DNA of 64,000 nt from Macrolepiota albuminosa (Eukaryota > Basidiomycota > Agaricomycetes > Agaricales > Agaricaceae), in contig JAMWFC010000115.1 of the NCBI GenBank assembly GCA_027475525.1, forward strand, positions 1,640,847 through 1,704,846, read 5' to 3'. Position numbers and translations under genes: made by a program. Below the pieces are notes generated by a model, which ran no database searches, was not told the DNA's origin, and was given only the letters and a program-made list of their open reading frames with translations. Positions 1-64,000 of the stretch are shown in pieces; the first letter of the stretch is position 1; every line of letters starts with the position of its first letter.

Positions 1-75
1 GCTTCGAAGGATGTATCAAATGGTGTCATAATATCAGGCTGTATTGGAAGGATATCTGGCTGCGGGGATGATTAG

Positions 76-353
76 GATGAGAATATTGACGAGGAGCCCG
101 GAGACGCCGAAAGAGACGGAACGAGAGAAAATGAATGGGGAGTCCATGGAGGTCTCTGTGGTGAGTGGAAAAAACAAATGACAGATCCGATAGGTGGGTA
201 TCTGTTGCAGACTCCGAATACGAACTCGAGGTAGACGCTGACGAGAGTACGACGCTTCCTGTGGAGGCGGAGGAGGGAGCAGAGGCGGAGCCAGCTTCTT
301 GTTCCGTGAAACTTCGGGTCATTGATGAAGATATACATTCACGGGCCACGTGA
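76..353 (+). CDS. Possible 3' terminal exons of an unidentified acidic protein (partial)
   Basis: Two open segments at 76-160 and 211-353 can be joined across a 50-bp intron with a GTGAGT donor at 161 and a TTGCAG acceptor ending at 210. The join keeps frame and ends at a TGA at 351-353. The predicted C-terminus is strongly acidic (runs such as EAEEGAEAEPAS) with no domain I recognise. The frame is closed by a TAG at 73-75, directly before the putative exon, which fits a further upstream intron ending there. The 5' part would lie outside the window. The reverse strand is also open here, so this is a weak call. Confidence 0.25.
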
Positions 354-1053
354 AAGTATTTATTCCAGGTTACATTTGACTTTAGACTCGGCGCACGCCT
401 CATCGTGAGTATGAGCTTAGAAAGACGTTCCGCGATAGAAACTAAAACGTACCTGGCAGGCTGGATCTGTTTGCGTTTGTACTGTGATGTAAATGATATT
501 TCGGTCACGCATTTGCAAGAAAAAGACCTACAAGTCGCCACATGTCCGTTTATGTCTCGTAAGGAGATCACTACTCGTAAACACTGCCTGACATATCTAG
601 ACACAATATCATACCGTTGACATCAGAATTCTCGAGACACTACTCACGTTACCAACGATGTTACCTCTCCTTCGTGTCTAAACTCCAATTTCAGCCATAA
701 CACGCGAAAATGACAAGGGAAGGGCATATGAGAGCGAATATGCCGGTTCAAATGCGTTGTCCTGGTAAAATTTCACGGGGCACAAATGACAACACTTTGT
801 CTGTGGCAACAAAGGCATATTCCCTCTTGTCATTAAGGTTAAGTAAGCCAAAGCTAGATTGTATCCGAGAGTGGAAGCTTTACCTCTGTGGCTTCGCATC
901 CTCGTTAGCTTTCAGATCGACCAGAGACACTGAAATTGGGTCAGAGAACTGTATGTTCATCGAAGGCGGGGGTGGCTTTGTCATGGTCGTAGTGTTTGGA
1001 AAAGTCCGAGGTACTATGGGACCGGTTGCGTTCGGTCTCCGCGACACATAACG

Positions 1054-1640
1054 ATGGATATACCACCGATCCTTACCAAATTGTTTGCTGCGGATTTGAC
1101 GAAAAAGACACAACTCCCGCTCGTCGTGTGCCCGTCTAGTGGATCCTCCGACGAGCGTGCCGAGACGCAATTACGGCTCGCCATAGAGCAAACAAAACGG
1201 ACCATCTCTGCCTCCTCAGGCGCAGCGACGTCCTCTGTCGAGTCGCTAAAAGACGGGATGGACTATGTACATGAGATCGATTAACCGGATGCGGTTCGAC
1301 CTGGTGGTCCGATCCGTCTACACCTCAGTCTCACAGGGCGTCTCAGCGCTTCTTGAAAACGCACAAGTCGACCCACACCATGTGGACGAGATCGTTTGTC
1401 GCTGGGTCGACGTCATTGTCTGGGCTAGACGAGGCGCTCCAAACGACAGTCGGGCTTCGCGAGGACATCAAGGCGCCTTTTGCTAGGGACAGTGGCGACA
1501 CGATGATGGTGTTGGCGCGTGGGTGTGTGGTGCTCGCAGCGATCCTGGACGACGCAGGCATACTGTTGAGTTCGGGCAGCGTACGGAGCGTAAACCAGGT
1601 TCAGGCGCTCGAGGGAAGACGAGTTTCTATGAATTTTCCC
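1054..1640 (+). pseudogene. Decayed fragment of an SSZ1-type Hsp70 (ribosome-associated chaperone)
   Basis: Three consecutive frames read as one Hsp70 nucleotide-binding-domain segment. Frame 1 (1054-1284) contains FAADLTKKTQLPLVVC and a stretch ending SVESLKDGMDYV; frame 2 (about 1285-1400) has RMRFDLVVRSVY and VDPHHVDEIV; frame 3 (about 1400-1640) has AGSTSLSGLDEALQ (the Hsp70 VGGSxxxPxL motif) and a region like LARGCAVQA. Two frameshifts, near 1284 and 1400, break the frame, and the start and substrate-binding region are missing. SSZ1/Hsp70L acts at the ribosome with zuotin in the RAC complex; this remnant cannot encode a working chaperone. Family identity is confident from motif order; assignment to SSZ1 rather than another Hsp70 is an inference. 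Confidence 0.7.
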
Positions 1641-1922
1641 GACGCTTCCTCTGGCCATAAAATCATGAAAAAATCACCACTGTGATCAGGAAAAGCCCTG
1701 AAATTTATTAAAACGTTTTAAAATTTTATTAAAATTATTATTTTCTTTGGTCGGCCATGCATCCTCCCCCTGGATATTAGGCCTTCGATCGTTGCAGAGA
1801 TCCCCCGATTTTCATGGCATAATCGTTTCTAGTTGACCGTCAGACAGCCCTTGCAGGAGGACTGGTCCCCTACCTCAATCCCTTTCCCGAATGAATCACT
1901 GATATGCCATGACCTGAGGTCA

Positions 1923-2465
1923 TCAGATACTGTTGTTCTCCCCTGCATTCATAGTGGTCTGTTCAATCTTTTGAGCCAAACACACTTCACGGATGACGCA
2001 CGAAAACACTCGTTCAAAATCTTCCATCACGTCCTGAAGTATCTTGCATTTTGTCAAGTGTCTCGGTAAATGTGGCTGCTGCTCAGCAGGTAAATCCTGG
2101 ATCATCAGCTCTGTTGCTTTTGGGTACAAATTATGGATTAATGTCTTCTCTTCTTCAATCGCCTTGAATCACGCAACAGTCAAAATACTACAAAAGGGAC
2201 GGAAATAAGAAAGACCTACTATTGCGGTTTCTGCTGTTAAGTATTCGATCATCTGTGTCGAGGCATTAGAAGAGATTTCAATCTTGTAGAACACATTTAC
2301 ATAGAGTTCTTCGTTTGTGCAAGAGAGTCTCGGAGTGGTACTGGAACGGTCGTTACCGACTTCCGGAGCGGTGCCGATGGCTCCGTCAGCATCGCTCCCG
2401 ACAGAAATCGGACTTGCGAGGGTGGCAAGGCTGCAGGAAAGGATGACGAGGGTCTTGAAATGCAT
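1923..2465 (-). CDS. Small secreted protein, two exons
   Basis: The ATG at 2465 opens a typical signal peptide (MHFKTLVILSCSLATLASP). Exon 1 is 2465-2220 and ends in phase 0 at a GTAGGT donor. A 57-bp intron (2219-2163) ends in TTCAAG, and exon 2 (2162-1923) continues in frame with AIEEEKTLIHN to a stop. The predicted precursor is 161 residues. The mature part has four cysteines and is otherwise charged and helical looking. I do not recognise a domain; small secreted proteins of unknown role are common in basidiomycetes. A TATAAAAGG box on this strand (2530-2522) lies about 60 bp upstream of the ATG. The LTR retrotransposon begins only about 300 bp upstream, so it may influence expression. 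The intron is inferred from splice signals and frame. Confidence 0.55.
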
Positions 2466-2521
2466 GTTGAGGAATCTGAGAACGATGAACTCACAATGGT
2501 CCAGAACACAAAATTTGTTGT

Positions 2522-2530
2522 CCTTTTATA
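2522..2530 (-). promoter_or_regulatory. TATA box of the small secreted-protein gene
   Basis: The minus strand reads TATAAAAGG about 60 bp upstream of the ATG at 2465, a normal position for a fungal core promoter. Confidence 0.45.
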
Positions 2531-2764
2531 TGGGACGAGTGAATCAATCCTGGGCTGTAGCATGGGCGGAACGTCTACCATAATTTGAGACAACATAGAA
2601 ACGGCATAAGGAATTTTTGCAATACCATTGTTTCCGTGCATGCCATCATTTTTTGGTCTCTCTCCTTTGTCCCTCCGCTATTGTACGTTGTCTAGTGAGA
2701 TGCACGACCTAATGATGTGCATAAAGCAAACAGTCCATGAATGGTGTGGATCCAATGTCATCGG

Positions 2765-3793
2765 TGTGGTAGAGGAGGAAGAGTTGTTGATGGAATCAGG
2801 CTGAGAGAGACGTTCGGCAAGTAGATTGGGTTTGACCACTGGATCGACAAGCACAGGTAAAACGGAGAAGAAGCGTTCGAGCGAGACGAAAGTAACAAAT
2901 GGTGAAGCCGGATTAGGGAATGGATTGTACGAATAGGGCAAGAGGAAAAATAGAGTTTGGGATTACGAGACCAACCAGCGGTCAGAAACAGAATCGGGGA
3001 GGAATCGACGATTTAAAGTGGTCTGGGAGGTAGATCGTCGATACCGAGAACAGGTAGAATAAGTATAAAAGGCGAGAAAAACATACGAATAGATAGGTTT
3101 TCGTACCCCACATTTTCAGGTCTTGAGCTCCGCTTGTTTCGCGCGTCTCGTATCTCTGTCTCGTCGACGTCTGGTCTGCTCTCGGTGTCTCTTTCTGACT
3201 GGTATACTTCTGGCTTCGTCGACGTCTGATCCGACGTCAGGCATCGCGTGTTCGCCGTCTTCGGCAGCGAGCTCGGTTCTTCTCGGCTTCTCGGTATTCT
3301 GTGCTTCTCTGTCTCGGCTCTGTCTTTCTCTCAGCTCTGTTCTCGGCTGTCCGGCTTCCTGGAGTCAGAGCGTCTTGATTATCTTCGGCTTTGCTTGTGT
3401 CTGCCTCGGCTTGACTCTCCATTTGTTCGCTTGACTCGGCTTCTCTGCTTTAGTCTCAGCTCGATTCTCGACTTACTGGCTCTTTGATTTCTTGACGTCT
3501 CGTATCTTCTGCTAGTCGACCTCCTTGATTGTCTTGACTCTGCTTCTGCTCTTCTCCTCGGGACTTCAGTCTTCTGCTGTACTCTCTCTCTCTGACTACT
3601 GGGACACTCTCGGACTCTCTGGTGCTCACCGTCTTTTGCTCCACGGTTTTTCCTCTCAACGCAACGAACGTTACCCTACGTTTACGACGCGTATACACAT
3701 TTTACTGTCTATCTCGACCTCTACCCTTACTCTCCACTTCCGACTCCTTCGACTTCGAATTCGATCCATCAGGTAGTCCATCCCACGTCCACA
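2765..3793 (+). repeat. 5' LTR of the Gypsy element
   Basis: Starts TGTGGTAGAGG and ends ACGTCCACA. It contains a TATAAAAG box at 3064-3071 that probably drives the genomic RNA; downstream it is very rich in CT/TCG, which leaves several meaningless open frames. Confidence 0.93.
3064..3071 (+). promoter_or_regulatory. TATA box in the 5' LTR
   Basis: TATAAAAG inside the LTR; an identical copy lies at 10771-10778 in the 3' LTR. It marks the likely U3/R promoter. Confidence 0.55.
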
Positions 3794-3796
3794 GAT

Positions 3797-3812
3797 TGGT
3801 GACCGAGACAGG
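3797..3812 (+). other. Candidate primer-binding site
   Basis: Three bases after the 5' LTR the sequence reads TGGTGACCGAGACAGG, starting with TGG, the complement of a tRNA CCA end. Its position and first bases fit minus-strand priming by a host tRNA. I cannot name the tRNA with confidence. Confidence 0.6.
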
Positions 3813-3872
3813 GGGTGTTAACGCGTATTTGGGATCGACCTTGACGAAGAAAGAAAGAGTTAATTGGAAGTA

Positions 3873-6434
3873 ATGGAGGGAAACTCAGAGTCGTCTATTC
3901 AGGAATCGCCTGGTGTCCAGGCATCATCGTCTTCTGACACCCAGACCTCTTCTTCTGGCGTTCCGACTTCTTCTCCTTCTGGCGAACAGACCCCTTCCTT
4001 TTCTGGGAGTCAGACCACTTCTGGAGGATGCAATAATGCCGTTCCCATGCCTGCGCCATATGACAGGCACGCGCCGTACTTCGACGGCAATCGGGTGCAG
4101 GATTTTTTGGATTCATTGGAACACCATGCGGATAGGGCAAAGGTTATTCATTCGCAACTCCCTGGCTACGTATTACGCTACTGCTCGAGGAAAGTAAAGA
4201 GGGTGATAGAGAATATGCCAGAATTGGGAGCGGATGATTGGGTAGCGTTGAGGGTGATGATGATAGACTTATATGGAATGAATGACTCGGAGTCGGTGAT
4301 AAACTTGGAGTCGTTCTGGACTTGGACAACGAAGCATGGCATGGAAGGAAGCATAACATCGAAACACGAGGTGGGAGAATATTACAGGCAGTTTAAAAGA
4401 CTTTCGGTTCCGTTAACACGAGCGCCACGACGCATTACGGAGCATGACTTAAACTGGTGCTTTTATCGAGGGATCCCGGATGACTTGAGAATGAGAATTA
4501 GTAGGAAGGTACCGACGGAGAACGAGAGGACGACGAACCCACCGACGATCGAAGATCAGATGAAGTGGCTATTAGCGGAATTCGACGTTCTAAGCATTAA
4601 CAATGTTCGAGCTCCGATCGTGATGCCGGAAACTGAGGAGGAGTCAGAGGATACGGACGACGAATCTGAAAAAAGGGAGTGGAAGCTAGAGAAGAGAAGG
4701 AAGAGGATAAATCCTAAGACGGGTGGATCAGGACCTACTGTCAAGGAGATTCCGAAGCAGGGATCGGTGGATGACCTTGCGAAGGAGCTAGAGCAGTTGA
4801 AATTGATGATGGCAGAGGGCTTTAGGGCACAGAACAATTTGATGAGTGGTGGAATGACGGGAACAGGACGAAGGTGTGGAATGGGGGGATGCAGGTGTCC
4901 CGAGGACCACGCCTTCGGCTACAATAATTGCCCGTTAACGCACAAGCTTCTCGAGGAAGAGCTGATTCGATATGATAAGCGTGGACGTTTAGTATTGATG
5001 GACGGGGAAGACTTACCGCCGCCGACTAGGGATGCAGGAGGAGTTGCGCGGAAGATTCGAGACATGAGGGTAAAAAAAATGGAGATGAAAGGAAAAATGA
5101 CTGAAAGGAGGGATGCTCCTCCTCATATGGTCTTGACGAGTTTGGCAGAGCTTCAGCTGGACGGGAAGGAAGTGCTGACACGGGAGGCTTTCGGGGTGGC
5201 GATGGTTGAATCGACACCGACTTGGAGGGCCTCGGCGAGTCCCGCTGTTTGTACGCAAAAAGATGACATTCGGCACGATCCTACGAAGCGAGGACCTACG
5301 ATTAAAATTCCTGCGAAGCCGAACGCTGCTAACGTGCCGAAGGAGTCGGGAAGAGAGAACGAGAAGAGAGGAATGGATAGGGAGGGCGGCAAAAAGACGA
5401 CCGCGCCGAAACCCCACGAAACGAGAGCGCCGCAACATCCAGTGCCGCCCGCACAGAATACGAGGGGAGGAACAGAGAAGAAGGAAAAAGGAGAAGGGGG
5501 AGGAAAAGGGCACCCAACATATCACTTTACGTCGACGGTGCAGGAGAAGGTGGACTTGGGGATGATTGAGGCGAAACTGCTGGATGAAACCATGATTACC
5601 ATGACAGTCGGGCAGTTTTTAGGATGCTCACCGGAGTTCCAGAAACGAATGGCTAACTTGACGAAAACTCGTCGAGAATATACGGACAAGATGGTGGTGG
5701 CAAACAAGGTAGAAACCTTCGACGACGACATGTGCCCTTGCGGGTGCGCAGAATTAAGAACAGAGGGAGAATTCGCGGATGAAGAAGGAGGGATAGAATT
5801 CGACGGTTCGAAAGTACACGTGGAGTACGACGCAGAGGACATTACGAAAGAAGCAATTGAAGTAAGATACGCGTCAGCCGTGAAGTTACACAAGTGTCCA
5901 GTTCCGTTGTTCGCGATGGTGACAGGGAAATTCGAAGGGAAGTTTGGAGGGGTAAGAGCGGTTTTTATGGTCGATACGGGGTCGGAGTTGAACTTGTGTC
6001 CGGGTTACTTGTATGAGAAGACTCAATTATCCTTGGACCTGGACGGGACGAGATGGTCACTAAAAGGGATTCACGGCGACCCGGTTAGGTTGAAAGGCTG
6101 TGCGCGAGATGTGTCGGTTAAGATTGGTGGACATGCGTTCGACCACCATTTCTTCGTGAATGGAGCGGTACGAGGATCTGAAGCTTCGGGTGACGTCATA
6201 CTTGGACAACCGTGGTTACAGTGGTATACGGCATGCATCCAATACGATCGATCGGGTGGGATGATTATGAGGGTTTGGCAAGACGGATTTCAAGGAGATA
6301 GGGCGACGTTGTCGGTGCCATTAACCGCACCAAATGAAGTTAGGAATAAGGAGTCGCTGGAGGTAATGGGTCACTCAAGGTGTAAACATAGGCCAACGGT
6401 CGAGGATGCGGATGAAGACGAGGCGGAAAACTGA
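3873..6434 (+). CDS. Gag polyprotein with C-terminal retropepsin-like protease
   Basis: The ORF from ATG 3873 gives 853 residues. The N-terminal 60 residues are Ser/Thr/Gln-rich. A capsid-like helical region follows (about 60-280), then a charged linker. A Cys/His cluster at about residues 334-360 (RRCGMGGCRCPEDHAF, then NNCP) looks like a degenerate zinc knuckle. A Lys/Glu-rich segment leads to an aspartic protease whose catalytic motif VDTGSELN has its Asp at residue 701. Having the protease in the Gag frame rather than in Pol is an arrangement known from some Ty3/Gypsy lineages. The ORF stops at TGA 6432-6434, directly after a slippery-looking G-GAA-AAC. No internal stops, so the copy appears functional. 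Confidence 0.88.
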   Translation: MEGNSESSIQESPGVQASSSSDTQTSSSGVPTSSPSGEQTPSFSGSQTTSGGCNNAVPMPAPYDRHAPYFDGNRVQDFLDSLEHHADRAKVIHSQLPGYVLRYCSRKVKRVIENMPELGADDWVALRVMMIDLYGMNDSESVINLESFWTWTTKHGMEGSITSKHEVGEYYRQFKRLSVPLTRAPRRITEHDLNWCFYRGIPDDLRMRISRKVPTENERTTNPPTIEDQMKWLLAEFDVLSINNVRAPIVMPETEEESEDTDDESEKREWKLEKRRKRINPKTGGSGPTVKEIPKQGSVDDLAKELEQLKLMMAEGFRAQNNLMSGGMTGTGRRCGMGGCRCPEDHAFGYNNCPLTHKLLEEELIRYDKRGRLVLMDGEDLPPPTRDAGGVARKIRDMRVKKMEMKGKMTERRDAPPHMVLTSLAELQLDGKEVLTREAFGVAMVESTPTWRASASPAVCTQKDDIRHDPTKRGPTIKIPAKPNAANVPKESGRENEKRGMDREGGKKTTAPKPHETRAPQHPVPPAQNTRGGTEKKEKGEGGGKGHPTYHFTSTVQEKVDLGMIEAKLLDETMITMTVGQFLGCSPEFQKRMANLTKTRREYTDKMVVANKVETFDDDMCPCGCAELRTEGEFADEEGGIEFDGSKVHVEYDAEDITKEAIEVRYASAVKLHKCPVPLFAMVTGKFEGKFGGVRAVFMVDTGSELNLCPGYLYEKTQLSLDLDGTRWSLKGIHGDPVRLKGCARDVSVKIGGHAFDHHFFVNGAVRGSEASGDVILGQPWLQWYTACIQYDRSGGMIMRVWQDGFQGDRATLSVPLTAPNEVRNKESLEVMGHSRCKHRPTVEDADEDEAEN

Positions 6435-6489
6435 ATGGGGGTGCGAGACCGGGGCCTGTTAAACAGCTCGCATCTATTCCACGCCTCGG
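6425..6489 (+). promoter_or_regulatory. Candidate -1 ribosomal frameshift signal with three-stem pseudoknot
   Basis: The last Gag codons are GCG GAA AAC TGA, giving a heptamer G-GAA-AAC at 6425-6431. The Pol frame is -1 to Gag and is open from 6386, across the Gag stop. After an 8-nt spacer, bases 6440-6447 pair with 6467-6474 (8 bp, one G-U). Bases 6449-6455 in the loop pair with 6483-6489 downstream (7 bp, one G-U), forming a pseudoknot. Between them 6456-6466 (CTGTTAAACAG) forms a 4-bp hairpin. This resembles three-stem frameshift pseudoknots. The A-site half (A-AAC) is classical, but the P-site codon GAA re-pairs poorly with GGA, so the slippery site is non-canonical. Structure was derived by hand. 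Confidence 0.6.
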
Positions 6490-6505
6490 GGAAAGTCTGT
6501 ACGCT

Positions 6506-9500
6506 ATGGTCGGGAGTTATGATATAAGGGGAGAAAGCGAGTTGGAGACGATGGGTTGGGAGGAGAGAGAACCGCCGGAAGGTTACGACGCTTTGTTGAA
6601 GAGAGTGGCATTTTCTTCGCCGGTTCCGATTGAACCGCAATCGACGCCATGGACAAGGAGAGTGTTTGAGGGAAAGAGGACGAGGGAAGGAGAGGTGATC
6701 TTGTCAGCAAATGTTCTCCAGAGAAAGACGAAATATAAACCGGTGGACCGAAAAGTTCGACCGGTCCCCAGCTACATGCCAAACCCAGAAGGTCAGACGT
6801 TTCGACCGGTGATAATTGAGGAACCGCCGCCTTTACCTATGGAACCGCCACGATTAGATGATTTTGTGCCGACAGAGAAGTTAACAAGGGAGAGGTTGGA
6901 TGCTATTCTTGCTAGGGTGCCAGATGGGTTCCTGAACCCAAGAGAGGTCGACTTGTTGGTGTTCGTTTTGTTGAAAAGGGAAGACGCTTTGGCCTTTGAC
7001 GATTCGGAGAGAGGCACGTTCTCACCCAAGTATTTTGACGACTACGAGATTCCGGTAATTGAACATACGCCATGGGTACAGCAACCGATTCGAATCCCCA
7101 AGGCCATAGAAGAGCAAGTCAGGGAGACGTTGCTGGCTCAGGAGAAAGCAGGGAAGTTTGAACCTTCGACGGCGTCATACAGGTCCAGGATCTTCGCCGT
7201 CGCTAAAAAGAATGGGATAAGGATAGTCCAGGACGTACAAGAGTTGAACAAAGTCACAGTGCGGGACGCGGCATTACCTCCGAGAGTGGACGATTTCGCA
7301 GAGGGATTTGTGGGAAGAGGAGTTTATGGGTTGTGTGATTTGTTTGCGGGGTATGATGGAAGGAGACTAGCGAAGATTTCGAGACCTTTAACGACGTTTG
7401 GGTGCATACTTGGAGCCAGAAGAGGGACGACGTTACCTCAGGGAGCAACGAATTCCTTGCCGGAATTCCAGAAGTGTGTCGATCATACGATCAAGGAGGA
7501 GATGGAGGCTCAACCACCAAATGGTAAAGGGTTCGTGGATGATGTTGGAATAATGGGCCCTAAGTCATGGTACGGTGGAATCGAGATTGCGCCAGGGATC
7601 AGAAAAGCGATTTACGAGTATGCGACAATCTTGGACCGTTTCTTCGCACGTTTCATCGAAGCAGGAATTACGGCTTCAGGAAAAAAACTTGTTTTGGCGA
7701 CACCTATGTTGAACATTGTTGGCACGGTCGTTTCGATGGATGGATGGCACTTGGAGCGAGGGCTTGTGACTAGAGTTGAAAAATGGCCTGTTCCTGAGGA
7801 CGTGTCGGACGTCAGATCATTTCTGGGCACAGCCGGAGTAGGAAGGAAATGGATTCGAAACTTTTCGTTGGTGGCGAAGCCTTTGACAATGCTAACCCGG
7901 GTTTCGGAGAGGGAGTTTTACTTTGGAGAAGATGAAGTCCAAGCGATGGACTCGATAAAAGACCTGATGACGTCGGCTCCAGTGCTTATAGTAATAGAGT
8001 ATGAGGAGGCGAGACGGCACTCGAGGCTGAATATTGAAGCGAAGGAGACGAAGGAGGACTTGAATGGTCTGGTAGTGGTTGGCGTGGACTCCTGCAAGAA
8101 TGGAGCTGGTTGGATCCTGCAACAATATAGAGGAAGAGAGAAGAAACCGGCACTATTTGGGTCGTGCACTTACAATGAGACGGAGTCAAGATACTCACAA
8201 CCGAAGTGCGAGTTGTATGGACTTTTTCGCGCATTGAAAGCCTTGCGACATCGAGTTTGGGGGATATATTTTCGAGTGGACGTAGACGCGAAATTCTTGG
8301 TTGAAATGATCCAAAATCCGGATTTGCCGAACGCACCAATGACGAGATGGATCCTTTACATCTCTCTCTTCGACTTTTCTTTGAATCACGTTCCGGCGCA
8401 GTCGCATCAAGGACCTGACGGTCTTTCTAGAAGGAAGAGAGCTGACGACGATTCAGAGGACTCGGACTCGGAGGAGTTTTTAGACAGATTCGTTGGACGA
8501 CTGTCGACGAATCTTACAAGTAGCGTGTCGACGTGTTTTTCGGCCCGTGGAGGGGAGACAGACTGGAGGACAGGCCCGATGAAAGGTCTGATGGAGCACG
8601 TCCGAAGAATGCCAAAGACTCCATGCGCGACCTTCGTGACAAGCTCGAAAGCGATCTACATGTCTCTGTTCGGTGTCGCAGAAAAGAATTGGAAGACGGA
8701 GAATATGGGTCTCTTCGCAAATTTCGGCGTAGACGAAACACGCACGAATCTATCTCACACCTCAGATTCGTTCGTCTTCCTTGGAAGGGAATTTTGTCGA
8801 AAACGTCGGTTGCAGGAAAAAGAAGTAGACGTTCTATGGGGAGATGAGGTTATTTCCCTGAGTGTCGTTCAGTGCGAATGGGGAGTGGGTTTCGAGAAGG
8901 GTTGCGAGGGGGAAGTTATCTGTGCGAAGCACGAGTTTGGAATAAAAGATAAAGAACCGGAGGGAATGTGGATGGAGATTAAGGTCTACTTGCAGACTTT
9001 GGAGATGCCTGGGTGGTGCATAACGGAGAGAGAACGGACAACCTTCATCAAGAATTCGAAACGGTATTTCTTGTATGGGAACAAGTTGTGGCTCGTACCG
9101 GTCAAAGGGAGGCAGCCGAGGCTGGTGGTGGAACATAAAGAAAGACGCCAGGAATTGATCGCTGAGGCACACAACAATGCAGGGCACAGGGGACGTGACG
9201 CGACGTATAAGACCTTGTTCGACAGGTTTTACTGGCCTAATCTGTACGATGATGTCGCGTATTTCGTACGGTCTTGTAACATCTGCCAGTTACGATCGAG
9301 GACGAGACCTAAAGTGGCTTTCTCTCCTACTTGGAGTGCCGCTATCCTTCGATACTTCTGTTTGGACACGGTACACATGGGAGACGGTCATGGAGGAAAG
9401 AAGTATCTCTTACAAGGAATGGAACCGGCGATAGGATGGCCAGAGGCAAGAGCGTCGAGAAGAGCGGATTCTGTATCGTGGGGAAAATTCATGTACGAAG

Positions 9501-10459
9501 AAATTATCTGCCGCTTTGGACATATTCCCGCGTTCATTACCGATGGAGGGAAGGAGTTTCTAGGGGCGGCCGAATATATTTACCGACAATACGGCATTAC
9601 CGTCATAGTGTCTTCGCCTTATCACCCGGAAGGCAACGGCATAGTCGAGAGGGCGCACAAGACGTTGTGTGATTCGATACTGAAAGCGTGTGGGAGGGAC
9701 TCAGGAAAGTGGCCGCTGTTCGTGGAGGCTGGACTCTTGGCGATGCGAACAACGACGTCAAGAATGACTGGTTACACTCCGTATTTCCTGCTTTACGGCC
9801 GCGAGCCGTTTTTCGCTTTCGATATGGCGGACGTGACGTGGGGGGCACTTGATTGGGATCAAGTAAGGTCAACGGAAGACCTTTTGGCTACAAGAATGCG
9901 GCAGTTGGTTAGACGAGATGAGAAGTTAGTAATCGCTCTCGAACGCCAGAAGGAGGCAAGACAAAAGGCAGTGACGGCATTCAATGACAAGTTTAGCAAA
10001 ATATTGACAAGTGGAGAATTTGTCGAAGGGACTTGGGTGTTGGTACACGAGACATGGTTGGAAGGTCAAAAAGGACACAAGTTCGCTTTACGATGGTCAG
10101 GGCCGTTTATTGTGCACCGTAAACTACGACACACGACGTATCAGCTAAAAGAGCTGGACGGGACTATTAAACGAGAGTCGGTTGCGGCGAGTAGGATGAA
10201 GATTTTCTATTTTCGGGAGGAGTTCCAGACTATAAAAACGGTGGGGACGGTTGAGATTCGAGACACTGACGGAAAAGACGGAGATTGCCGTCTGAACTTG
10301 TGGACGAGGGTGGTTAATGGATTGAAAGAAGGTCGAGATGGAAGGTGTCTTACAATCGGGGAAATGTCAGGGGTGGCGACGACGCCGATGGTCTTTTTAA
10401 ATGTCGAGTGGCTTGTCCAGGAGCCGTTAGGATGGGAAGACGATGGGGTCATCGTCTAA
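6506..10459 (+). CDS. Pol polyprotein: reverse transcriptase, RNase H, integrase
   Basis: From ATG 6506 the frame gives 1317 residues; by -1 frameshifting from Gag it would start at 6431 and run about 1342 residues. Reverse transcriptase spans about residues 180-450; its catalytic pair is in GFVDDVGIMG (Asp345/Asp346), with Phe where Tyr is more usual. RNase H follows at about 520-640 (VGVDSCKNGAGW with Asp528; Glu569 in CELYGLF). The integrase has an HHCC-like zinc module (AHNNAGHRG ... CNIC), a DDE core (Asp954, Asp1013, Glu1048; the last two 35 apart) and a C-terminal GPF/Y-type module (WSGPFIVHRKL). Stop at 10457-10459, just before the 3' LTR. No frameshift or stop seen. Confidence 0.93.
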   Translation: MVGSYDIRGESELETMGWEEREPPEGYDALLKRVAFSSPVPIEPQSTPWTRRVFEGKRTREGEVILSANVLQRKTKYKPVDRKVRPVPSYMPNPEGQTFRPVIIEEPPPLPMEPPRLDDFVPTEKLTRERLDAILARVPDGFLNPREVDLLVFVLLKREDALAFDDSERGTFSPKYFDDYEIPVIEHTPWVQQPIRIPKAIEEQVRETLLAQEKAGKFEPSTASYRSRIFAVAKKNGIRIVQDVQELNKVTVRDAALPPRVDDFAEGFVGRGVYGLCDLFAGYDGRRLAKISRPLTTFGCILGARRGTTLPQGATNSLPEFQKCVDHTIKEEMEAQPPNGKGFVDDVGIMGPKSWYGGIEIAPGIRKAIYEYATILDRFFARFIEAGITASGKKLVLATPMLNIVGTVVSMDGWHLERGLVTRVEKWPVPEDVSDVRSFLGTAGVGRKWIRNFSLVAKPLTMLTRVSEREFYFGEDEVQAMDSIKDLMTSAPVLIVIEYEEARRHSRLNIEAKETKEDLNGLVVVGVDSCKNGAGWILQQYRGREKKPALFGSCTYNETESRYSQPKCELYGLFRALKALRHRVWGIYFRVDVDAKFLVEMIQNPDLPNAPMTRWILYISLFDFSLNHVPAQSHQGPDGLSRRKRADDDSEDSDSEEFLDRFVGRLSTNLTSSVSTCFSARGGETDWRTGPMKGLMEHVRRMPKTPCATFVTSSKAIYMSLFGVAEKNWKTENMGLFANFGVDETRTNLSHTSDSFVFLGREFCRKRRLQEKEVDVLWGDEVISLSVVQCEWGVGFEKGCEGEVICAKHEFGIKDKEPEGMWMEIKVYLQTLEMPGWCITERERTTFIKNSKRYFLYGNKLWLVPVKGRQPRLVVEHKERRQELIAEAHNNAGHRGRDATYKTLFDRFYWPNLYDDVAYFVRSCNICQLRSRTRPKVAFSPTWSAAILRYFCLDTVHMGDGHGGKKYLLQGMEPAIGWPEARASRRADSVSWGKFMYEEIICRFGHIPAFITDGGKEFLGAAEYIYRQYGITVIVSSPYHPEGNGIVERAHKTLCDSILKACGRDSGKWPLFVEAGLLAMRTTTSRMTGYTPYFLLYGREPFFAFDMADVTWGALDWDQVRSTEDLLATRMRQLVRRDEKLVIALERQKEARQKAVTAFNDKFSKILTSGEFVEGTWVLVHETWLEGQKGHKFALRWSGPFIVHRKLRHTTYQLKELDGTIKRESVAASRMKIFYFREEFQTIKTVGTVEIRDTDGKDGDCRLNLWTRVVNGLKEGRDGRCLTIGEMSGVATTPMVFLNVEWLVQEPLGWEDDGVIV

Positions 10460-10471
10460 GTTGCCGTGACC

Positions 10472-11500
10472 TGTGGTAGAGGAGGAAGAGTTGTTGATGG
10501 AATCAGGCTGAGAGAGACGTTCGGCAAGTAGATTGGGTTTGACCACTGGATCGACAAGCACAGGTAAAACGGAGAAGAAGCGTTCGAGCGAGACGAAAGT
10601 AACAAATGGTGAAGCCGGATTAGGGAATGGATTGTACGAATAGGGCAAGAGGAAAAATAGAGTTTGGGATTACGAGACCAACCAGCGGTCAGAAACAGAA
10701 TCGGGGAGGAATCGACGATTTAAAGTGGTCTGGGAGGTAGATCGTCGATACCGAGAACAGGTAGAATAAGTATAAAAGGCGAGAAAAACATACGAATAGA
10801 TAGGTTTTCGTACCCCACATTTTCAGGTCTTGAGCTCCGCTTGTTTCGCGCGTCTCGTATCTCTGTCTCGTCGACGTCTGGTCTGCTCTCGGTGTCTCTT
10901 TCTGACTGGTATACTTCTGGCTTCGTCGACGTCTGATCCGACGTCAGGCATCGCGTGTTCGCCGTCTTCGGCAGCGAGCTCGGTTCTTCTCGGCTTCTCG
11001 GTATTCTGTGCTTCTCTGTCTCGGCTCTGTCTTTCTCTCAGCTCTGTTCTCGGCTGTCCGGCTTCCTGGAGTCAGAGCGTCTTGATTATCTTCGGCTTTG
11101 CTTGTGTCTGCCTCGGCTTGACTCTCCATTTGTTCGCTTGACTCGGCTTCTCTGCTTTAGTCTCAGCTCGATTCTCGACTTACTGGCTCTTTGATTTCTT
11201 GACGTCTCGTATCTTCTGCTAGTCGACCTCCTTGATTGTCTTGACTCTGCTTCTGCTCTTCTCCTCGGGACTTCAGTCTTCTGCTGTACTCTCTCTCTCT
11301 GACTACTGGGACACTCTCGGACTCTCTGGTGCTCACCGTCTTTTGCTCCACGGTTTTTCCTCTCAACGCAACGAACGTTACCCTACGTTTACGACGCGTA
11401 TACACATTTTACTGTCTATCTCGACCTCTACCCTTACTCTCCACTTCCGACTCCTTCGACTTCGAATTCGATCCATCAGGTAGTCCATCCCACGTCCACA
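10472..11500 (+). repeat. 3' LTR of the Gypsy element
   Basis: Direct copy of 2765-3793 at a constant offset of 7707. It ends CCACA followed by the target duplication TCGG. Confidence 0.93.
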
Positions 11501-11504
11501 TCGG

Positions 11505-12945
11505 CGACTTTTTTTTTATTTTGTCACGGTCGCTGAATGTATAGTAAGTTTTACTTCTTCAGTCAAGGAATGCTTTATTCGTTTCCGGTGTCTCAAAGTT
11601 GCTTTGACTGTCACTTTCGTGCTTAAAAAAAAGACTAACCCGAATAGGGAATTCTCGACCTCTCTGTGGTGAAAAATGTATGAATGCAGGATGTTTGTTT
11701 TAGGGAACGTCTCTCGCAAAGAGAAAAAAAAAGAACAAATGTAGTATTCTTTGGGAGCAGCCCCGAGCCGAACAAGTACTCCGTCAATAGAACCATGATT
11801 AATAATCACCACGGTCAAAGTTCTTGTAAAGTCCAGTGATGATTTAAGATCCGTAACCTATCGAGCGCGACGAACAACGTAAGCGAATAACAGCCTCTGT
11901 ATCACAAACCTCTCGAGTCGTCAGTACTCCTTAGTAAGTATAGCAGCTTCTCATCTGCGTCTCTTGCCCGTGAAAACAGAACAAAAATAAAAACGAGCAT
12001 TTGTTCACGAATCAGATTTGTTAGCAGCACGCAGGATCGAATGAGGTGCTTACAAAGTTTGAATTAGAACTGTAGCAGCACGCCGGATCGAAATCAAACG
12101 AGGTTTCTACAAAGGGACACTATTGATAGGTCTGAGCCCGACGCCGCAGTGTCTCATTTGTCTATGTAGCGCGTATCAAGGACTAGGCGTCGGAAGCTAT
12201 CAAGACAGAATGATGGTCCGGAATCTTAACAAATGTGCACTCCGAGTCTATGGGTAGTGACTGTCCAAACTGGGATGTTGACACGAGTTCTGAGTAACCG
12301 TTTTTAGGGTGATATGGGGACCAGACTGAATGAGAGCAAACGGGTAGAAGTGTCAGAAGATCTATCTGTACACAAAAGGAGAGATCCTAGGTCCGTTGAT
12401 TTTTTGGTTCACGAAGTAAACCCTACAAAGCTCGACGAGCTCGTCACGAGAAGGAAGGCCCGGGATTGTTTTGGAAATGATGTCCGTAGAAATAGACATC
12501 AATGCCGGAGGAGATATTGAGTTACGATGAAAAGGACGCGAGTTGTCACTGTCTTTCTCGTACTGGAACCAGGTAGCCCCATTTTCCGAAAGCCTTACCT
12601 ATTTGACGTTTTGTGATACGTGCTCTGTAGGCTAACTGGCTGTTAAGTATGCCGAACAAAATGTTTGTAATCCATGTGCCGGGTGATCAACCAGCACTTT
12701 TTACTTGATCCCACGTCAATACGGACTAAGTACCTTGTTAATGAGAAACGTAGTATGTTGTAAAAGGTGGTTATACAGCGTCGAATTGGTTATCGAGTCG
12801 AAAAGGCCATATATTCAGTCGAGCAAACAAGAAAAGAACAAAAAATAAAGGGTCTTCCACAGAGATCTTCCATCCAGTCTTTACAAATACGACATCGGCG
12901 CACATTCTTGAGCGTTCATGATTTTTCATAGGGTGTTGGAGGGCA
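11505..12945. other. Intergenic; no gene recognised
   Basis: Short ORFs on both strands show no family signature or splice-consistent extension. A short imperfect direct repeat (next entry) is the only structure seen. Confidence 0.5.
12020..12111. repeat. Imperfect short tandem repeat
   Basis: The core AGCAGCACGC(A/C)GGATCGAA occurs twice about 52 bp apart, each followed by a GAGGT and CTACAAAG-like block (GCTTACAAAG / TTCTACAAAG). The copies differ by a 4-5 bp indel. Function unknown. Confidence 0.45.
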
Positions 12946-13853
12946 ATGACTGTTGTCCCACTAGGCAGCCTCGCCTTTCAAAATTACCCCATCACATCGC
13001 GCACCTCCATCTCCAGGAGCTCCACACACCCCCTCTCCTCCACTCGTACCAGAACTGGCACCCACGCCAGCAGCCGTATCATCCCACCTCCCGCCGTCAT
13101 GGAGTCCAACACTTTGGATAGTCCCCCAGCCATACCACGAACCCGGTCGTTGTCCCTGCGCTTCTTCTCCTCTACAAACGCCAATACCAGCACCTCCTGC
13201 GGAACTCACATCTCTCAAGTCTCCTTTGGCGCCCTCCTCACTCTTGCTCCCATCCCAACCGGTCAAGCTCGTAACCATCCGAATCTGACCCAATCGAACC
13301 CTGAACCGAAGTGCTCGAACAATGTCTCTTTCTCATCCATGTTCCTCCTTGTGCATTGCCATGTCCTTGTGCGTTCCCACGTCCGAGCTGACCTTGCCGG
13401 TTCCCGTGTATATACACACCCTGCATCTGATTCTGCACTTGCGGCACCCCGACCCTCATACCTGGTGCCGGTGCACTCGACGACCTCTTCATTCCGTGCG
13501 CATATCCCTGCGCCCACTCTGCATGATAGAACTCAGGTGAGTTTGGTGGTGCGACTGAATGGGATAAAGTCAACGCGGGTGAAAGGAGCGAAAGAGCTGG
13601 ACTGTGTGGTGTCGACGCCAGCGTGGAGGAGCAGAGGGTGGTGGGACAGATCAGCGGGAGAGGTTTCGTCCTGAATTTACGTTTGAGGTTGGCAGTAGTG
13701 GTGCATGGAATGTCGACTTTATTGACTGCGCTAGAACTTTCGTCATTGTCTTCGTCGACGCTGTGCCTCTCATTTATTGACAATTTCCATTCGTGCCTCT
13801 CCCAGGCTTCCACTGCTTCCTCAAGCTCAGCACCCTTCTTCCGGTCTTTTTGC
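12946..13853. other. Low-complexity segment with long open frames on both strands
   Basis: The plus strand is open from 12946 to 13674 (Ser/Thr/Pro-rich, 242 codons) and the minus strand from 13853 to 13238 (about 205 codons, including a Gly/Gln-rich stretch near NRQGQLGRGNAQGHGNAQG). Neither has a recognisable domain. The minus frame has no ATG and no upstream exon that joins in phase. Both look like parts of decayed genes; I cannot decide the coding strand. Confidence 0.3.
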
Positions 13854-13891
13854 TGAAAGATATTTTGACGGGTCAGTCAGAAGACGGACTG
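13842..13891 (+). pseudogene. Short fragment resembling the TCF25 gene at 20.7-23.8 kb
   Basis: The plus strand encodes VFLLKDILTGQSEDG, which matches SFLPKDILTGQSGEG in the intact TCF25 homologue (around 23017-23060) at both protein and base level (roughly three quarters of about 43 bases identical). Flanking sequence does not align. It looks like a small relic of a duplicated copy; chance similarity cannot be excluded. Confidence 0.35.
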
Positions 13892-14161
13892 CGTGCGTGC
13901 TGTTACCTGGTGGGGAGGACACCGAGCTCAGGGGTATGTGAGTGCCTGTTGTGTACAAGGAGATTGAGGTGTGGGAGGTGGCCGAGTCGGTTGATTCAGA
14001 CGCCGATGAAGAAGAAGAGGTAGAGGGGTGAAGGAGACGCTCCTGGGCGCGATCCGGGTAAACGCCAACCTTGGCCAAGGGCCGGTTTGACCCAGCAAAG
14101 TCCCGTTAATGCATACAACGCTTGAATGACGTAATACAATTACTCCTTTGCCAAAAGCACG

Positions 14162-14847
14162 ATGGACCAGACTCCCGTTTCTCTCTTTGACACATACGAG
14201 CTCGACTTTCGACACATCCTCGACGGGACCAAGGTCAAACTCGAAGCCAGCGGGAACCGAGGGACGTAGCGTGGCCGTGCATGGGTCACCCATGTTACTC
14301 CCGAGCCTTTCGCAACAGAACAAAGACGTACCGCGCTGCGTAAAGTCGAAATAGAACTCGACGAGGCAGATGACATCGTAAGCCCCCAGCCGATTGGGCC
14401 CCAGGTGTCTGCGCTCGAGGTCGAGATTCAAGGCATACCGCAGTCGATCAAGGGGCAGTATTCAACGCGGATGGAGCAGGTCAAGGGCGAGCTCGCGCGG
14501 TGTAGGAAACGCGCAAAGGACGTGCATGCGCAGCAAGCGCGGGAGGACCTGCTTTGGAGGCGGAGGATCAGGGCGCGGATATATTGAGGACGCTGAGAGG
14601 CCAGAAAGAGACGTTGGAGACTGCAAGGGATACTGTGAGTTTTGGATAAACGCGTTGTACCAGGCTTATTCTGCGGATTCCAATATCGAGCGTGCATCTG
14701 GAACGATCAAGAAGATGATTAGACAGTGAGTCCGCATTTGGCCCTCTGTGTATGGCTCATAGACATAGCGATTCCTACTCAGCGCCATGACGGTGCTTAT
14801 CATCTGCATCGTCATTGTCATTCTGTACTACAAAATCGTGCGATAGT
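14162..14847 (+). pseudogene. Decayed VTI1-type v-SNARE
   Basis: ATG 14162 begins MDQTPVSLFDTYELDFRHIL, the start of a Vti1 N-terminal domain, but an in-frame TAG follows after about 36 codons. The frame then resumes with ALRKVEIELDEADDIV and EVEIQGIPQSIKGQYS and reaches a TGA at about 14587. The SNARE core appears in another frame at 14563-14632 (GADILRTLRGQKETLETARDT), then after a GTGAGT as SADSNIERASGTIKKMIRQ. A last exon (about 14785-14847) encodes a tail anchor, AMTVLIICIVIVILYYKIVR. Relative to Vti1 proteins, the roughly 40-residue link between the N-terminal bundle and the SNARE motif is missing and one intron is only about 29 bp. Vti1 mediates Golgi/endosome/vacuole fusion; this copy is non-functional. 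Confidence 0.7.
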
Positions 14848-15583
14848 TGGACTATTTCACTGGTAATGCTTCCTTTGTTCCTCGGCCAGCGACTTATATC
14901 TATTCCACCTGCTAAGCATACATTTCTACTTCTCATTTACGCAACAACAACCTCGGCCTCTTCCCATTCAGTCAAGGATTCTGAGAGAATGGTGGCGTCT
15001 CCTCATTTGCGCGCTACGAGACGGATTCACAAGATGACCAAAAACAGCGCACGACAAGAAAGACGATACAACAATGGCATGCAAGGATGGCTACGATGTA
15101 TGCTATGCGCCAAGGAGGAGGCCCTTTTGTTACGAGGACAACGTATTAAAGCAAACGGGCTTATGATAATGTCGTGATCGTCACTTGCAGCAAGACGTGA
15201 CGTGGAAGGTTTGCAAGTGCGCGTGGCCATTTCTGGAGTGGGGTTTGTATATGTATATGATGCCGTATCGGATGATCGCGAGAACGCCAGAGTTGGATGC
15301 CCGCAGCAAACAAGTACGTACAGAGCATGGATGTACGGTAAATGCGAATGCGTAAAGTACAAGAAAAAGCTTGGGCCACAAATGTCAAAAGAGACTAGGA
15401 AAAAAAAACGAAAAGAGGACTTTTGTCGTTTGCGTAGTGATCTCGCACGGCAGACCAGATGAGTGTGGAGGACAAGCGTAAAGTGGTGTAACTGTCAGAG
15501 ATAGAGACTCATAGATCATAGGAGTCAATGTCACGTGTCCACGGCTGCGCCCCATTCAATATGTTTTTTCTTTGGTTGTACAT
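14848..15583. other. Intergenic; no gene recognised
   Basis: Open frames on both strands are short, overlapping and without family motifs or consistent splice signals. Confidence 0.45.
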
Positions 15584-15758
15584 AAGTTCGTTACTATCCC
15601 AATAACGCAACTGAGGTATGTTTATTACAATTCACTATTTACCTACATCCGTAACTTACTTCATTATGCCTAGCACGCTACGGCGTTTATTAGGTGATTA
15701 ATATAAAGTTCGTTACTATCCCAATAACGCAACTGAGCACGCTACGGCGTTTATTAGG
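15584..15758 (+). repeat. Intron-present/intron-absent repeat pair, locus 1
   Basis: Block E1 (15584-15615) and block E2 (15674-15694) flank a 58-bp segment (15616-15673) that starts GTATGT and ends CCTAG. After an 11-bp spacer, 15706-15758 repeats E1+E2 with no mismatch in 53 bp and with the 58 bp missing exactly (junction 15737/15738). Hairpins can form across both ends of the 58-bp segment: ACATA/TATGT plus AGTT/AACT plus CGTTA/TAACG around the 5' site, and CCTA/TAGG plus ACGC/GCGT around the 3' site. See the matching loci at 19.1, 30.2 and 63.8 kb. Function unknown. Confidence 0.8.
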
Positions 15759-17088
15759 AGCAGATCTCTCTGATAGTAACAAGGTAACAAGGCGAGCAGC
15801 AGGTGGACTTAAGCTTGGGGTCAGCACAATGCGCGATTACGCTACGCAAGGCGATGTGACCGTGCGCGCCGATAAGAGTCGAACGGGCTGCCTAGTGCCG
15901 AGGTAGGCTATACAAGTTCATCGGGTTCCTCGACATGTCAGCGTCCCCATCGTTCATCGTTGCATTTCAGGCAAAGATTTCTTTCTCATGAAAGTTTGGC
16001 CGATGGAACTGATGGTGATACCATGGATTGTGCGAGTTCTTTTCTCAAATTTTCTCTGCATAGCGATAGCACTTGTCATAAAAATTACAGCCAATGCCTC
16101 ATACAACTGTTTACCACCGATTAGATCCTCTGGGTTTAATTTCATTACCCATGACGCATGTGACTACAGGATCACGCCTGGCAAAGCGCCGTTCACGTGA
16201 ACTTTTAGATGGTTTGAAGCGGTGATATGTTTTCCATTATTTCATTATGACGCTTTTATTATCATATACTTACATTCACGGCTATAAATATCATGTCGCA
16301 CCCCTAGAGTCATATCATCTCTCGATATTTGACTCCAGGTGCGTCATTTACTTTACGTTATTCCAAACTTGTACTTATACATCATCTCAATATTTGACTC
16401 CAGATTATTATATTGTTAACTACTGTCGAATACATCATCGTTTGCCATAATGCTGCGTCATTAGTTACAATGAGAGGGTTTTGATATGTACGAGGATGAC
16501 AGACAAAGCCAAAAAACGTCTAGGATACGTGTACCATATGAACCTAATCTCGGTTCCCGGCATCACCCATGCCTCTCAGACTGGACCGAACTAATGGCAA
16601 TTGATTCTTTGATTGATAAGATTTTTATATCAAGTTTCATCCCTTGAACTCAACTAATTGCCAGTATGGAAGAAACACAATAAGAGAGCTTCAAATTAGA
16701 TCTGATTTGGGTGAACCAGGATCTGTCAGTGCGTCCACAGCATTATCATTGTTAATGCTGGGATTCAAAGCCTACTCCCTCTTTCTTGATCATTATTTCC
16801 TTTTTTATTATTTCTTACCAATATACAATTTTTGTACCACCACACCTCAGGCGCTTACCACCATCTGTGGACGCATCTGAGTTATTACTTACGGTATCAT
16901 CTGACAATCATTATGATTCAAAGTGTCTGATTCAACCATTGAGATGCATCTCTGAATCTGTCATATCAATTGATTTGAATGAATTATAATATAAACCCAT
17001 GTTGATTCAGATAGCAAAAACCCGGTTCCCGTCCTCTATCACTGTCTCAAACAGTGGCTTATTTCATAGTCGACTATCTGCACCAATC
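15759..17088. other. Intergenic; no gene recognised
   Basis: AT-rich with short unsupported ORFs. It contains a short direct repeat (ATATTTGACTCCAG near 16326-16339 and 16391-16404) but nothing else identifiable. Confidence 0.45.
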
Positions 17089-18371
17089 ATGACTCCTGGT
17101 GAACGGCGAATCCTCCAAGGCATTGGACAAAATCTACTTTTGGACTGGATTTCTACCATAGTTGAAGCTTTTTTATATGGTATGCTCTCTCTACGTCAGC
17201 ACCAGATTCTGACTTCCCTAAAGGTTTGTTTACACCAATTGCAATTGTTACTGCCTGCCAGTGCGATGGCTTCTGATAAAAACACATATACTCAACCTGA
17301 TCTTTTATGTCAAACAGGCATCCAAACCAAACCTGGCGCTCTAAATGCCAAGTAGCAGTTATCTGGTTTGGTATTATTGCATCTAGCATAAGTTTTCTGA
17401 TACACATTGGGGATTCAATCGTCGAGTCTCAAATTTTCCGAGGCAACGTTCCATCTCTTTCCCAAAGTCTCCAATACGTCAATACCTCTATTGGAAATTG
17501 GGACGTAGCCATCAACTGGTTTGTCTGGATCCCTGTGAGTCTGTATTTGAAACAATTTCAAAGAATCTGGATCAGAACTGGCTTAGCCAGTCATCAATGA
17601 TGCCTTCATCATCTGGCGTGCATGGGTTGTTTTCCAAAGACGACGTTGGATACTACGGCTTTGTATATTGCTATGGTTGTGTGCTCTTGGTGTGTTGAAT
17701 CTATATTATATCTATTATAAGCTAATAATATATACAGTTTTCACCCTCATCTCTCTATCAATTTTGTCAGGCCCTAAAGTTTTGATATCGGCTATTAAAT
17801 CTAACAGTAGCACTATTGATATCCTGAGTATCACAGTCACTATCTGGTCATTCTTGATCAACTCTGTTGCAACATACTTTATCGGTTGGACATTATTGTA
17901 TGCTCTTCTTCATGCAATATTCACCTGATTACATTAATGCAATATCCAGCAAATATGTGAAATTCTTACGAAAAAACATTGATAGCCAACAGCGTCAGTC
18001 ATTCAAATCATGGCACATCCTGCGCCTCTTGGTAGATGCTGGAGCATTGTATGCTGTTTTGCAGGTTGGTTTTCGAACATAATTTGACTATGACAGTGTT
18101 TATGTTATGACTGGGATTACAGCTCCTAGTAATTGTTGTGCCTCTTGCAACCAGCCCAAATAATTTCCCTCTATTGATTGCCTCTGCTTTGGTTCAACAG
18201 TTTTATTATTCCATCTCAGTATGTATCATCTTTGTCTATGATTTTAAACATGATCGTATTCTGCAGGCTATCTACCCAGCATTGACAATTGCTCTCATCC
18301 GCGGCCCATTTTCAATTGCAGGCATACATGAGACTGTACAATCACTCCAGATATCTGCGCCTGGTGTCTGA
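17089..18371 (+). CDS. Seven-transmembrane protein of an Agaricomycete family, 8 exons
   Basis: Exons 17089-17179, 17224-17260, 17318-17534, 17587-17689, 17738-17897, 17950-18064, 18123-18218 and 18267-18371 join in phase across introns of 44-58 bp and give 307 residues. The protein has about seven hydrophobic segments: around LLLDWISTIVEAFLY, FTPIAIVTAC, VAVIWFGIIASSISFLI, NWFVWIPPVINDAFII, LRLCILLWLCAL, ITVTIWSFLINSVATYFIGW and LLVIVVPLAT/LIASALVQQFYYSI. Landmarks are a conserved INDAFIIWRAW after TM4, a basic loop (FQRRRW), and LLVDAGALYAVLQ. The layout matches a large family of uncharacterised basidiomycete 7TM proteins; whether they are receptors is unknown. One acceptor (intron 3, CTTAG at 17586) was chosen for phase over a nearby CCAG. 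Confidence 0.8.
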
Positions 18372-19063
18372 TCGCAGCGATGCCATACCGACCTACTTCT
18401 ACTAGAATCTTACAGTTTGAATCTCTCTTTCTATCTCCTTCATCAAAGACTTCGTCACTTTTAACCTTGACTTCATGACCTTCCTGCCCGAATATTTATT
18501 TATTTCATTGAGAGCGTGTATTTATTTGGCGTCGAACCTCGCATGATTATCCTCACTCCACGTTCAAGACTTGAATTCTTGGGTTCCGCACCTTCTCAAT
18601 GCGGCGATCCGCTATTGATTGCTTCAATGGGTCTGTGTTCAGATTCGAATTTACGGCCTATTCCATATCCTTAATGAAGCAGTTTATTACCAACGAAAGT
18701 TTTCCGAAAGGAACCAAACACGAGCAGCATGCCACAAAATTTGTCTAAGTCTAGACAGAAAGTAAACATTGAATCGTGCATTTCACCTCTCACCAACACC
18801 TGTATAGAGCATTACTACCTATATATAAATGTGCAACGTAGGGTTCAAGCCCTCCACTTCTCGTCAATGAGGAAATCCTGCATTACACGCCTCGTCAGAA
18901 GAAGTGTCAACAAACCACTAACAAAATAAATGCACCAATGGACATTTCACAAGCGCACCGCGCACAACCGCAAGGCGACACTTAACGTGCTGAAGGTCTA
19001 CACCCGGAACGACATGCCCAGTCTTCACTTTCGGAACATCATTCTGTTAGAATCCTGACTTCT
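18372..19063. other. Intergenic; no gene recognised
   Basis: The 3' flank of the 7TM gene. Nothing supportable was seen. Confidence 0.45.
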
Positions 19064-19243
19064 TGTACCTAGTGAAATACAGACATCGTTAGTGTCGATC
19101 CTCAGTCCGTATACAAACGACTCTATTTTCTGTACCTAGTGAGATACAGACACCATTAGTGTCGATCTATCAGTACAGTCAATGTCCATTCGTAGATATA
19201 AGTATGATAAAGAAACTCACCCTCAGTCCGTATATAAACGACT
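19064..19243 (-). repeat. Intron-present/intron-absent repeat pair, locus 2
   Basis: Read on the minus strand: E1 (19243-19221), a 54-bp GTGAGT...GATAG segment (19220-19167), E2 (19166-19131), an 8-bp spacer, then E1 (19122-19100) fused directly to E2 (19099-19064). The two copies differ at 4 of 59 bases, so this pair is older than locus 1. An 11-bp hairpin with one G-T pair (CACTCTCAGTC with GACTGAGGGTG) spans the 5' site. GACAC/GTGTC with an AGAT/ATCT extension spans the 3' site. Confidence 0.8.
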
Positions 19244-19927
19244 GAGAGTGCTCATCTTGCCATTAAGCGTATTGAGTGTAAAGAAGAATACAATATACGT
19301 AACTACGAGTATGCATGAAGGCCCCACCAAAACACAGTGAGAGACCAAGGACATGTACATTGTCTGAAAGAACAGTGGTTTCATATAACGTGGATAAGAT
19401 TGTGCACAAAGAGGGAGTAAGCGAGCCCTAGAATGAAAAAATGTAGAGAGTCTGTCTGCAGCTGGATAGGCCTCGAATGAGAACAGTTATTCCCCAGCTC
19501 TCAAATTGACGCCATACCCTCGCAAACGAACCAAGTATTGCGATCACCGACCGCAATGTGTTGTATCCGTGTTTCTCCAGGCCAGCTCCCGTGTTGGGTA
19601 TCTACTCACCTTCGGAAATGAGTTCCCCATGCTTCTCTTATTGACGCTTTTGAAGCGGTCTTAGAGGATCTTTTCGAGTGTAAGATAAAGGACTAATCTC
19701 GTCATTGCCAGGATCTTCCATTTGGCTCACATTTGCAGGTAATTGTCACGGATCACTCGCAACATCCAAAACTCGATATTTTCAAGGCCTCGGTTGTCCT
19801 CTTGTATACATACCTATTTCATCACATTCTCATTTATTTTCTCCTTAGCCACATGGACTGCAATTTGTATGGGGAAGTATAAACTTGATATAAAAGAAAC
19901 GCTTCGCCTATCCATTTGGATTCATAA
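19244..19927. other. Intergenic; no gene recognised
   Basis: No supportable gene, RNA or repeat was seen. Confidence 0.45.
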
Positions 19928-20059
19928 ATGCGATGTCGCTTAAACGCTGTCGTGCGTAACCGAGGCGGCGGGGAAAGGGCACTCGGCGAGTATGGTATAT
20001 TTTGCGGGACTATACTGAGACGCTGTTTATGGAAGATCGACGAGCTTATGTGTTATAAG

Positions 20060-20640
20060 CTCGCTTCCAGCGATCACGATGCGTACGCGGGATATTTCGG
20101 CCATCCGTACGCCCAGGCATACCAACATGACTACGCTGGCGATGATCGGGGGGGTTATTGTGAAGAGGTTGAAAAGCCCAAGGTTTTAAAGGTGAATTCG
20201 TTTTGATCGTCTGCCTTGCACTTGCTCATTTGATGGCCTTGTGTAGATCGCTAATGCTTGATGCTGAGCGCGGTCACTAGGCGAATGGACGAACGAGTGC
20301 ATCCTGCGTACCGCTCCACTCACTCTACACATCTGATTCTTTTAATCGCCTTTCTTTTTCCTTGTCTCTCCTTTCCCCGACGAACTCTTTAAAAAGCTGT
20401 CTGATTGGAAATACTAACTTATGTCGTGCTCCTATTCCCCCTCACTCTCCACTTTCCCCTCCTCGCTCTCACCACGGTTGTAGAAAAACCAATCTGATTA
20501 CGCTGGTCTGTCACTCTATGTATCCATGTATCCCTTTCGTTCTTTTGTACGTTCCCTCTATCGTGTCCGTGAGTTTTTTGATACTTGATACCGTACGTAC
20601 AATTTGCCTCCGCTTGACTTCCTCTTCAGATTGAGATTTT
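20060..20640 (+). pseudogene. Decayed 3' end of a membrane-protein gene, copy of 55.6-56.05 kb
   Basis: The frame around 20070-20206 encodes HDAYAGYFGHPYAQAYQHD followed by YAGDDRGG and EEVEKPKVLKVNSF. This matches the C-terminus of the broken gene at 54.9-55.8 kb (HDAYGGYEDHLYNQPYRHD). Homology continues into the 3' flank: the pyrimidine-rich stretch at 20290-20490 resembles 55840-56010 (shared ATTGCTAATGCTTGATG-type and CACCACAGTTGTAGAAA-type blocks). The upstream coding part is absent. It appears to be a remnant of a segmental duplication ending immediately before the TCF25 gene. Confidence 0.6.
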
Positions 20641-20688
20641 GTTTCCGATAAGATAAGATCAAGCAAACGAATCTTTCCTTTAACTTTC

Positions 20689-23600
20689 ATGGCTCCTCGC
20701 CTGAACAAACGCCAGCAGCGTGAGCTCGAGGAACTCTCCGCCCTAGGTGCAGGCGCTAGGCCTTCGTCCGATGCTATAACTGATGAAGAGGAGATGGTGA
20801 TGGAGTCGAAGCCGGCTGTCGGGTTTTCCAGTCGGGTGCGTGATTTGAAGTACTAGGCTGTGAGTCAACGCGCCTGAAGTATATGGGCTAGTTTCTGTTG
20901 GAAGAAGAAGTCAATGAGAGGGGAGGAGAAGAGGATGAGGAAGATGAAGCGGTACCGGTTGCATCTAAACGCAAGGTACGTTTCGGTCACTAAATGTTTC
21001 AACCCGATTCTGACGTGCGCGTGTCGCCTCGCAGAAAAAGAAGAACAAAAAGAAAATAGACGCGCAGGTCTCTATACCGAAGCTCCTGCCGAAGAATGAG
21101 AAAAAAGCCGCAAAACGCGCAAAAGCAAAGGAGAAAAAGACGGGAGAGGACGAGCTCGAACAGGCGTTGGCTGAATTATCGCTCAAGTACGTCTTTTCCT
21201 TTTCACTATCCTTATTCATCCTGGAATACTTATCTTACATCAGGTATCCTTCCGCTGCATCCTCAACATCAACCGGGTCTCACGCACCCCTCCCACCGCC
21301 GAACACGCTGAACAACCTCCTTGCTGTCTCCCTCGCCCACCTTGACTCTGCAGCCGAAATGCGCAAATTCTTTGGCTCCAGAGTCATCTCATCCTCCACA
21401 GATCCTTCTTCCACGCCCGGACACTCCCGGAACCCTCGACGTGCGGCAGCGATCAAACAGAAGTCGAACCTGACGAGACCACAGCCAGGGTGGTGGAGCG
21501 CGAGTCAGAGGGAAGGATTGTCCATCAGGAGCTTGGATGTTGCAGAGGTGAGGGAATTGGAGGGTAGACGGGGGTGGAATGAGGAGGACGGAAAAGCGAG
21601 AGGGGAGGAGAAGTGGTGGACGGTGGAGTATAGTCAGAGATATAAGAGCTTGACGAAGCTGTTTATCCAGGCTGTTATGAGCGGACGTGTGTCTTATCTT
21701 TTTCGTCGATTCTCTCATGTGCTGATCCATGATATCACACTATGATAGACCCCGACGCATTATGGGAAGTCCAACGCAAGCTCCCCTGGCATGCTGATAA
21801 CCTCCTTCAACTAGCGGAAGTGTACCGCCATCGCGAGGGTACGTTTTTCGTCTCTTTTCTCACTTTCTGCCTCCTAAGTTCAGTTGCACACCATGCATAG
21901 AATACGCACAAGCCGTCGACTTTGTCGATCGTGCTCTATTTACATATGAGCGTGCCTTTATCGGTGCCTTCACCTTCACGACTGGCACAAATAGGCTCGA
22001 CTTTGACCGTGTTGAAAACCGCCCCTTCTTCCTCGCTCTCCATCGACAAATCACGTATGTCCCTCCCTTTGGAATCCCGAGACAACGTCGCACTGACTTA
22101 CGAACAGTGACCTCCAGCGCCGAGGGTGCACCCGCACCGCCTTCGAGTTCTCCCGACTCCTTTATGCGCTCGACCCACACTCTGACCCACACGGTGCAGT
22201 TTTTCATCTTAATCTATTGGCAGTGAAGTGTGGAATGGGGGAGTGGCTGGTCGATGTATTTGATTATTTTGATCGAGTGCGTGAGGGACAGGAGCGGAAG
22301 GAACAGGATGAGCAGAAGGAGGGAGGAAGGGGAGCGTGGGGGATGTGGGGAAGGGGAACTGACAAGGATTATGAGAGGAAGAGGATGGATCCGAGTTTGC
22401 TTCCTGGATGGGCGTATGCGAAGGCGTTGGTGTTGAGGATTGCGGAGGGGGTGAGTGTTCAGTTTCTCTTCTATTATCTTTCCTCCCCTTGGCTTTCTGT
22501 GGAGACGTTGACGTATATTTTCAGGATCACGCGAATTCTACATCTCCTAGTGCAAAGGCGCTGGAAGAAGCTATACGATCGTTTCCAGAGGTCGTACCAC
22601 TCCTTGCGGATAAACTGGAAGTTGCTCTGCCTGGGTATATACGCTCGCATCAGAGCTTCCGAGTTTATACAGATACCGGGTACGTCGTCCTTCTGTTCTC
22701 CATACCGCAAATCACGATGTTAACATACCACTGGTGCTACGAAGAAACCTCTCACCCTCACATGCAGCGCTACAAGCTCTAGCGCACATGTACACTACCC
22801 ACTCCTCCGCACCTTGGAAGGACCCCTCATCCTCTTTCCTCCCTTCTTGGTTCCTCTCCACAACTACCGACCTCTTTCCCTCTCTACCTACAAGTTCTCT
22901 CCCCGCCACACCCCGGCGCACAGCCCTCCTGTCTCTCCTCTCCAACGTGGAGATACAGCGCACACTGGTCCGGCACATTATGGTTCTCGAAGGAACGCAC
23001 CGGCGTCTGCTGAGCTTTTTGCCGAAAGACATCTTGACGGGTCAGTCAGGAGAAGGAGCGGGATTGGCCTGTGACCCTGTGCCGCCGGGGACTAGCGTGA
23101 GTCGGTACGATGATGTCTACTTTGAAGGGGTAGAGGACGTATTTGCGTGGAGTGGGAGAGGGGGAAGACGCGGTGGAGGCGGTGCGGTGGATGAGGAGGA
23201 TGGGAGGATGCTGGAGATGATCATTCGGGATCGCGAGGTGAGGGAAAGGGTTCTGGTGAGTGCTTATATTCTGTGTCTGGTTTTTGCGAGGGTTAGATGC
23301 TGATACGTGGAATGTGTAGCAATTTTTGAGAGGGTTGAGAGGGCAGTTCCCTGGTGGCCTTCGGGAGATGCTCGAGAGGATTGGACCGGAGGCGGTGGAG
23401 GATGTGTTGGGACAGGTACAGGGATTGATTGTTGGGGAAGAGGATGGGGAAGAAGGGATGCCAGGAGCATTTGCAGCGGCTGGTGCTTTAGGTGGTGCAG
23501 TGGCAGTGATGGAGGACGAAGGTGCAGGTGTAGCTCCAGCTGAACCTGAGCCTGCGCCTACACGTGAAGAGCCCCCTATGCAGGAGCAAGAAGGTGAAGA

Positions 23601-23838
23601 GAACGACGAGGAATCAGAGGAGGAGCTTACGGTAATTCCCCTGCGAGTGTTCTTTTTGGAAGGTACTAACGTATATACTTAGGGAATACAGAGGATATTT
23701 AGGAACGTTCTTGGGAGGTTTTGGAATGGTGCTATCGGTGTTGCTGGGGATTCGTCTGATGATGAGGACGATGTCGAGGTTAGAGAACAAGGGAGTGGGC
23801 AGAGGAGAGAAGATGGAAACAGTGATGGTGTTGATTAG
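20689..23838 (+). CDS. TCF25/Rqc1 homologue (ribosome quality control), 11 exons
   Basis: Exons 20689-20835, 20892-20975, 21035-21186, 21244-21686, 21749-21838, 21901-22054, 22108-22450, 22525-22679, 22745-23255, 23320-23631 and 23683-23838 join in phase to encode 848 residues. The N-terminus is MAPRLNKRQQRELEELSAL, then an acidic and a Lys-rich segment. The central TCF25 domain has WWTVEYSQRYKSLTKLFIQA, LPWHADNLLQLAEVYRHREE, DFVDRALFTYERAF, and RTAFEFSRLLYALDP. The C-terminal region holds SFLPKDILTGQS and acidic repeats. Yeast Rqc1 and human TCF25 belong to the complex that ubiquitinates stalled nascent chains on 60S subunits with Ltn1 and Rqc2. No frame breaks, so probably functional. The acceptor of intron 8 (CGAAG at 22744) was chosen because it keeps frame. 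Confidence 0.88.
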
Positions 23839-23953
23839 ATGTGCGTTAGCCCAAAAGACTGATTTCTGATTAAGTGGATGAATTTTTGTCTTTTATGCAA
23901 ACCGGAGAAGTGCACGGGCATGGTTGTGTCATGCGATTATTAAAATGAATCAT

Positions 23954-25754
23954 CTAGGATGACGACAGTAACATGATATCAATATCGACAAGAGAAGGCA
24001 ACTCGCGCTTTCCGTAGACTAAATCCCGGAAGCAAGACGGAGTCAACACCAGATCCATAGGCCTTTCATCGACAACAATCTCCGAATGAAGGGAAGATAG
24101 CACCTCATGAATCTTCGGGCGATGAGATTGCTCAAAAGACCAGCAGGATTCCATCAAGGCCCAGATATCTTCCGTCAACCCCCTAACTGTCCATGCGTTG
24201 TCGAAGTGATCTGGCTGTGGAAGATGTTCGCCAGACAACACTTGAGATATCACGGAACTGTCATCATCTATATCGTGGAAAGGAGAATTGTGGGTGAAGA
24301 TCTGCAATCTGGTTATTCGGAGTAGGCGATTTTGATCGAAATTTGGGTCTTCACCTCATAGGCGACGCAAGCAAATGCGTAGATATCACTGGCCTTAGTT
24401 TCAGGCCTCCTTGAAGCTTCCGTGATGCGCAACAACTCTGGGGCTTGCCAACGACTCATAGATTTGATTGATGTCAACGATTCATCTGTGATAATGGTTG
24501 ATTCGAATCCGAAATGAGCGAGACGCGCCCTTGCACATTCATCCACATAAATATTGGTCTGTTGTAAGTATTTCAGACCATGATCTAGTGACAACGGCTC
24601 AAAATACCCCTTTCACTTCGCCATGGACAATGTCATTGTCGTGGAGGTAAGCAATTCCAGTAGCCACGTCATGAAGCTGTAAGCTATCAGCAATGTGAGT
24701 CAAGGATCAGACAGGCTTAACTTTACCAAAAGAGTATGATCTTCAGGAGGACATATTGTGAGGAACTGGACTATGGTGCCATTTTCCATCCATGGAGAAA
24801 CGATATGCATATATGATTAGGAGTAATGCAGTCCAAATACAGGTAATAGATTCGTGTGAGATAGCTGGCTCCACAGAATAAAAAGGTCGGTGAAAATTTC
24901 CTATTGAGTATTTGACTATCAATCGGAAAGACTGCTCAATCTGAGAGGGTACCTTCACATGTGACCCATTTTTAATGTTTTTATGAAATCGAAGGGGTTT
25001 TAGACCAACGGTTCGCCCCATAAAGTTGCATTTGTAGTAACGGGGCGGGGATTCCTTGGCAGCAAGAGCAGGAATTTCCATCTCGATGTTTTCAATGATG
25101 TAACATCTTGGCACTAGTCCTGACCTTTTCGAAAGCTCTTGCGCTACCATGATAATATTCTGTCTGAAATCAGAAGTGATACCAGATATATCGATAATCT
25201 CAGAAGTTGGTGTGAATAAAAGACGGATACTAGATGAGGATGGACCTTACTGTCTGGAATGCATCAAGAAGTTTCTGCGCCTTCGTGCCTTGACACTCTA
25301 GTAATTTCTTTAACTGCGTATCTTCATCGAAAATTGCACCCAGACGAGTAATAAGATGACCCATGTTAGTCAAAGTAGCTCCTTGATCAGAATATCTTTT
25401 TTTTTCATCATTCAACAGATGGATTGATGATGATTGAAGCAAATTAAGAGGAAGTGTGATGCCGGTTCTCTTGGGATCCTTTGCAACCTCAAATCGCGAC
25501 CGTAACGTCAACGCCGTGTCCTGTGGCCTCGGTGGTGACATGATCTGAGAAACACTCTGTACACGACGTTGAACAGCCCCTAGGAATTGTGAGTTCGACA
25601 ATCTATTACAGTCGATTTTACCAGTACCCTGAGAATTCTGGAACTTTTTTCCCCGCGAGGCAGAACCAGTCGGAACATGCGGTTCGTTGTACAACATTAG
25701 CTTGTCTAAAACTCTCGTTGACATAGTTTTGGATTCGGACAGTGCTTTGGTCAT
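23954..25754 (-). pseudogene. Protein kinase-like gene with lost catalytic residues and a stop
   Basis: The ATG at 25754 starts a Ser-rich N-terminus and a helical segment (KKLLECQGTKAQKLLDAFQ) characteristic of a large Agaricomycete kinase family. The kinase lobe follows in several exons. The N-lobe retains SQLSHTNLLPVFGLHY and SPWMENGTI but has an in-frame TAA between them (near 24830). The catalytic loop reads IVHGEVKGTNIYVDE (Glu in place of HRD Asp) and the Mg-binding motif reads LAHFGF (His in place of DFG Asp). The C-lobe (SRWQAPELLRITEA, DIYAFACVAYE, LMESCWSFEQSHRP) is well preserved. The glycine loop is unrecognisable. Best read as a decaying kinase; a readthrough or splice variant could only give a pseudokinase. 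Its ATG overlaps the stop of the next gene (ATGA). Confidence 0.65.
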
Positions 25755-26927
25755 CGATGCACGAAAATAATGAGGAGAGAACTGCGGGATAGTGCGCTCG
25801 TATTAAGTTGATTGAGAACAGAATTCATTGTTGGCCTATCATTTGGTTCTGCTCTCCAGCACCCCTTCATAATTGACCAAATTTCTGCAGTTAGGCCCCA
25901 GGACTTCCATGGCGGGCTTGAGCTCGGTGGCGGACTCGGCCGAACTCCCTTGACTGCGACATGGTACATAACGGCAGCATCATTTGGAAGGTGATCCAAT
26001 GGAATACGGCCAGTAAAGATCTTTGGTACGTCAGCCCTGTCAGTGTCAAGGTCCCATAGCTTACCTCATAACAGACGCATGCCCATGCGTAAGCATCGCT
26101 TGGTTTGCTATTTTTTATATCAAAGTCATCCTGCAATGGAGGTAATTTAGGCCCCGAGCGACTCCAACGGCCTACAAATAGATTAAGGTGAGCCAAGTAT
26201 GATGTGCGTGATAAGAGAATTGAACACAAGCGGAAGGCGAAGAACTTGGGGATTATCCTTGAGATACTTGCTTATATTTCCATTTTTCATCCAAGGTGCG
26301 ACAAGACATGGTCGATCTTGGAAACGATAAAGTCCATACACTGGGAGAATATTAGGATGGCTTAACTGTCGCCAGAGAATGGCCTCCTTCCAGAAATGCT
26401 AAAGATAATTCATAAGCGGTCACAGCTATCGTATTCATCAAAATGTAAACGACCTTCAGGACTAGCTGTTTGTCCATGGTCTCGAAAACACGCATAACTT
26501 TGATGCAGACACATCGTCCTTGATAGCTTCCCTTGTAAATATCGGCTTGTCCACCAGCTCCGGCTTGTTTTGCGTGCTCAATTCCATTCATAAGCTCATG
26601 ACACACTGGGTATAAACCTGTCTTGGCTGAGATTCGTTGGGTCGACACAGTGACGTGCTTCCGTAGTTGTTCATCCAAACCTGGCTGGTCCAAGAGCTGA
26701 AGAACAATCATGAGCAGAAAACATTCATTAAAAATACAAGATCATGAACCCATTGGAATAAATCTAGCAGTTCTTGTGCGTCCCGTCCCTGAGAACGTAA
26801 AAGTCGCTTGAGAGACTCTTTTTGCGTGATCAACGGCGTAAGTTTGGTTATAACGCTTGAATACGTAGTATCCATGTGAAGTGAGGCTAAGATGGTCCTG
26901 ACGGAATCGAGACACCCGTACAATCAC
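25751..26927 (-). pseudogene. Second protein kinase-like gene lacking the catalytic segment
   Basis: Same family as its neighbour. It has the helical segment (KRLLRSQGRDAQELLDLFQ), LLDQPGLDEQLRKHVTVSTQR, a kinase N-lobe with AGAGGQADIYKGSY (glycine loop) and VCIKVMRVF (VAIK Lys), then EAILWRQLSHPNILPVYGLY and APWMKNGNISKYL. After ARGLNYLHC the sequence jumps directly to DDFDIKNSKPSDAYAWACVCYE. The catalytic loop, DFG and activation segment (about 60 residues) are absent, and the junction shifts the frame. C-lobe motifs (TGRIPLDHLPN, MKGCWRAEPNDRP) remain. The 5' end lacks a convincing ATG. This is a pseudogene by internal deletion. Confidence 0.65.
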
Positions 26928-26929
26928 GC

Positions 26930-28043
26930 AGTCGAGTTTCTAACAGCAGATAAAAGGCAGTGCAAGTGAAAACAATCGTATATCTCTGAAGAATAGTACC
27001 TCTGAATTTAGGCTCCACAATGCTTTACCGACGATCTTTTGATGATAGGTCAGCGAGGAACAGAAAAGAATATGGGAGTAATAGAAAAAGATATACGCAG
27101 GATAGACAGCGGATTAAAAGGTCGAGTTGTTTATGCAAGTCGTCGATGTCAACGTGGCCGATGAAAGCGCATTCTTACGTGAACAGAACACATGCGAAAA
27201 AGTACTTTTCCTACAGGAGTCCGGATACTTATTGGAGCAAAGGTGGTAATATCACCATCCTCAGCTCTAATGTAAGTAATCGCTAATCCTTGAAACTGAG
27301 TAGAGGTTGATGGATGTTAGAACAAGGGATTGTTCAACGTATCTTCCATTTTTTGCTTCCCCTGTATTGAAGTTTGTGCAATTTGTTTCAACTCGCGCCA
27401 AGAGCAGATCGGTGTTACAAGACCACGTCACGAAACTGGACGGATTACATATGTAGAAAAATTCTGTGCATCAACAACTGGGAAATGATTTGTCCGTGAG
27501 TCCTACCTTGAGCACCTGATCAGAGACTTTATATAGCTATATTGCAACTATAGCCGTCATAGTAAGATGAAAGGAGACGTTTCCGACAGTTCAAAAGAAT
27601 TGCGTAATGGGGTTTGGGGTTGGAATCGAGGATCTACAAGTGTGTTAGCCTCAGGTAATCGGTTAAGGAGAGGTGTTGAATAGCTACACGATTCGTTGAT
27701 ATGAAGGGTACCCTAGTCAAAGCTCTTAGTTAATTGTTTTTACAACTTATAGGAACGAGAGCTTTCATGCGACACTTCGAATAAAACCAAGATTTGAGTA
27801 CATTCGGGTTTTAGAATGGTTGCATGTGTATACGACAATAGTTGAATTATTCCAAAGCAAGAACTTCGTCCATAGCTGTACTAGAAAGAGAGTTAGTGGA
27901 AGTAAAAATGAAGGGAAATAGCAATAAAGGTAAAGAAAGAAGGGCAGAAACCCTATAAAGAGAGTCAGTGGATATAAAAATGAACGACAAATAGCGATAG
28001 AGAAGGATAAAGAAGGGCAGAAATCCTAGAAAGTCGATGAAAA
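26930..28043. other. Intergenic; no gene recognised
   Basis: Apart from the tandem repeat at 27888-28030 nothing was identified. Confidence 0.45.
27888..28030. repeat. Two-copy tandem repeat, about 72 bp per unit
   Basis: AGAGAGTTAGTGGAAGTAAAAATG ... GAAGGGCAGAAACCCTA is followed at once by AGAGAGTCAGTGGATATAAAAATG ... GAAGGGCAGAAATCCTA. The units are diverged and purine-rich, lying just downstream of the Rab gene stop; possibly part of its 3' region. Confidence 0.6.
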
Positions 28044-29433
28044 TCAAGAACTGCAACATGTCGTCCTGGTGTTTTCCTGAGTTCTCTGCAAAAGGCTAAT
28101 TTGCACAATATCTCCAGCACTCGAGTCCGGAATATGCATGTGTTGTGCCTTGAGGCGCTCTTCGTATTCACGCCTCCTGACTACCTGCCGTGCAATATAT
28201 TCAAATACTTCCGGGACGCCTGCACCTGTCTTAGCCGAGGTAAAGAAGAGTCTGGGACCTTGAGCAGGCGGAGGTGGAAAAACTACATCAGCATCGTCCA
28301 CTCCGTGCGTCGTGTCAGCGGTGACGGAGCTGTGGGTGGCCCTACTGTGCTCGCGGGCGAAGAGGCGCGGGGTGATAGTTGCTATACTGCCAGAGCTCGC
28401 ACTATGTGTTGAATTAGAGAAAGAGGACATTGGTCTGCCACGGACGCTTGGATACGGGCTAGGAGAAAGAGCGAGAGATGAAGATGAAAGGGATGGAGAG
28501 GACCAGGGCTCAGGAGAGCTACGAGCTGATTGATAGACGTCGAAGAGGGAGGAAGATGGCGTGTGGTAGAGTGTAAGTGTCGTGTGAGTGGTGGACATCG
28601 TGCCACTGTAGAATTGCGATGCAGATCGAGAGCGTGACTTGGAGAGGTGGTGGGCTGGAGAACGAGAAGTAGAATGATCCTGATGACTCTTCGAGTGTGA
28701 GTTCGAAGCGATTGTGATGGAGTCAGATCGGTGTGGGTGGACTTGACGAGGTCTGGTGGGACATTCGACCACTTCTAGAGGTCGTATAGTGGTATGCGAC
28801 ATGGATAAATTATGTGTATCAGGTTCTTCACGAAGAAGATCGGAATGAACATTTCCTCGTGATACTGAAGGGGGAACAAGCTGGGCCAAAAACGACATAG
28901 CCTCCTCTTCCGTTACACGTTCCTCGCCCGAGTCGAGATCTGTTTTATTGCCCACGACAACACAACAGAAGTCTTCCATGTCCTCATCTGCTAATGGAGC
29001 TTGGTTTCGAAATTCGGCCCACCACTTGGTCAACGCCGTCATCGTCGCGGGTGCGTTGACATCGAACATAAGCAACGCGGCATCAGCGCCTCGAAAGAAC
29101 GCTTTTGATAGCCTTGAGAATCGCTCCTGCCCAGCAGTATCCTGTTACAAAAGGTGAATCCGATGAATTAAATTCAGATTACTCTTGTTACACACCCAGA
29201 TCTGCAGTAATATCTTATCGGTCGGATTTCTCGGATGAGGAATAGTCTTGACGATGAAATCTGCTCCGATAGTGTTCCTATAGCCAGTAGAGAACTGGCC
29301 CGAGATATACTACGCATCATGGACACAATCAAATACGGAACGATGCACAAGAAATATGATGACTCACTTGGCTTCGCAGACTAGTCTTACCCACGCCAGA
29401 CGCGCCGATGACGACGAGCTTTACTGTGGGCAT
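28044..29433 (-). CDS. Rab-family small GTPase with a long Ser-rich insertion
   Basis: Exons 29433-29368, 29309-29196 and 29141-28044 (introns 58 and 54 bp) give 425 residues. The G1 box is GASGVGKTS (residues 10-18), G3 is DTAGQE (61-66), G4 is NKTD (125-128) and G5 is TSAK (361-364). The C-terminus CCSS fits double geranylgeranylation by Rab GGTase, so the protein should cycle on membranes. About 230 residues lie between G4 and G5, against about 25-30 in an ordinary Rab; the extra part is rich in Ser/His/Arg and looks disordered. The gene is intact. Rab7/Ypt7-like is possible, but I would not assign a specific subfamily. Confidence 0.85.
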
Positions 29434-29485
29434 CGTGCTGGTTGTCGTCTTCGGCGTCCGTTAGCATGAATGAACCCACAGTAAC

Positions 29486-29514
29486 CGTGATTGCACTTGT
29501 CAATTGCAATCACG
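29486..29514. promoter_or_regulatory. Perfect 10-bp inverted repeat upstream of the Rab gene
   Basis: CGTGATTGCA, a 9-bp loop, then TGCAATCACG, about 55-80 bp upstream of the Rab ATG. It could be a binding site for a dimeric factor or an RNA hairpin in the leader; role unknown. Confidence 0.45.
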
Positions 29515-29515
29515 T

Positions 29516-30129
29516 TTTCGACAGGGAAGGGCTGTAGACAAACACGACCACATTAAGGGGATAATCACGCTTTCATTTGCACCCTTAAGATATTCTTGTA
29601 CTATGTAAGTCCGTCCCTTGTTGTCTCCTATAATTGTCGGTCCGCCACGTTAATTTTAAAAAATGTACGGTTATGCAAGTGCCGTTAATAAACGTGTACT
29701 TGGAAACGTATTCGTTCAACCTTCCTAATTGTCGCTTGAGATTGTAGCTTGAGATTGGCAGAGGCGCCACACCAATCCTTTCGAGATTATCATCCGTTAA
29801 ATTCCGGAAAATCATGCCTTAAATGTCCCGTATCACTCCACGTCGTCTCAACCTAACTAAAGTTAACAACGTTCAGATCACTCCGGGACCCCGGTCAACG
29901 GAACTTGTAACGCTTGATTAAAAGCTCAAAAGCTTGACCCTTGATCTTTTCTCTTGTTAAGGCTTCACGCCGTATAGATTTCCCATGGAATCATATTCAA
30001 GGTCTTATCCATCAACCATGTTGACGCAATGTGGGACAAGCGAAGGACGTGGACCTATGAGAAAAGCGTAAGTCAGCTCTATAAGCCCGTAGTGAACACG
30101 ATAAGCAGGGACTGTAAGACCAGACCCAA
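29516..30129. other. Intergenic; no gene recognised
   Basis: No supportable gene. A 13-bp tandem (GCTTGAGATTGTA, GCTTGAGATTGG) lies near 29732-29757. Confidence 0.45.
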
Positions 30130-30312
30130 ATACCTACGAGACAGTAAAATAATCCTCAGTGAACTGTCTTGGTGACAGATGACAACTGAGTTGATCATAC
30201 CTACGAGACAGTAAAATACTGTCCAATAATGTACAATCAGTATAGAAGAATTAAACAACATTTACATACTCACATCCTCAGTGAACCGTCTTGGTGACAG
30301 ATGACAACTGAG
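30130..30312 (-). repeat. Intron-present/intron-absent repeat pair, locus 3
   Basis: Read on the minus strand: E1 (30312-30274, 39 bp), a 55-bp GTGAGT...GGACAG segment (30273-30219), E2 (30218-30197, 22 bp), a 6-bp spacer GATCAA, then E1 (30190-30152) fused exactly to E2 (30151-30130). One mismatch in 61 bases. A perfect 13-bp inverted repeat (TCACATCCTCAGT / ACTGAGGATGTGA) spans the 5' site. GACAGTA-TTT-TACTGTC, a perfect 7-bp hairpin, spans the 3' site. Confidence 0.82.
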
Positions 30313-30716
30313 GATGTGAAGTCGCGCAATTACGTCTTTATACTCAAGATCATGTGACCACGTAGACTAACTGACCTAATAGCATACCGTCCGTCTAACA
30401 GGGACCTCTGAAGAAACAGAAACGTGAGGGAGGCTTTCCCTCCAATGTTTGTCCATATGGACTAGGCGCGTGTTCTCTTACCCACACAGAACAGAAATCA
30501 CGCACAGAAGAAATTCAGGGTATGGTCACTGAGCAGTACGCACCTCACGGAACTGAGGTGTGACCAATGTATGATGAATAATCATATAGGAGTGCACATG
30601 GGCCAGCGAAGGAGATGTATCTGCAACTGCATCGCGAGAAGTATTCTCGTGATAACGAAATGAACTCAATATCCTTCCAATCACACAATTTTCAAATTCT
30701 CGACTTCGGCTGCTCC
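30313..30716. other. Intergenic; one nested hairpin, no gene
   Basis: Around 30523-30566 GGTCAC...GTGACC encloses CCTCA...TGAGG, a nested hairpin ending in ACTGAGGTGTG that resembles the 5' halves of the repeat-pair loci, but no second copy follows. Confidence 0.4.
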
Positions 30717-32981
30717 TCATACCGAATGCAAGGGTTCCTTATCCACGACCTGCCTAAATATCTCAAGCGACGCCGCAGGCTGGAACGCCGGCTACCATAA
30801 AGAAACACAGTTCCACATCAGCAACTTCGCGAATCAAAGAACACCTTTGGGGGGACTTACGACTTCGTGCCCAGCAGCATATACTCTCCTAAACCTATCA
30901 TCAAGACCCAAGGACCATCTTTAACATCTTTCAAAGACTCACGCAAAGGAGAAATTATGGACATTTATAATCGCAGCGACCGATTCGTCGTTGATCGTCA
31001 TATTCGTGAAGGGCGTGGCGTTCAATTCGGCCTTGCCGAACCAATCCATTGCTGTTACCGACGCGAATCCGCCGAGCCAGTTACAGCTGCCCGAGCCCTC
31101 TGGCTTAAGAATAATGTTCGCACCACCGCTGGATCAGTCACTCACTTGATATCAGCGTCTCCCGCCTAATCGTCAATCGTCATCAGCGTCCTCGAGCAGG
31201 GGCGCAAAAAAAGGAAAAAGAAACACCGTACCCAGATCAGGATTTTGAGACCAGAGTCCGCGAGCGCGCCAAGTTGTGGTAACCACGTCCTCGCATCCTA
31301 AGAAAAAAAAGAGAATAGGATATGTGTCTCTGTCGTGCTTTAGCGACTACGCATGCACTACGAACGACTCACGTCGCCTGTCCTCCCAAAGAGCCTCGAC
31401 ACGGCGCCCGAGCACTCCCGATACGGCACCTCGGCACCAATATCCGCGCGTACCGACGCCTGTCCCAAAAACGACACGTAGAACTCGGGCGGGAACAACG
31501 CCGACGCGTTCTGTCGAAGATCGTCCACGTCGCGATCGCCAACGGCGGGCACGAACACGTTGTCGACCTATATAAATAAATCGGAACCCGGTACCCCGTG
31601 AGCTTTTCTGGCGAGGATGTGAGATGGGAGAGAGGGACACGACGCGTACACAGAAATTGTCTGCTGCGATGCAGATGCTGTTCGAGGCGTCAGAGGTCCC
31701 CGCGGCGAAGCATGCTTCTTCTTGGTCTTTGCATCCCCCCGGTTGGAAGTAGGCTTCGTGGAGTTTCTCCAGGACGGAAGGGGGCTGGAGAGGTCCGTAC
31801 CCCGGTGCGTTTGTCGCGAAATCGACGTAGGCTTTGTTCTGCAGCAGGGGGTCGTACCACCCACTTTATCGCAAAAGGAAAGTACGAAGAGAGGCGTCAG
31901 TTTCGCGGTGCTGCACAGAGGGGAGTTAGGTGCGACCTTACTTGTTGATCATGAGAGCGCTGACGACGATTAGTTCGCCGACGAGTTCCCCGCTGTTTAT
32001 GAGTGCGTTTTGCTGGTCGAAATACGTGACAAAGCTAGGCCCGTAATGGCCACCATAACTCTCCGTCGCGAAGATGAACCTACCAGGTGTCACTTACGTT
32101 GGTAGAATCCAGATACAAACACTCACTCGCGGCTCTGGTACGTCGCGAACGCAGCGCTCTCAAAGAGGATCTGGAACGTCCGCCAGAAGAAGGGCGCGGC
32201 GGATTCTGTGCTGTTTACTGTTTCATCTCCGAACGAGAACCCAGTGCCGATAGGCTGGTCGATGTAAATCACTATACCACACCACCACAAAAAACAACGT
32301 AAAATGTCAGTCAATCAGTCAGTCTTGCCGTCACATAAACCTGTCGGGAAGGACGGACTGTTGCTTATGTTATTCCAGCTTGCCGAAGGCGGCGTAAGGA
32401 CGTGATGCGGAACGAGACTGGAGGGAAGGTTACCTGAATGGGTTCAGGGTGGTCGTTCGGCCGTCGGGATTGACGTGGCATGGACCGTGTTCTGTCGTCA
32501 TCACGAGTTGATCTATACCGTGTCCCAGCGAGATTGTGTTCGCTTGCCTTGGAAGAGCCCAATCATGGACGAACAACCTGGTCCGCCGTTTATCCTATAA
32601 CGTCTCTCGTCAGTAAACCAAAGCAGCGCGGAGAGAGTGGGGAAGGATGAAGCACCATAGAGTGAACGGAGCTGTCTCTGGAGATTCCCTCGCTTCGAAA
32701 AACCAGAACCACTGTGCGGTGAGTGAGTGAGTGAGGGCACCCGCGTAGGGTCACATGCGCACCATGGACATGTTCGTGCCGACGTCGACGTACCCCGACA
32801 GCTGGTGTACGCCCGGCGTCGTCTCGCATACCCCTGAATCCTGGACGTAGCGCACGCTCAGGTCTTCATGGATAGCGGACTGGAACGTCGAGACTCTGGG
32901 CTTTGCATGTGTGGGACTCGCAGATGCAGAGGAACCAAAGAGGAGCGCGGAAAGGCAGATGGAGAAGTAGATAGAGAGCAT
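30717..32981 (-). CDS. Secreted serine carboxypeptidase (peptidase family S10), 14 exons
   Basis: Exons (minus strand) 32981-32763, 32711-32656, 32594-32548, 32491-32434, 32378-32359, 32271-32127, 32079-31942, 31863-31650, 31567-31373, 31297-31232, 31165-31146, 31086-30943, 30894-30861 and 30791-30717 all join in phase to give 476 residues. A signal peptide (MLSIYFSICLSALLFGSSASA) indicates secretion. S10 landmarks are NGGPGCSS (oxyanion region), ATESYGGHYGP with nucleophile Ser189, AGDADINCNWLGG with the catalytic Asp (389 or 391), and AAGHEVPAFQP with His450. Such enzymes release C-terminal amino acids at acidic pH in nutrient acquisition. Two introns are atypical: intron 3 is GC-AG (GCAAGC donor at 32547) and intron 5 starts GTCCGT. 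Intact, so probably functional. Confidence 0.9.
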
Positions 32982-33603
32982 TGTAGGTGAGCAGAGCCTG
33001 CGTAAGTACGTATTCTCATTAATAGGTACAAGAAGCGCAGAAGAGCTTCTTTGATACGCTTATCGCTTGGCCGCAGATAGATATACTCGCACTTAATCAA
33101 GGGGTACCGTGTGTAGTTGGTTTCCAGGTTCTTCGAATATCACAAAGCGTGCGTAGAACCTAGCAGAAAGTGGTCGGTGAGAAGGGCGCCGGGACCATTG
33201 AACATGTGGAAGGATTCGCGATAAGCAATGTCCTTATCAATCATGTGTCCATGGATATTTCGATTATAGTAACATGATCTTCTTCATGTTGCACGGACAA
33301 GGAGGAAACATAATGTATGGGGCGTTATGTGTGAGGATCCCTTATTGTTGCTGCATGGGACCGTGAGTAGCGACGTTGTAATCCTGTGCAGAAAACTTAC
33401 AAGCACACATAGCGAGACGGAAATCTATCTGAGTTCAGTTCGCACCATCGAGTGAAGAGGGTTCAAGAAGATATTTATTGACATAGGCACGGAATGGAAT
33501 AGGAATACATGTAAAGGTATATCACGCACGCAAGAAAAATAAGTTGATAAATAAAGAAAATCAGTGTTAGATACGGCGAAGAAACAAGCAGGAGTGGAAA
33601 AGT
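32982..33603. other. Intergenic; no gene recognised
   Basis: Upstream region of the carboxypeptidase and 3' flank of the Pro-rich gene; nothing identified. Confidence 0.45.
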
Positions 33604-34375
33604 CTATGACGGAGGCGGAGTACGGGGACCTTGATAAACGATGAGATTAGAACAGAGAGAAGTTGGGAGGAACGGACCAAAGAGACCACGGGGCGGGGGA
33701 GGGGGAGGCGGGGACATCATTGGGGAGGCGTTGACGGGGGTTGGAGCCAGAAGAGGATTTGCTGCAGAAAGGCTGAGGGAAGGGACGGGGGAGATAGAGA
33801 AAGAACGCACGTCTCCACTGGGCCCAAGAAGGCATGTGTGGCTCAGGCGCAGGCGATGGCAGAGGAGCGGTGGCTAGGGGGATCGCCTTGGGAACTGTCC
33901 GCGCGGCCCGGGTCCGCCGTTCGGGCTGAGGGTGCACCGTGCGCCAGCCTGGGCGGGCTTGCGCAGCCACAGGCGGTGTCGGCCCGTCGGGTGCTGGCGC
34001 CGCCTCCAGCAGCGCCGGCTGGTTTGTTTGGTTTGGTCAGTGGTCACAATGCAGAGACACGACGAACCGGTGGCTTCCAGTCTGGCGCAAACTCTCCCCC
34101 AGAGCCATGTTTCGATTTCATTTGCATCAGTTCCGCGATCTCACTTGGTCTCTTGTCAGCCAACAGGACGCCAGGCGTCGAAGAACACTCACTATTGGAG
34201 AGCCCGACGCTCATCTCTCAGTTTCCCCACCTCTTCGAGCAGAATACGGACTTCGATTGCGAGGGCCTTGCTAAAGTCGTTGAGGTATCTATGCCCTGTT
34301 AGCCACGTATCAGCAAGAAAGCACTCGAGCGTACTTGGGCGGCGGGACGGGCGGCCCTGTCCCATGCTTGTTCAT
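33604..34375 (-). CDS. Pro/Ala-rich protein with N-terminal coiled coil, 5 exons
   Basis: Exons 34375-34335, 34288-34193, 34143-34059, 34018-33811 and 33761-33604 join in phase to encode 195 residues. After a short Pro-rich N-terminus comes a helical, coiled-coil-like block (YLNDFSKALAIEVRILLEEV, then RDERRALQYEIAELMQMKSK), a GGEFAPDW motif, and a long Pro/Ala/Arg-rich tail with MPSWAQWRPNPLLAP and a polyproline run. I recognise the pattern from conserved uncharacterised basidiomycete proteins but know no function. The intron 3 donor (GTCTCT at 34058) is weak but is the choice that keeps phase; a CTGAC branch point lies inside that intron. Confidence 0.6.
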
Positions 34376-34515
34376 TTTCGGTGACAGAAAACAGACAACC
34401 CTCTGTTGATCCAAATCTTCCACACCGGCCCGCCCTTCCGGTTGACGTTTTCATATTACTTTAACTGGACCTCGCAATGGGTCCCGCGCTTCTGTTTCTC
34501 TTTTTTCCCTCGACC

Positions 34516-34625
34516 TCGAAATCATTTGCTCTTCGATCCCCAATGCGCTCATGTTATTTCCTTCTTTGCTTCTGATGAGGTACGGAATTATTTCCTCTTC
34601 GATCCCTAAATGAGCTTATGTTATC
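34516..34625. repeat. Short diverged tandem repeat
   Basis: Units like AATCATTTGCTCTTCGATCC and AATTATTTCCTCTTCGATCC, each followed by CAATG(C/A)GCT-type and TCATGTTAT-type sequence. About 40 bp per unit. Confidence 0.5.
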
Positions 34626-34638
34626 TCTTTCTATCTAT

Positions 34639-35015
34639 AAAAGTGACAGCTTTTGCGCAGCTGGTATTCGTTATCTTAAATGGGCATCATAATATCTATC
34701 CACTTTGTCGTATTGAATGCAAACTGTAACTTCTTTCTACACGTGTCGTCCTATGGATTATCTCAACAGGCAAGGCATACGGTTACCCTTTCTGTTTGTC
34801 CTCATGATACGAATACAACGTGGATCCTTCACCCTCGCACAGGCCGAACTATTTCTATCAGTCTGCCATATGAAAGTGACAGCTTTTTATGATTCGTTAT
34901 CTCAAACGGGCGAGTTATAACCTCTTTCTACACGTCGCCATGTGGATTACTTCACTTTCTGAACAGGCAAGACCACACCTTCCATGCTAGGTTACCCCTT
35001 TTGTTTGTCTGCTGA
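34639..35015. repeat. Diverged direct repeat, about 140-150 bp per unit
   Basis: Two units start AAAGTGACAGCTTTT (34641 and 34869) and share ATTCGTTATCT, TTTCTACACGT, TGGATTA, AACAGGCAAG and GGTTACCC(C)TTT blocks in the same order, with several indels. Perhaps a solo remnant of an older element. Confidence 0.55.
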
Positions 35016-35705
35016 AACAAAGCTTACAGGCTGAACGATTGACAGGTCATTAGTTACGGAAGCTGCGACAGGTGCAATGATGAAGCAGGATGCCTCCGGC
35101 CAGTGCTTTCCACCTATCCATGCAGTTCAGAGCTCGCATCAAAATCAATTAAAGCCAAATCCTTCTTGACACCATGTCGTTCAGAGAGCGAGCATCTGAC
35201 TGACTGGCTAAATGGACTCATGTTATTGGCCTTTATACGACATGCCGCTCTTGTATATCGAACGGTGCTTTTTCTAACGACAAGGGTTTGAATGCGAGTT
35301 GTCATCCCTTTTCCATATCTATCCCTCTATGATTTATATAATTCTCTGAATAGGCACTTCGTAGGTGGGTGGGCTGACTTGCGCGGAACATCTCGGGGAT
35401 ACCTCGGGATTGATAGACAGCCGTGCATTGTATTCAGACACGTCCTGTGGTCTATGTCTATGTATCCTTGACGTGCCGTTCATACAAGGACTGTCAGAAC
35501 CGGGAATTTTCGCAAACATTGTGAGTAAGAGTTAACCCATGCCGGGACCAGATACCATCGATCCCCGCAAAGAGTTCAAATTCCATTCCATTCTTGTCTT
35601 CCGCAACCAATCACCCTTTCATGACATGAGCATAAGTTCTTCCCAGTTAGGATCGTCCTCGCGCTGTCAGTCGTTCACAGAACACGGAACAATTGATGTA
35701 GCAGT

Positions 35706-37509
35706 TCAAAAGCGTACCTCCCATTTATGTCCGAGTTCCATCGTTACTTTGAATCTGTTATGTTCCGATCGTGAACGAAGCGATCCCATCAAGGTCGTGT
35801 GCGCTATTTCCAGGACAGAGTGCACCGTGTTTTCCGTCAGAGTCGTACGCTTGGAGTAAGGGATGTGTATATAGAGGCGTACAGATTCAAGTGCTGATTT
35901 CCGAGCGTCATATGCCCAGGAAAGTACGAGACGACTTAATAGTTCCACCATGGTCTGCAAGTCGTTGTCGCTGAAGCACATAGCGATAACGGTAAATGAT
36001 GCAAGGCTCTGCAGAGAATGGAATGTATCTGAAGCGTTCAGGATTAACCCTGCGACTTCGTTAAGCCGAGTAGAGCTGAGTGAATCTTTCTGGTCGCTGA
36101 AGATGTATGTAAGCCGTGAGAGACAGCTGCAATCATCCAGTATGCGTGTGATGTCGTCTATGTCAAGGAACATGGGTGTGAGAACAAGGGAATGGATAGT
36201 ATGGAGGCTCGGTAAAAGCGCTGGTAATATCCGTACGTTCTCAGTGTGACCATCCCAGAACTTGGATAGCAGTGTAAACCTTTCGAGTACCGGGAAACAA
36301 GTATGAGATAACAGAGCAGATAAGCGTTTGGTTCCAAAGATCTCAGACGAGAGCTTAAAATCGGTTAGTTTCGCAAAAGTTGTTGTATCACTCAGATCAC
36401 TCAGTGGGGACTGGCCGCCCAGAAATTCGGTGGATATAATGGTGATTGAAGCATACTCTAGATCTACCGCACGAACGAATATCCCAGGAATGAAATCAGC
36501 AAGGACGGGGCGGCGGATGTCGAGATGTGTGATCTGCGACCACGGGAAATCTTCAAGCAACGATTTCGAGAACGGCCTCGTATCCAACGTCAACTTCCGA
36601 AGTTTGACTGCACCGACAAAGACTTGGGTCCTCAAGTTTGCTCCTGCGGAAAGAAAGTTGCCAGATAGTTGCAGGGACTCTAGCGCTGGGAAAGCCATGG
36701 CGGACAGCGAGAAAAAATTGTCAAGCTTCATACCGTCAAGATCAAGCGACGAGATATTGTTGCGAAACGGAAAGATAGCGCGCAATACGCGTTTGCCTGG
36801 ATTCCAGGGATAACGAGGATCACGCAGGGTGAATGAGAGGTTTCCCTGTCCTGTTCGACTAAATCTGAAGATGTCTGTATTCCAGAGAGTTGGGAAAGCA
36901 AAAGCTGCTTGGCGCCAGACCGAACAAACCTGGCAAAGGGCATGGGGAAACATATTTTTCTCTATCTTCGTCGCCGGCCTTACGTAGTTGAATATTATAC
37001 CTAGGATCTCAGGTGGGAGGAGACGTATTGCAGAGGCTGCTGCGTTGCACTCGTCTACTTTGGACATCTGCGCAGCACGTTGCTTTTGTAGAATAGCCAG
37101 TTCGTCCACAAGATTGCACATGCGGATCGCGAGTTTATTGGTCTTTAACTGAAGAGATGCTATTTCCAGGGTAAGGGAATCGACTTGCTTGTGAACTTTG
37201 TCAACATTATCCAAGGCAGCATGTTTCAAGCTTTGGATAGCTGCCTCTTGGGATGTAGACAGGGAATGATTTGTACGCCAGATTTTGGCAAGAACCGCTG
37301 CATGTTCCGAATCGCTGAATGGTGATGGCTGACAAAAGTGACTTGAATCGAAATATCAGAAAAGAAATGATCCTTACCTGATCGATACGGCGGAAATCGG
37401 ATGGCAAGCGTTGCGCAGAATTCTGTAGGACGTTTATCGTAGGCGGTGTGAGAAGAGGAACTGTATGGGGTTTTGCAGTTTCCAACTCAGACCAGCAAAT
37501 AATACTCAC
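35706..37509 (-). CDS. F-box-like protein with N-terminal coiled coil
   Basis: Exon 2 (37328-35706) and an upstream exon (to 37378) join in phase over a 49-bp intron (GTAAGG donor, TTTTGTCAG acceptor, TTCTGAT branch-like). The exon 1 start is uncertain: the frame is open from about 37515 after a TAG that could be an acceptor, and no ATG lies in it. Gene end is firm. The protein (about 584 residues) has WSELE and LPSDFRRIDQ near the N-terminus, a long coiled coil, then an F-box-like motif (LLPPEILGIIFNYVRPA; CQVCSVWRQAAFAFPTLW) and a C-terminal Leu-rich half. Such proteins recruit substrates to SCF ubiquitin ligases, and expanded F-box families are typical of Agaricomycetes. Confidence 0.75.
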
Positions 37510-37514
37510 GCCTA

Positions 37515-38881
37515 CCTACGGTTTGTCAATGGTCAGTTGCTCATGGCGGTATGAAACCGGATCAAGAGGACACACAGATCGCTCTTCTCTGGTCCTGAAT
37601 TAGAACCCATGGATCAATATGATGATTTTTCGGCGAATTGCTGGTCATGTGTAGAGAGAGATGCAGCAAAGAAGGATTCAGTCAACTGTACTTCGTGGAT
37701 TACTGTATAAGAAGGTGGAAAAGGGCAAAACGGTGCTGTTTATGTCACATGACACGTGTGCGTTCACTCTGGTCTAGATTGAGGGGGCTATGAGAACTAA
37801 CAGGCTAAAAAACTAGATACACCGAAATGCTGATCAAGTGAGAGAGGATTTCTGAAGTATCACTACTGTGACACGAGAAGGTACACGCCCACACTCAACT
37901 ACAATTGGTTATATAACCCTTCGAGCTGGATGATTCTTTGTTTGAGGTGGTTGCGGATATGGGTACATTGAAAGTTACAGCGTCATGAACCTCTTGGCCT
38001 TGTTATGGGCAATTATCCCTTTTGAGGTCAAAGAAAAAAACCGTCGTAAAGGGACTACTGTCACATTGAAATCGAAGCACTGAGTACAATGCCAATTTTA
38101 GATAGCTATTGAGGGCACCCTGGTGTGGATATTTCAAAGACAGGTCAGTTACCATAGATATTACGGAAACCATTAAGTCATTAGAAGATTTTTAGAACTA
38201 ATTGACGAGTTAATACGTGAGAGTCACTCCATTGGACCGTGTTAATCGTGGTTTGGGCACAGGTGGAGCTGCGGCCGCCTCGGCTTCTTCCGCTGTCCCA
38301 CTTGTCGATATCGTTTGCGCTGGCATCCCGAATGATGCAAATGTCTACCCTGTCTTGTAGCTCCACCTGCACTTTCTCTCCGATCACCCCTCCTCATTCA
38401 TAGCCTAAGACCACACATCACCTTCGATATTAACATACACGGTCAGGTAGATGGTCTCAGATATTTATGCATGATTCCACTCGACCATCGGCCAGCTCCT
38501 TTTTTCTGCTGAGCGTCCTGCTCCCTGAAGATACGCGCAAGCTGTGCCAATAGAAGCGCCTTGACATTGACTCGTATCAACTGTGGAACGTCCGTCAGGT
38601 AAATCGGGTGAGTCTTTTTACATGCTGCAATGTGTCTTGTAGAGTGACCAGCCTTGGATTGTTGGATTGGACTCCACTTTCAGGGCGTGTGTCAAGAGTT
38701 GGCAGCCACAACTCTGGGTAACAGAGAAAGCCTGAGCCAGTAAATCGACATCAGAGCAATGAAAATGTCAAAGATGTTGTTATTTTTAATCTGGGGGTAT
38801 CTATAATGTGCCTTACAGCGTCATGACCTGTTTCCGGTCCGTGATATGCCTCTAAAGGTCCATGATGTGAATTTGGGGTAC
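37515..38881. other. Intergenic; one 11-bp inverted repeat, no gene
   Basis: CAGGTGGAGCT (about 38260) and AGCTCCACCTG (about 38360) form an inverted repeat about 100 bp apart around an open minus-strand segment without recognisable motifs. Nothing else was identified. Confidence 0.4.
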
Positions 38882-39166
38882 TTAATAAGATATACCACGG
38901 AACAGGTTTTGGGTGTGCAGCATGGCTACCTTCTCATTGAAGTCATTGGAGGTCAAAATAGACGTAATAAAATGACTGCTCGGAGTATTCGAGGTGAGGT
39001 AAGATGCTAAGTAGATCCAATCCTGACTGACTCTGGGCTGAATTGAAATATGATAGCTTGAACTATCGTCTGAGAAAAGTATTTCCAACCAACGACACAA
39101 AGAGTCATAAAGTCCCTTATTTGAGTCGACAAGGGCTGCATGGTTCAGGCTTCTTCCGGATAGCAT
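38882..39166 (-). CDS. Hypothetical short protein, divergent from ODC
   Basis: An ATG at 39166 opens 94 codons with balanced composition (starting MLSGRSLNHAALVDSNKGLY) and a TAA at the end. No domain recognised. It lies head to head with ornithine decarboxylase. It might be the first exon of a longer or decayed gene. Confidence 0.3.
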   Translation of the reverse strand: MLSGRSLNHAALVDSNKGLYDSLCRWLEILFSDDSSSYHISIQPRVSQDWIYLASYLTSNTPSSHFITSILTSNDFNEKVAMLHTQNLFRGISY

Positions 39167-39231
39167 GAGTGATTAAGAACAAAATTGGCATCTTGGTTTG
39201 CTGTTCCTAATGACGTATCCAGTCTTAAAGG

Positions 39232-39240
39232 TATAAAAAG
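39232..39240 (+). promoter_or_regulatory. TATA box, probably of the ODC gene
   Basis: TATAAAAAG on the plus strand, about 470 bp before the first in-frame ATG of ODC. The distance leaves room for a long leader, possibly with an intron (GTAAGT near 39443). Confidence 0.35.
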
Positions 39241-39700
39241 CCATTGAACAATATCAAGTCGTCGTCCAGATAAGCGTCCTCACAACTCTATCACAGATAT
39301 TTACGGCTTTTTCCCAAGTGGAGCAGGCCTCATTGGTATCCCCTACAACGTTAATTATCAAACCGTAAACCTTTTCTTCTCCTTGCCGTAGGTTGATTAA
39401 TACCTAGTATCTCCCTCCTCCAGCACGATTTGCACCAAGTACGGAGTAAGTTCAACCTCTACTATTCTCCTAAATCGTCTAACGACCCTGGTAACAGTGC
39501 AGGCATTGACAACGCCATTTCCCAATCACTTGTCTTTTTCCAATCCACTTCCACATTATCAAGGAAGGCTTAACTGGACTATATCTAAAGTCCTTTTCCC
39601 TTCTTGGCCCTTCAGAGTGATTTCCAACTTTCAGAATGACGAGGAAATCAGAATTTTCCCCTCGCTTCCCCCTTTGTATCGAGGCCATCCTGAAATTCAT

Positions 39701-41062
39701 ATGAGAGCTGGCATCATGAGGGCAGCCCGCCTCGTCGAAGCCCATCAACCAGACGCTGAAAAGGCCTTCTTTGTGGCGGACCTTAGTCAGGTCTATCGTC
39801 AGCACTTAAGGTGGATCAAGGCTCTCCCAGAAATCCAGCCCTTCTACGGTGAGTGACTCAGTGGAATACGGTTCAAATCAACTCACATGTGCGCCCAAAT
39901 TAAAGCTGTAAAATGCAATCCGGATCCTTATGTCATTCGTCTCCTTGCTGCATTGGGTGTAGGTTTCGATTGTGCATCCAATGGCGAGATTTCCAAGGTC
40001 CTAGATGTGGGAGGTATTGACCCGTGCCGAATAATCTTCGCCAATCCTTGCAAAGCTGTTTCGTTCATCAGGAATGCCGCAAAGATGGGTGTCGAAACAA
40101 TGACATTCGACAACGCTGACGAGCTTTACAAGATCGCTCGTGCCCACACCAGCGAGAAGCTCATCATTCGCATCCTGACGGACGATTCAAAAAGTTTGAG
40201 CGCGCTCGGTATAAAATTCGGTGCCCCTTTGGCGACCGTGCCCATGCTCCTTGCAAAGGCGCAAGAACTCGGTCTCAATGTTGTAGGAGTCTCTTTCCAT
40301 GTGGGGAGTGGGTGTTACGACCCTTCAGTATACGCCGATGCCATAAGGTGTGCTCGTGCGGTCTTCGACATGGGGAAAGAAGCAGGATTTCTATTCCATC
40401 TGTTGGACATCGGCGGTGGTTTTGAAGATACACTCTTTGAACAAGCTGCCAGATTTGTGACCCAAGCAATTCATGACTACTTTCCTGATCGTCAAGGCCT
40501 GAGGATTATTGCAGAACCTGGCCGCTTCTACGTTTCCAGAGCTTTCAAACTTGCTGCCAATATAATTGCCAGGAGGGCTCCTGTTGTCGACGTTCCCCAA
40601 GAAAGCGCGGAAACATCCGGTCAACCGAACGTTATGTGTGAGTTCTTCTCATCAGTTCTTGAGTATTGATGTTTCTGATCGCTTGAAGATTACATCAATG
40701 AAGGAATTTACGGTGCTTTGAACTGCGTCATGTTCGACAAAAGAATCCTGCATCCTTATGTTTTGTCGCTCAATGGGTCATTCCACGTCCCTGCATCGGA
40801 ACCACAGGGATTATGCAGTGTATGGGGTCCGACGTGCGATTCCATTGATTGCGTGTCTCCCACGACCATACTACCAAGAACACTTCGAGTCGGCGACTGG
40901 CTTGGCTTTGATGATATGGGTGCTTATACGGTCTGCTCAGCCAGCCAATTTAACGGATTTGAAGTCAGTAATGTAACATATACATTGGGAGGATCAGAAG
41001 AATCCGAGGTATACCGAGCACTTAGAACCTTCGCTGCAGACTTGTATGGACCTGAGAATTGA
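39701..41062 (+). CDS. Ornithine decarboxylase, 3 exons
   Basis: Exons 39701-39848, 39906-40637 and 40689-41062 join in phase (introns 57 and 51 bp) to give 417 residues. It decarboxylates ornithine to putrescine, the first step of polyamine synthesis, using PLP. The PLP lysine is in FYAVKCNPDPY (Lys52 of this model). Other landmarks are FDCASNGEI, FHVGSGCYDP, LLDIGGGFED, IIAEPGRFYV and the active-site Cys in WGPTCDSIDC. The frame stays open upstream to about 39497 with ODC-like sequence (FRVISNFQNDEEIRIFPSLP), so the true N-terminus may lie on an upstream exon I could not fix; 39701 is the first in-frame ATG. Intact. Confidence 0.88.
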
Positions 41063-44000
41063 TCGTATTTTTCCAGAACAGTATTTCGAGATAAATGGGT
41101 TCCTGTTGGTCAGAATGACGACACTAATGCCCACTTGCAGAATATTATCACACAAACCTCACCTTGCCACTGGTGCCCAACAGCTTGCCAAGCACGAGGA
41201 CACGAACCAGACAATCGACGATGCTATTATGCTTGATGTCAAAGTGTAAGATGGTCACAGGCGACCACACGTATGCGGCCAAGGCATTCAAGAATGGCCT
41301 GTGCACGATGACCTGTGCCGGTACGAACAACACACCTGCCCTGTCTTGCGCCAACGTGGGTATTGATGTCCAGGGTACGACGGATGCTGCGCATGATGTG
41401 GCTGATATTCGTTTTCACTGAACTAGGTCTCTCAACAGTTGTCCATACCATCTGATCGCATGTCATTGAAGTCCCAATGATGCATACTAGCCTCCGTGGC
41501 ATCCTTGTCTTGGTGAATGTTTTCGACAAGTGCAATGCCGGCCCATTACTAAGTGACGACTCCCAAGTCAATACCCTCAGTGACACTCGGATCGAGCTTA
41601 TATCTGTTTCCAGGATCTTTCCCAATAAGAAAAAGGAATTAGATATCTTTTTTGACCTCGATGGTTGAATCAGCCGACATTGTATAGGAACTGAACGGGT
41701 AATACATACAACACGACGACAATCCCTTCTCCAGATGTGAAGTGCTCTACGGGCTGTAAACGACAGGTTAGCGCTGGACCATAGGCGTGTCGGACCTTAA
41801 GCATGGATTAAAAGCTACCCTTAGAAAACTGGTTCTACGGGCCTGGTCGGAGTGCTCCAAGATGAGGGCAGGATTCTGGATAATCCGACTGAAGAATCAG
41901 AGATATAAGTATGCTTCGAAGGATGTAATGCGCTACCTGACCATTTTACAAGCAGATTTATAGATTCGAGTGGTAAGGTAAAGTATGGTATGCTACCGTG
42001 GATAGTCGAGAACATCAACAATAGATGGTATGTGAGGCCTACTTGCAGATCACGTCATACGACCTCGTTATATATAAACGGATGAAGTATCTTAGTTTGA
42101 TAAGACAAGGTAGAGGTGCGCCGCAGACGGTCCATCCATGAATTCAAGGGTTCAGTTCAGCAAACGTTCAAACATCGAATATACATTGATTTACTGATTA
42201 TTTGTAAGTGAGGTGTGTGGTAGTACAGTTCGACAAGATTTCCCGACAATCAGTCTCGACTAGCAAGGAATCCATTCAAGACTTCGTCCTCACAGCGCCA
42301 CCAAGAAGGATAGAGAGAATCCTCTATATACACAACGTCGACGACGTGGTTACAGCTTTTCGGAACGCGATATCACTTCCCGAGTCCTTTTCCTAGTGAT
42401 ATCAGAGATTTGATGCCGGAGAAAAGTTCTGTATATTCACCTTTTGCACCGCGTTGTACTTCCTCGTCGATTCCGGCATCATTACGGGTTTCCGCGGGAG
42501 GGGTAACACAATCTCTCTGCCTCTGCTACGACAAACACGGTCATCAACGAGTAACAGTCTCGAAGGGAAGTCTTACACGTCGTTTATCATTCTGTCCTAG
42601 CAATCTTTTCACGAGGTCGATTCCACGTAAAGTGCTTGCAATGGCGAGGAGACGTCGAAGGCAGAACATGGTAGATCCCGCGTTGGGGCGTTCAGATGAA
42701 TTGCGTATGCTTTTATGGTGCAAAGGCGCCTGACGCGTCCGTGTAGGAGAGAACGCGAGATCGGGACGGAGATGTAGTTCATACCAAATGGCCACAAGGA
42801 TGAGAGAGGAAGTTGTGAGATCGCCGCAGGTAACGTGTCATGTGTGCCCGAGAACGAACAAGTTGACCATTGCTTGAGAAACGGAAACACGATGGTCGAC
42901 GACGGACTTCTTTTGAGGGGTAGATAGAAAGCACGGAAAACAAGAATAGGGATCAATACGCAGATCGTTGGGAATCAAATTGTACTGATTTGTGCATTGA
43001 AAAATGAGCGTCGCGGTCTAGAGCTTCGAAGAACTTCCAGGGTGGTGGTACCCTTACAAAGGTTATTTGACGGAGATGCTCCACAGATGACGTCGTCCAA
43101 TGCTGAGCCAAGTTCCCGGTGAAAATCATCCACGACGGTTCTGTTCATCTGATTGGCAATTTTCTTCCTTGTGAGCGCAGCACAGAAGACAAGCGGAGGT
43201 CCCTGTTTTTGTCAAATGTTTATCAGGGATGATTTACGTGTTAGTATCAATAAGATTGTCTTCTCTGGATTCTTCGGCGAATAAGTGGCAGTGATCGAAG
43301 AGACTATCAAAGGTGCGAGTTCTGCATGATTTGGTACATAGACATTGATGCCCATGCGCCTCTCACTGTGTCTCAAGTTTCCGTCACACATGGACGCGTA
43401 AATGTCTTTTGCTTGCCAGTTTTACTTGTCGGACGTCGAAGGGAACCAAGGTCGATGTATCTGCGCTCGATCATTCTAGAACTTCAGGTTCAGTGCATTT
43501 CAGGAATCCGGTACTTTGGATATCAGCTTCGTCCTCGAAATAGTTGTCTTCTGGACGATCTGATCAGTCTGATGAATCGTGCGCGCGCAAAAACTTGATT
43601 CAATTGACGTAGTTACACACATAATTATTATCCTCGAATGCGAAGTCAGGGTCCGCTTCTTCGAGATGGAAGATGTGAAAAAAAAAGAGGGCGCTTACTG
43701 TTTATCACCTTTTTTGTCGATGACCAAACATTGCTGGTTTTGTCTTCTCTCGGTCCAAAACCGTCGTAAAGATGAAAATTGACGCCGTATCGGAGAAGAG
43801 TGAGAAGATGGAAGGAGGACGATGAATTAGTAAGTATGCGAGAAGGAATACCTTGCTCACCCAACGCACCACGTCTCCTCTAGCGCTGTGTAACCCGTCT
43901 CAAGTGAGGACGTCAAGCGTCGCATTATGAGTTCCTGGAGACTCGTACGATATTTCGAGACGTGATTGAAGCTCGGCGGGACATCCTGTTAGTGAACGTC

Positions 44001-44874
44001 ATTCAGCATACGTCCAAGTTCATGTCAGTCTGTTTGCTTGGGCGGTCAGCGGTTTCCGAAGCTCACGTGTTTGCGCACGAAGTGCTGGTGAATAACGTTC
44101 ACTGATCCTGTTGCTTTCCCGTATGTTACGGATCTGATGGCGTATAGTATGTGTGGTTGTCGGGGCATCCATCGAAAGGCGAAAACCTGGAACGCTTTAA
44201 CCGGTGATTGAGTCGGGAGATAAGGACCGGCGTAGGTCGAAGGATGTAAGTGATTGAATAGCGAGTGATGGAGAACGAGGTAAGACGTACGAGATGTTTG
44301 CGTGGCGTTTTTGACTATTTGAGCAGCCTTCAGACGTGATGCATGGTGTGATACTTAGGAGAGCCAGAGACGTATGTGTGGTTGATATGGTGTCGGCCGA
44401 CGAGTGATCCCTTTTGGGATGAGGATCAAGATGTGGTCAGATCGTTTCGAGTTGGGTAGTAATACGTTGTGTTGTATAGAGTTTTGAGCGATTCGATGCG
44501 ATGGCAATGGTGAATCGTCTCTCGGTGAAGCTGTCGATTCAACTCGACGTGATGAAGCGACGAGAGTATAATTGAATGAAAATGTTAGTTTAACATGGAC
44601 AACTGAGCTTGATTATAGCCTTATCTGCGGAGAACACGAGTCTTTTATGAGAAGTAGAATGTATGGTAATGTCGTTATTTACGAGAATGTCCGAGGGACT
44701 TGAAGGATGTCGCGCGCAAACGAGAGTTTCATGTATGAATGAATGGTTGAAGTAACTAGCGTTTCACGTCGGACCGAGCGCCCGCCGCGGTGCGTCATGT
44801 CGTAAAGAGTGGTATATTACATAATCGTGACAAGAGAGTGTTTTTCATTTCCTCAGGACACTTTTGCCCGTTTT
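41063..44874. other. Long gene-poor stretch; nothing recognised
   Basis: Many short ORFs on both strands. The longest (41625-41239 and 42956-42609, both minus) have no family motif or phase-consistent splice partners. A short minus-strand ORF ending at 43646 has an ankyrin-like phrase (LLTLLRYGVNFHLYDGFG), too little to call. Confidence 0.4.
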
Positions 44875-47260
44875 ATGGAAGAAGCCCGCTTGCTTTCCAG
44901 CTCAATGTCGACGATTTCCACCAGTTCGCCTCCCCCAGACGCACCGAACCGACCCCCGCGTGTCATGTCCGCCACCTCGTTCGTCTCGTCCCCGCTCAAC
45001 CCATCGTCGCCCCTCCCGCCGTCTCCACACGTGACGAATCCGTTTGCATCTGCTCGATCCTCGCGCCCTGGCTCGCGGGCGTCCCATGTCGACTTTGCGC
45101 AGGCCCACCATCGAGACGGGCTGAATCGCGGATCCATGCTGCTGTACCGACTGGCGTCCGACGACGAAATCTCAGGCTCGGGGTCGTCCCGGGATTCAGC
45201 CCAGCTGCTGCCGCCGCCCAAGTTTGGCAATCGTGAAAGCACGGTTTCGGTCGTGTCTGTGGACTCAAAGTACCCCCTATCACGGCGCGAGTCGGCGTTC
45301 CCGGGGGCGCCGCGCGGAGTCTTGGTGGCATACGAGTACGATCCCGGGCCCGACGAGCTGGAGCCGGCCGACGAGGAGGATCTCATGCATGATCCCACGG
45401 TGCATGGGGTGCACAAGACGGGATTCCCATGGCGCGGGATTCTCAACGTCGCGGTGCTGGTTGGACTTGTGCTCGCGCTGCTGTGTCTGTTTGTCTTTTA
45501 CCCCGTGCTCACGTTTTACCGCAACGAAGCACGAAACTCACGCATCGACGGCAACATCCGCATCAACGCCACAGGCCAAGCCCCTGTCCTCTTCCAGATG
45601 CCCGACCTCATCGACAAACGCACTCCCGACGGAGCCAAGACCCGCACAGGTTTCGACGGCCAGAAATACAACCTTGTTTTCTCCGACGAGTTCGAAATCG
45701 ACGGCCGCTCTTTTTATCCCGGCGACGACCCCTTCTGGGAGGCCGTTGATCTCTGGTACGGCGCAACCGGCGACCTCGAGTGGTACGACCCCCAGCAGAT
45801 CACAACTCGCAACGGCAGTCTTGTCATCACCCTCGACTCCACGTCCACCCTCCAGTCAGGCCTCACTCAGGGCTCAACCGCTCCCTTTACGCTCGCCCAG
45901 AACCACAATCTCGACTATCGCAGCGGCATGTTGCAGAGCTGGAACAAGTTTTGCTTTTCCAGTGGCTATATTGAAGTGTCTGTCGTCCTTCCTGGTGCGA
46001 GTTCAGAGTCAAAGGGCTACGTGAGTACTTTTCTAATGCTTTCACACCCCGTGCTTATTTTTCCCAGTGGCCCGGCGCATGGACAATGGGAAACCTCGCT
46101 CGTCCCGGCTACCCTGCCACGACAGACGGCATGTGGCCGTACACGTGAGTCTTCTTGATCGCTTTCTGCCAGTCTTAATTTATCCTACCAGTTACAACTC
46201 GTGCGACGTCGGTACCTTTCCCAACCAGACGCTCAAAGACGGCTCAGGCCCTGCCGCTGCACTCCACTCGGACGCCTCCAGGAGCAAGTACAACAACGAG
46301 TTGAGCTGGCTAAGCGGCCAACGACTCTCGTAGGTCTATTTTTGTCCTCTTGTACCCACTCTCACGCTCCACAGCGCCTGCTCATGTCCTGGTTCCGACC
46401 ACCCAGGTCCTTCCACCTCTGTCGGCCGCGGCGCCCCAGAAATCGACATTTTCGAAGCAGAGCACGCCAAGGACACCCCGACTGGCCATGTCGCATCCAT
46501 GTCTGCCCAGTTCGCGCCCTTTTCGGCCGACTACGTCTACCTCAACAGCACACCCGAGGAATGGACCGTGTTCAGCCCCAACGTCACAAGACCAAATACG
46601 TACAAGGGCAGCGCCGTGCAGCAGGCTGTTAGTGGTATTGTGAGCTTGAGGGAAGATATGTTTCAGGGAAGTGGCCAGCGGTTCACGACCATGGGTAAGC
46701 GGTTCCAGTGCTGCCTTGTTCACATGCTAAGTATTTCGTAGGCTTTGAGTACTGGGGGAACCCTGAAAACCCCGACGAAGGATATATAACGTGGCAAGTC
46801 GACGGCGTACCGAGTCACCGTCTTGGCGCTGCAGCGGTCGCAGCAGATCAAGGTCCTACGGGCTCTGGCGTCGGACAGCGTCTCATCCCCGTCGAACCGA
46901 TGAGCATCGTGCTCAATCTTGGTATATCACCGAATTGGCAGGCGATTGACCTTTCGACGCTCTTGTTCCCTGCGGAGATGCTAATTGATTACGTGAGGGT
47001 GTATCAGAGAGAGGGCGCGACGAATATTGGGTGTAGCCCGAAGGATTTTCCGACGGAGGAGTATATCAGGACACATAAAGATGCGTATCAGAGTGAGTGG
47101 GTTTTGTACTTTGTGATGTTGATGACTGATGTTGGTTGCGTAGATCCTAATACGACGACGTGGAATTGGGTCAAGCCTAAGAATAGTCTGGTACGTTGCA
47201 CGCGCACGTCTGCATAATTGTTGATGATGATGATGTTTTTTCTAGTACGACGGATGTTAG
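44875..47260 (+). CDS. Beta-glucan synthesis protein, KRE6/SKN1 family (GH16-like), 7 exons
   Basis: Exons 44875-46020, 46068-46144, 46192-46329, 46375-46694, 46742-47092, 47144-47190 and 47246-47260 join in phase and give 697 residues. A Ser/Pro-rich cytosolic N-terminus is followed by one membrane anchor (about residues 190-218, ILNVAVLVGLVLALLCLFVFY), so the protein is type II. The luminal domain begins YNLVFSDEFEIDGRSFYPGD and carries the GH16-type motif EIDIFEAEH with Glu476 and Glu481. Yeast Kre6/Skn1 act in the secretory pathway and are needed for beta-1,6-glucan. The start may lie slightly downstream at 44905. A partial copy of the 5' end is at 48.7 kb. Confidence 0.9.
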
Positions 47261-48716
47261 GTCCTCCCCCTCGATCCTCGACCATCGACTTGTAAACTTA
47301 TCGCACGTATCACTGGAACCATTTCATCATATTGGGACTCTTTCTGATGTAATACCCCCCGCCCGCCGCGCACGCAAAATTCTGCTCGCATGCTTTATAT
47401 AGACAAGACAGTCGCGTACAATAGGTATATTTTTATCTATTCCTTTATTGGTTTTTGGTATGCGCAGACCCTATCCGATGTCGCTACACAACGTGCAAAG
47501 CTAGCACGTATGATGTACGACACTGCGTCCCCCCCCCCCCCCTCCCCGCTATCCGCTATCCGCTTCATTGCTTCCCCTTGCTCCCGTGTGTTCCGCTTCA
47601 ATGTTGTTATATCATACCATTTTATACATACCATCCATCCCATCCATCCCATCCATCCATACGGACAATGCTGATCAATCATCTCTCTCCCTCATTCACT
47701 CGCTCGTTAGTTCGTTAGTTTAGTCTAGTCTAGTTTTATTATCCTTTTAGGAATCGAGAAACGAAGGTGGCATTGAAGATTGATATCTTGTGTGGGTGGT
47801 TTTTTGAGGTTTTGTTGAGAGAATACGTCGGACTCGTTTGTGGAAAATGCATGAGCGGGTTTGGGGTTTATCCCTTCCGCCTTTTTGGAAACGAGGGAGG
47901 GTAGGAGCGTTTATCCATGCTAGGTTTGGCGATTCCCTGGGTGGGTGAAGAAGGTGCTTTATTCGTTTCATACGGGTGGATTATACTGTCGGATCGATGG
48001 AGATGACTGTGGGGACTTGTACCTAAGGAGACCGGCAGTAGAGAGATTATAGTCTTGTTGTACGTACTCACCCTCCAGGCCGACAGGTTTGTCTATGTGG
48101 ATTGCGATTGCATAGCATAGAGCGCTCGAAAATACCCCCTTCCTAGTTTGAACAATAGAAACACACGGCTGCTTGGTCAAAGTCATCATATTTCATCCCA
48201 TGATGAAAATTTTCATCGAACTTGTTTTGGTGTGAACAGCAGTTGAACTTGAGATGGGCGCGGCTGGTCGACAGATACGAGATATTGAAAACTCTAGTAG
48301 GTAATCATAGTTGTACAGCAAAGTCTGGGAAAATTTATCTATTGCTAGTCTTTGAGGAAACGATGGTATAATGAAGATAAACCATTGAATTCGATGCATC
48401 GATAGCGGGGGAGCAAAGGTGACTTGAAGCTTTTTATCGTATCACTAAGTTCTAGATGACATCGAAGCTTACATGCTTTTGGAATTTTCGAAAGACTTCA
48501 GATGGTGAGGCCACTTTTGCGAGTCTCGCTAGGAGGCATGACAACCAAGGGGCAAAGCGTGGTTTACGACTCCAAGTGTTGATGAGCGACACAATCTCAG
48601 GAGCCAATCAGGATGAACCGCAGATGGAGTAGAAGCAGAGCCCGCTGGCGACTTCAAGAGCGTCAAAGCATAGAAAGAACGAAGATTGTCTGTGTTCAAG
48701 AGGTAAAGGCACAGTT
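47261..48716. other. 3' flank of the KRE6-like gene; no gene
   Basis: Contains a C homopolymer (about 47530-47542), CATC repeats near 47630-47660 and no supportable gene. Confidence 0.45.
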
Positions 48717-48781
48717 TGCCCGTTTCATGGCGCTTGCTTTCCAGCTCATGTCGATGATTGCCGCCAGTTCGCAGACGCACA
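48717..48781 (+). pseudogene. Fragment of the KRE6-like gene 5' end
   Basis: TTTGCCCGTTTCATGG and CGCTTGCTTTCCAGCTCATG, then GCCAGTTCGCAGACGCAC, match 44865-44943 of the intact gene in order, with short deletions (including the first codons) and a frame break. It is only about 65 bp long, so it is a relic of a duplication or conversion event. Confidence 0.6.
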
Positions 48782-49087
48782 GAATCTGAGTGTATTTTTG
48801 TCAAAACGTGGCAATGAAATCTGGAACAGCATCAATCCACATATGCATTGCTTCCTGGGCGGCAGATAGGCGACCGGATCTCCAGTTGTTGTTCTTCACC
48901 AAAGACATAGCGTGTAGCTGTGCTTATCTCCCAACATTTCTGGCTCTAATGATATCTGAAGTGATTACCACTTTGAAACACGCGCCCATCCCACAGCGTT
49001 TTGTGAATACGGCTGCTAGCACTGCAGCCAAACGCGCATATTTATAGGGCTCAAAGCTGCTCTTGATCTTTCACACTCTCGACTGAC

Positions 49088-49786
49088 ATGCAACTCTTGA
49101 GCTTCGTATTCTCCAACCAAGATATCTTCGAAAGCACACTTACTCCACAGGACACTCTCAATTCCAATCCCCTCACACCGTACAGGACGAGTTCCATCAC
49201 TGGAGGATCCTCCGGAGACACGCTCGAGACGACTAAAGTCGAACCTGCTGGCGAATCCAGACAATCGCCAAATTGGATCCCAGAATCGACTATCCACTGG
49301 ACGCACCACGAATTCCAAATCGGCACAATCAAACGCAACTGGGGGGATGTGACAGATAAACCTCATTGGTATAGCTCGTAAGCCCATATAGTCCGGTCCA
49401 AACCCATAACTCTGACCAACGCATTCAATCAGCGCTCGGAAATGGGAGTGGTCTAATCTCACCTACGTCGTCAAACACGAAGACGATAAATGGACTGTAA
49501 TTTCCTTCTCGTTTGTTCTTGCATCAACCTGTTGACTTTTGAGGATCAGGCGACACAAATCGGCTTACACAACACTGTTGTCGCCGAATTTTCTCCCCAT
49601 GAAAGCCACGTCTTTAGTAGTGAAAAGCAGGCCGTCTTGTCGATTTCACCGAGCCTTTCATCAGAGGACTTGGCATTTCTACTGCTCGTAATGCTGTATT
49701 CCGAACGGAAGCGATTGGACGAAAAGAAGCGTAACAAGGATGAGCTAGTGAAAATCTCAGTTTTTGCGTTAAGCACGTTGGTGTGA
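49088..49786 (+). CDS. DUF6593-like protein, 3 exons
   Basis: Exons 49088-49377, 49433-49496 and 49550-49786 join in phase (introns 55 and 53 bp) and give 196 residues. The pattern fits small Agaricomycete proteins of the DUF6593 type: an N-terminal beta-rich half (SNPLTPYRTSSITG), a central WTHHEFQIGTIKRNW block, KWEWSNLTYVV, and a C-terminal half with VAEFSPHES and a hydrophobic helix (LAFLLLVMLYSERKRLDEKK). Function unknown; they are often lineage-expanded. Family membership is from pattern memory only. Confidence 0.6.
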
Positions 49787-49901
49787 CTACCGTGACCTCA
49801 GTACCCATATGTTTTTGCTCTACTTACATCACTCTCCTTGATAACCGCTTAGTAAACTTTATATACAAGGTGCCTTATCTGTGTCGTAGACAGCTGTCGT
49901 C

Positions 49902-50550
49902 TTAGGTACCTTTGGCGGCATTAAATGAGAAGAGCAAAATTGCATTTACGCGTACCTTCAGCGAGAACCACATTTTTTACCTGTTCAATGATAGCCATCA
50001 TTCGATTGCACCCCTCTTCGGTCGTCAAGTCCAAATCCCAACGCTCCTCAGGCGCAGTGTCGGTAAGGTATTGCAGAGACCTTGGAAACTCCTCGGGTGT
50101 GAGTTTGCGCGTAGTCTTCTTGAGCTCGTATTTGCACACCATATGCCCGAACGCGCAGAGACCAATGAAAGTCGGCGGGGCAACGTGAAAGTAATCATCA
50201 AACTGGCGACGCATTTGTTCATCGGCAGCTCGAGCTACAAGTCCATCGAGTTTGCAGAATGGCTTGATCTTGACAAACATAGCGGGGATTGTCGCATCGT
50301 AATAGTTAATGATAAAGTGATCGACTGACTCCGTATTAGGTGGTAAAACCTAAAGGTGATCAGTGAGAGCTCCTTCAGATCCGTATCCTACCTGAGGGTA
50401 GACTTCTCAGCCTTGTTCCATGGGGAAGAAATGGCTCAAGAGCGCGTTCCAAGGGCCATTCCACGCATTTTCATACGCTGAGTCCAGCGGAACAGCGAGA
50501 AACCTTTCAAGCTGAGTGAGAAAGGAGTGTGATGATCGGATTATCACAGG
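49902..50550 (-). pseudogene. Paralogue A of a four-copy gene family; start lost, nonsense in exon 1
   Basis: Same three-exon layout as copies B-D: exon 1 (about 50550-50391), exon 2 (50349-49956) and an 8-base exon 3 (49909-49902, ending TAA). Exon 1 lacks the MYPQ start (CTCACTCAG runs directly into CTTGAAAGG) and has TGA where the others have TGG (EQG-stop-EV). Exon 2 is open and encodes AMFVKIKPF, with Lys where copies B and D have Glu, then ADEQMRRQF, APPTFIGLCAFGHMVCKYEL and RWDLDLTTEEGCNRMM. It sits antisense between the DUF6593-like gene and an A1-protease remnant. Confidence 0.75.
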
Positions 50551-50595
50551 TGTGACACGACAAAGGATTGGTCGACATCCTAGCTTCGTTACTAA

Positions 50596-51574
50596 CCCGT
50601 CCACAGGTCGACGTGCACGTGATCACTGTCTGGGTGAATGGGGAGCCGCGTCTGGTCCAGATTAGAGGCAGCAGTACCGGCGCTGCGTTCCCGAGCGCTG
50701 TCCTCAATAGTGGAGTGCCACTAATTTTGACAACAAGCACCATGGCCAATGGTATATATAGAGCAATTGGTATAAATCCTGCAAACGACGGACATTGTAC
50801 GTATCTTTATGATTTACTGACTTTTGCTGATTTTGAAATAGACTATGTACCATGCACAATGCCGCTAAGAATTCCAAACCGTTCGCGTGTTCAATCAACC
50901 ACTTTCATCTTCTTTGAATCCGAGTCCTGGGTCTGAACCCGCGAACAACGGAGGAGGCGTCACCCTCGGCAAGCATCTCTCGGTAGGCGTGCTCGTGCTC
51001 GTTGCGCTGTGTCTCAGTCTGTTTGGTGTGCGCTGGGAACTTACCCGTCGGAGGTTCCAACGAGTGAGCGACATGCCGGCCATGGGGTCTGCGGCTTTTC
51101 TTGCGGGTGTCGGGAGCGCGACGGAGAAGAAAGGTGAGTATGAGTATGTGCGTGCGTCGACAATTGGGTCTGGAGAGAGAGGCAAGATTATGCCGGGGAA
51201 AGACCTTTATGTGGATGAGGAGACGATGCGTAGTGTGCGGTGGGAGCCGTACATGCAGGACCATGGGCTGGTGGATTTAAGACTTGAGGAGCACGAGCCT
51301 GAGCCTGAGCGGGAGCGGGAGTCCGCGACAAGGGCAGGGGGAGGACGATGCGTGGGGGGATGCAGATAATAAGGTGGTTAGAGCTCATGCGCATGAGAGC
51401 ACGATGAGCATGGGCGTGCCGTTGTTGCATGAGATCAAGCTTGAGCGTTCCCGCGCGCAGTCGTATGATGAGTTTGGGGTGCGTCCGCAGAGCGGGGCTC
51501 TTGATGACGAGGAAGACGGTGGTGACGGCGGGCCTGGCAATCGTACGGACTGCTGCGAGGTTTGTGAGGATTGA
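50596..51574 (+). pseudogene. Remnant of a transmembrane A1 (pepsin-like) aspartic protease gene
   Basis: 50596-50935 encodes VWVNGEPRLVQIRGSSTGAA then VLNSGVPLILTT (the second active-site motif, with Asn in place of Asp), NGIYRAIGINPANDGHYYVP and CTMPL across one intron, then loses the family pattern. A membrane segment follows in another frame (LSVGVLVLVALCLSLFGV, about 50960-51025) with a basic stop-transfer and cytosolic tail, which shifts frame again near 51330 before ending at about 51574. The N-terminal half with the first Asp motif is absent; paralogue A lies immediately upstream instead. Non-functional as a protease. Confidence 0.55.
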
Positions 51575-52088
51575 GTCGTGGCGGCATTCGGAAGGTGGGA
51601 GTCATCGATGATGGTCCCCCCCCTTTTTTTTGGACACCCTCCACCCCCTTTTTGGCGTCGAGAGAAGATCCAGTGTCTTGATTTAAAGACTCTTGTCGAT
51701 TGGAATTTGGAAGAACGGAAACGAAAAGAAACTCGTGTATTGGTATTGGCTATTGATTCACCCCCGCCCCCCCTCTCCCATCTCGTCTTACTTATTATCG
51801 GTCTTGTTTATTTTACTTATGCAATCTGGGATGCTCTCGTGCTTTTTTCTTTTATTCCCTTTCTTTGCTTTGGTTTGAGTGTTGTTTTTGTTCTTTGATA
51901 TTGTGGATTTTTTTCGTCGAGGAATATAACTTGCTTTTGTGGTTTTGCTTGGTTACATAAGACTGTCATATATAGATGTGATGTATGGACGATTTCGAAA
52001 CTGAAACAGAGTAGATGTACATAGCAGAGAAGCTGAAGTCGTGCAGCATTGCGAAAGTGCATTATCTGTGTCGTAGACAGCTGTTCTC
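51575..52088. other. Intergenic; 3' flank shared with the paralogue family
   Basis: From about 51957 the sequence is the conserved 3' flank of paralogue B (also seen beside C and D). The rest is C- and T-rich with no gene. Confidence 0.5.
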
Positions 52089-52745
52089 TTATGCACCTTT
52101 GGCGGCTTATCAAGAATCTCATCAAATGAGAGTAGCAAAATTATATTTACACATACCTTCAGCGAGAACCACATTTTTAACCTGTTCAATGATAGCCATC
52201 ATTAGATTGCACCCCTCTTCAGTCGTCAAGTCCAAATCCCAACGCTCCTTAGGTGCAGTGCTGATAGCGTATGATAGAGGACTTGGCAACTCCTCAGGTG
52301 TGAGTTCGCGTGTAGTCTTTGTGAGCTCGTATTTGCACACCATATGCCCAAACACGCTGAGACCAATGAAAGTCGGTGGGGCAAGGTGGAAGTAATTACC
52401 AAACTGGCGACGCATTTCTTTATCGGCCTCAGTTCGAACTCCACATCCCTCAAGTTGATAGAATGGCTTGATCTCAACAAACATAGCGGGGATTGTCCCA
52501 TTGTTATAGCTAATGATAAAGTTTACAATGGGATCGCCTCGCTCCTCATAACGAAGTGGTAAAACCTAAAGGTGATAAGTGAGAGCTCCTTCAGATCCGC
52601 ATCTTACCTGAGGTGTGACTTGCCAGCCTTGTTCCATGGGGAAAAAATGGGTCAAGAGCATGTTCCAAGGGCCATTCCACGCATCTTCATGCTCTGTAGC
52701 CAGCGGAACAGCGCGAAACCTTTTAAGCAGTGTTTGCGGGTACAT
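52089..52745 (-). CDS. Paralogue B of a four-copy family, possible PD-(D/E)XK-like fold, intact
   Basis: Exons 52745-52608, 52565-52157 and 52096-52089 (introns 42 and 60 bp) give 184 residues; the last exon is 8 bases (GT GCA TAA). Exon 1 begins MYPQTLLKRFRAVPL and has WNGPWNMLLTHFFPMEQGW. Exon 2 has the pattern Asp-x19-Glu-x-Lys (GDP ... AMFVEIKPF), then ADKEMRRQF, PTFIGLSVFGHMVCKYEL and RWDLDLTTEEGCNLMMAIIE. The D...ExK plus following helix resembles PD-(D/E)XK nuclease-like proteins common in basidiomycetes; this is inference. Copies A, C and D lie at 49.9, 56.6 and 62.2 kb. A conserved GATTATCAGGTGTGA motif lies about 37 bp upstream of the ATG. Confidence 0.7.
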
Positions 52746-52812
52746 GTTGAGTGAGGGAGTGAGAACGTGTCTGAGTTATGTGATTATCAGGTGTGACATG
52801 ACAAATTAGTCT

Positions 52813-54478
52813 AGTCACTGAATCAGTCACTCAGACAATTCACAAATTGACGGTACCAACTTTGTCTGAGCGTTGTCTTGATTCTCGAAGGCAGACACCG
52901 CATTAAACGTTACGTCATTCTTTTCTCTTCCCCCAGCCAGAACTTGAGACGATGCGTGAGTGACTAGCCAGAGAAAGAACGTCTACATTTTGCAGGTCAG
53001 TCGAGAAATTGGTGCATCGACACACTGGAGTTGCCAAAATAACCGTCACCAAGTACATATGTTTCACGCATTATACACACATACACACATTACTTATTTT
53101 CTGACCACTTCATCACAGCGTTTTTTCACTGTTTGGCCAGCTTCCCAATACAGTGTACCAGTGCGTTGTCCTTCATACATATCTTCAATCCCATCTCTAT
53201 CCGTTGTTACTAAAATTTCTCAGTACCTCATCAAAAACACAGTTCCTGCGCACCCTTCCACCTGAACGCCCTGCGCCAAACCTTTATGTGCGTTCCTAAT
53301 CCCCCGTCAAAAATGAGCGTATGCACACACATACAGGTCCTATATGCGACTACGCGCAGTTTTTTGCCATCTTCATTTAACATGAGGACCTAGGATCAAT
53401 GCATGGGAAAAGATGATGTAGAAAAATCGCAACGGATAGACTCATAGAGGTGTTGAAGACGTAGGACCATTTCAGGAGCGAGTATGCTGCCGTATTGGAT
53501 GATTGACTCTGAAAAAGAAATTAAGAACAAAAGAAGGACTCTACTCGCTTGCGTTACAGGCTCTAAGGTGTGGCGACTGCTCAGTCCTATTATAGAGAAT
53601 CGTGCGAGATTGATTTTCCCAGTGTGACGTTTAAATTGCGGTGGGCTATTTCAGGGTGGAGCTGCCATTGAATACTTATTTTATTGAGCTGCTGTTATAA
53701 TACACCGATTTTCATCAGTTCCTATGATGTTGCAGCTCGAAACTGGCGGCAACTGCTCAAACCTGTAGTAGAAATTTGGTGCTTGCACGACTCAATTGAT
53801 GGCTGGCCTGTCAGTCGTGAGATTCGATGGTCTTTGAATGAGGGTGGCTGTGCTGTTACACGAATTCTCTTCTGCTTCGTGACACCACCCTCAGAAGTTT
53901 TGTTGCGCTCTCGTACCGGCCAAGCCTGCGACAGCGGAAAATTTTTCCCCGCCCTCCCAGCCCAAAGTCTAACCTAGTGAAATGTTGCAATCAAGGTAAC
54001 ATACAATCCAGGAGAGTTATCAGAAAAGCTTCACGCCATAATGACTTTCGCGGAACCGGAGAGACTTAGAGAGTCGGGAAATCAGGTAAAGTGATTAAGA
54101 ACACGTTTCGTCCTTCCCACTCACCCAAATCGCTGCTAAAAGTGGTTATTTCTCTTTCGTTAGGTCGCGAAAGGTCGGAGCACGCGGCTACCAGACCATG
54201 TCCTCGCCCATCCCACTGTAACATACGATCTGCAACATTCTGTATTAACACAATAATAATGTATAAATCTTCTTGACAGCGCAACGAAGTCAAAGATCTA
54301 CACATGGCACCTTCCGTGATGCTGTACTTATCCACAGTCTTATTACACGCGTCCAACAAACTTCTGCATCTTATCTATTAGTTAACACCAGCTGCAGATT
54401 ACGATAAGCAATCTCTTACCATATTCAGAGATGTTTCTGCCTTGTCCCTTTCCGTAGCTTTTTTCCGTCTCCCTCGAT
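52813..54478. other. Intergenic; no gene recognised
   Basis: Short ORFs only. Nothing with a family signature or phase-consistent exons. Confidence 0.4.
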
Positions 54479-54830
54479 GTCTTCAACTACTTCATCCGTC
54501 CTCCCTCAGGATGCGGGGTATAGCGTTGGTACGTTGTCTCCCCACAACTCTTTCATATATTATTCGCTTCCCTCTTCATTAGTTATTGGTTGGTGATTTC
54601 ATTTCAACTTACGAAGCTACCAACTAAAATTGATTGGGTGGGTATGCAGGCATTGGCCTTTTCTTTAGCGGGCTTATGCTTGGGCTGACCGCCCTTCAAA
54701 AACGTTACACCGCATACAATCCCTCCAACTCGGAGGAGTTCAGCAGCGCTTTGAGGAGGATCAGACCTGGTCTTATTGCTAGCGGTATTGTGTCAGCGTG
54801 GAGGTGGGCTGCAATGTTGGTGAGTGTCTA
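54479..54830 (+). pseudogene. 5' fragment of a DUR3-type urea transporter
   Basis: ATG 54479 starts MSSTTSSVLPQDAGYSV, then a GTACGT intron to 54648 and GIGLFFSGLMLGLTALQKRY, NSEEFSSALRRIRPGLIASG and IVSAWRWAAML. This is the start of a urea active transporter (SSS family) with the SEEFxxAxRxxxxGLxASxIVSxWxWAA signature. Homology stops at a GTGAGT at 54820 and the rest of the roughly 15-TM transporter is missing. Downstream sequence belongs to a different gene. Confidence 0.6.
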
Positions 54831-54924
54831 GTTTCATTCTACATTATTCACTGGAACTGCCGATTCAGATAAATGGTGCGTTTCTCTTGCCTCTTCCCTC
54901 CACTACTCACTGACATGACAATAG

Positions 54925-55770
54925 GTTCTTCCAAAACACCGGCGCTGTCGCAGGCACATTTACCACGGTTAGCGTCATTGGTCTTGCCCTCCTCATTTTT
55001 CTCATGACGTTCATCATCCGCCAACGACGTCAAGCCAAGTTTGACCGTGAGGTCAACAAGGCCACCCTCGAAGCCGCCAACACGTCTGCGCCCCCATTCT
55101 TGGACATGCATGACAGGTACGACGGGTATAATGGCCCCAGCAGTGTCTATAGCGACGCGAGCAGTCACGGTATTTTTGCGCAGCCCTCAATGTCAACTGA
55201 GGCGTATGGATGAGGGAGATTGGTCATGGCGTCGGTATTAGCATGACACCGGGCTATGCACATGGTCACGACTACGACACATACCCTCCTGCCGTTGCGT
55301 ATGCGCATCCGCAGCAGGCCCAGGTATATGCAGATTATGCCCAGGCACATTCTCATCCACAGGACACCACGTATAACTCGCAGTATCCGTCTCCATTGCA
55401 GGGACATGAACAGATGCCCAGGCACATTCTCATCCACAGGACACCACGTATAACTCGCAGTATCCGTCTCCATTGCAGGGACATGAACAGAAGAACAGCC
55501 GTATTACCGCCCACAGGCCGCATTGCCAGAACATCAGCTTCTTGAAACTGCCGGTCTTGATCCTAGCCCTGCGCCTGGTCCCAGCGCCGGTACGCTGCAG
55601 CGTGGTATATCGTTGAACCACAACCCTTCCGACGAACATGATGCATATGGCGGGTATGAAGACCATTTGTACAACCAGCCATACCGACATGACCACACGG
55701 GCAATGATCGTGGGAGAGTTATTATGAAGAAGTTGAGAGGCCGAGAGCTTTAAAGGTGAATATGTTTCGT
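54925..55770 (+). pseudogene. 3' part of a single-pass membrane protein gene, frame-broken
   Basis: Starts after an ATAG acceptor with FFQNTGAVAGTFTTVSVIG, a membrane helix (VIGLALLIFLMTFIIRQRRQ), and a cytosolic tail rich in Tyr/His/Gln (MTPGYAHGHDYD, PPAVAYAHPQQAQVYADY), matching the C-terminal half of mucin/Mid2-like fungal surface proteins. Frameshifts: a lost base near 55211 (TATGGATGAGGG), a 77-bp tandem duplication at 55337-55490, and a 2-base insertion near 55715 that destroys an SYYEEVERPRALKVN-type tail. It is fused behind a DUR3 fragment, so the locus is a chimera. A second decayed copy of the tail is at 20.1 kb. Confidence 0.6.
55337..55490. repeat. Perfect 77-bp tandem duplication
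   Basis: The unit starting ATGCCCAGGCACATTCTCAT occurs at 55337-55413 and again at 55414-55490 without a difference I can see. As 77 is not a multiple of three it shifts the frame of the surrounding pseudogene. Confidence 0.85.
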
Positions 55771-56632
55771 TCTTCAGTGTTGCCCTTGCTCAACCTTCTG
55801 TAGATTGCTAATGCTTGATGCCGAGCACGAACCAACAGATGACTGCGTACTGCCCCACTCTCTCTACACACCTGATCTTTTTAATAGCTTGCTTGTCTCT
55901 CCTTTTTTTCGTCAAACTGTTTACAACGCGCTTTAATTAAGAATTTTAATTTATGTCGTACTCATACTTTTCCTCTACCCTCCTCGTCCCCACCACAGTT
56001 GTAGAAATCGCGCGCCTGCCCGCCCTCTTCTGTGAGTGTTGACATACTTGATACTGTCCGTATAGTTCCCTCACTACCGTTCTTTATCCCTCCCATTCCA
56101 CATTCCAGGTTCCGTATTGAATAAATATATAGCTACTTGTTTGTTTGTTTGTTCTTTGTGTTCTTTGATGCTCATGTGTAGGGGCTCGAGAAGCTCCCGT
56201 AGATACATGTAATTGTATTGTATTGTATTGGCGTACTAGTGTGCAATACATGTCATGCTCTCTGGTGTCATGGCTTTTCACACCTTCACTCTCGAATCAC
56301 TCGCTTCAGGAACTTGGGCTGACAACACCAGGACAGCCTGTGATGGAGGTCGAGATGTATGATAGTCCCGCGCCTCGATTTTTGTAGTTTTTATAATTAA
56401 TTTATGTTTTTTTCCCTTTCCCTATTCAAGATGTCGAGCACTCAAACAATTCGTGAAAGTAACTCAATGTCATGTATTCAAAATCAATCTCTTGGAGTTT
56501 GTAAGACTGTCATATATAGACGTGATGTATGGACAACTTCGAAACTGAAACAGAGTAGATGTACATAGCAGAAAAGCTCAAGTCGTGCAGCATTGTGAAG
56601 GTGCCTTATCTGTGTCGTGGACAGCTGTTGAC
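55771..56632. other. Duplicated 3' flank and paralogue C 3' region; no gene
   Basis: 55780-56060 resembles 20220-20640 (segmental duplication). From about 56425 the sequence matches the flank of paralogue D near 63020-63100 in reverse orientation. Confidence 0.5.
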
Positions 56633-57289
56633 TTAGGCACCTTTGGCGGCTGATCAAGAATCTCATTGAATGAGAGTAGCAAAATTGCGTTTACACATAC
56701 CTTCAGCGAGAACCATATTTTTAACCTGTTCAATGATAGCCATCATTCGATTGCATCCTTCTTCAGTCTTCAAGTCCAGATCCCAATACTCCTCAGGCAC
56801 AGTGTCACTAAGGTGTTGCAGAGACCTTGACAACGTATGAGGTGTGAGTTCACGCGTAGTCTTCGTGAGCTCGTATTTGCATGCCATATGCCCGAACGCG
56901 CTGAGACCAATAAAAGTCGGCGGGGCAAGTTTGAAGTAATCACCAATCTGGCGACGCATTTGTTCATCGGCCTCAGCTCGAGCCGTAAGTACCTCGAGTT
57001 GGTCGAATGGCTTGACCTTGACATACATAGCAAGGATTGCCCCATTGTTATAGCTAATGACATAGTTTACAGCGAGATCGACTGGCACCATAGACCAAGG
57101 TGATGAAACCTAAAGGTGATAAGTGAGAGCTCCTTCAGATCCGTATCCTACCTTAGGTGTGACTTCCCAGCCTTGTTCCATGGGGAAGAAATGGGTCAAG
57201 AGTGCGTTCCAAGGGCCATTCCACGCATCGTCATTCTTTGAGTTCAGCGGAACAGCGTTAAACATTTCAAGCAGGGTTTGCGGATACAT
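56633..57289 (-). CDS. Paralogue C of the four-copy family, intact but Glu to Lys at the ExK site
   Basis: Exons 57289-57152, 57109-56701 and 56640-56633 give 184 residues with intact splice sites and frame. It begins MYPQTLLEMFNAVPLNSKND and has WNALLTHFFPMEQGWEV; exon 2 has VDLAVNYVISYNNG then AMYVKVKPF, so the putative catalytic Glu is Lys as in copy A. ADEQMRRQIGDYF, PTFIGLSAFGHMACKYEL and YWDLDLKTEEGCNRMM follow. If the family is a PD-(D/E)XK-type enzyme this copy should be inactive. A TCACACCTGTGATAATCC motif (minus strand, 57342-57325) precedes the ATG by about 36 bp. Confidence 0.65.
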
Positions 57290-57495
57290 GTTGAGTGAGG
57301 GAGTGAGAAAGCAGTGTTATTATCGGATTATCACAGGTGTGACATGACAGTCACTCAGACAATTCTCATACCGTTTTTCTGACCAATTGACGGCCTTGTG
57401 ATATACCATAGTACTTTGTCTCTTTCCATGCGAGCTTTGTCTTAGTAGCCACGTGAGAAGGCATACAATGCAATAAACGTTACATCATTCTTGGA

Positions 57496-57660
57496 CGGGA
57501 CGAAGATCCCGATGATTGTCTGCGGGGACTTCAACTCCATCCCTGAGTCTGGTCTGTACGAATTTGTCTCGACAGGCCAGCTGGCCCCGGACCATGTTGA
57601 CTTCCTAGGACACAAATATGGCAAGTATACAACCGACTCTCTATTACGATGACGGAGTGA
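57496..57660 (+). pseudogene. Fragment of a CCR4-type deadenylase
   Basis: The plus strand encodes KIPMIVCGDFNSIPESGLYE, FVSTGQLAPDHVDFLG and HKYGKYTTDSLL. This is the CGDFNSxPxSGxYEFLxxGxxxxDHxDF stretch of the EEP nuclease domain of Ccr4, the mRNA deadenylase. Only about 50 residues are present with no start and no flanking domain; the Asp and Asn of GDFN are kept. It is an isolated captured fragment. Confidence 0.7.
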
Positions 57661-59705
57661 GTATCTTCTGTCTAAGCCTAGCAAGGATCGATTTCTTTCG
57701 TCATTGACTGGCGGCACACTGTTATTCTGGTGCTGGCATCAGGGCCTTAGTTATCATTCTCCCTGGATTACCTGGTCTTACAATTCTACCTAAACCAAAG
57801 GGCAGACCCCACAAACAAATTCGACTGCCCCGGAGACCTTTGTTTGATCGTTCACAGGGTCTTTTTCTGTGAGTCCACGCTAATCTCGTAACCGTGGAGA
57901 CTATATTCAAAGCTTCGGTCCTAGTCGGAAAGCAGTTTGAGGACTTAGTACGAAGAGTGGATCTAGTTTGTGTAACCGATTGGAGCGTACGGTAGCGCTC
58001 ATTATTCGGCAGCAGGAAGTCATATTCGAGGAAGGTCTGTCTCGATGGAGCAAAGTAAGAAACAAGTATCGAATACGTCGAGGTCGCCACTGCGACTGAG
58101 TCGATCGATACGCACTTTTCTGGCTCGGAAGTCTGACAGCATTCCTCCAAACACATAGAGGGCAGGCAGAACCACACTGGCCTGATATATGACGCTGCCG
58201 ATATGTAATTTAGTTCTAGCGTCAACGCCTTCGAGCGAAGTAAACGGGAAAATTTAGACTGTAACTTATCTCTCTTTAATTTGCTGTATTTTATTCTTCA
58301 TCAGGCCTCTTCAAAGATGTCCCTTTTTATCTATCCTTCGTCTAATTCGAATGTCTATTTCTAGAAACTTATACTCTCATAGATATATGTGAAGATGATT
58401 AATGCTGGTTGGACATCCGGATCCGCGATTCTTCGTGTCGAAGAAATCCTGTGTGCATCTCGCAAAGAGAAGTTGTAGATACTAAATGCGATGCGACATT
58501 TGATATACATCGATCGGACCTAGTTCACCATGGAGCTTAATGTCCTACCTGCATAATGCTCGATGGACCATGGACTCAGGTAGAGAATTGAGCCCGAATT
58601 GAGCTTTGATGATAGGGAAGTGCGCATCAAGTGACGTATTGACGAAGCGACCCTTTTAGTTAAGGCATTCCTTGGCGCCGGCTGGAAGGACGGGTGGTAC
58701 ATACTACCAATCAAGTCTCCTGATACAGACAAACCCTTAAGCCAAGCTACGAGTCGTGAATGCGTTTTGCCATCCGCCCGGATTATAAGAATGTCCAATT
58801 AGTAATTTACCCCAATACATATATAGCTCATTGATAAATGATAAACCGCGAAACAACGACACGCATGGAAATCCCAGAATACAAAAAAGAAATTGTCGGA
58901 ATCTTCAAATGTTAGCGACCTGTTCTTCAGCCCATTCCCGTAACTGTTTGCCAAGCTCAGCTCAGACACAATGCTCACTCCGTTAGTCCAGCAGAATGTT
59001 TGTTGTCACCGACAATTTCTGTACCACACCAGTAATCATTACAGGAAGCTTCATACCGGCTAATTTCTCCTCATTCTCACTGTATCATCATACACATACA
59101 GTTTGAGCCTTTCTGGCACAGTCCGTGTGCGAAACGTTGGGGCCGACTAGATACAACATTCATTGGTCGCGCTCCAGATGTGCTTAGGGCTCAGGTATTG
59201 AGATGGTGAACACATGGCTGAAATCAGAAGCATTGCATATTTTCCCTTCCAAATCACAAACTTCAAATTCCAACAGCCCTCATTTTCATATCCACTCTTG
59301 TTCGTTACAGCCTCGCCCTCCCTCGAGGGTCAGGGAATGATCGAATTTTTTGGTACGTGATCTATCTTATTATCTCATTGTCAAAGGTACCTTGACATTG
59401 TTATTATGACACTACCTGTAAGACTATGTCGTCTTCCGTGTTTTAATACACCCGTTTACTCGTTTTGGATGTCCAGTCACGTGCATCAAAACTCGATTTT
59501 GGGCACAGCGTTGCTCTCCTTAACCACCTCTTTGCCACTCATCCATCTTGTCACTGCTTAGATATGATATACACGACGTTACTAGGGCAGTAGGCACGAA
59601 CACTGGTTGAGTTGTTTTCGCGGTCTTCGAGAATAAGACTGACTGCCTCGCCGGAAGATTTTCTCACAAGACGTTCACTCTTGACTTTAGCTCCCACTTC
59701 GCGCT
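57661..59705. other. Intergenic; no gene recognised
   Basis: A 167-codon minus frame (58225-57722) lacks an ATG and any known motif; the remainder has short ORFs only. Confidence 0.4.
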
Positions 59706-60740
59706 ATGTCAGGCCCTTTCGTTTATAAACCACCCACCGCTCCTGTTACCTCCGCGCCCCGGTGCCAAAGTCCCTACACCCATACACCGCGGTCTGCATC
59801 ACCTTTCATTCCCGGCTCCCCGTATTTACTACCACCCTCTTTAAATCCCTCACCACATTTTGAAACAGCACCCCTGCCTCTATTCGACGGTCCAGATCGG
59901 TGCTCCATCCCCGCTCCAAATACTTATGACGCAAGATATTGTGGTACCTTTTGGGAGCCGAGGCGTGACCCCCTTCCGCAATGGCACGAAGGCAACGTGA
60001 GTTCATGGCCTAATATGCCCCTACCGTTTTCTGCACCGTTGGACAGTGTTGGAAATATCGTCACCGTATTCACGGCGCCGCCGACACTCATTCAGTTATG
60101 CATACAATCCACCACTTCAAGTCCATCCCCTTCTGAATGCTGAGGTTCCCGTCAACAACTTCTTCTTTGATCTGTCGCGCATGTGTGACCCTCTTCTCCA
60201 CTCCCGTGAAGACTTCGCGGAGCCCGCGACATACCCACCAATCACTCGAATGCGGATCATGTCTGATGTCCTTCCTCAAGAATGGGACATCACTTTGGAC
60301 CTCTCACCTGATGTGAATGAGTATCACGTCAGGACTGGGTACGGTCCTCCGCCAATCACGGTACGGGACGTCTTGCAAGAACTCTCTTGCCGATTGCAGT
60401 TGCAAATCAGTCACAATGACTGGGCACGGTTGTCACGGGAGGACATGGGCAAAGTTAGTCGTGCCTTCCACAGTTGTTGTCGGGTTGTTCCCGGTGGATA
60501 CCTGGCAGAGAGGGCAAAAGGTGTAAGGAGAGTTGATTATCTGTGGGGAAATACGAGACTTTCGGGCTTGCTGAAGGTGGGAAATGAGGATGGACGCGAA
60601 ACCATACCAATCTACTCAGTGATGGATTTATATTCGAGATTTATGTGTACCTCTCATTGGATTATTTATTTTTGTCGTTATGCACCCCGGGACTTATTGC
60701 CCTTATGTACAATCTTTCATGTGATTTGCGTGTACGTATA
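59706..60740 (+). pseudogene. DUF6699-like protein gene with a frame break
   Basis: ATG 59706 opens a Pro-rich N-terminus (MSGPFVYKPPTAPVTSAP ... WPNMPLPFSAPLDS). The conserved domain lies in the next frame from about 60095: SYAYNPPLQVHPLLNAE, FFDLSRM, ATYPPITRMRIMSDVLPQEW, VRDVLQELSCRLQLQISHND, WARLSREDMGKVSRAF and RRVDYLWGNTRLSGL. This order matches DUF6699 proteins of basidiomycetes (function unknown). A single-base shift near ATTCAGTTATGC (about 60095) fits best. A GC-AG intron from 59994 to 60041 could restore frame but would remove conserved-looking residues. The last about 40 codons look non-coding. Either a recent pseudogene or an unusual intron. Confidence 0.55.
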
Positions 60741-60877
60741 ACTGGTTAGAACGGCTCAAAAAAGGTCTCGCGCGGCCATGATGTACGTTATACACTTGTG
60801 GTACACATCTTAAATACCAACAACACCATGTGCGAGCAGTGTAGACCAGCGCTCAATCAGTATGCAGAAATGCCGGA

Positions 60878-61730
60878 TCATCCAAACCTCCATGTCTTCT
60901 GAACCTCTCTTAATATCTCAAAAGCCTCTGCAGCCACTTCATCGATCTCTCCATTCTCCAATACCAAACAATCATCATCAAGCGGCAGCGGGTGTGTATT
61001 TACCTCTATGGTAAGTTCATTATAAGTGGATGGTCGTTGCTCATCATCAATGGCGGCTAGCGCGTTGGGATAGCCAGAAAATGAACGCGAGCGGCGTAAT
61101 TGCTGTCTCCAAAGATACGTCGGAGTTGGTTTTGCACCGAGATGGTGAATTGCGACCCCAGGTAACTGAGCCTGCGATGAGGAAGGACCGATTCGAGAAC
61201 GAGAGGAGATAAGGGAGACCGAAGAAGATTTGAGATGTCCAGAGTTCGAAAGTTGCATAGTATCACAAAGAGGGATTTTCTGGCGAGGCTCGATGTGCGA
61301 TGCTGGGCGCGGAATGCCCTTGTATGATGCCGCTGGAAGAGGTGCGAAACTGTGCATTAGATAGAACGCCAAACGCGTTTTTTTCGCGGAATGCCCTTGT
61401 ATGATGCCGCTGGAAGAGGTGCGAAACTGTGCATTAGATAGAACGCCAAACGCGTTTTTTTTCCCTTGGGAAGTTCAGGCAAGTCCTTGTTCAAGCGCGA
61501 AGGGTCTATCCCATATGGCCAATGAGGTCTGGTTTCCTGGACACGACTTTCGCAGCGTGGAATGGTGGGTACATGGTTCAATGTTGGACAAACGGAGGTG
61601 GTATCGCATGAGATGTCCGAGGATTTTGGAGGAGCAGCGGTGTGTGGTAGAACATACAGAGGGCCCGGGAGAAGTGCATGGTTTGATAGGCTATCCGATC
61701 TAATACTGCCACCGTTCGACGTGGGTACTG
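60878..61730 (-). pseudogene. 3' part of an unidentified gene disrupted by a 77-bp duplication
   Basis: Reading down from a TTTGCTCAG acceptor at about 61731, one frame gives VPTSNGGSIRSDS ... VQETRPHWPYGIDPSRLNKD, LPELPKGKKTRLAFYLMHSF and APLPAASYKGIPR. Then a repeat of RLAFYLMHSFAPLPAASYKG in another frame leads on to PASHIEPRQKIPLCDTMQLS and ends EILREVQKTWRFG at 60878. The shift is caused by the 77-bp tandem duplication at 61308-61461; without it the frame would be continuous. No upstream exon or ATG found. Ser/Pro-rich, no domain recognised. Confidence 0.5.
61308..61461. repeat. Perfect 77-bp tandem duplication
   Basis: The unit starting CGCGGAATGCCCTTGTATGA at 61308-61384 repeats at 61385-61461. 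It differs in sequence from the duplication at 55.3 kb but has exactly the same length. Confidence 0.85.
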
Positions 61731-61731
61731 A

Positions 61732-62178
61732 GCAAATGTGATCATTGTTCCGTATCTCTTATAATCCAAATTATAACATTGGTACACCTAAGATATTATG
61801 ATTAACCTAGTTATAAAAAAAAACTCCGTAATTGATACAATACTAAACGACACCATGCAGTGGGCTGATGGGTATGTGCATCATGGCACCACGTCACAAA
61901 GCTCTTTCAGCTCCCCCAGCTGGCTAAACGCCATCCGTGTCACAGAGTGTCAAGCAGGCTTGCGCGTCTCCTAGCAAGATCTTTGTACTTGTCCCTTGTT
62001 TCCTCGCGAAGCGTCTCAAGCCGCAACAACGTCATGCTCGACGCCTCGGACGATTGACGCAGAGATGGGGGGTGCAGCCCAGGCGCAGATGGGCGGCGGA
62101 TGGACGGCCTTTGCAAACGGGGGCGGATTGGGGCAGTCACGCGGTGGACAGAGAAAGTGGCGGGCAGTGACTGATTTG
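61732..62178. other. Intergenic; possible gene-fragment end
   Basis: On the minus strand around 62025-61940 a frame ends LREETRDKYKDLARRRASLL-DTL, helical and coiled-coil-like, perhaps the C-terminal relic of a gene. Nothing else. Confidence 0.3.
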
Positions 62179-62196
62179 TCACACCTGTGATAATCC
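62179..62196 (+). promoter_or_regulatory. Conserved motif upstream of the four-copy family
   Basis: TCACACCTGTGATAATCC lies 20 bp before the ATG of copy D. The same motif precedes copy C (57342-57325, minus), copy A (50554-50537, minus) and, with two bases missing, copy B (about 52795-52782, minus). TCACACCTGTGA is near-palindromic, so a binding site is plausible. Confidence 0.5.
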
Positions 62197-62216
62197 TGTC
62201 ACTCCCTCACTCAACC

Positions 62217-62891
62217 ATGTACCCGCAAATCCTGCCTGAAATGTTCCTTGCTGTTCCACTGAACTCACCGTATAAAAATGCGTGGAATGGTTGTTGGAAC
62301 GCCCTCTTGAACCATTTCTTCCCCATGGAACAAGGTTGGGCAATCGCACCTAAGGTAGGATATGGATCCTAGGTAGGATACGGATCTGAAGGAGCTCTCA
62401 CTTATCTTTAGGCATTACCACCCTTTAGCTCTAGGGACTCACTTGACTCCGCTGTTTCCTTTCTTGTTAGCTATTACAATCCGAAAATCCCCGCTATGTT
62501 GGTCGAGATCAAGCCATTCTCCCTACTCGGTGGACATGTAGCTCGAGCTGAGGCCGATGAACAAATGCGTTACCAGTTTGGTGCTTACCTCGACGTTGCC
62601 CCGCCGACTCTCATTGGTCTCAGTGCATTCGGGCATATGGTGTGCAAATACGAGCTCAAGAAGACTACGTGCGAACTCACACCCGAGAAGTTCCCAAGGC
62701 CTCTGTCATACATTGACGACACTGCGCCTGAGAAGCGTTGGGATTTGGACTTGACGACCGAAGAGGGGTGCAATCGAATGATGGCTATCATTGAACAGGT
62801 TAAAAATGTGGTTCTCGCTGAAGGTATGTGTAAATACAATTTTGCTACTCTCATTCAATGAGATTCTTGATAAGCCACCAAAGGTGCCTAA
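62217..62891 (+). CDS. Paralogue D of the four-copy family, possible PD-(D/E)XK-like fold, intact
   Basis: Exons 62217-62354, 62412-62823 and 62884-62891 (introns 57 and 60 bp) give 185 residues. It begins MYPQILPEMFLAVPLNSPYK and has WNALLNHFFPMEQGWAI. Exon 2 has DSAVSFLVSYYN then AMLVEIKPF (Asp-x19-Glu-x-Lys kept), ADEQMRYQF, PTLIGLSAFGHMVCKYEL and RWDLDLTTEEGCNRMMAIIE. Orientation is opposite to copies A-C. Intron 1 carries a short tandem duplication of its own donor (GTAGGATATGGATCC, then GTAGGATACGGATC), giving two possible 5' splice sites; using the second would leave a stop in exon 1. The 3' flank to about 63100 is shared with copies B and C. Confidence 0.7.
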
Positions 62892-63766
62892 GACAACCAG
62901 CTGTTTACGACACAGATGAGGCACCTTGGCAATGCTGCACGACTTGAGCTTTTCTGCTATGTACATCTACTCTGTTTCAGTTTCGAAATCGTCCATACAT
63001 CACATCTATGTATGACAGAAAAGATTCTGAATACATGACATCGAGTTAGTTCGCAAATTTCATGAATTGTTTGAGTGCTCAACATCTTGAATATAATTAG
63101 CTCTAAATACAAGGGTTCGTCATCATCCATCCAATTTCCTCTTACGTTCCACAGTCATCTTCGCTGTTTCCGTCTCCTTCGTTGTTTTTACCCTCTGGCT
63201 ACTCGATGCCCAAAGGGACCCCTCTGTATGTGAATGAGAGTCAGAGTGGAACGATGAATGGAAACGGGACCTTGAGCGGGAAAGATCAGGAAACGCCCGT
63301 TGGCCGTGGAGCGTGCTAGACAACTAGAAGCACCATCGGAAACATTCAAGGACTCATCCTTCACTTCCATTGAGTCGCAAGCAACCTCAATGCCGTTGCC
63401 AATCCTTCCTTTCCACACACCGATTTTAACACCAACACCGTCTCCAAGCAGTTGCCAAGAGGGGATGGGGTTGGTATGGGTACTAAAGAAATTTGTAGTG
63501 ATGGTTGGTAACAACCAATAGAAATATTATCGATGGGGCAAGTGTTATGATTGATATATACTAAGCACAGCGTGCTGGCATACTTTGGCATAAGCTTGAA
63601 GACACCTTCGTTGTAAATGAAGAACTGACAGAAAGTATCAGCGGCTGGTCAAAAAGTGACAATGAAAAAACGCCGTTCCTCATGTGGCTCCTCGATCGGT
63701 GCTGTATAACTATTCAGCCACCGACGAGGGTTAGTAAAAGTATCATTACCATTTAATAATACCTTT
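62892..63766. other. Shared 3' flank, then unassigned sequence
   Basis: 62892-63100 is homologous to the flanks of copies B and C. From 63123 to 63323 the minus strand has an Ser/His/Lys-rich open frame ending ERKRKLDG that could be a terminal exon, but no partner exon was found. Confidence 0.4.
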
Positions 63767-63921
63767 AGTTCTATTCTACAGACTGAGGGTATGTCTATCT
63801 TACTTATCTTATTTATTCTTATGCTTATTGTTTCCTGTAGACACGATACTTAGCTACGTTCTGCAGGTCAATATAAGAGTTCTATTCTACAGACTGAGGA
63901 CACGATACTTAGCTACGTTCT
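63767..63921 (+). repeat. Intron-present/intron-absent repeat pair, locus 4
   Basis: E1 (63767-63788), a 52-bp GTATGT...CTGTAG segment (63789-63840), E2 (63841-63862), a 15-bp spacer, then E1 (63878-63899) fused exactly to E2 (63900-63921). No mismatch in 44 bp. An 11-bp hairpin with two wobble pairs (ATACCTTTAGT / ACTGAGGGTAT) spans the 5' site. CCTGTAGA-ACG-TA with TA-CGT-TCTGCAGG, about 13 bp with two bulges, spans the 3' site. Confidence 0.82.
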
Positions 63922-64000
63922 ACATCAACTGTTGATTTTCGTCCTTCAGGGACGAAAGGACGAAAACAACCACGCACGTCACTGGCACTCAGAGAGCGAC

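Follow-up and report, generated by a model that had tools for sequence, protein, structure and literature searches.

Locus 1 of the window, the 64,000-nucleotide stretch of DNA analysed here, is a 283-bp solo LTR (TGTCAGAG...CTCTGATA, 15493-15775, plus strand), delimited by the edges of aligned copies and by a 5-bp TSD, GTAAC, whose left copy (15488-15492) matches the right one (15776-15780). The order within the LTR is U3-[A-intron1-B]-spacer-[A-B]-U5, with all parts on the plus strand. Its intron-bearing first copy consists of A1, a putative exon 1 (15585-15615) with a predicted transcription start at 15585 and with CATA in front of it where sister copies have CCTC; intron 1, of 58 bp (15616-15673, GTATGT...CTTAC...CCTAG); and B1, a putative mini-exon 2 (15674-15693) that ends at AG/GT (slashes within motifs mark edges). 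The spacer (GTGATTAATATAA, 15694-15706) leads into the second, spliced copy, in which A2 (15707-15737) is directly joined to B2 (15738-15757), and a U5-like tail (15758-15775) runs up to the LTR end; spacer, A2 and B2 together make up a candidate intron 2 of 64 bp (15694-15757, GTGATT...TTATTAG). The preliminary description had recorded this arrangement as an exact direct repeat of 32 nt (15584-15615) plus 21 nt (15674-15694), recurring 11 bp downstream (15706-15758) with zero mismatches and with the 58-bp GTATGT...CCTAG segment (15616-15673) cleanly missing. That observation is correct and much larger in extent than first noted: the pair belongs to an LTR of a Ty1/copia retrotransposon, and there are hundreds of such occurrences.

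The same layout is found, as had also been claimed, at three further loci of the window (19064-19243, 30130-30312 and 63767-63921), the first two on the minus strand. Locus 3 is a 288-bp solo LTR (TGTTAGACGG...TCTTACA, 30113-30400, minus strand, TSD GTCCC) that carries A1 at 30274-30309, intron 1 at 30219-30273, B1 at 30201-30218, the spacer at 30188-30200, A2 at 30152-30187 and B2 at 30134-30151, with TATAAA 33 bp upstream of A1. Locus 2, a decayed LTR fragment at 19069-19243 on the minus strand for which a TSD was looked for and none found, comprises A1 (19221-19243), intron 1 (19167-19220), B1 (19136-19166), spacer (19123-19135), A2 (19100-19122) and B2 (19069-19099). Locus 4 (63690-63924, plus strand) matches only positions 106-339 of the 339-bp LTR of L022 and thus lacks the 5' part; its A1 lies at 63767-63788, intron 1 at 63789-63840, B1 at 63841-63866, the spacer at 63867-63877, A2 at 63878-63899 and B2 at 63900-63924, and, as at locus 1, there is no CCTC before A1. 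Mismatches between the two copies amount to one in A and three in the 31-nt B at locus 2, one in A at locus 3 and one in B at locus 4. Locus 3 is an LTR of a second family, locus 4 of a third and locus 2 of a fourth. In a mismatch-tolerant scan the real window yields three layouts, locus 4 being too close to the window end for the script to count, and each of 12 dinucleotide shuffles yields none. Abutting the locus 4 LTR is a 37-bp stretch (63924-63960) with an inverted repeat (GTCCTTC..GAAAGGAC) that, among the matches listed, has 14 exact copies elsewhere and six more with 94-97% identity; two loci carrying it, L028 and L029, hold minisatellite-like arrays.

Among the neighbouring features, a Ty3/gypsy-like element has two LTRs of 1,029 bp (2765-3793 and 10472-11500), whose identity marks it as a young insertion, a likely TCGG duplication, and frames at 3864-6434 (DUF4100) and 6416-10459 (integrase zinc-binding and RNase H domains). 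An ornithine-decarboxylase-type gene (39401-41062, Orn_Arg_deC_N) holds a 57-bp intron at 39849-39905, and the window also encodes an SKN1/KRE6 glucan-synthesis protein, of a fungal family. Protein and intron length together make a fungal host probable; a basidiomycete would be a guess. Rfam and tRNA scans of the window returned nothing.

Locus 1 (175 bp), used as query against the 100-Mb assembly to which the window belongs, gave 12 places. The left edge TGTCAGAG is common to the eight copies aligned with their flanks, and the right edge reads CTCTGATA, CTCTGACA or CTCTGAAA in seven of them, L005 being cut there. The LTRs end in TG..(C/N)A and have 5-bp TSDs, plausible examples of which occur in 9 of 42 rows (L001 GTAAC, L002 ATAGC, L006 GCAAA, L008 ACAAA, L040 TAGTA, L047 GTCCC, L070 GCTTA, and L059 and L062, which share ATAAC and may be one insertion); the other rows have none, many of them being cut, nested or only one member of an LTR pair. 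The TSDs read by eye across pairs are CTCTG (L004/L003) and AAGAG (L022/L023). One pair, 6.5 kb apart on a single contig and with CTCTG across it, encloses broken copia-like frames (L009), and two LTR places 5 kb apart on another contig flank copia frames (L010) that match RVT_2 (1.7e-72), SH3_retrovirus, Pol_BBD, Retrotran_gag_2 and gag_pre-integrs above the cut-off and rve (2.1e-06) below its cut-off. RVT_2 is also present beside the LTRs of L057 and L058 (family 3) and L023 (family 4), and Pol_BBD in L020; the frames of L022 and L048, two of the six copia-side frames scanned, gave no domain match. Common edges, 5-bp TSDs and LTR pairs around copia genes together establish locus 1 as a solo LTR, and the Ty1/copia membership of family 1 follows from RVT_2-type pol between paired LTRs (L009, L010) combined with TG..CA-like ends and 5-bp TSDs. 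In 11 of 40 rows, representing at least five families, the LTR end is immediately followed by GGTTATGGG or a close variant; the remaining rows lack the sequence or are LTRs that are 3', solo or cut. A single pattern for the expected primer tRNA of the host gave no match, and a tblastn comparison of the element reverse transcriptase with viral_contigs found no relative. Two other identities were rejected: that of a MITE, because the TIR-like ends are the LTR ends and LTR pairs flank copia genes, and that of the split direct repeats of DIRS/PAT/Ngaro elements, in view of the TSDs and copia domains, a sub-threshold rve and no recombinase match in the scanned frames.

Genome-wide, the motif at the start of the first copy, CCTCAGTN{8,28}CTGAGN{0,3}GTRNGT (CCTCAGT...CTGAG followed by GTRNGT), has 1,322 matches in the assembly (656+666), representing fewer sites than that because the near-palindromic stretch makes some of them match on both strands; the reversed control has 0 (0+0). 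Out of about 100 matches listed, 40 sites on contigs C1, C6 and C9 were taken, one per unlike A where possible, and, being picked for unlike A sequences from the first listed contigs, they do not sample the genome at random. Under a strict script, 20 of them have the complete layout. By eye, the other 20 comprise nine of the form A-intron1-B-U5 without a second copy (L083, L087, L093, L099, L101, L107, L109, L113 and L115), nine that are unclassifiable, one with a second copy beside a damaged B1 (L077) and one cut within A2 (L080); three further sites inspected in the same way all have the second copy, one of them (L118) with a B of only about 9 nt. Since the same type of junction recurs across many families, an assembly artefact, against which the preliminary description had cautioned, is unlikely.

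The edges of the copies were analysed in 64 instances from 23 families, separated by having fewer than 17 identical positions out of 22 in A, supplied by scans that required GT..AG around intron 1, the strict script for the 40 sites also requiring CCTCAGT; L118 lies outside this set, and the minisatellite false positives L028 and L029, together with L064 and L065, which have an extra B, were excluded from the edge, signal and co-variation analyses alike. The left edge of homology is exactly TC/AGT in 13 of the 23 families and 1 nt off in five, and in 17 families, but not in the other six, the AG/GT of the first copy falls between -2 and +1 nt relative to the right edge. Past B, the first copy continues with GT (often GTATGA, GTACGA or GTACAG) and the second continues into U5; in family 4, the second copy reaches the LTR end, meets the candidate primer site and covers what would be the whole strong-stop cDNA. 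As its right edge is the end of B, followed by U5 or the LTR end, the second copy spans what the strong-stop cDNA of a spliced leader would, and with edges that mostly start at TC/AGT and end at AG/GT it looks like cDNA of a spliced RNA leader.

Intron 1 measures 48-66 bp within the limits of the script, is mostly GTRNGT..YAG, and contains a YTNAY motif in 18 of 18 representatives, which are not all independent families and were scored without a shuffle control. It thus combines GT..branch..AG with a host-like length and precise absence from the second copy, as a spliceosomal intron should, the host being represented by one intron read by eye (39849-39905, 57 bp, GTGAGT..CTCAC..AAG). In the candidate intron 2, the YTNAY motif is present in only 13 of the 18 representatives, and the donors are weak in families 1 and 4 (GTGATT/GTGAAT, GTCAAT). 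TATATA or TATAAA is found by eye 30-35 bp before the predicted start in five of the 18, an A/T-rich variant in another five and neither in eight; together with the TC/AGT left edge, these TATA-like boxes would, judging from the letters, place the RNA start at the left edge in most families.

Across the predicted start site, a DNA inverted repeat, CCTCAGTY..RACTGAGG, usually frames the first copy throughout the genome (at locus 3 within 30274-30313), and its longer form in some families, ACGYACCC..GGGTRCGT, also takes in the splice donor. A general stable RNA hairpin in exon A was rejected, because of 11 A exons folded only two family-1 sequences have z below -2 and none of the other nine does. 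The GT..AG segment and its repeats could also be a promoter or another signal in DNA or RNA, for example CCTCAGTY..RACTGAGG, that merely imitates an intron; the inverted repeat around the first A does have 1116+1110 matches on the two strands, whereas its reversed control has 48+35, most sites being counted twice because the pattern is palindromic. Such a signal is nevertheless very unlikely to be the explanation, as it leaves unaccounted for both the exact absence of the segment from the second copy and the co-variation of the copies.

This co-variation was tested in families 1 and 3, on rows that are not independent because they include both LTRs of some elements and probable alleles. For the 18 LTRs of family 3, transversions and gaps between the copies of one LTR sum to 6, against a permuted mean of 64.7 and a minimum of 31, none of 5000 random pairings being as low as observed; for the eight LTRs of family 1 the sum is 0 against a permuted mean of 7.5, with 79 of 5000 pairings as low. 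Per 100 sites, 4.09 transitions, 0.61 transversions and 0 gaps separate the two copies within a family-3 LTR, compared with 11.42, 4.93 and 1.99, respectively, between first copies taken from different LTRs; an indel common to both copies (TTTTACTG in L047, TTTTAACTG in L048) follows the same rule. In these two families, differences from one element to the next thus affect both copies in concert, the pattern predicted if the spliced first copy is the source from which the second is rewritten. The differences between copies within LTRs of families 1 and 3 are mostly transitions (C/T or G/A), several of which, by eye, fall at CpG, a bias that resembles the outcome of cytosine methylation or RIP-like mutation. 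One C/T difference between copies is common to both LTRs of the pair in L003/L004 and again in L061/L066, and might reflect repeated CpG mutation or else speak against strict rewriting.

Of the two readings that had been offered for the exact GT/AG loss, the reverse transcription of a spliced RNA fits well, and the insertion of a new intron-like element after tandem duplication fits badly, because introns differ between families and yet, within each element, the two copies share their changes in A and in B; the earlier interpretation is in this sense partly supported. Plain tandem duplication was likewise rejected. A variant in which each family underwent a DNA-level tandem duplication followed by gene conversion, the intron-like segment being an insertion in the first copy, can draw on the fact that tandem copies are known to convert each other, and a 21-bp tandem duplication would also yield the form of L064/L065 described below. 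Conversion would, however, have to homogenise A and B separately around an unshared segment of 50-60 bp, in many families, seldom spreading or removing it, and it gives no reason for edges that lie mostly at TC/AGT and AG/GT or for intron sequences that vary between families when splice signals do not. This history is accordingly regarded as extremely improbable.

Taken as a whole, the repeat pair is likely to be the LTR core of Ty1/copia elements in which a doubly spliced leader rewrites the second copy and the intron-bearing first copy is kept in U3. Transcription would start at the A of CCTC/AGT in the first copy, giving an RNA with the 5' leader A1-intron1-B1-intron2-U5-primer site, intron 2 being the spacer plus the entire second copy, and both splicings would leave an RNA that begins A-B-U5. 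Reverse transcription from the primer site would then copy U5-B-A to the cap, and the strong-stop cDNA would land on A2 near the 3' end of an RNA polyadenylated in A2 or B2, perhaps with the A/T-rich spacer as signal. In the resulting LTR, U3-A1-intron1-B1-spacer-[freshly copied A-B-U5], the intron-bearing first copy would have been inherited via the U3 of the 3' LTR, and the second, rewritten every cycle from the spliced first, would act as R for strand transfer; the order of these steps is one that we infer. What the sequences themselves show is LTR identity, layout, edges, abundance and, in two families, co-variation. Against the proposal stand the persistence of intron 1 at the RNA 3' end, for which the model does not account, the 9 of 40 sites without a second copy, the apparent element with a second copy in one LTR only, two apparently intronless first copies in family 3, the 8 of 18 representatives without a TATA-like box, the missing CCTC at loci 1 and 4, the shared C/T differences, the incomplete YTNAY occurrence and weak donors of intron 2, an AG/GT that is off the edge in 6 of 23 families and the lack of a match to the primer tRNA pattern. 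On balance, the assembly probably harbours a large group of LTR retrotransposons with an R made by splicing, in which U3 holds an intron-bearing master copy and a spliced slave copy serves as R-U5.

Variant forms bear on how the second copy arises. In L064 and L065, apparently both LTRs of one element, the second copy reads A-B-GAT-B before U5, which is likely a fossil of alternative splicing that used an AG/GAT acceptor within A2 for intron 2: intron 2 would have run from the donor following B1 to the AG before GAT, instead of the end of B2, and the resulting leader would have been copied into the LTR. Identical letters would come from a 21-bp tandem duplication, its length and phase then being luck. 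Exact patterns for family 3 identify 48 first copies with a donor and, overall, 34 A-B junctions, of which 25 have an intact first copy no more than 200 bp upstream, two have one 869 bp away and seven have no exact-pattern first copy nearby. The copies 869 bp apart (C46:450121-451035 and C71:708114-709028; L049, L050, L072 and L073) are separated by other DNA, including an LTR of another family, and represent a nested insertion in probably allelic copies. Two family-3 sites resemble first copies already joined A-B, with intron 1 missing; set against the 48 with a donor, they indicate that in this family the first copy rarely loses its intron.

Loss of spacer, A2 and B2 is commoner than loss of intron 1, being seen in L013 and L053 in addition to 9 of the 40 sites, and one apparent element has a second copy in its 5' LTR (L117) and none in its 3' LTR (L087). 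It may result from deletion between the B repeats or from reverse transcription of an RNA that kept intron 1 and lost intron 2. The 5' LTRs L101 and L109, similar in sequence and both without a second copy, may belong to a lineage that keeps intron 1 without one, a hint that weighs against the second copy being strictly needed. These losses also bear on a different route, in which the leader is spliced at intron 1 only and the polymerase jumps between the B (or A-B) repeats during strong-stop synthesis, so that spacer and second copy are deleted in the cDNA and the second copy is rewritten in this way. B repeats that start only 56-73 bp apart and the exact spacer-A2-B2 loss in L013, L053, L087 and others would suit it, the latter being equally an outcome of repeat-mediated deletion; an AG/GT near the right edge in 17 of 23 families and the form of L064/L065 are expected from splicing and not from jumping, and make this route unlikely.

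In textbooks, intron loss is ascribed to reverse transcription. If the double-splicing model is true, introns are kept through that process by storing the unspliced and the spliced leader side by side, which would amount to a novel way of achieving strand transfer and would connect splicing with retrotransposition in a new manner; leader introns would survive indefinitely, and the genome would hold hundreds of DNA records of leader splicing, many of them natural before/after intron pairs, including a likely alternative splice product. The benefit is probably intron-dependent expression, and the arrangement could explain the success of retrotransposons in fungi where intronless genes often express poorly. 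Four papers (PMC3744415, PMC4935854, PMC8379801, PMC7017817) report that introns raise expression in several basidiomycetes and that fungal genes without introns are often poorly expressed.

Searches of open-licence papers on LTR introns turned up no LTR in which a leader intron is accompanied by its spliced counterpart; the 'intron in the LTR' match in the part of PMC5542766 concerned is due to a vector name, LTR1.20, and was set aside as not an LTR intron.

With Ty1/copia LTR retrotransposons the present elements share copia-type gag, an RVT_2 reverse transcriptase, short LTRs and a 5-bp TSD, and GGTTATGGG may be a primer site like that of copia; Drosophila copia uses a half-tRNA primer. Unlike those elements, they carry an intron-bearing and a spliced leader copy in the LTR, whereas, as far as is known, R in other elements is one uninterrupted stretch and the leader of the genomic RNA is unspliced. 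The retroviruses HTLV and HIV also have a splice donor close to the RNA start, in R or U5, but their unspliced RNA is the genome, whereas the present elements seem to use the spliced leader as template. Retroviral vectors of the split-intron type similarly carry an intron through reverse transcription by LTR duplication; they are engineered, however, and have no spliced twin copy in their LTR. The split direct repeats of PAT/Ngaro elements, of the DIRS order, have the same sequence A1-x-B1-A2-B2, but those elements encode a tyrosine recombinase and lack a TSD, whereas here the repeat lies inside an LTR, with integrase-type domains and a TSD. Introner elements resemble the present case in the many intron-like segments per genome; that identity was rejected because intron 1 differs, by eye, between families together with its site, and every intron examined here stands in an LTR context. 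By its proteins the element is thus Ty1/copia, with an LTR organisation that matches no kind known to us.
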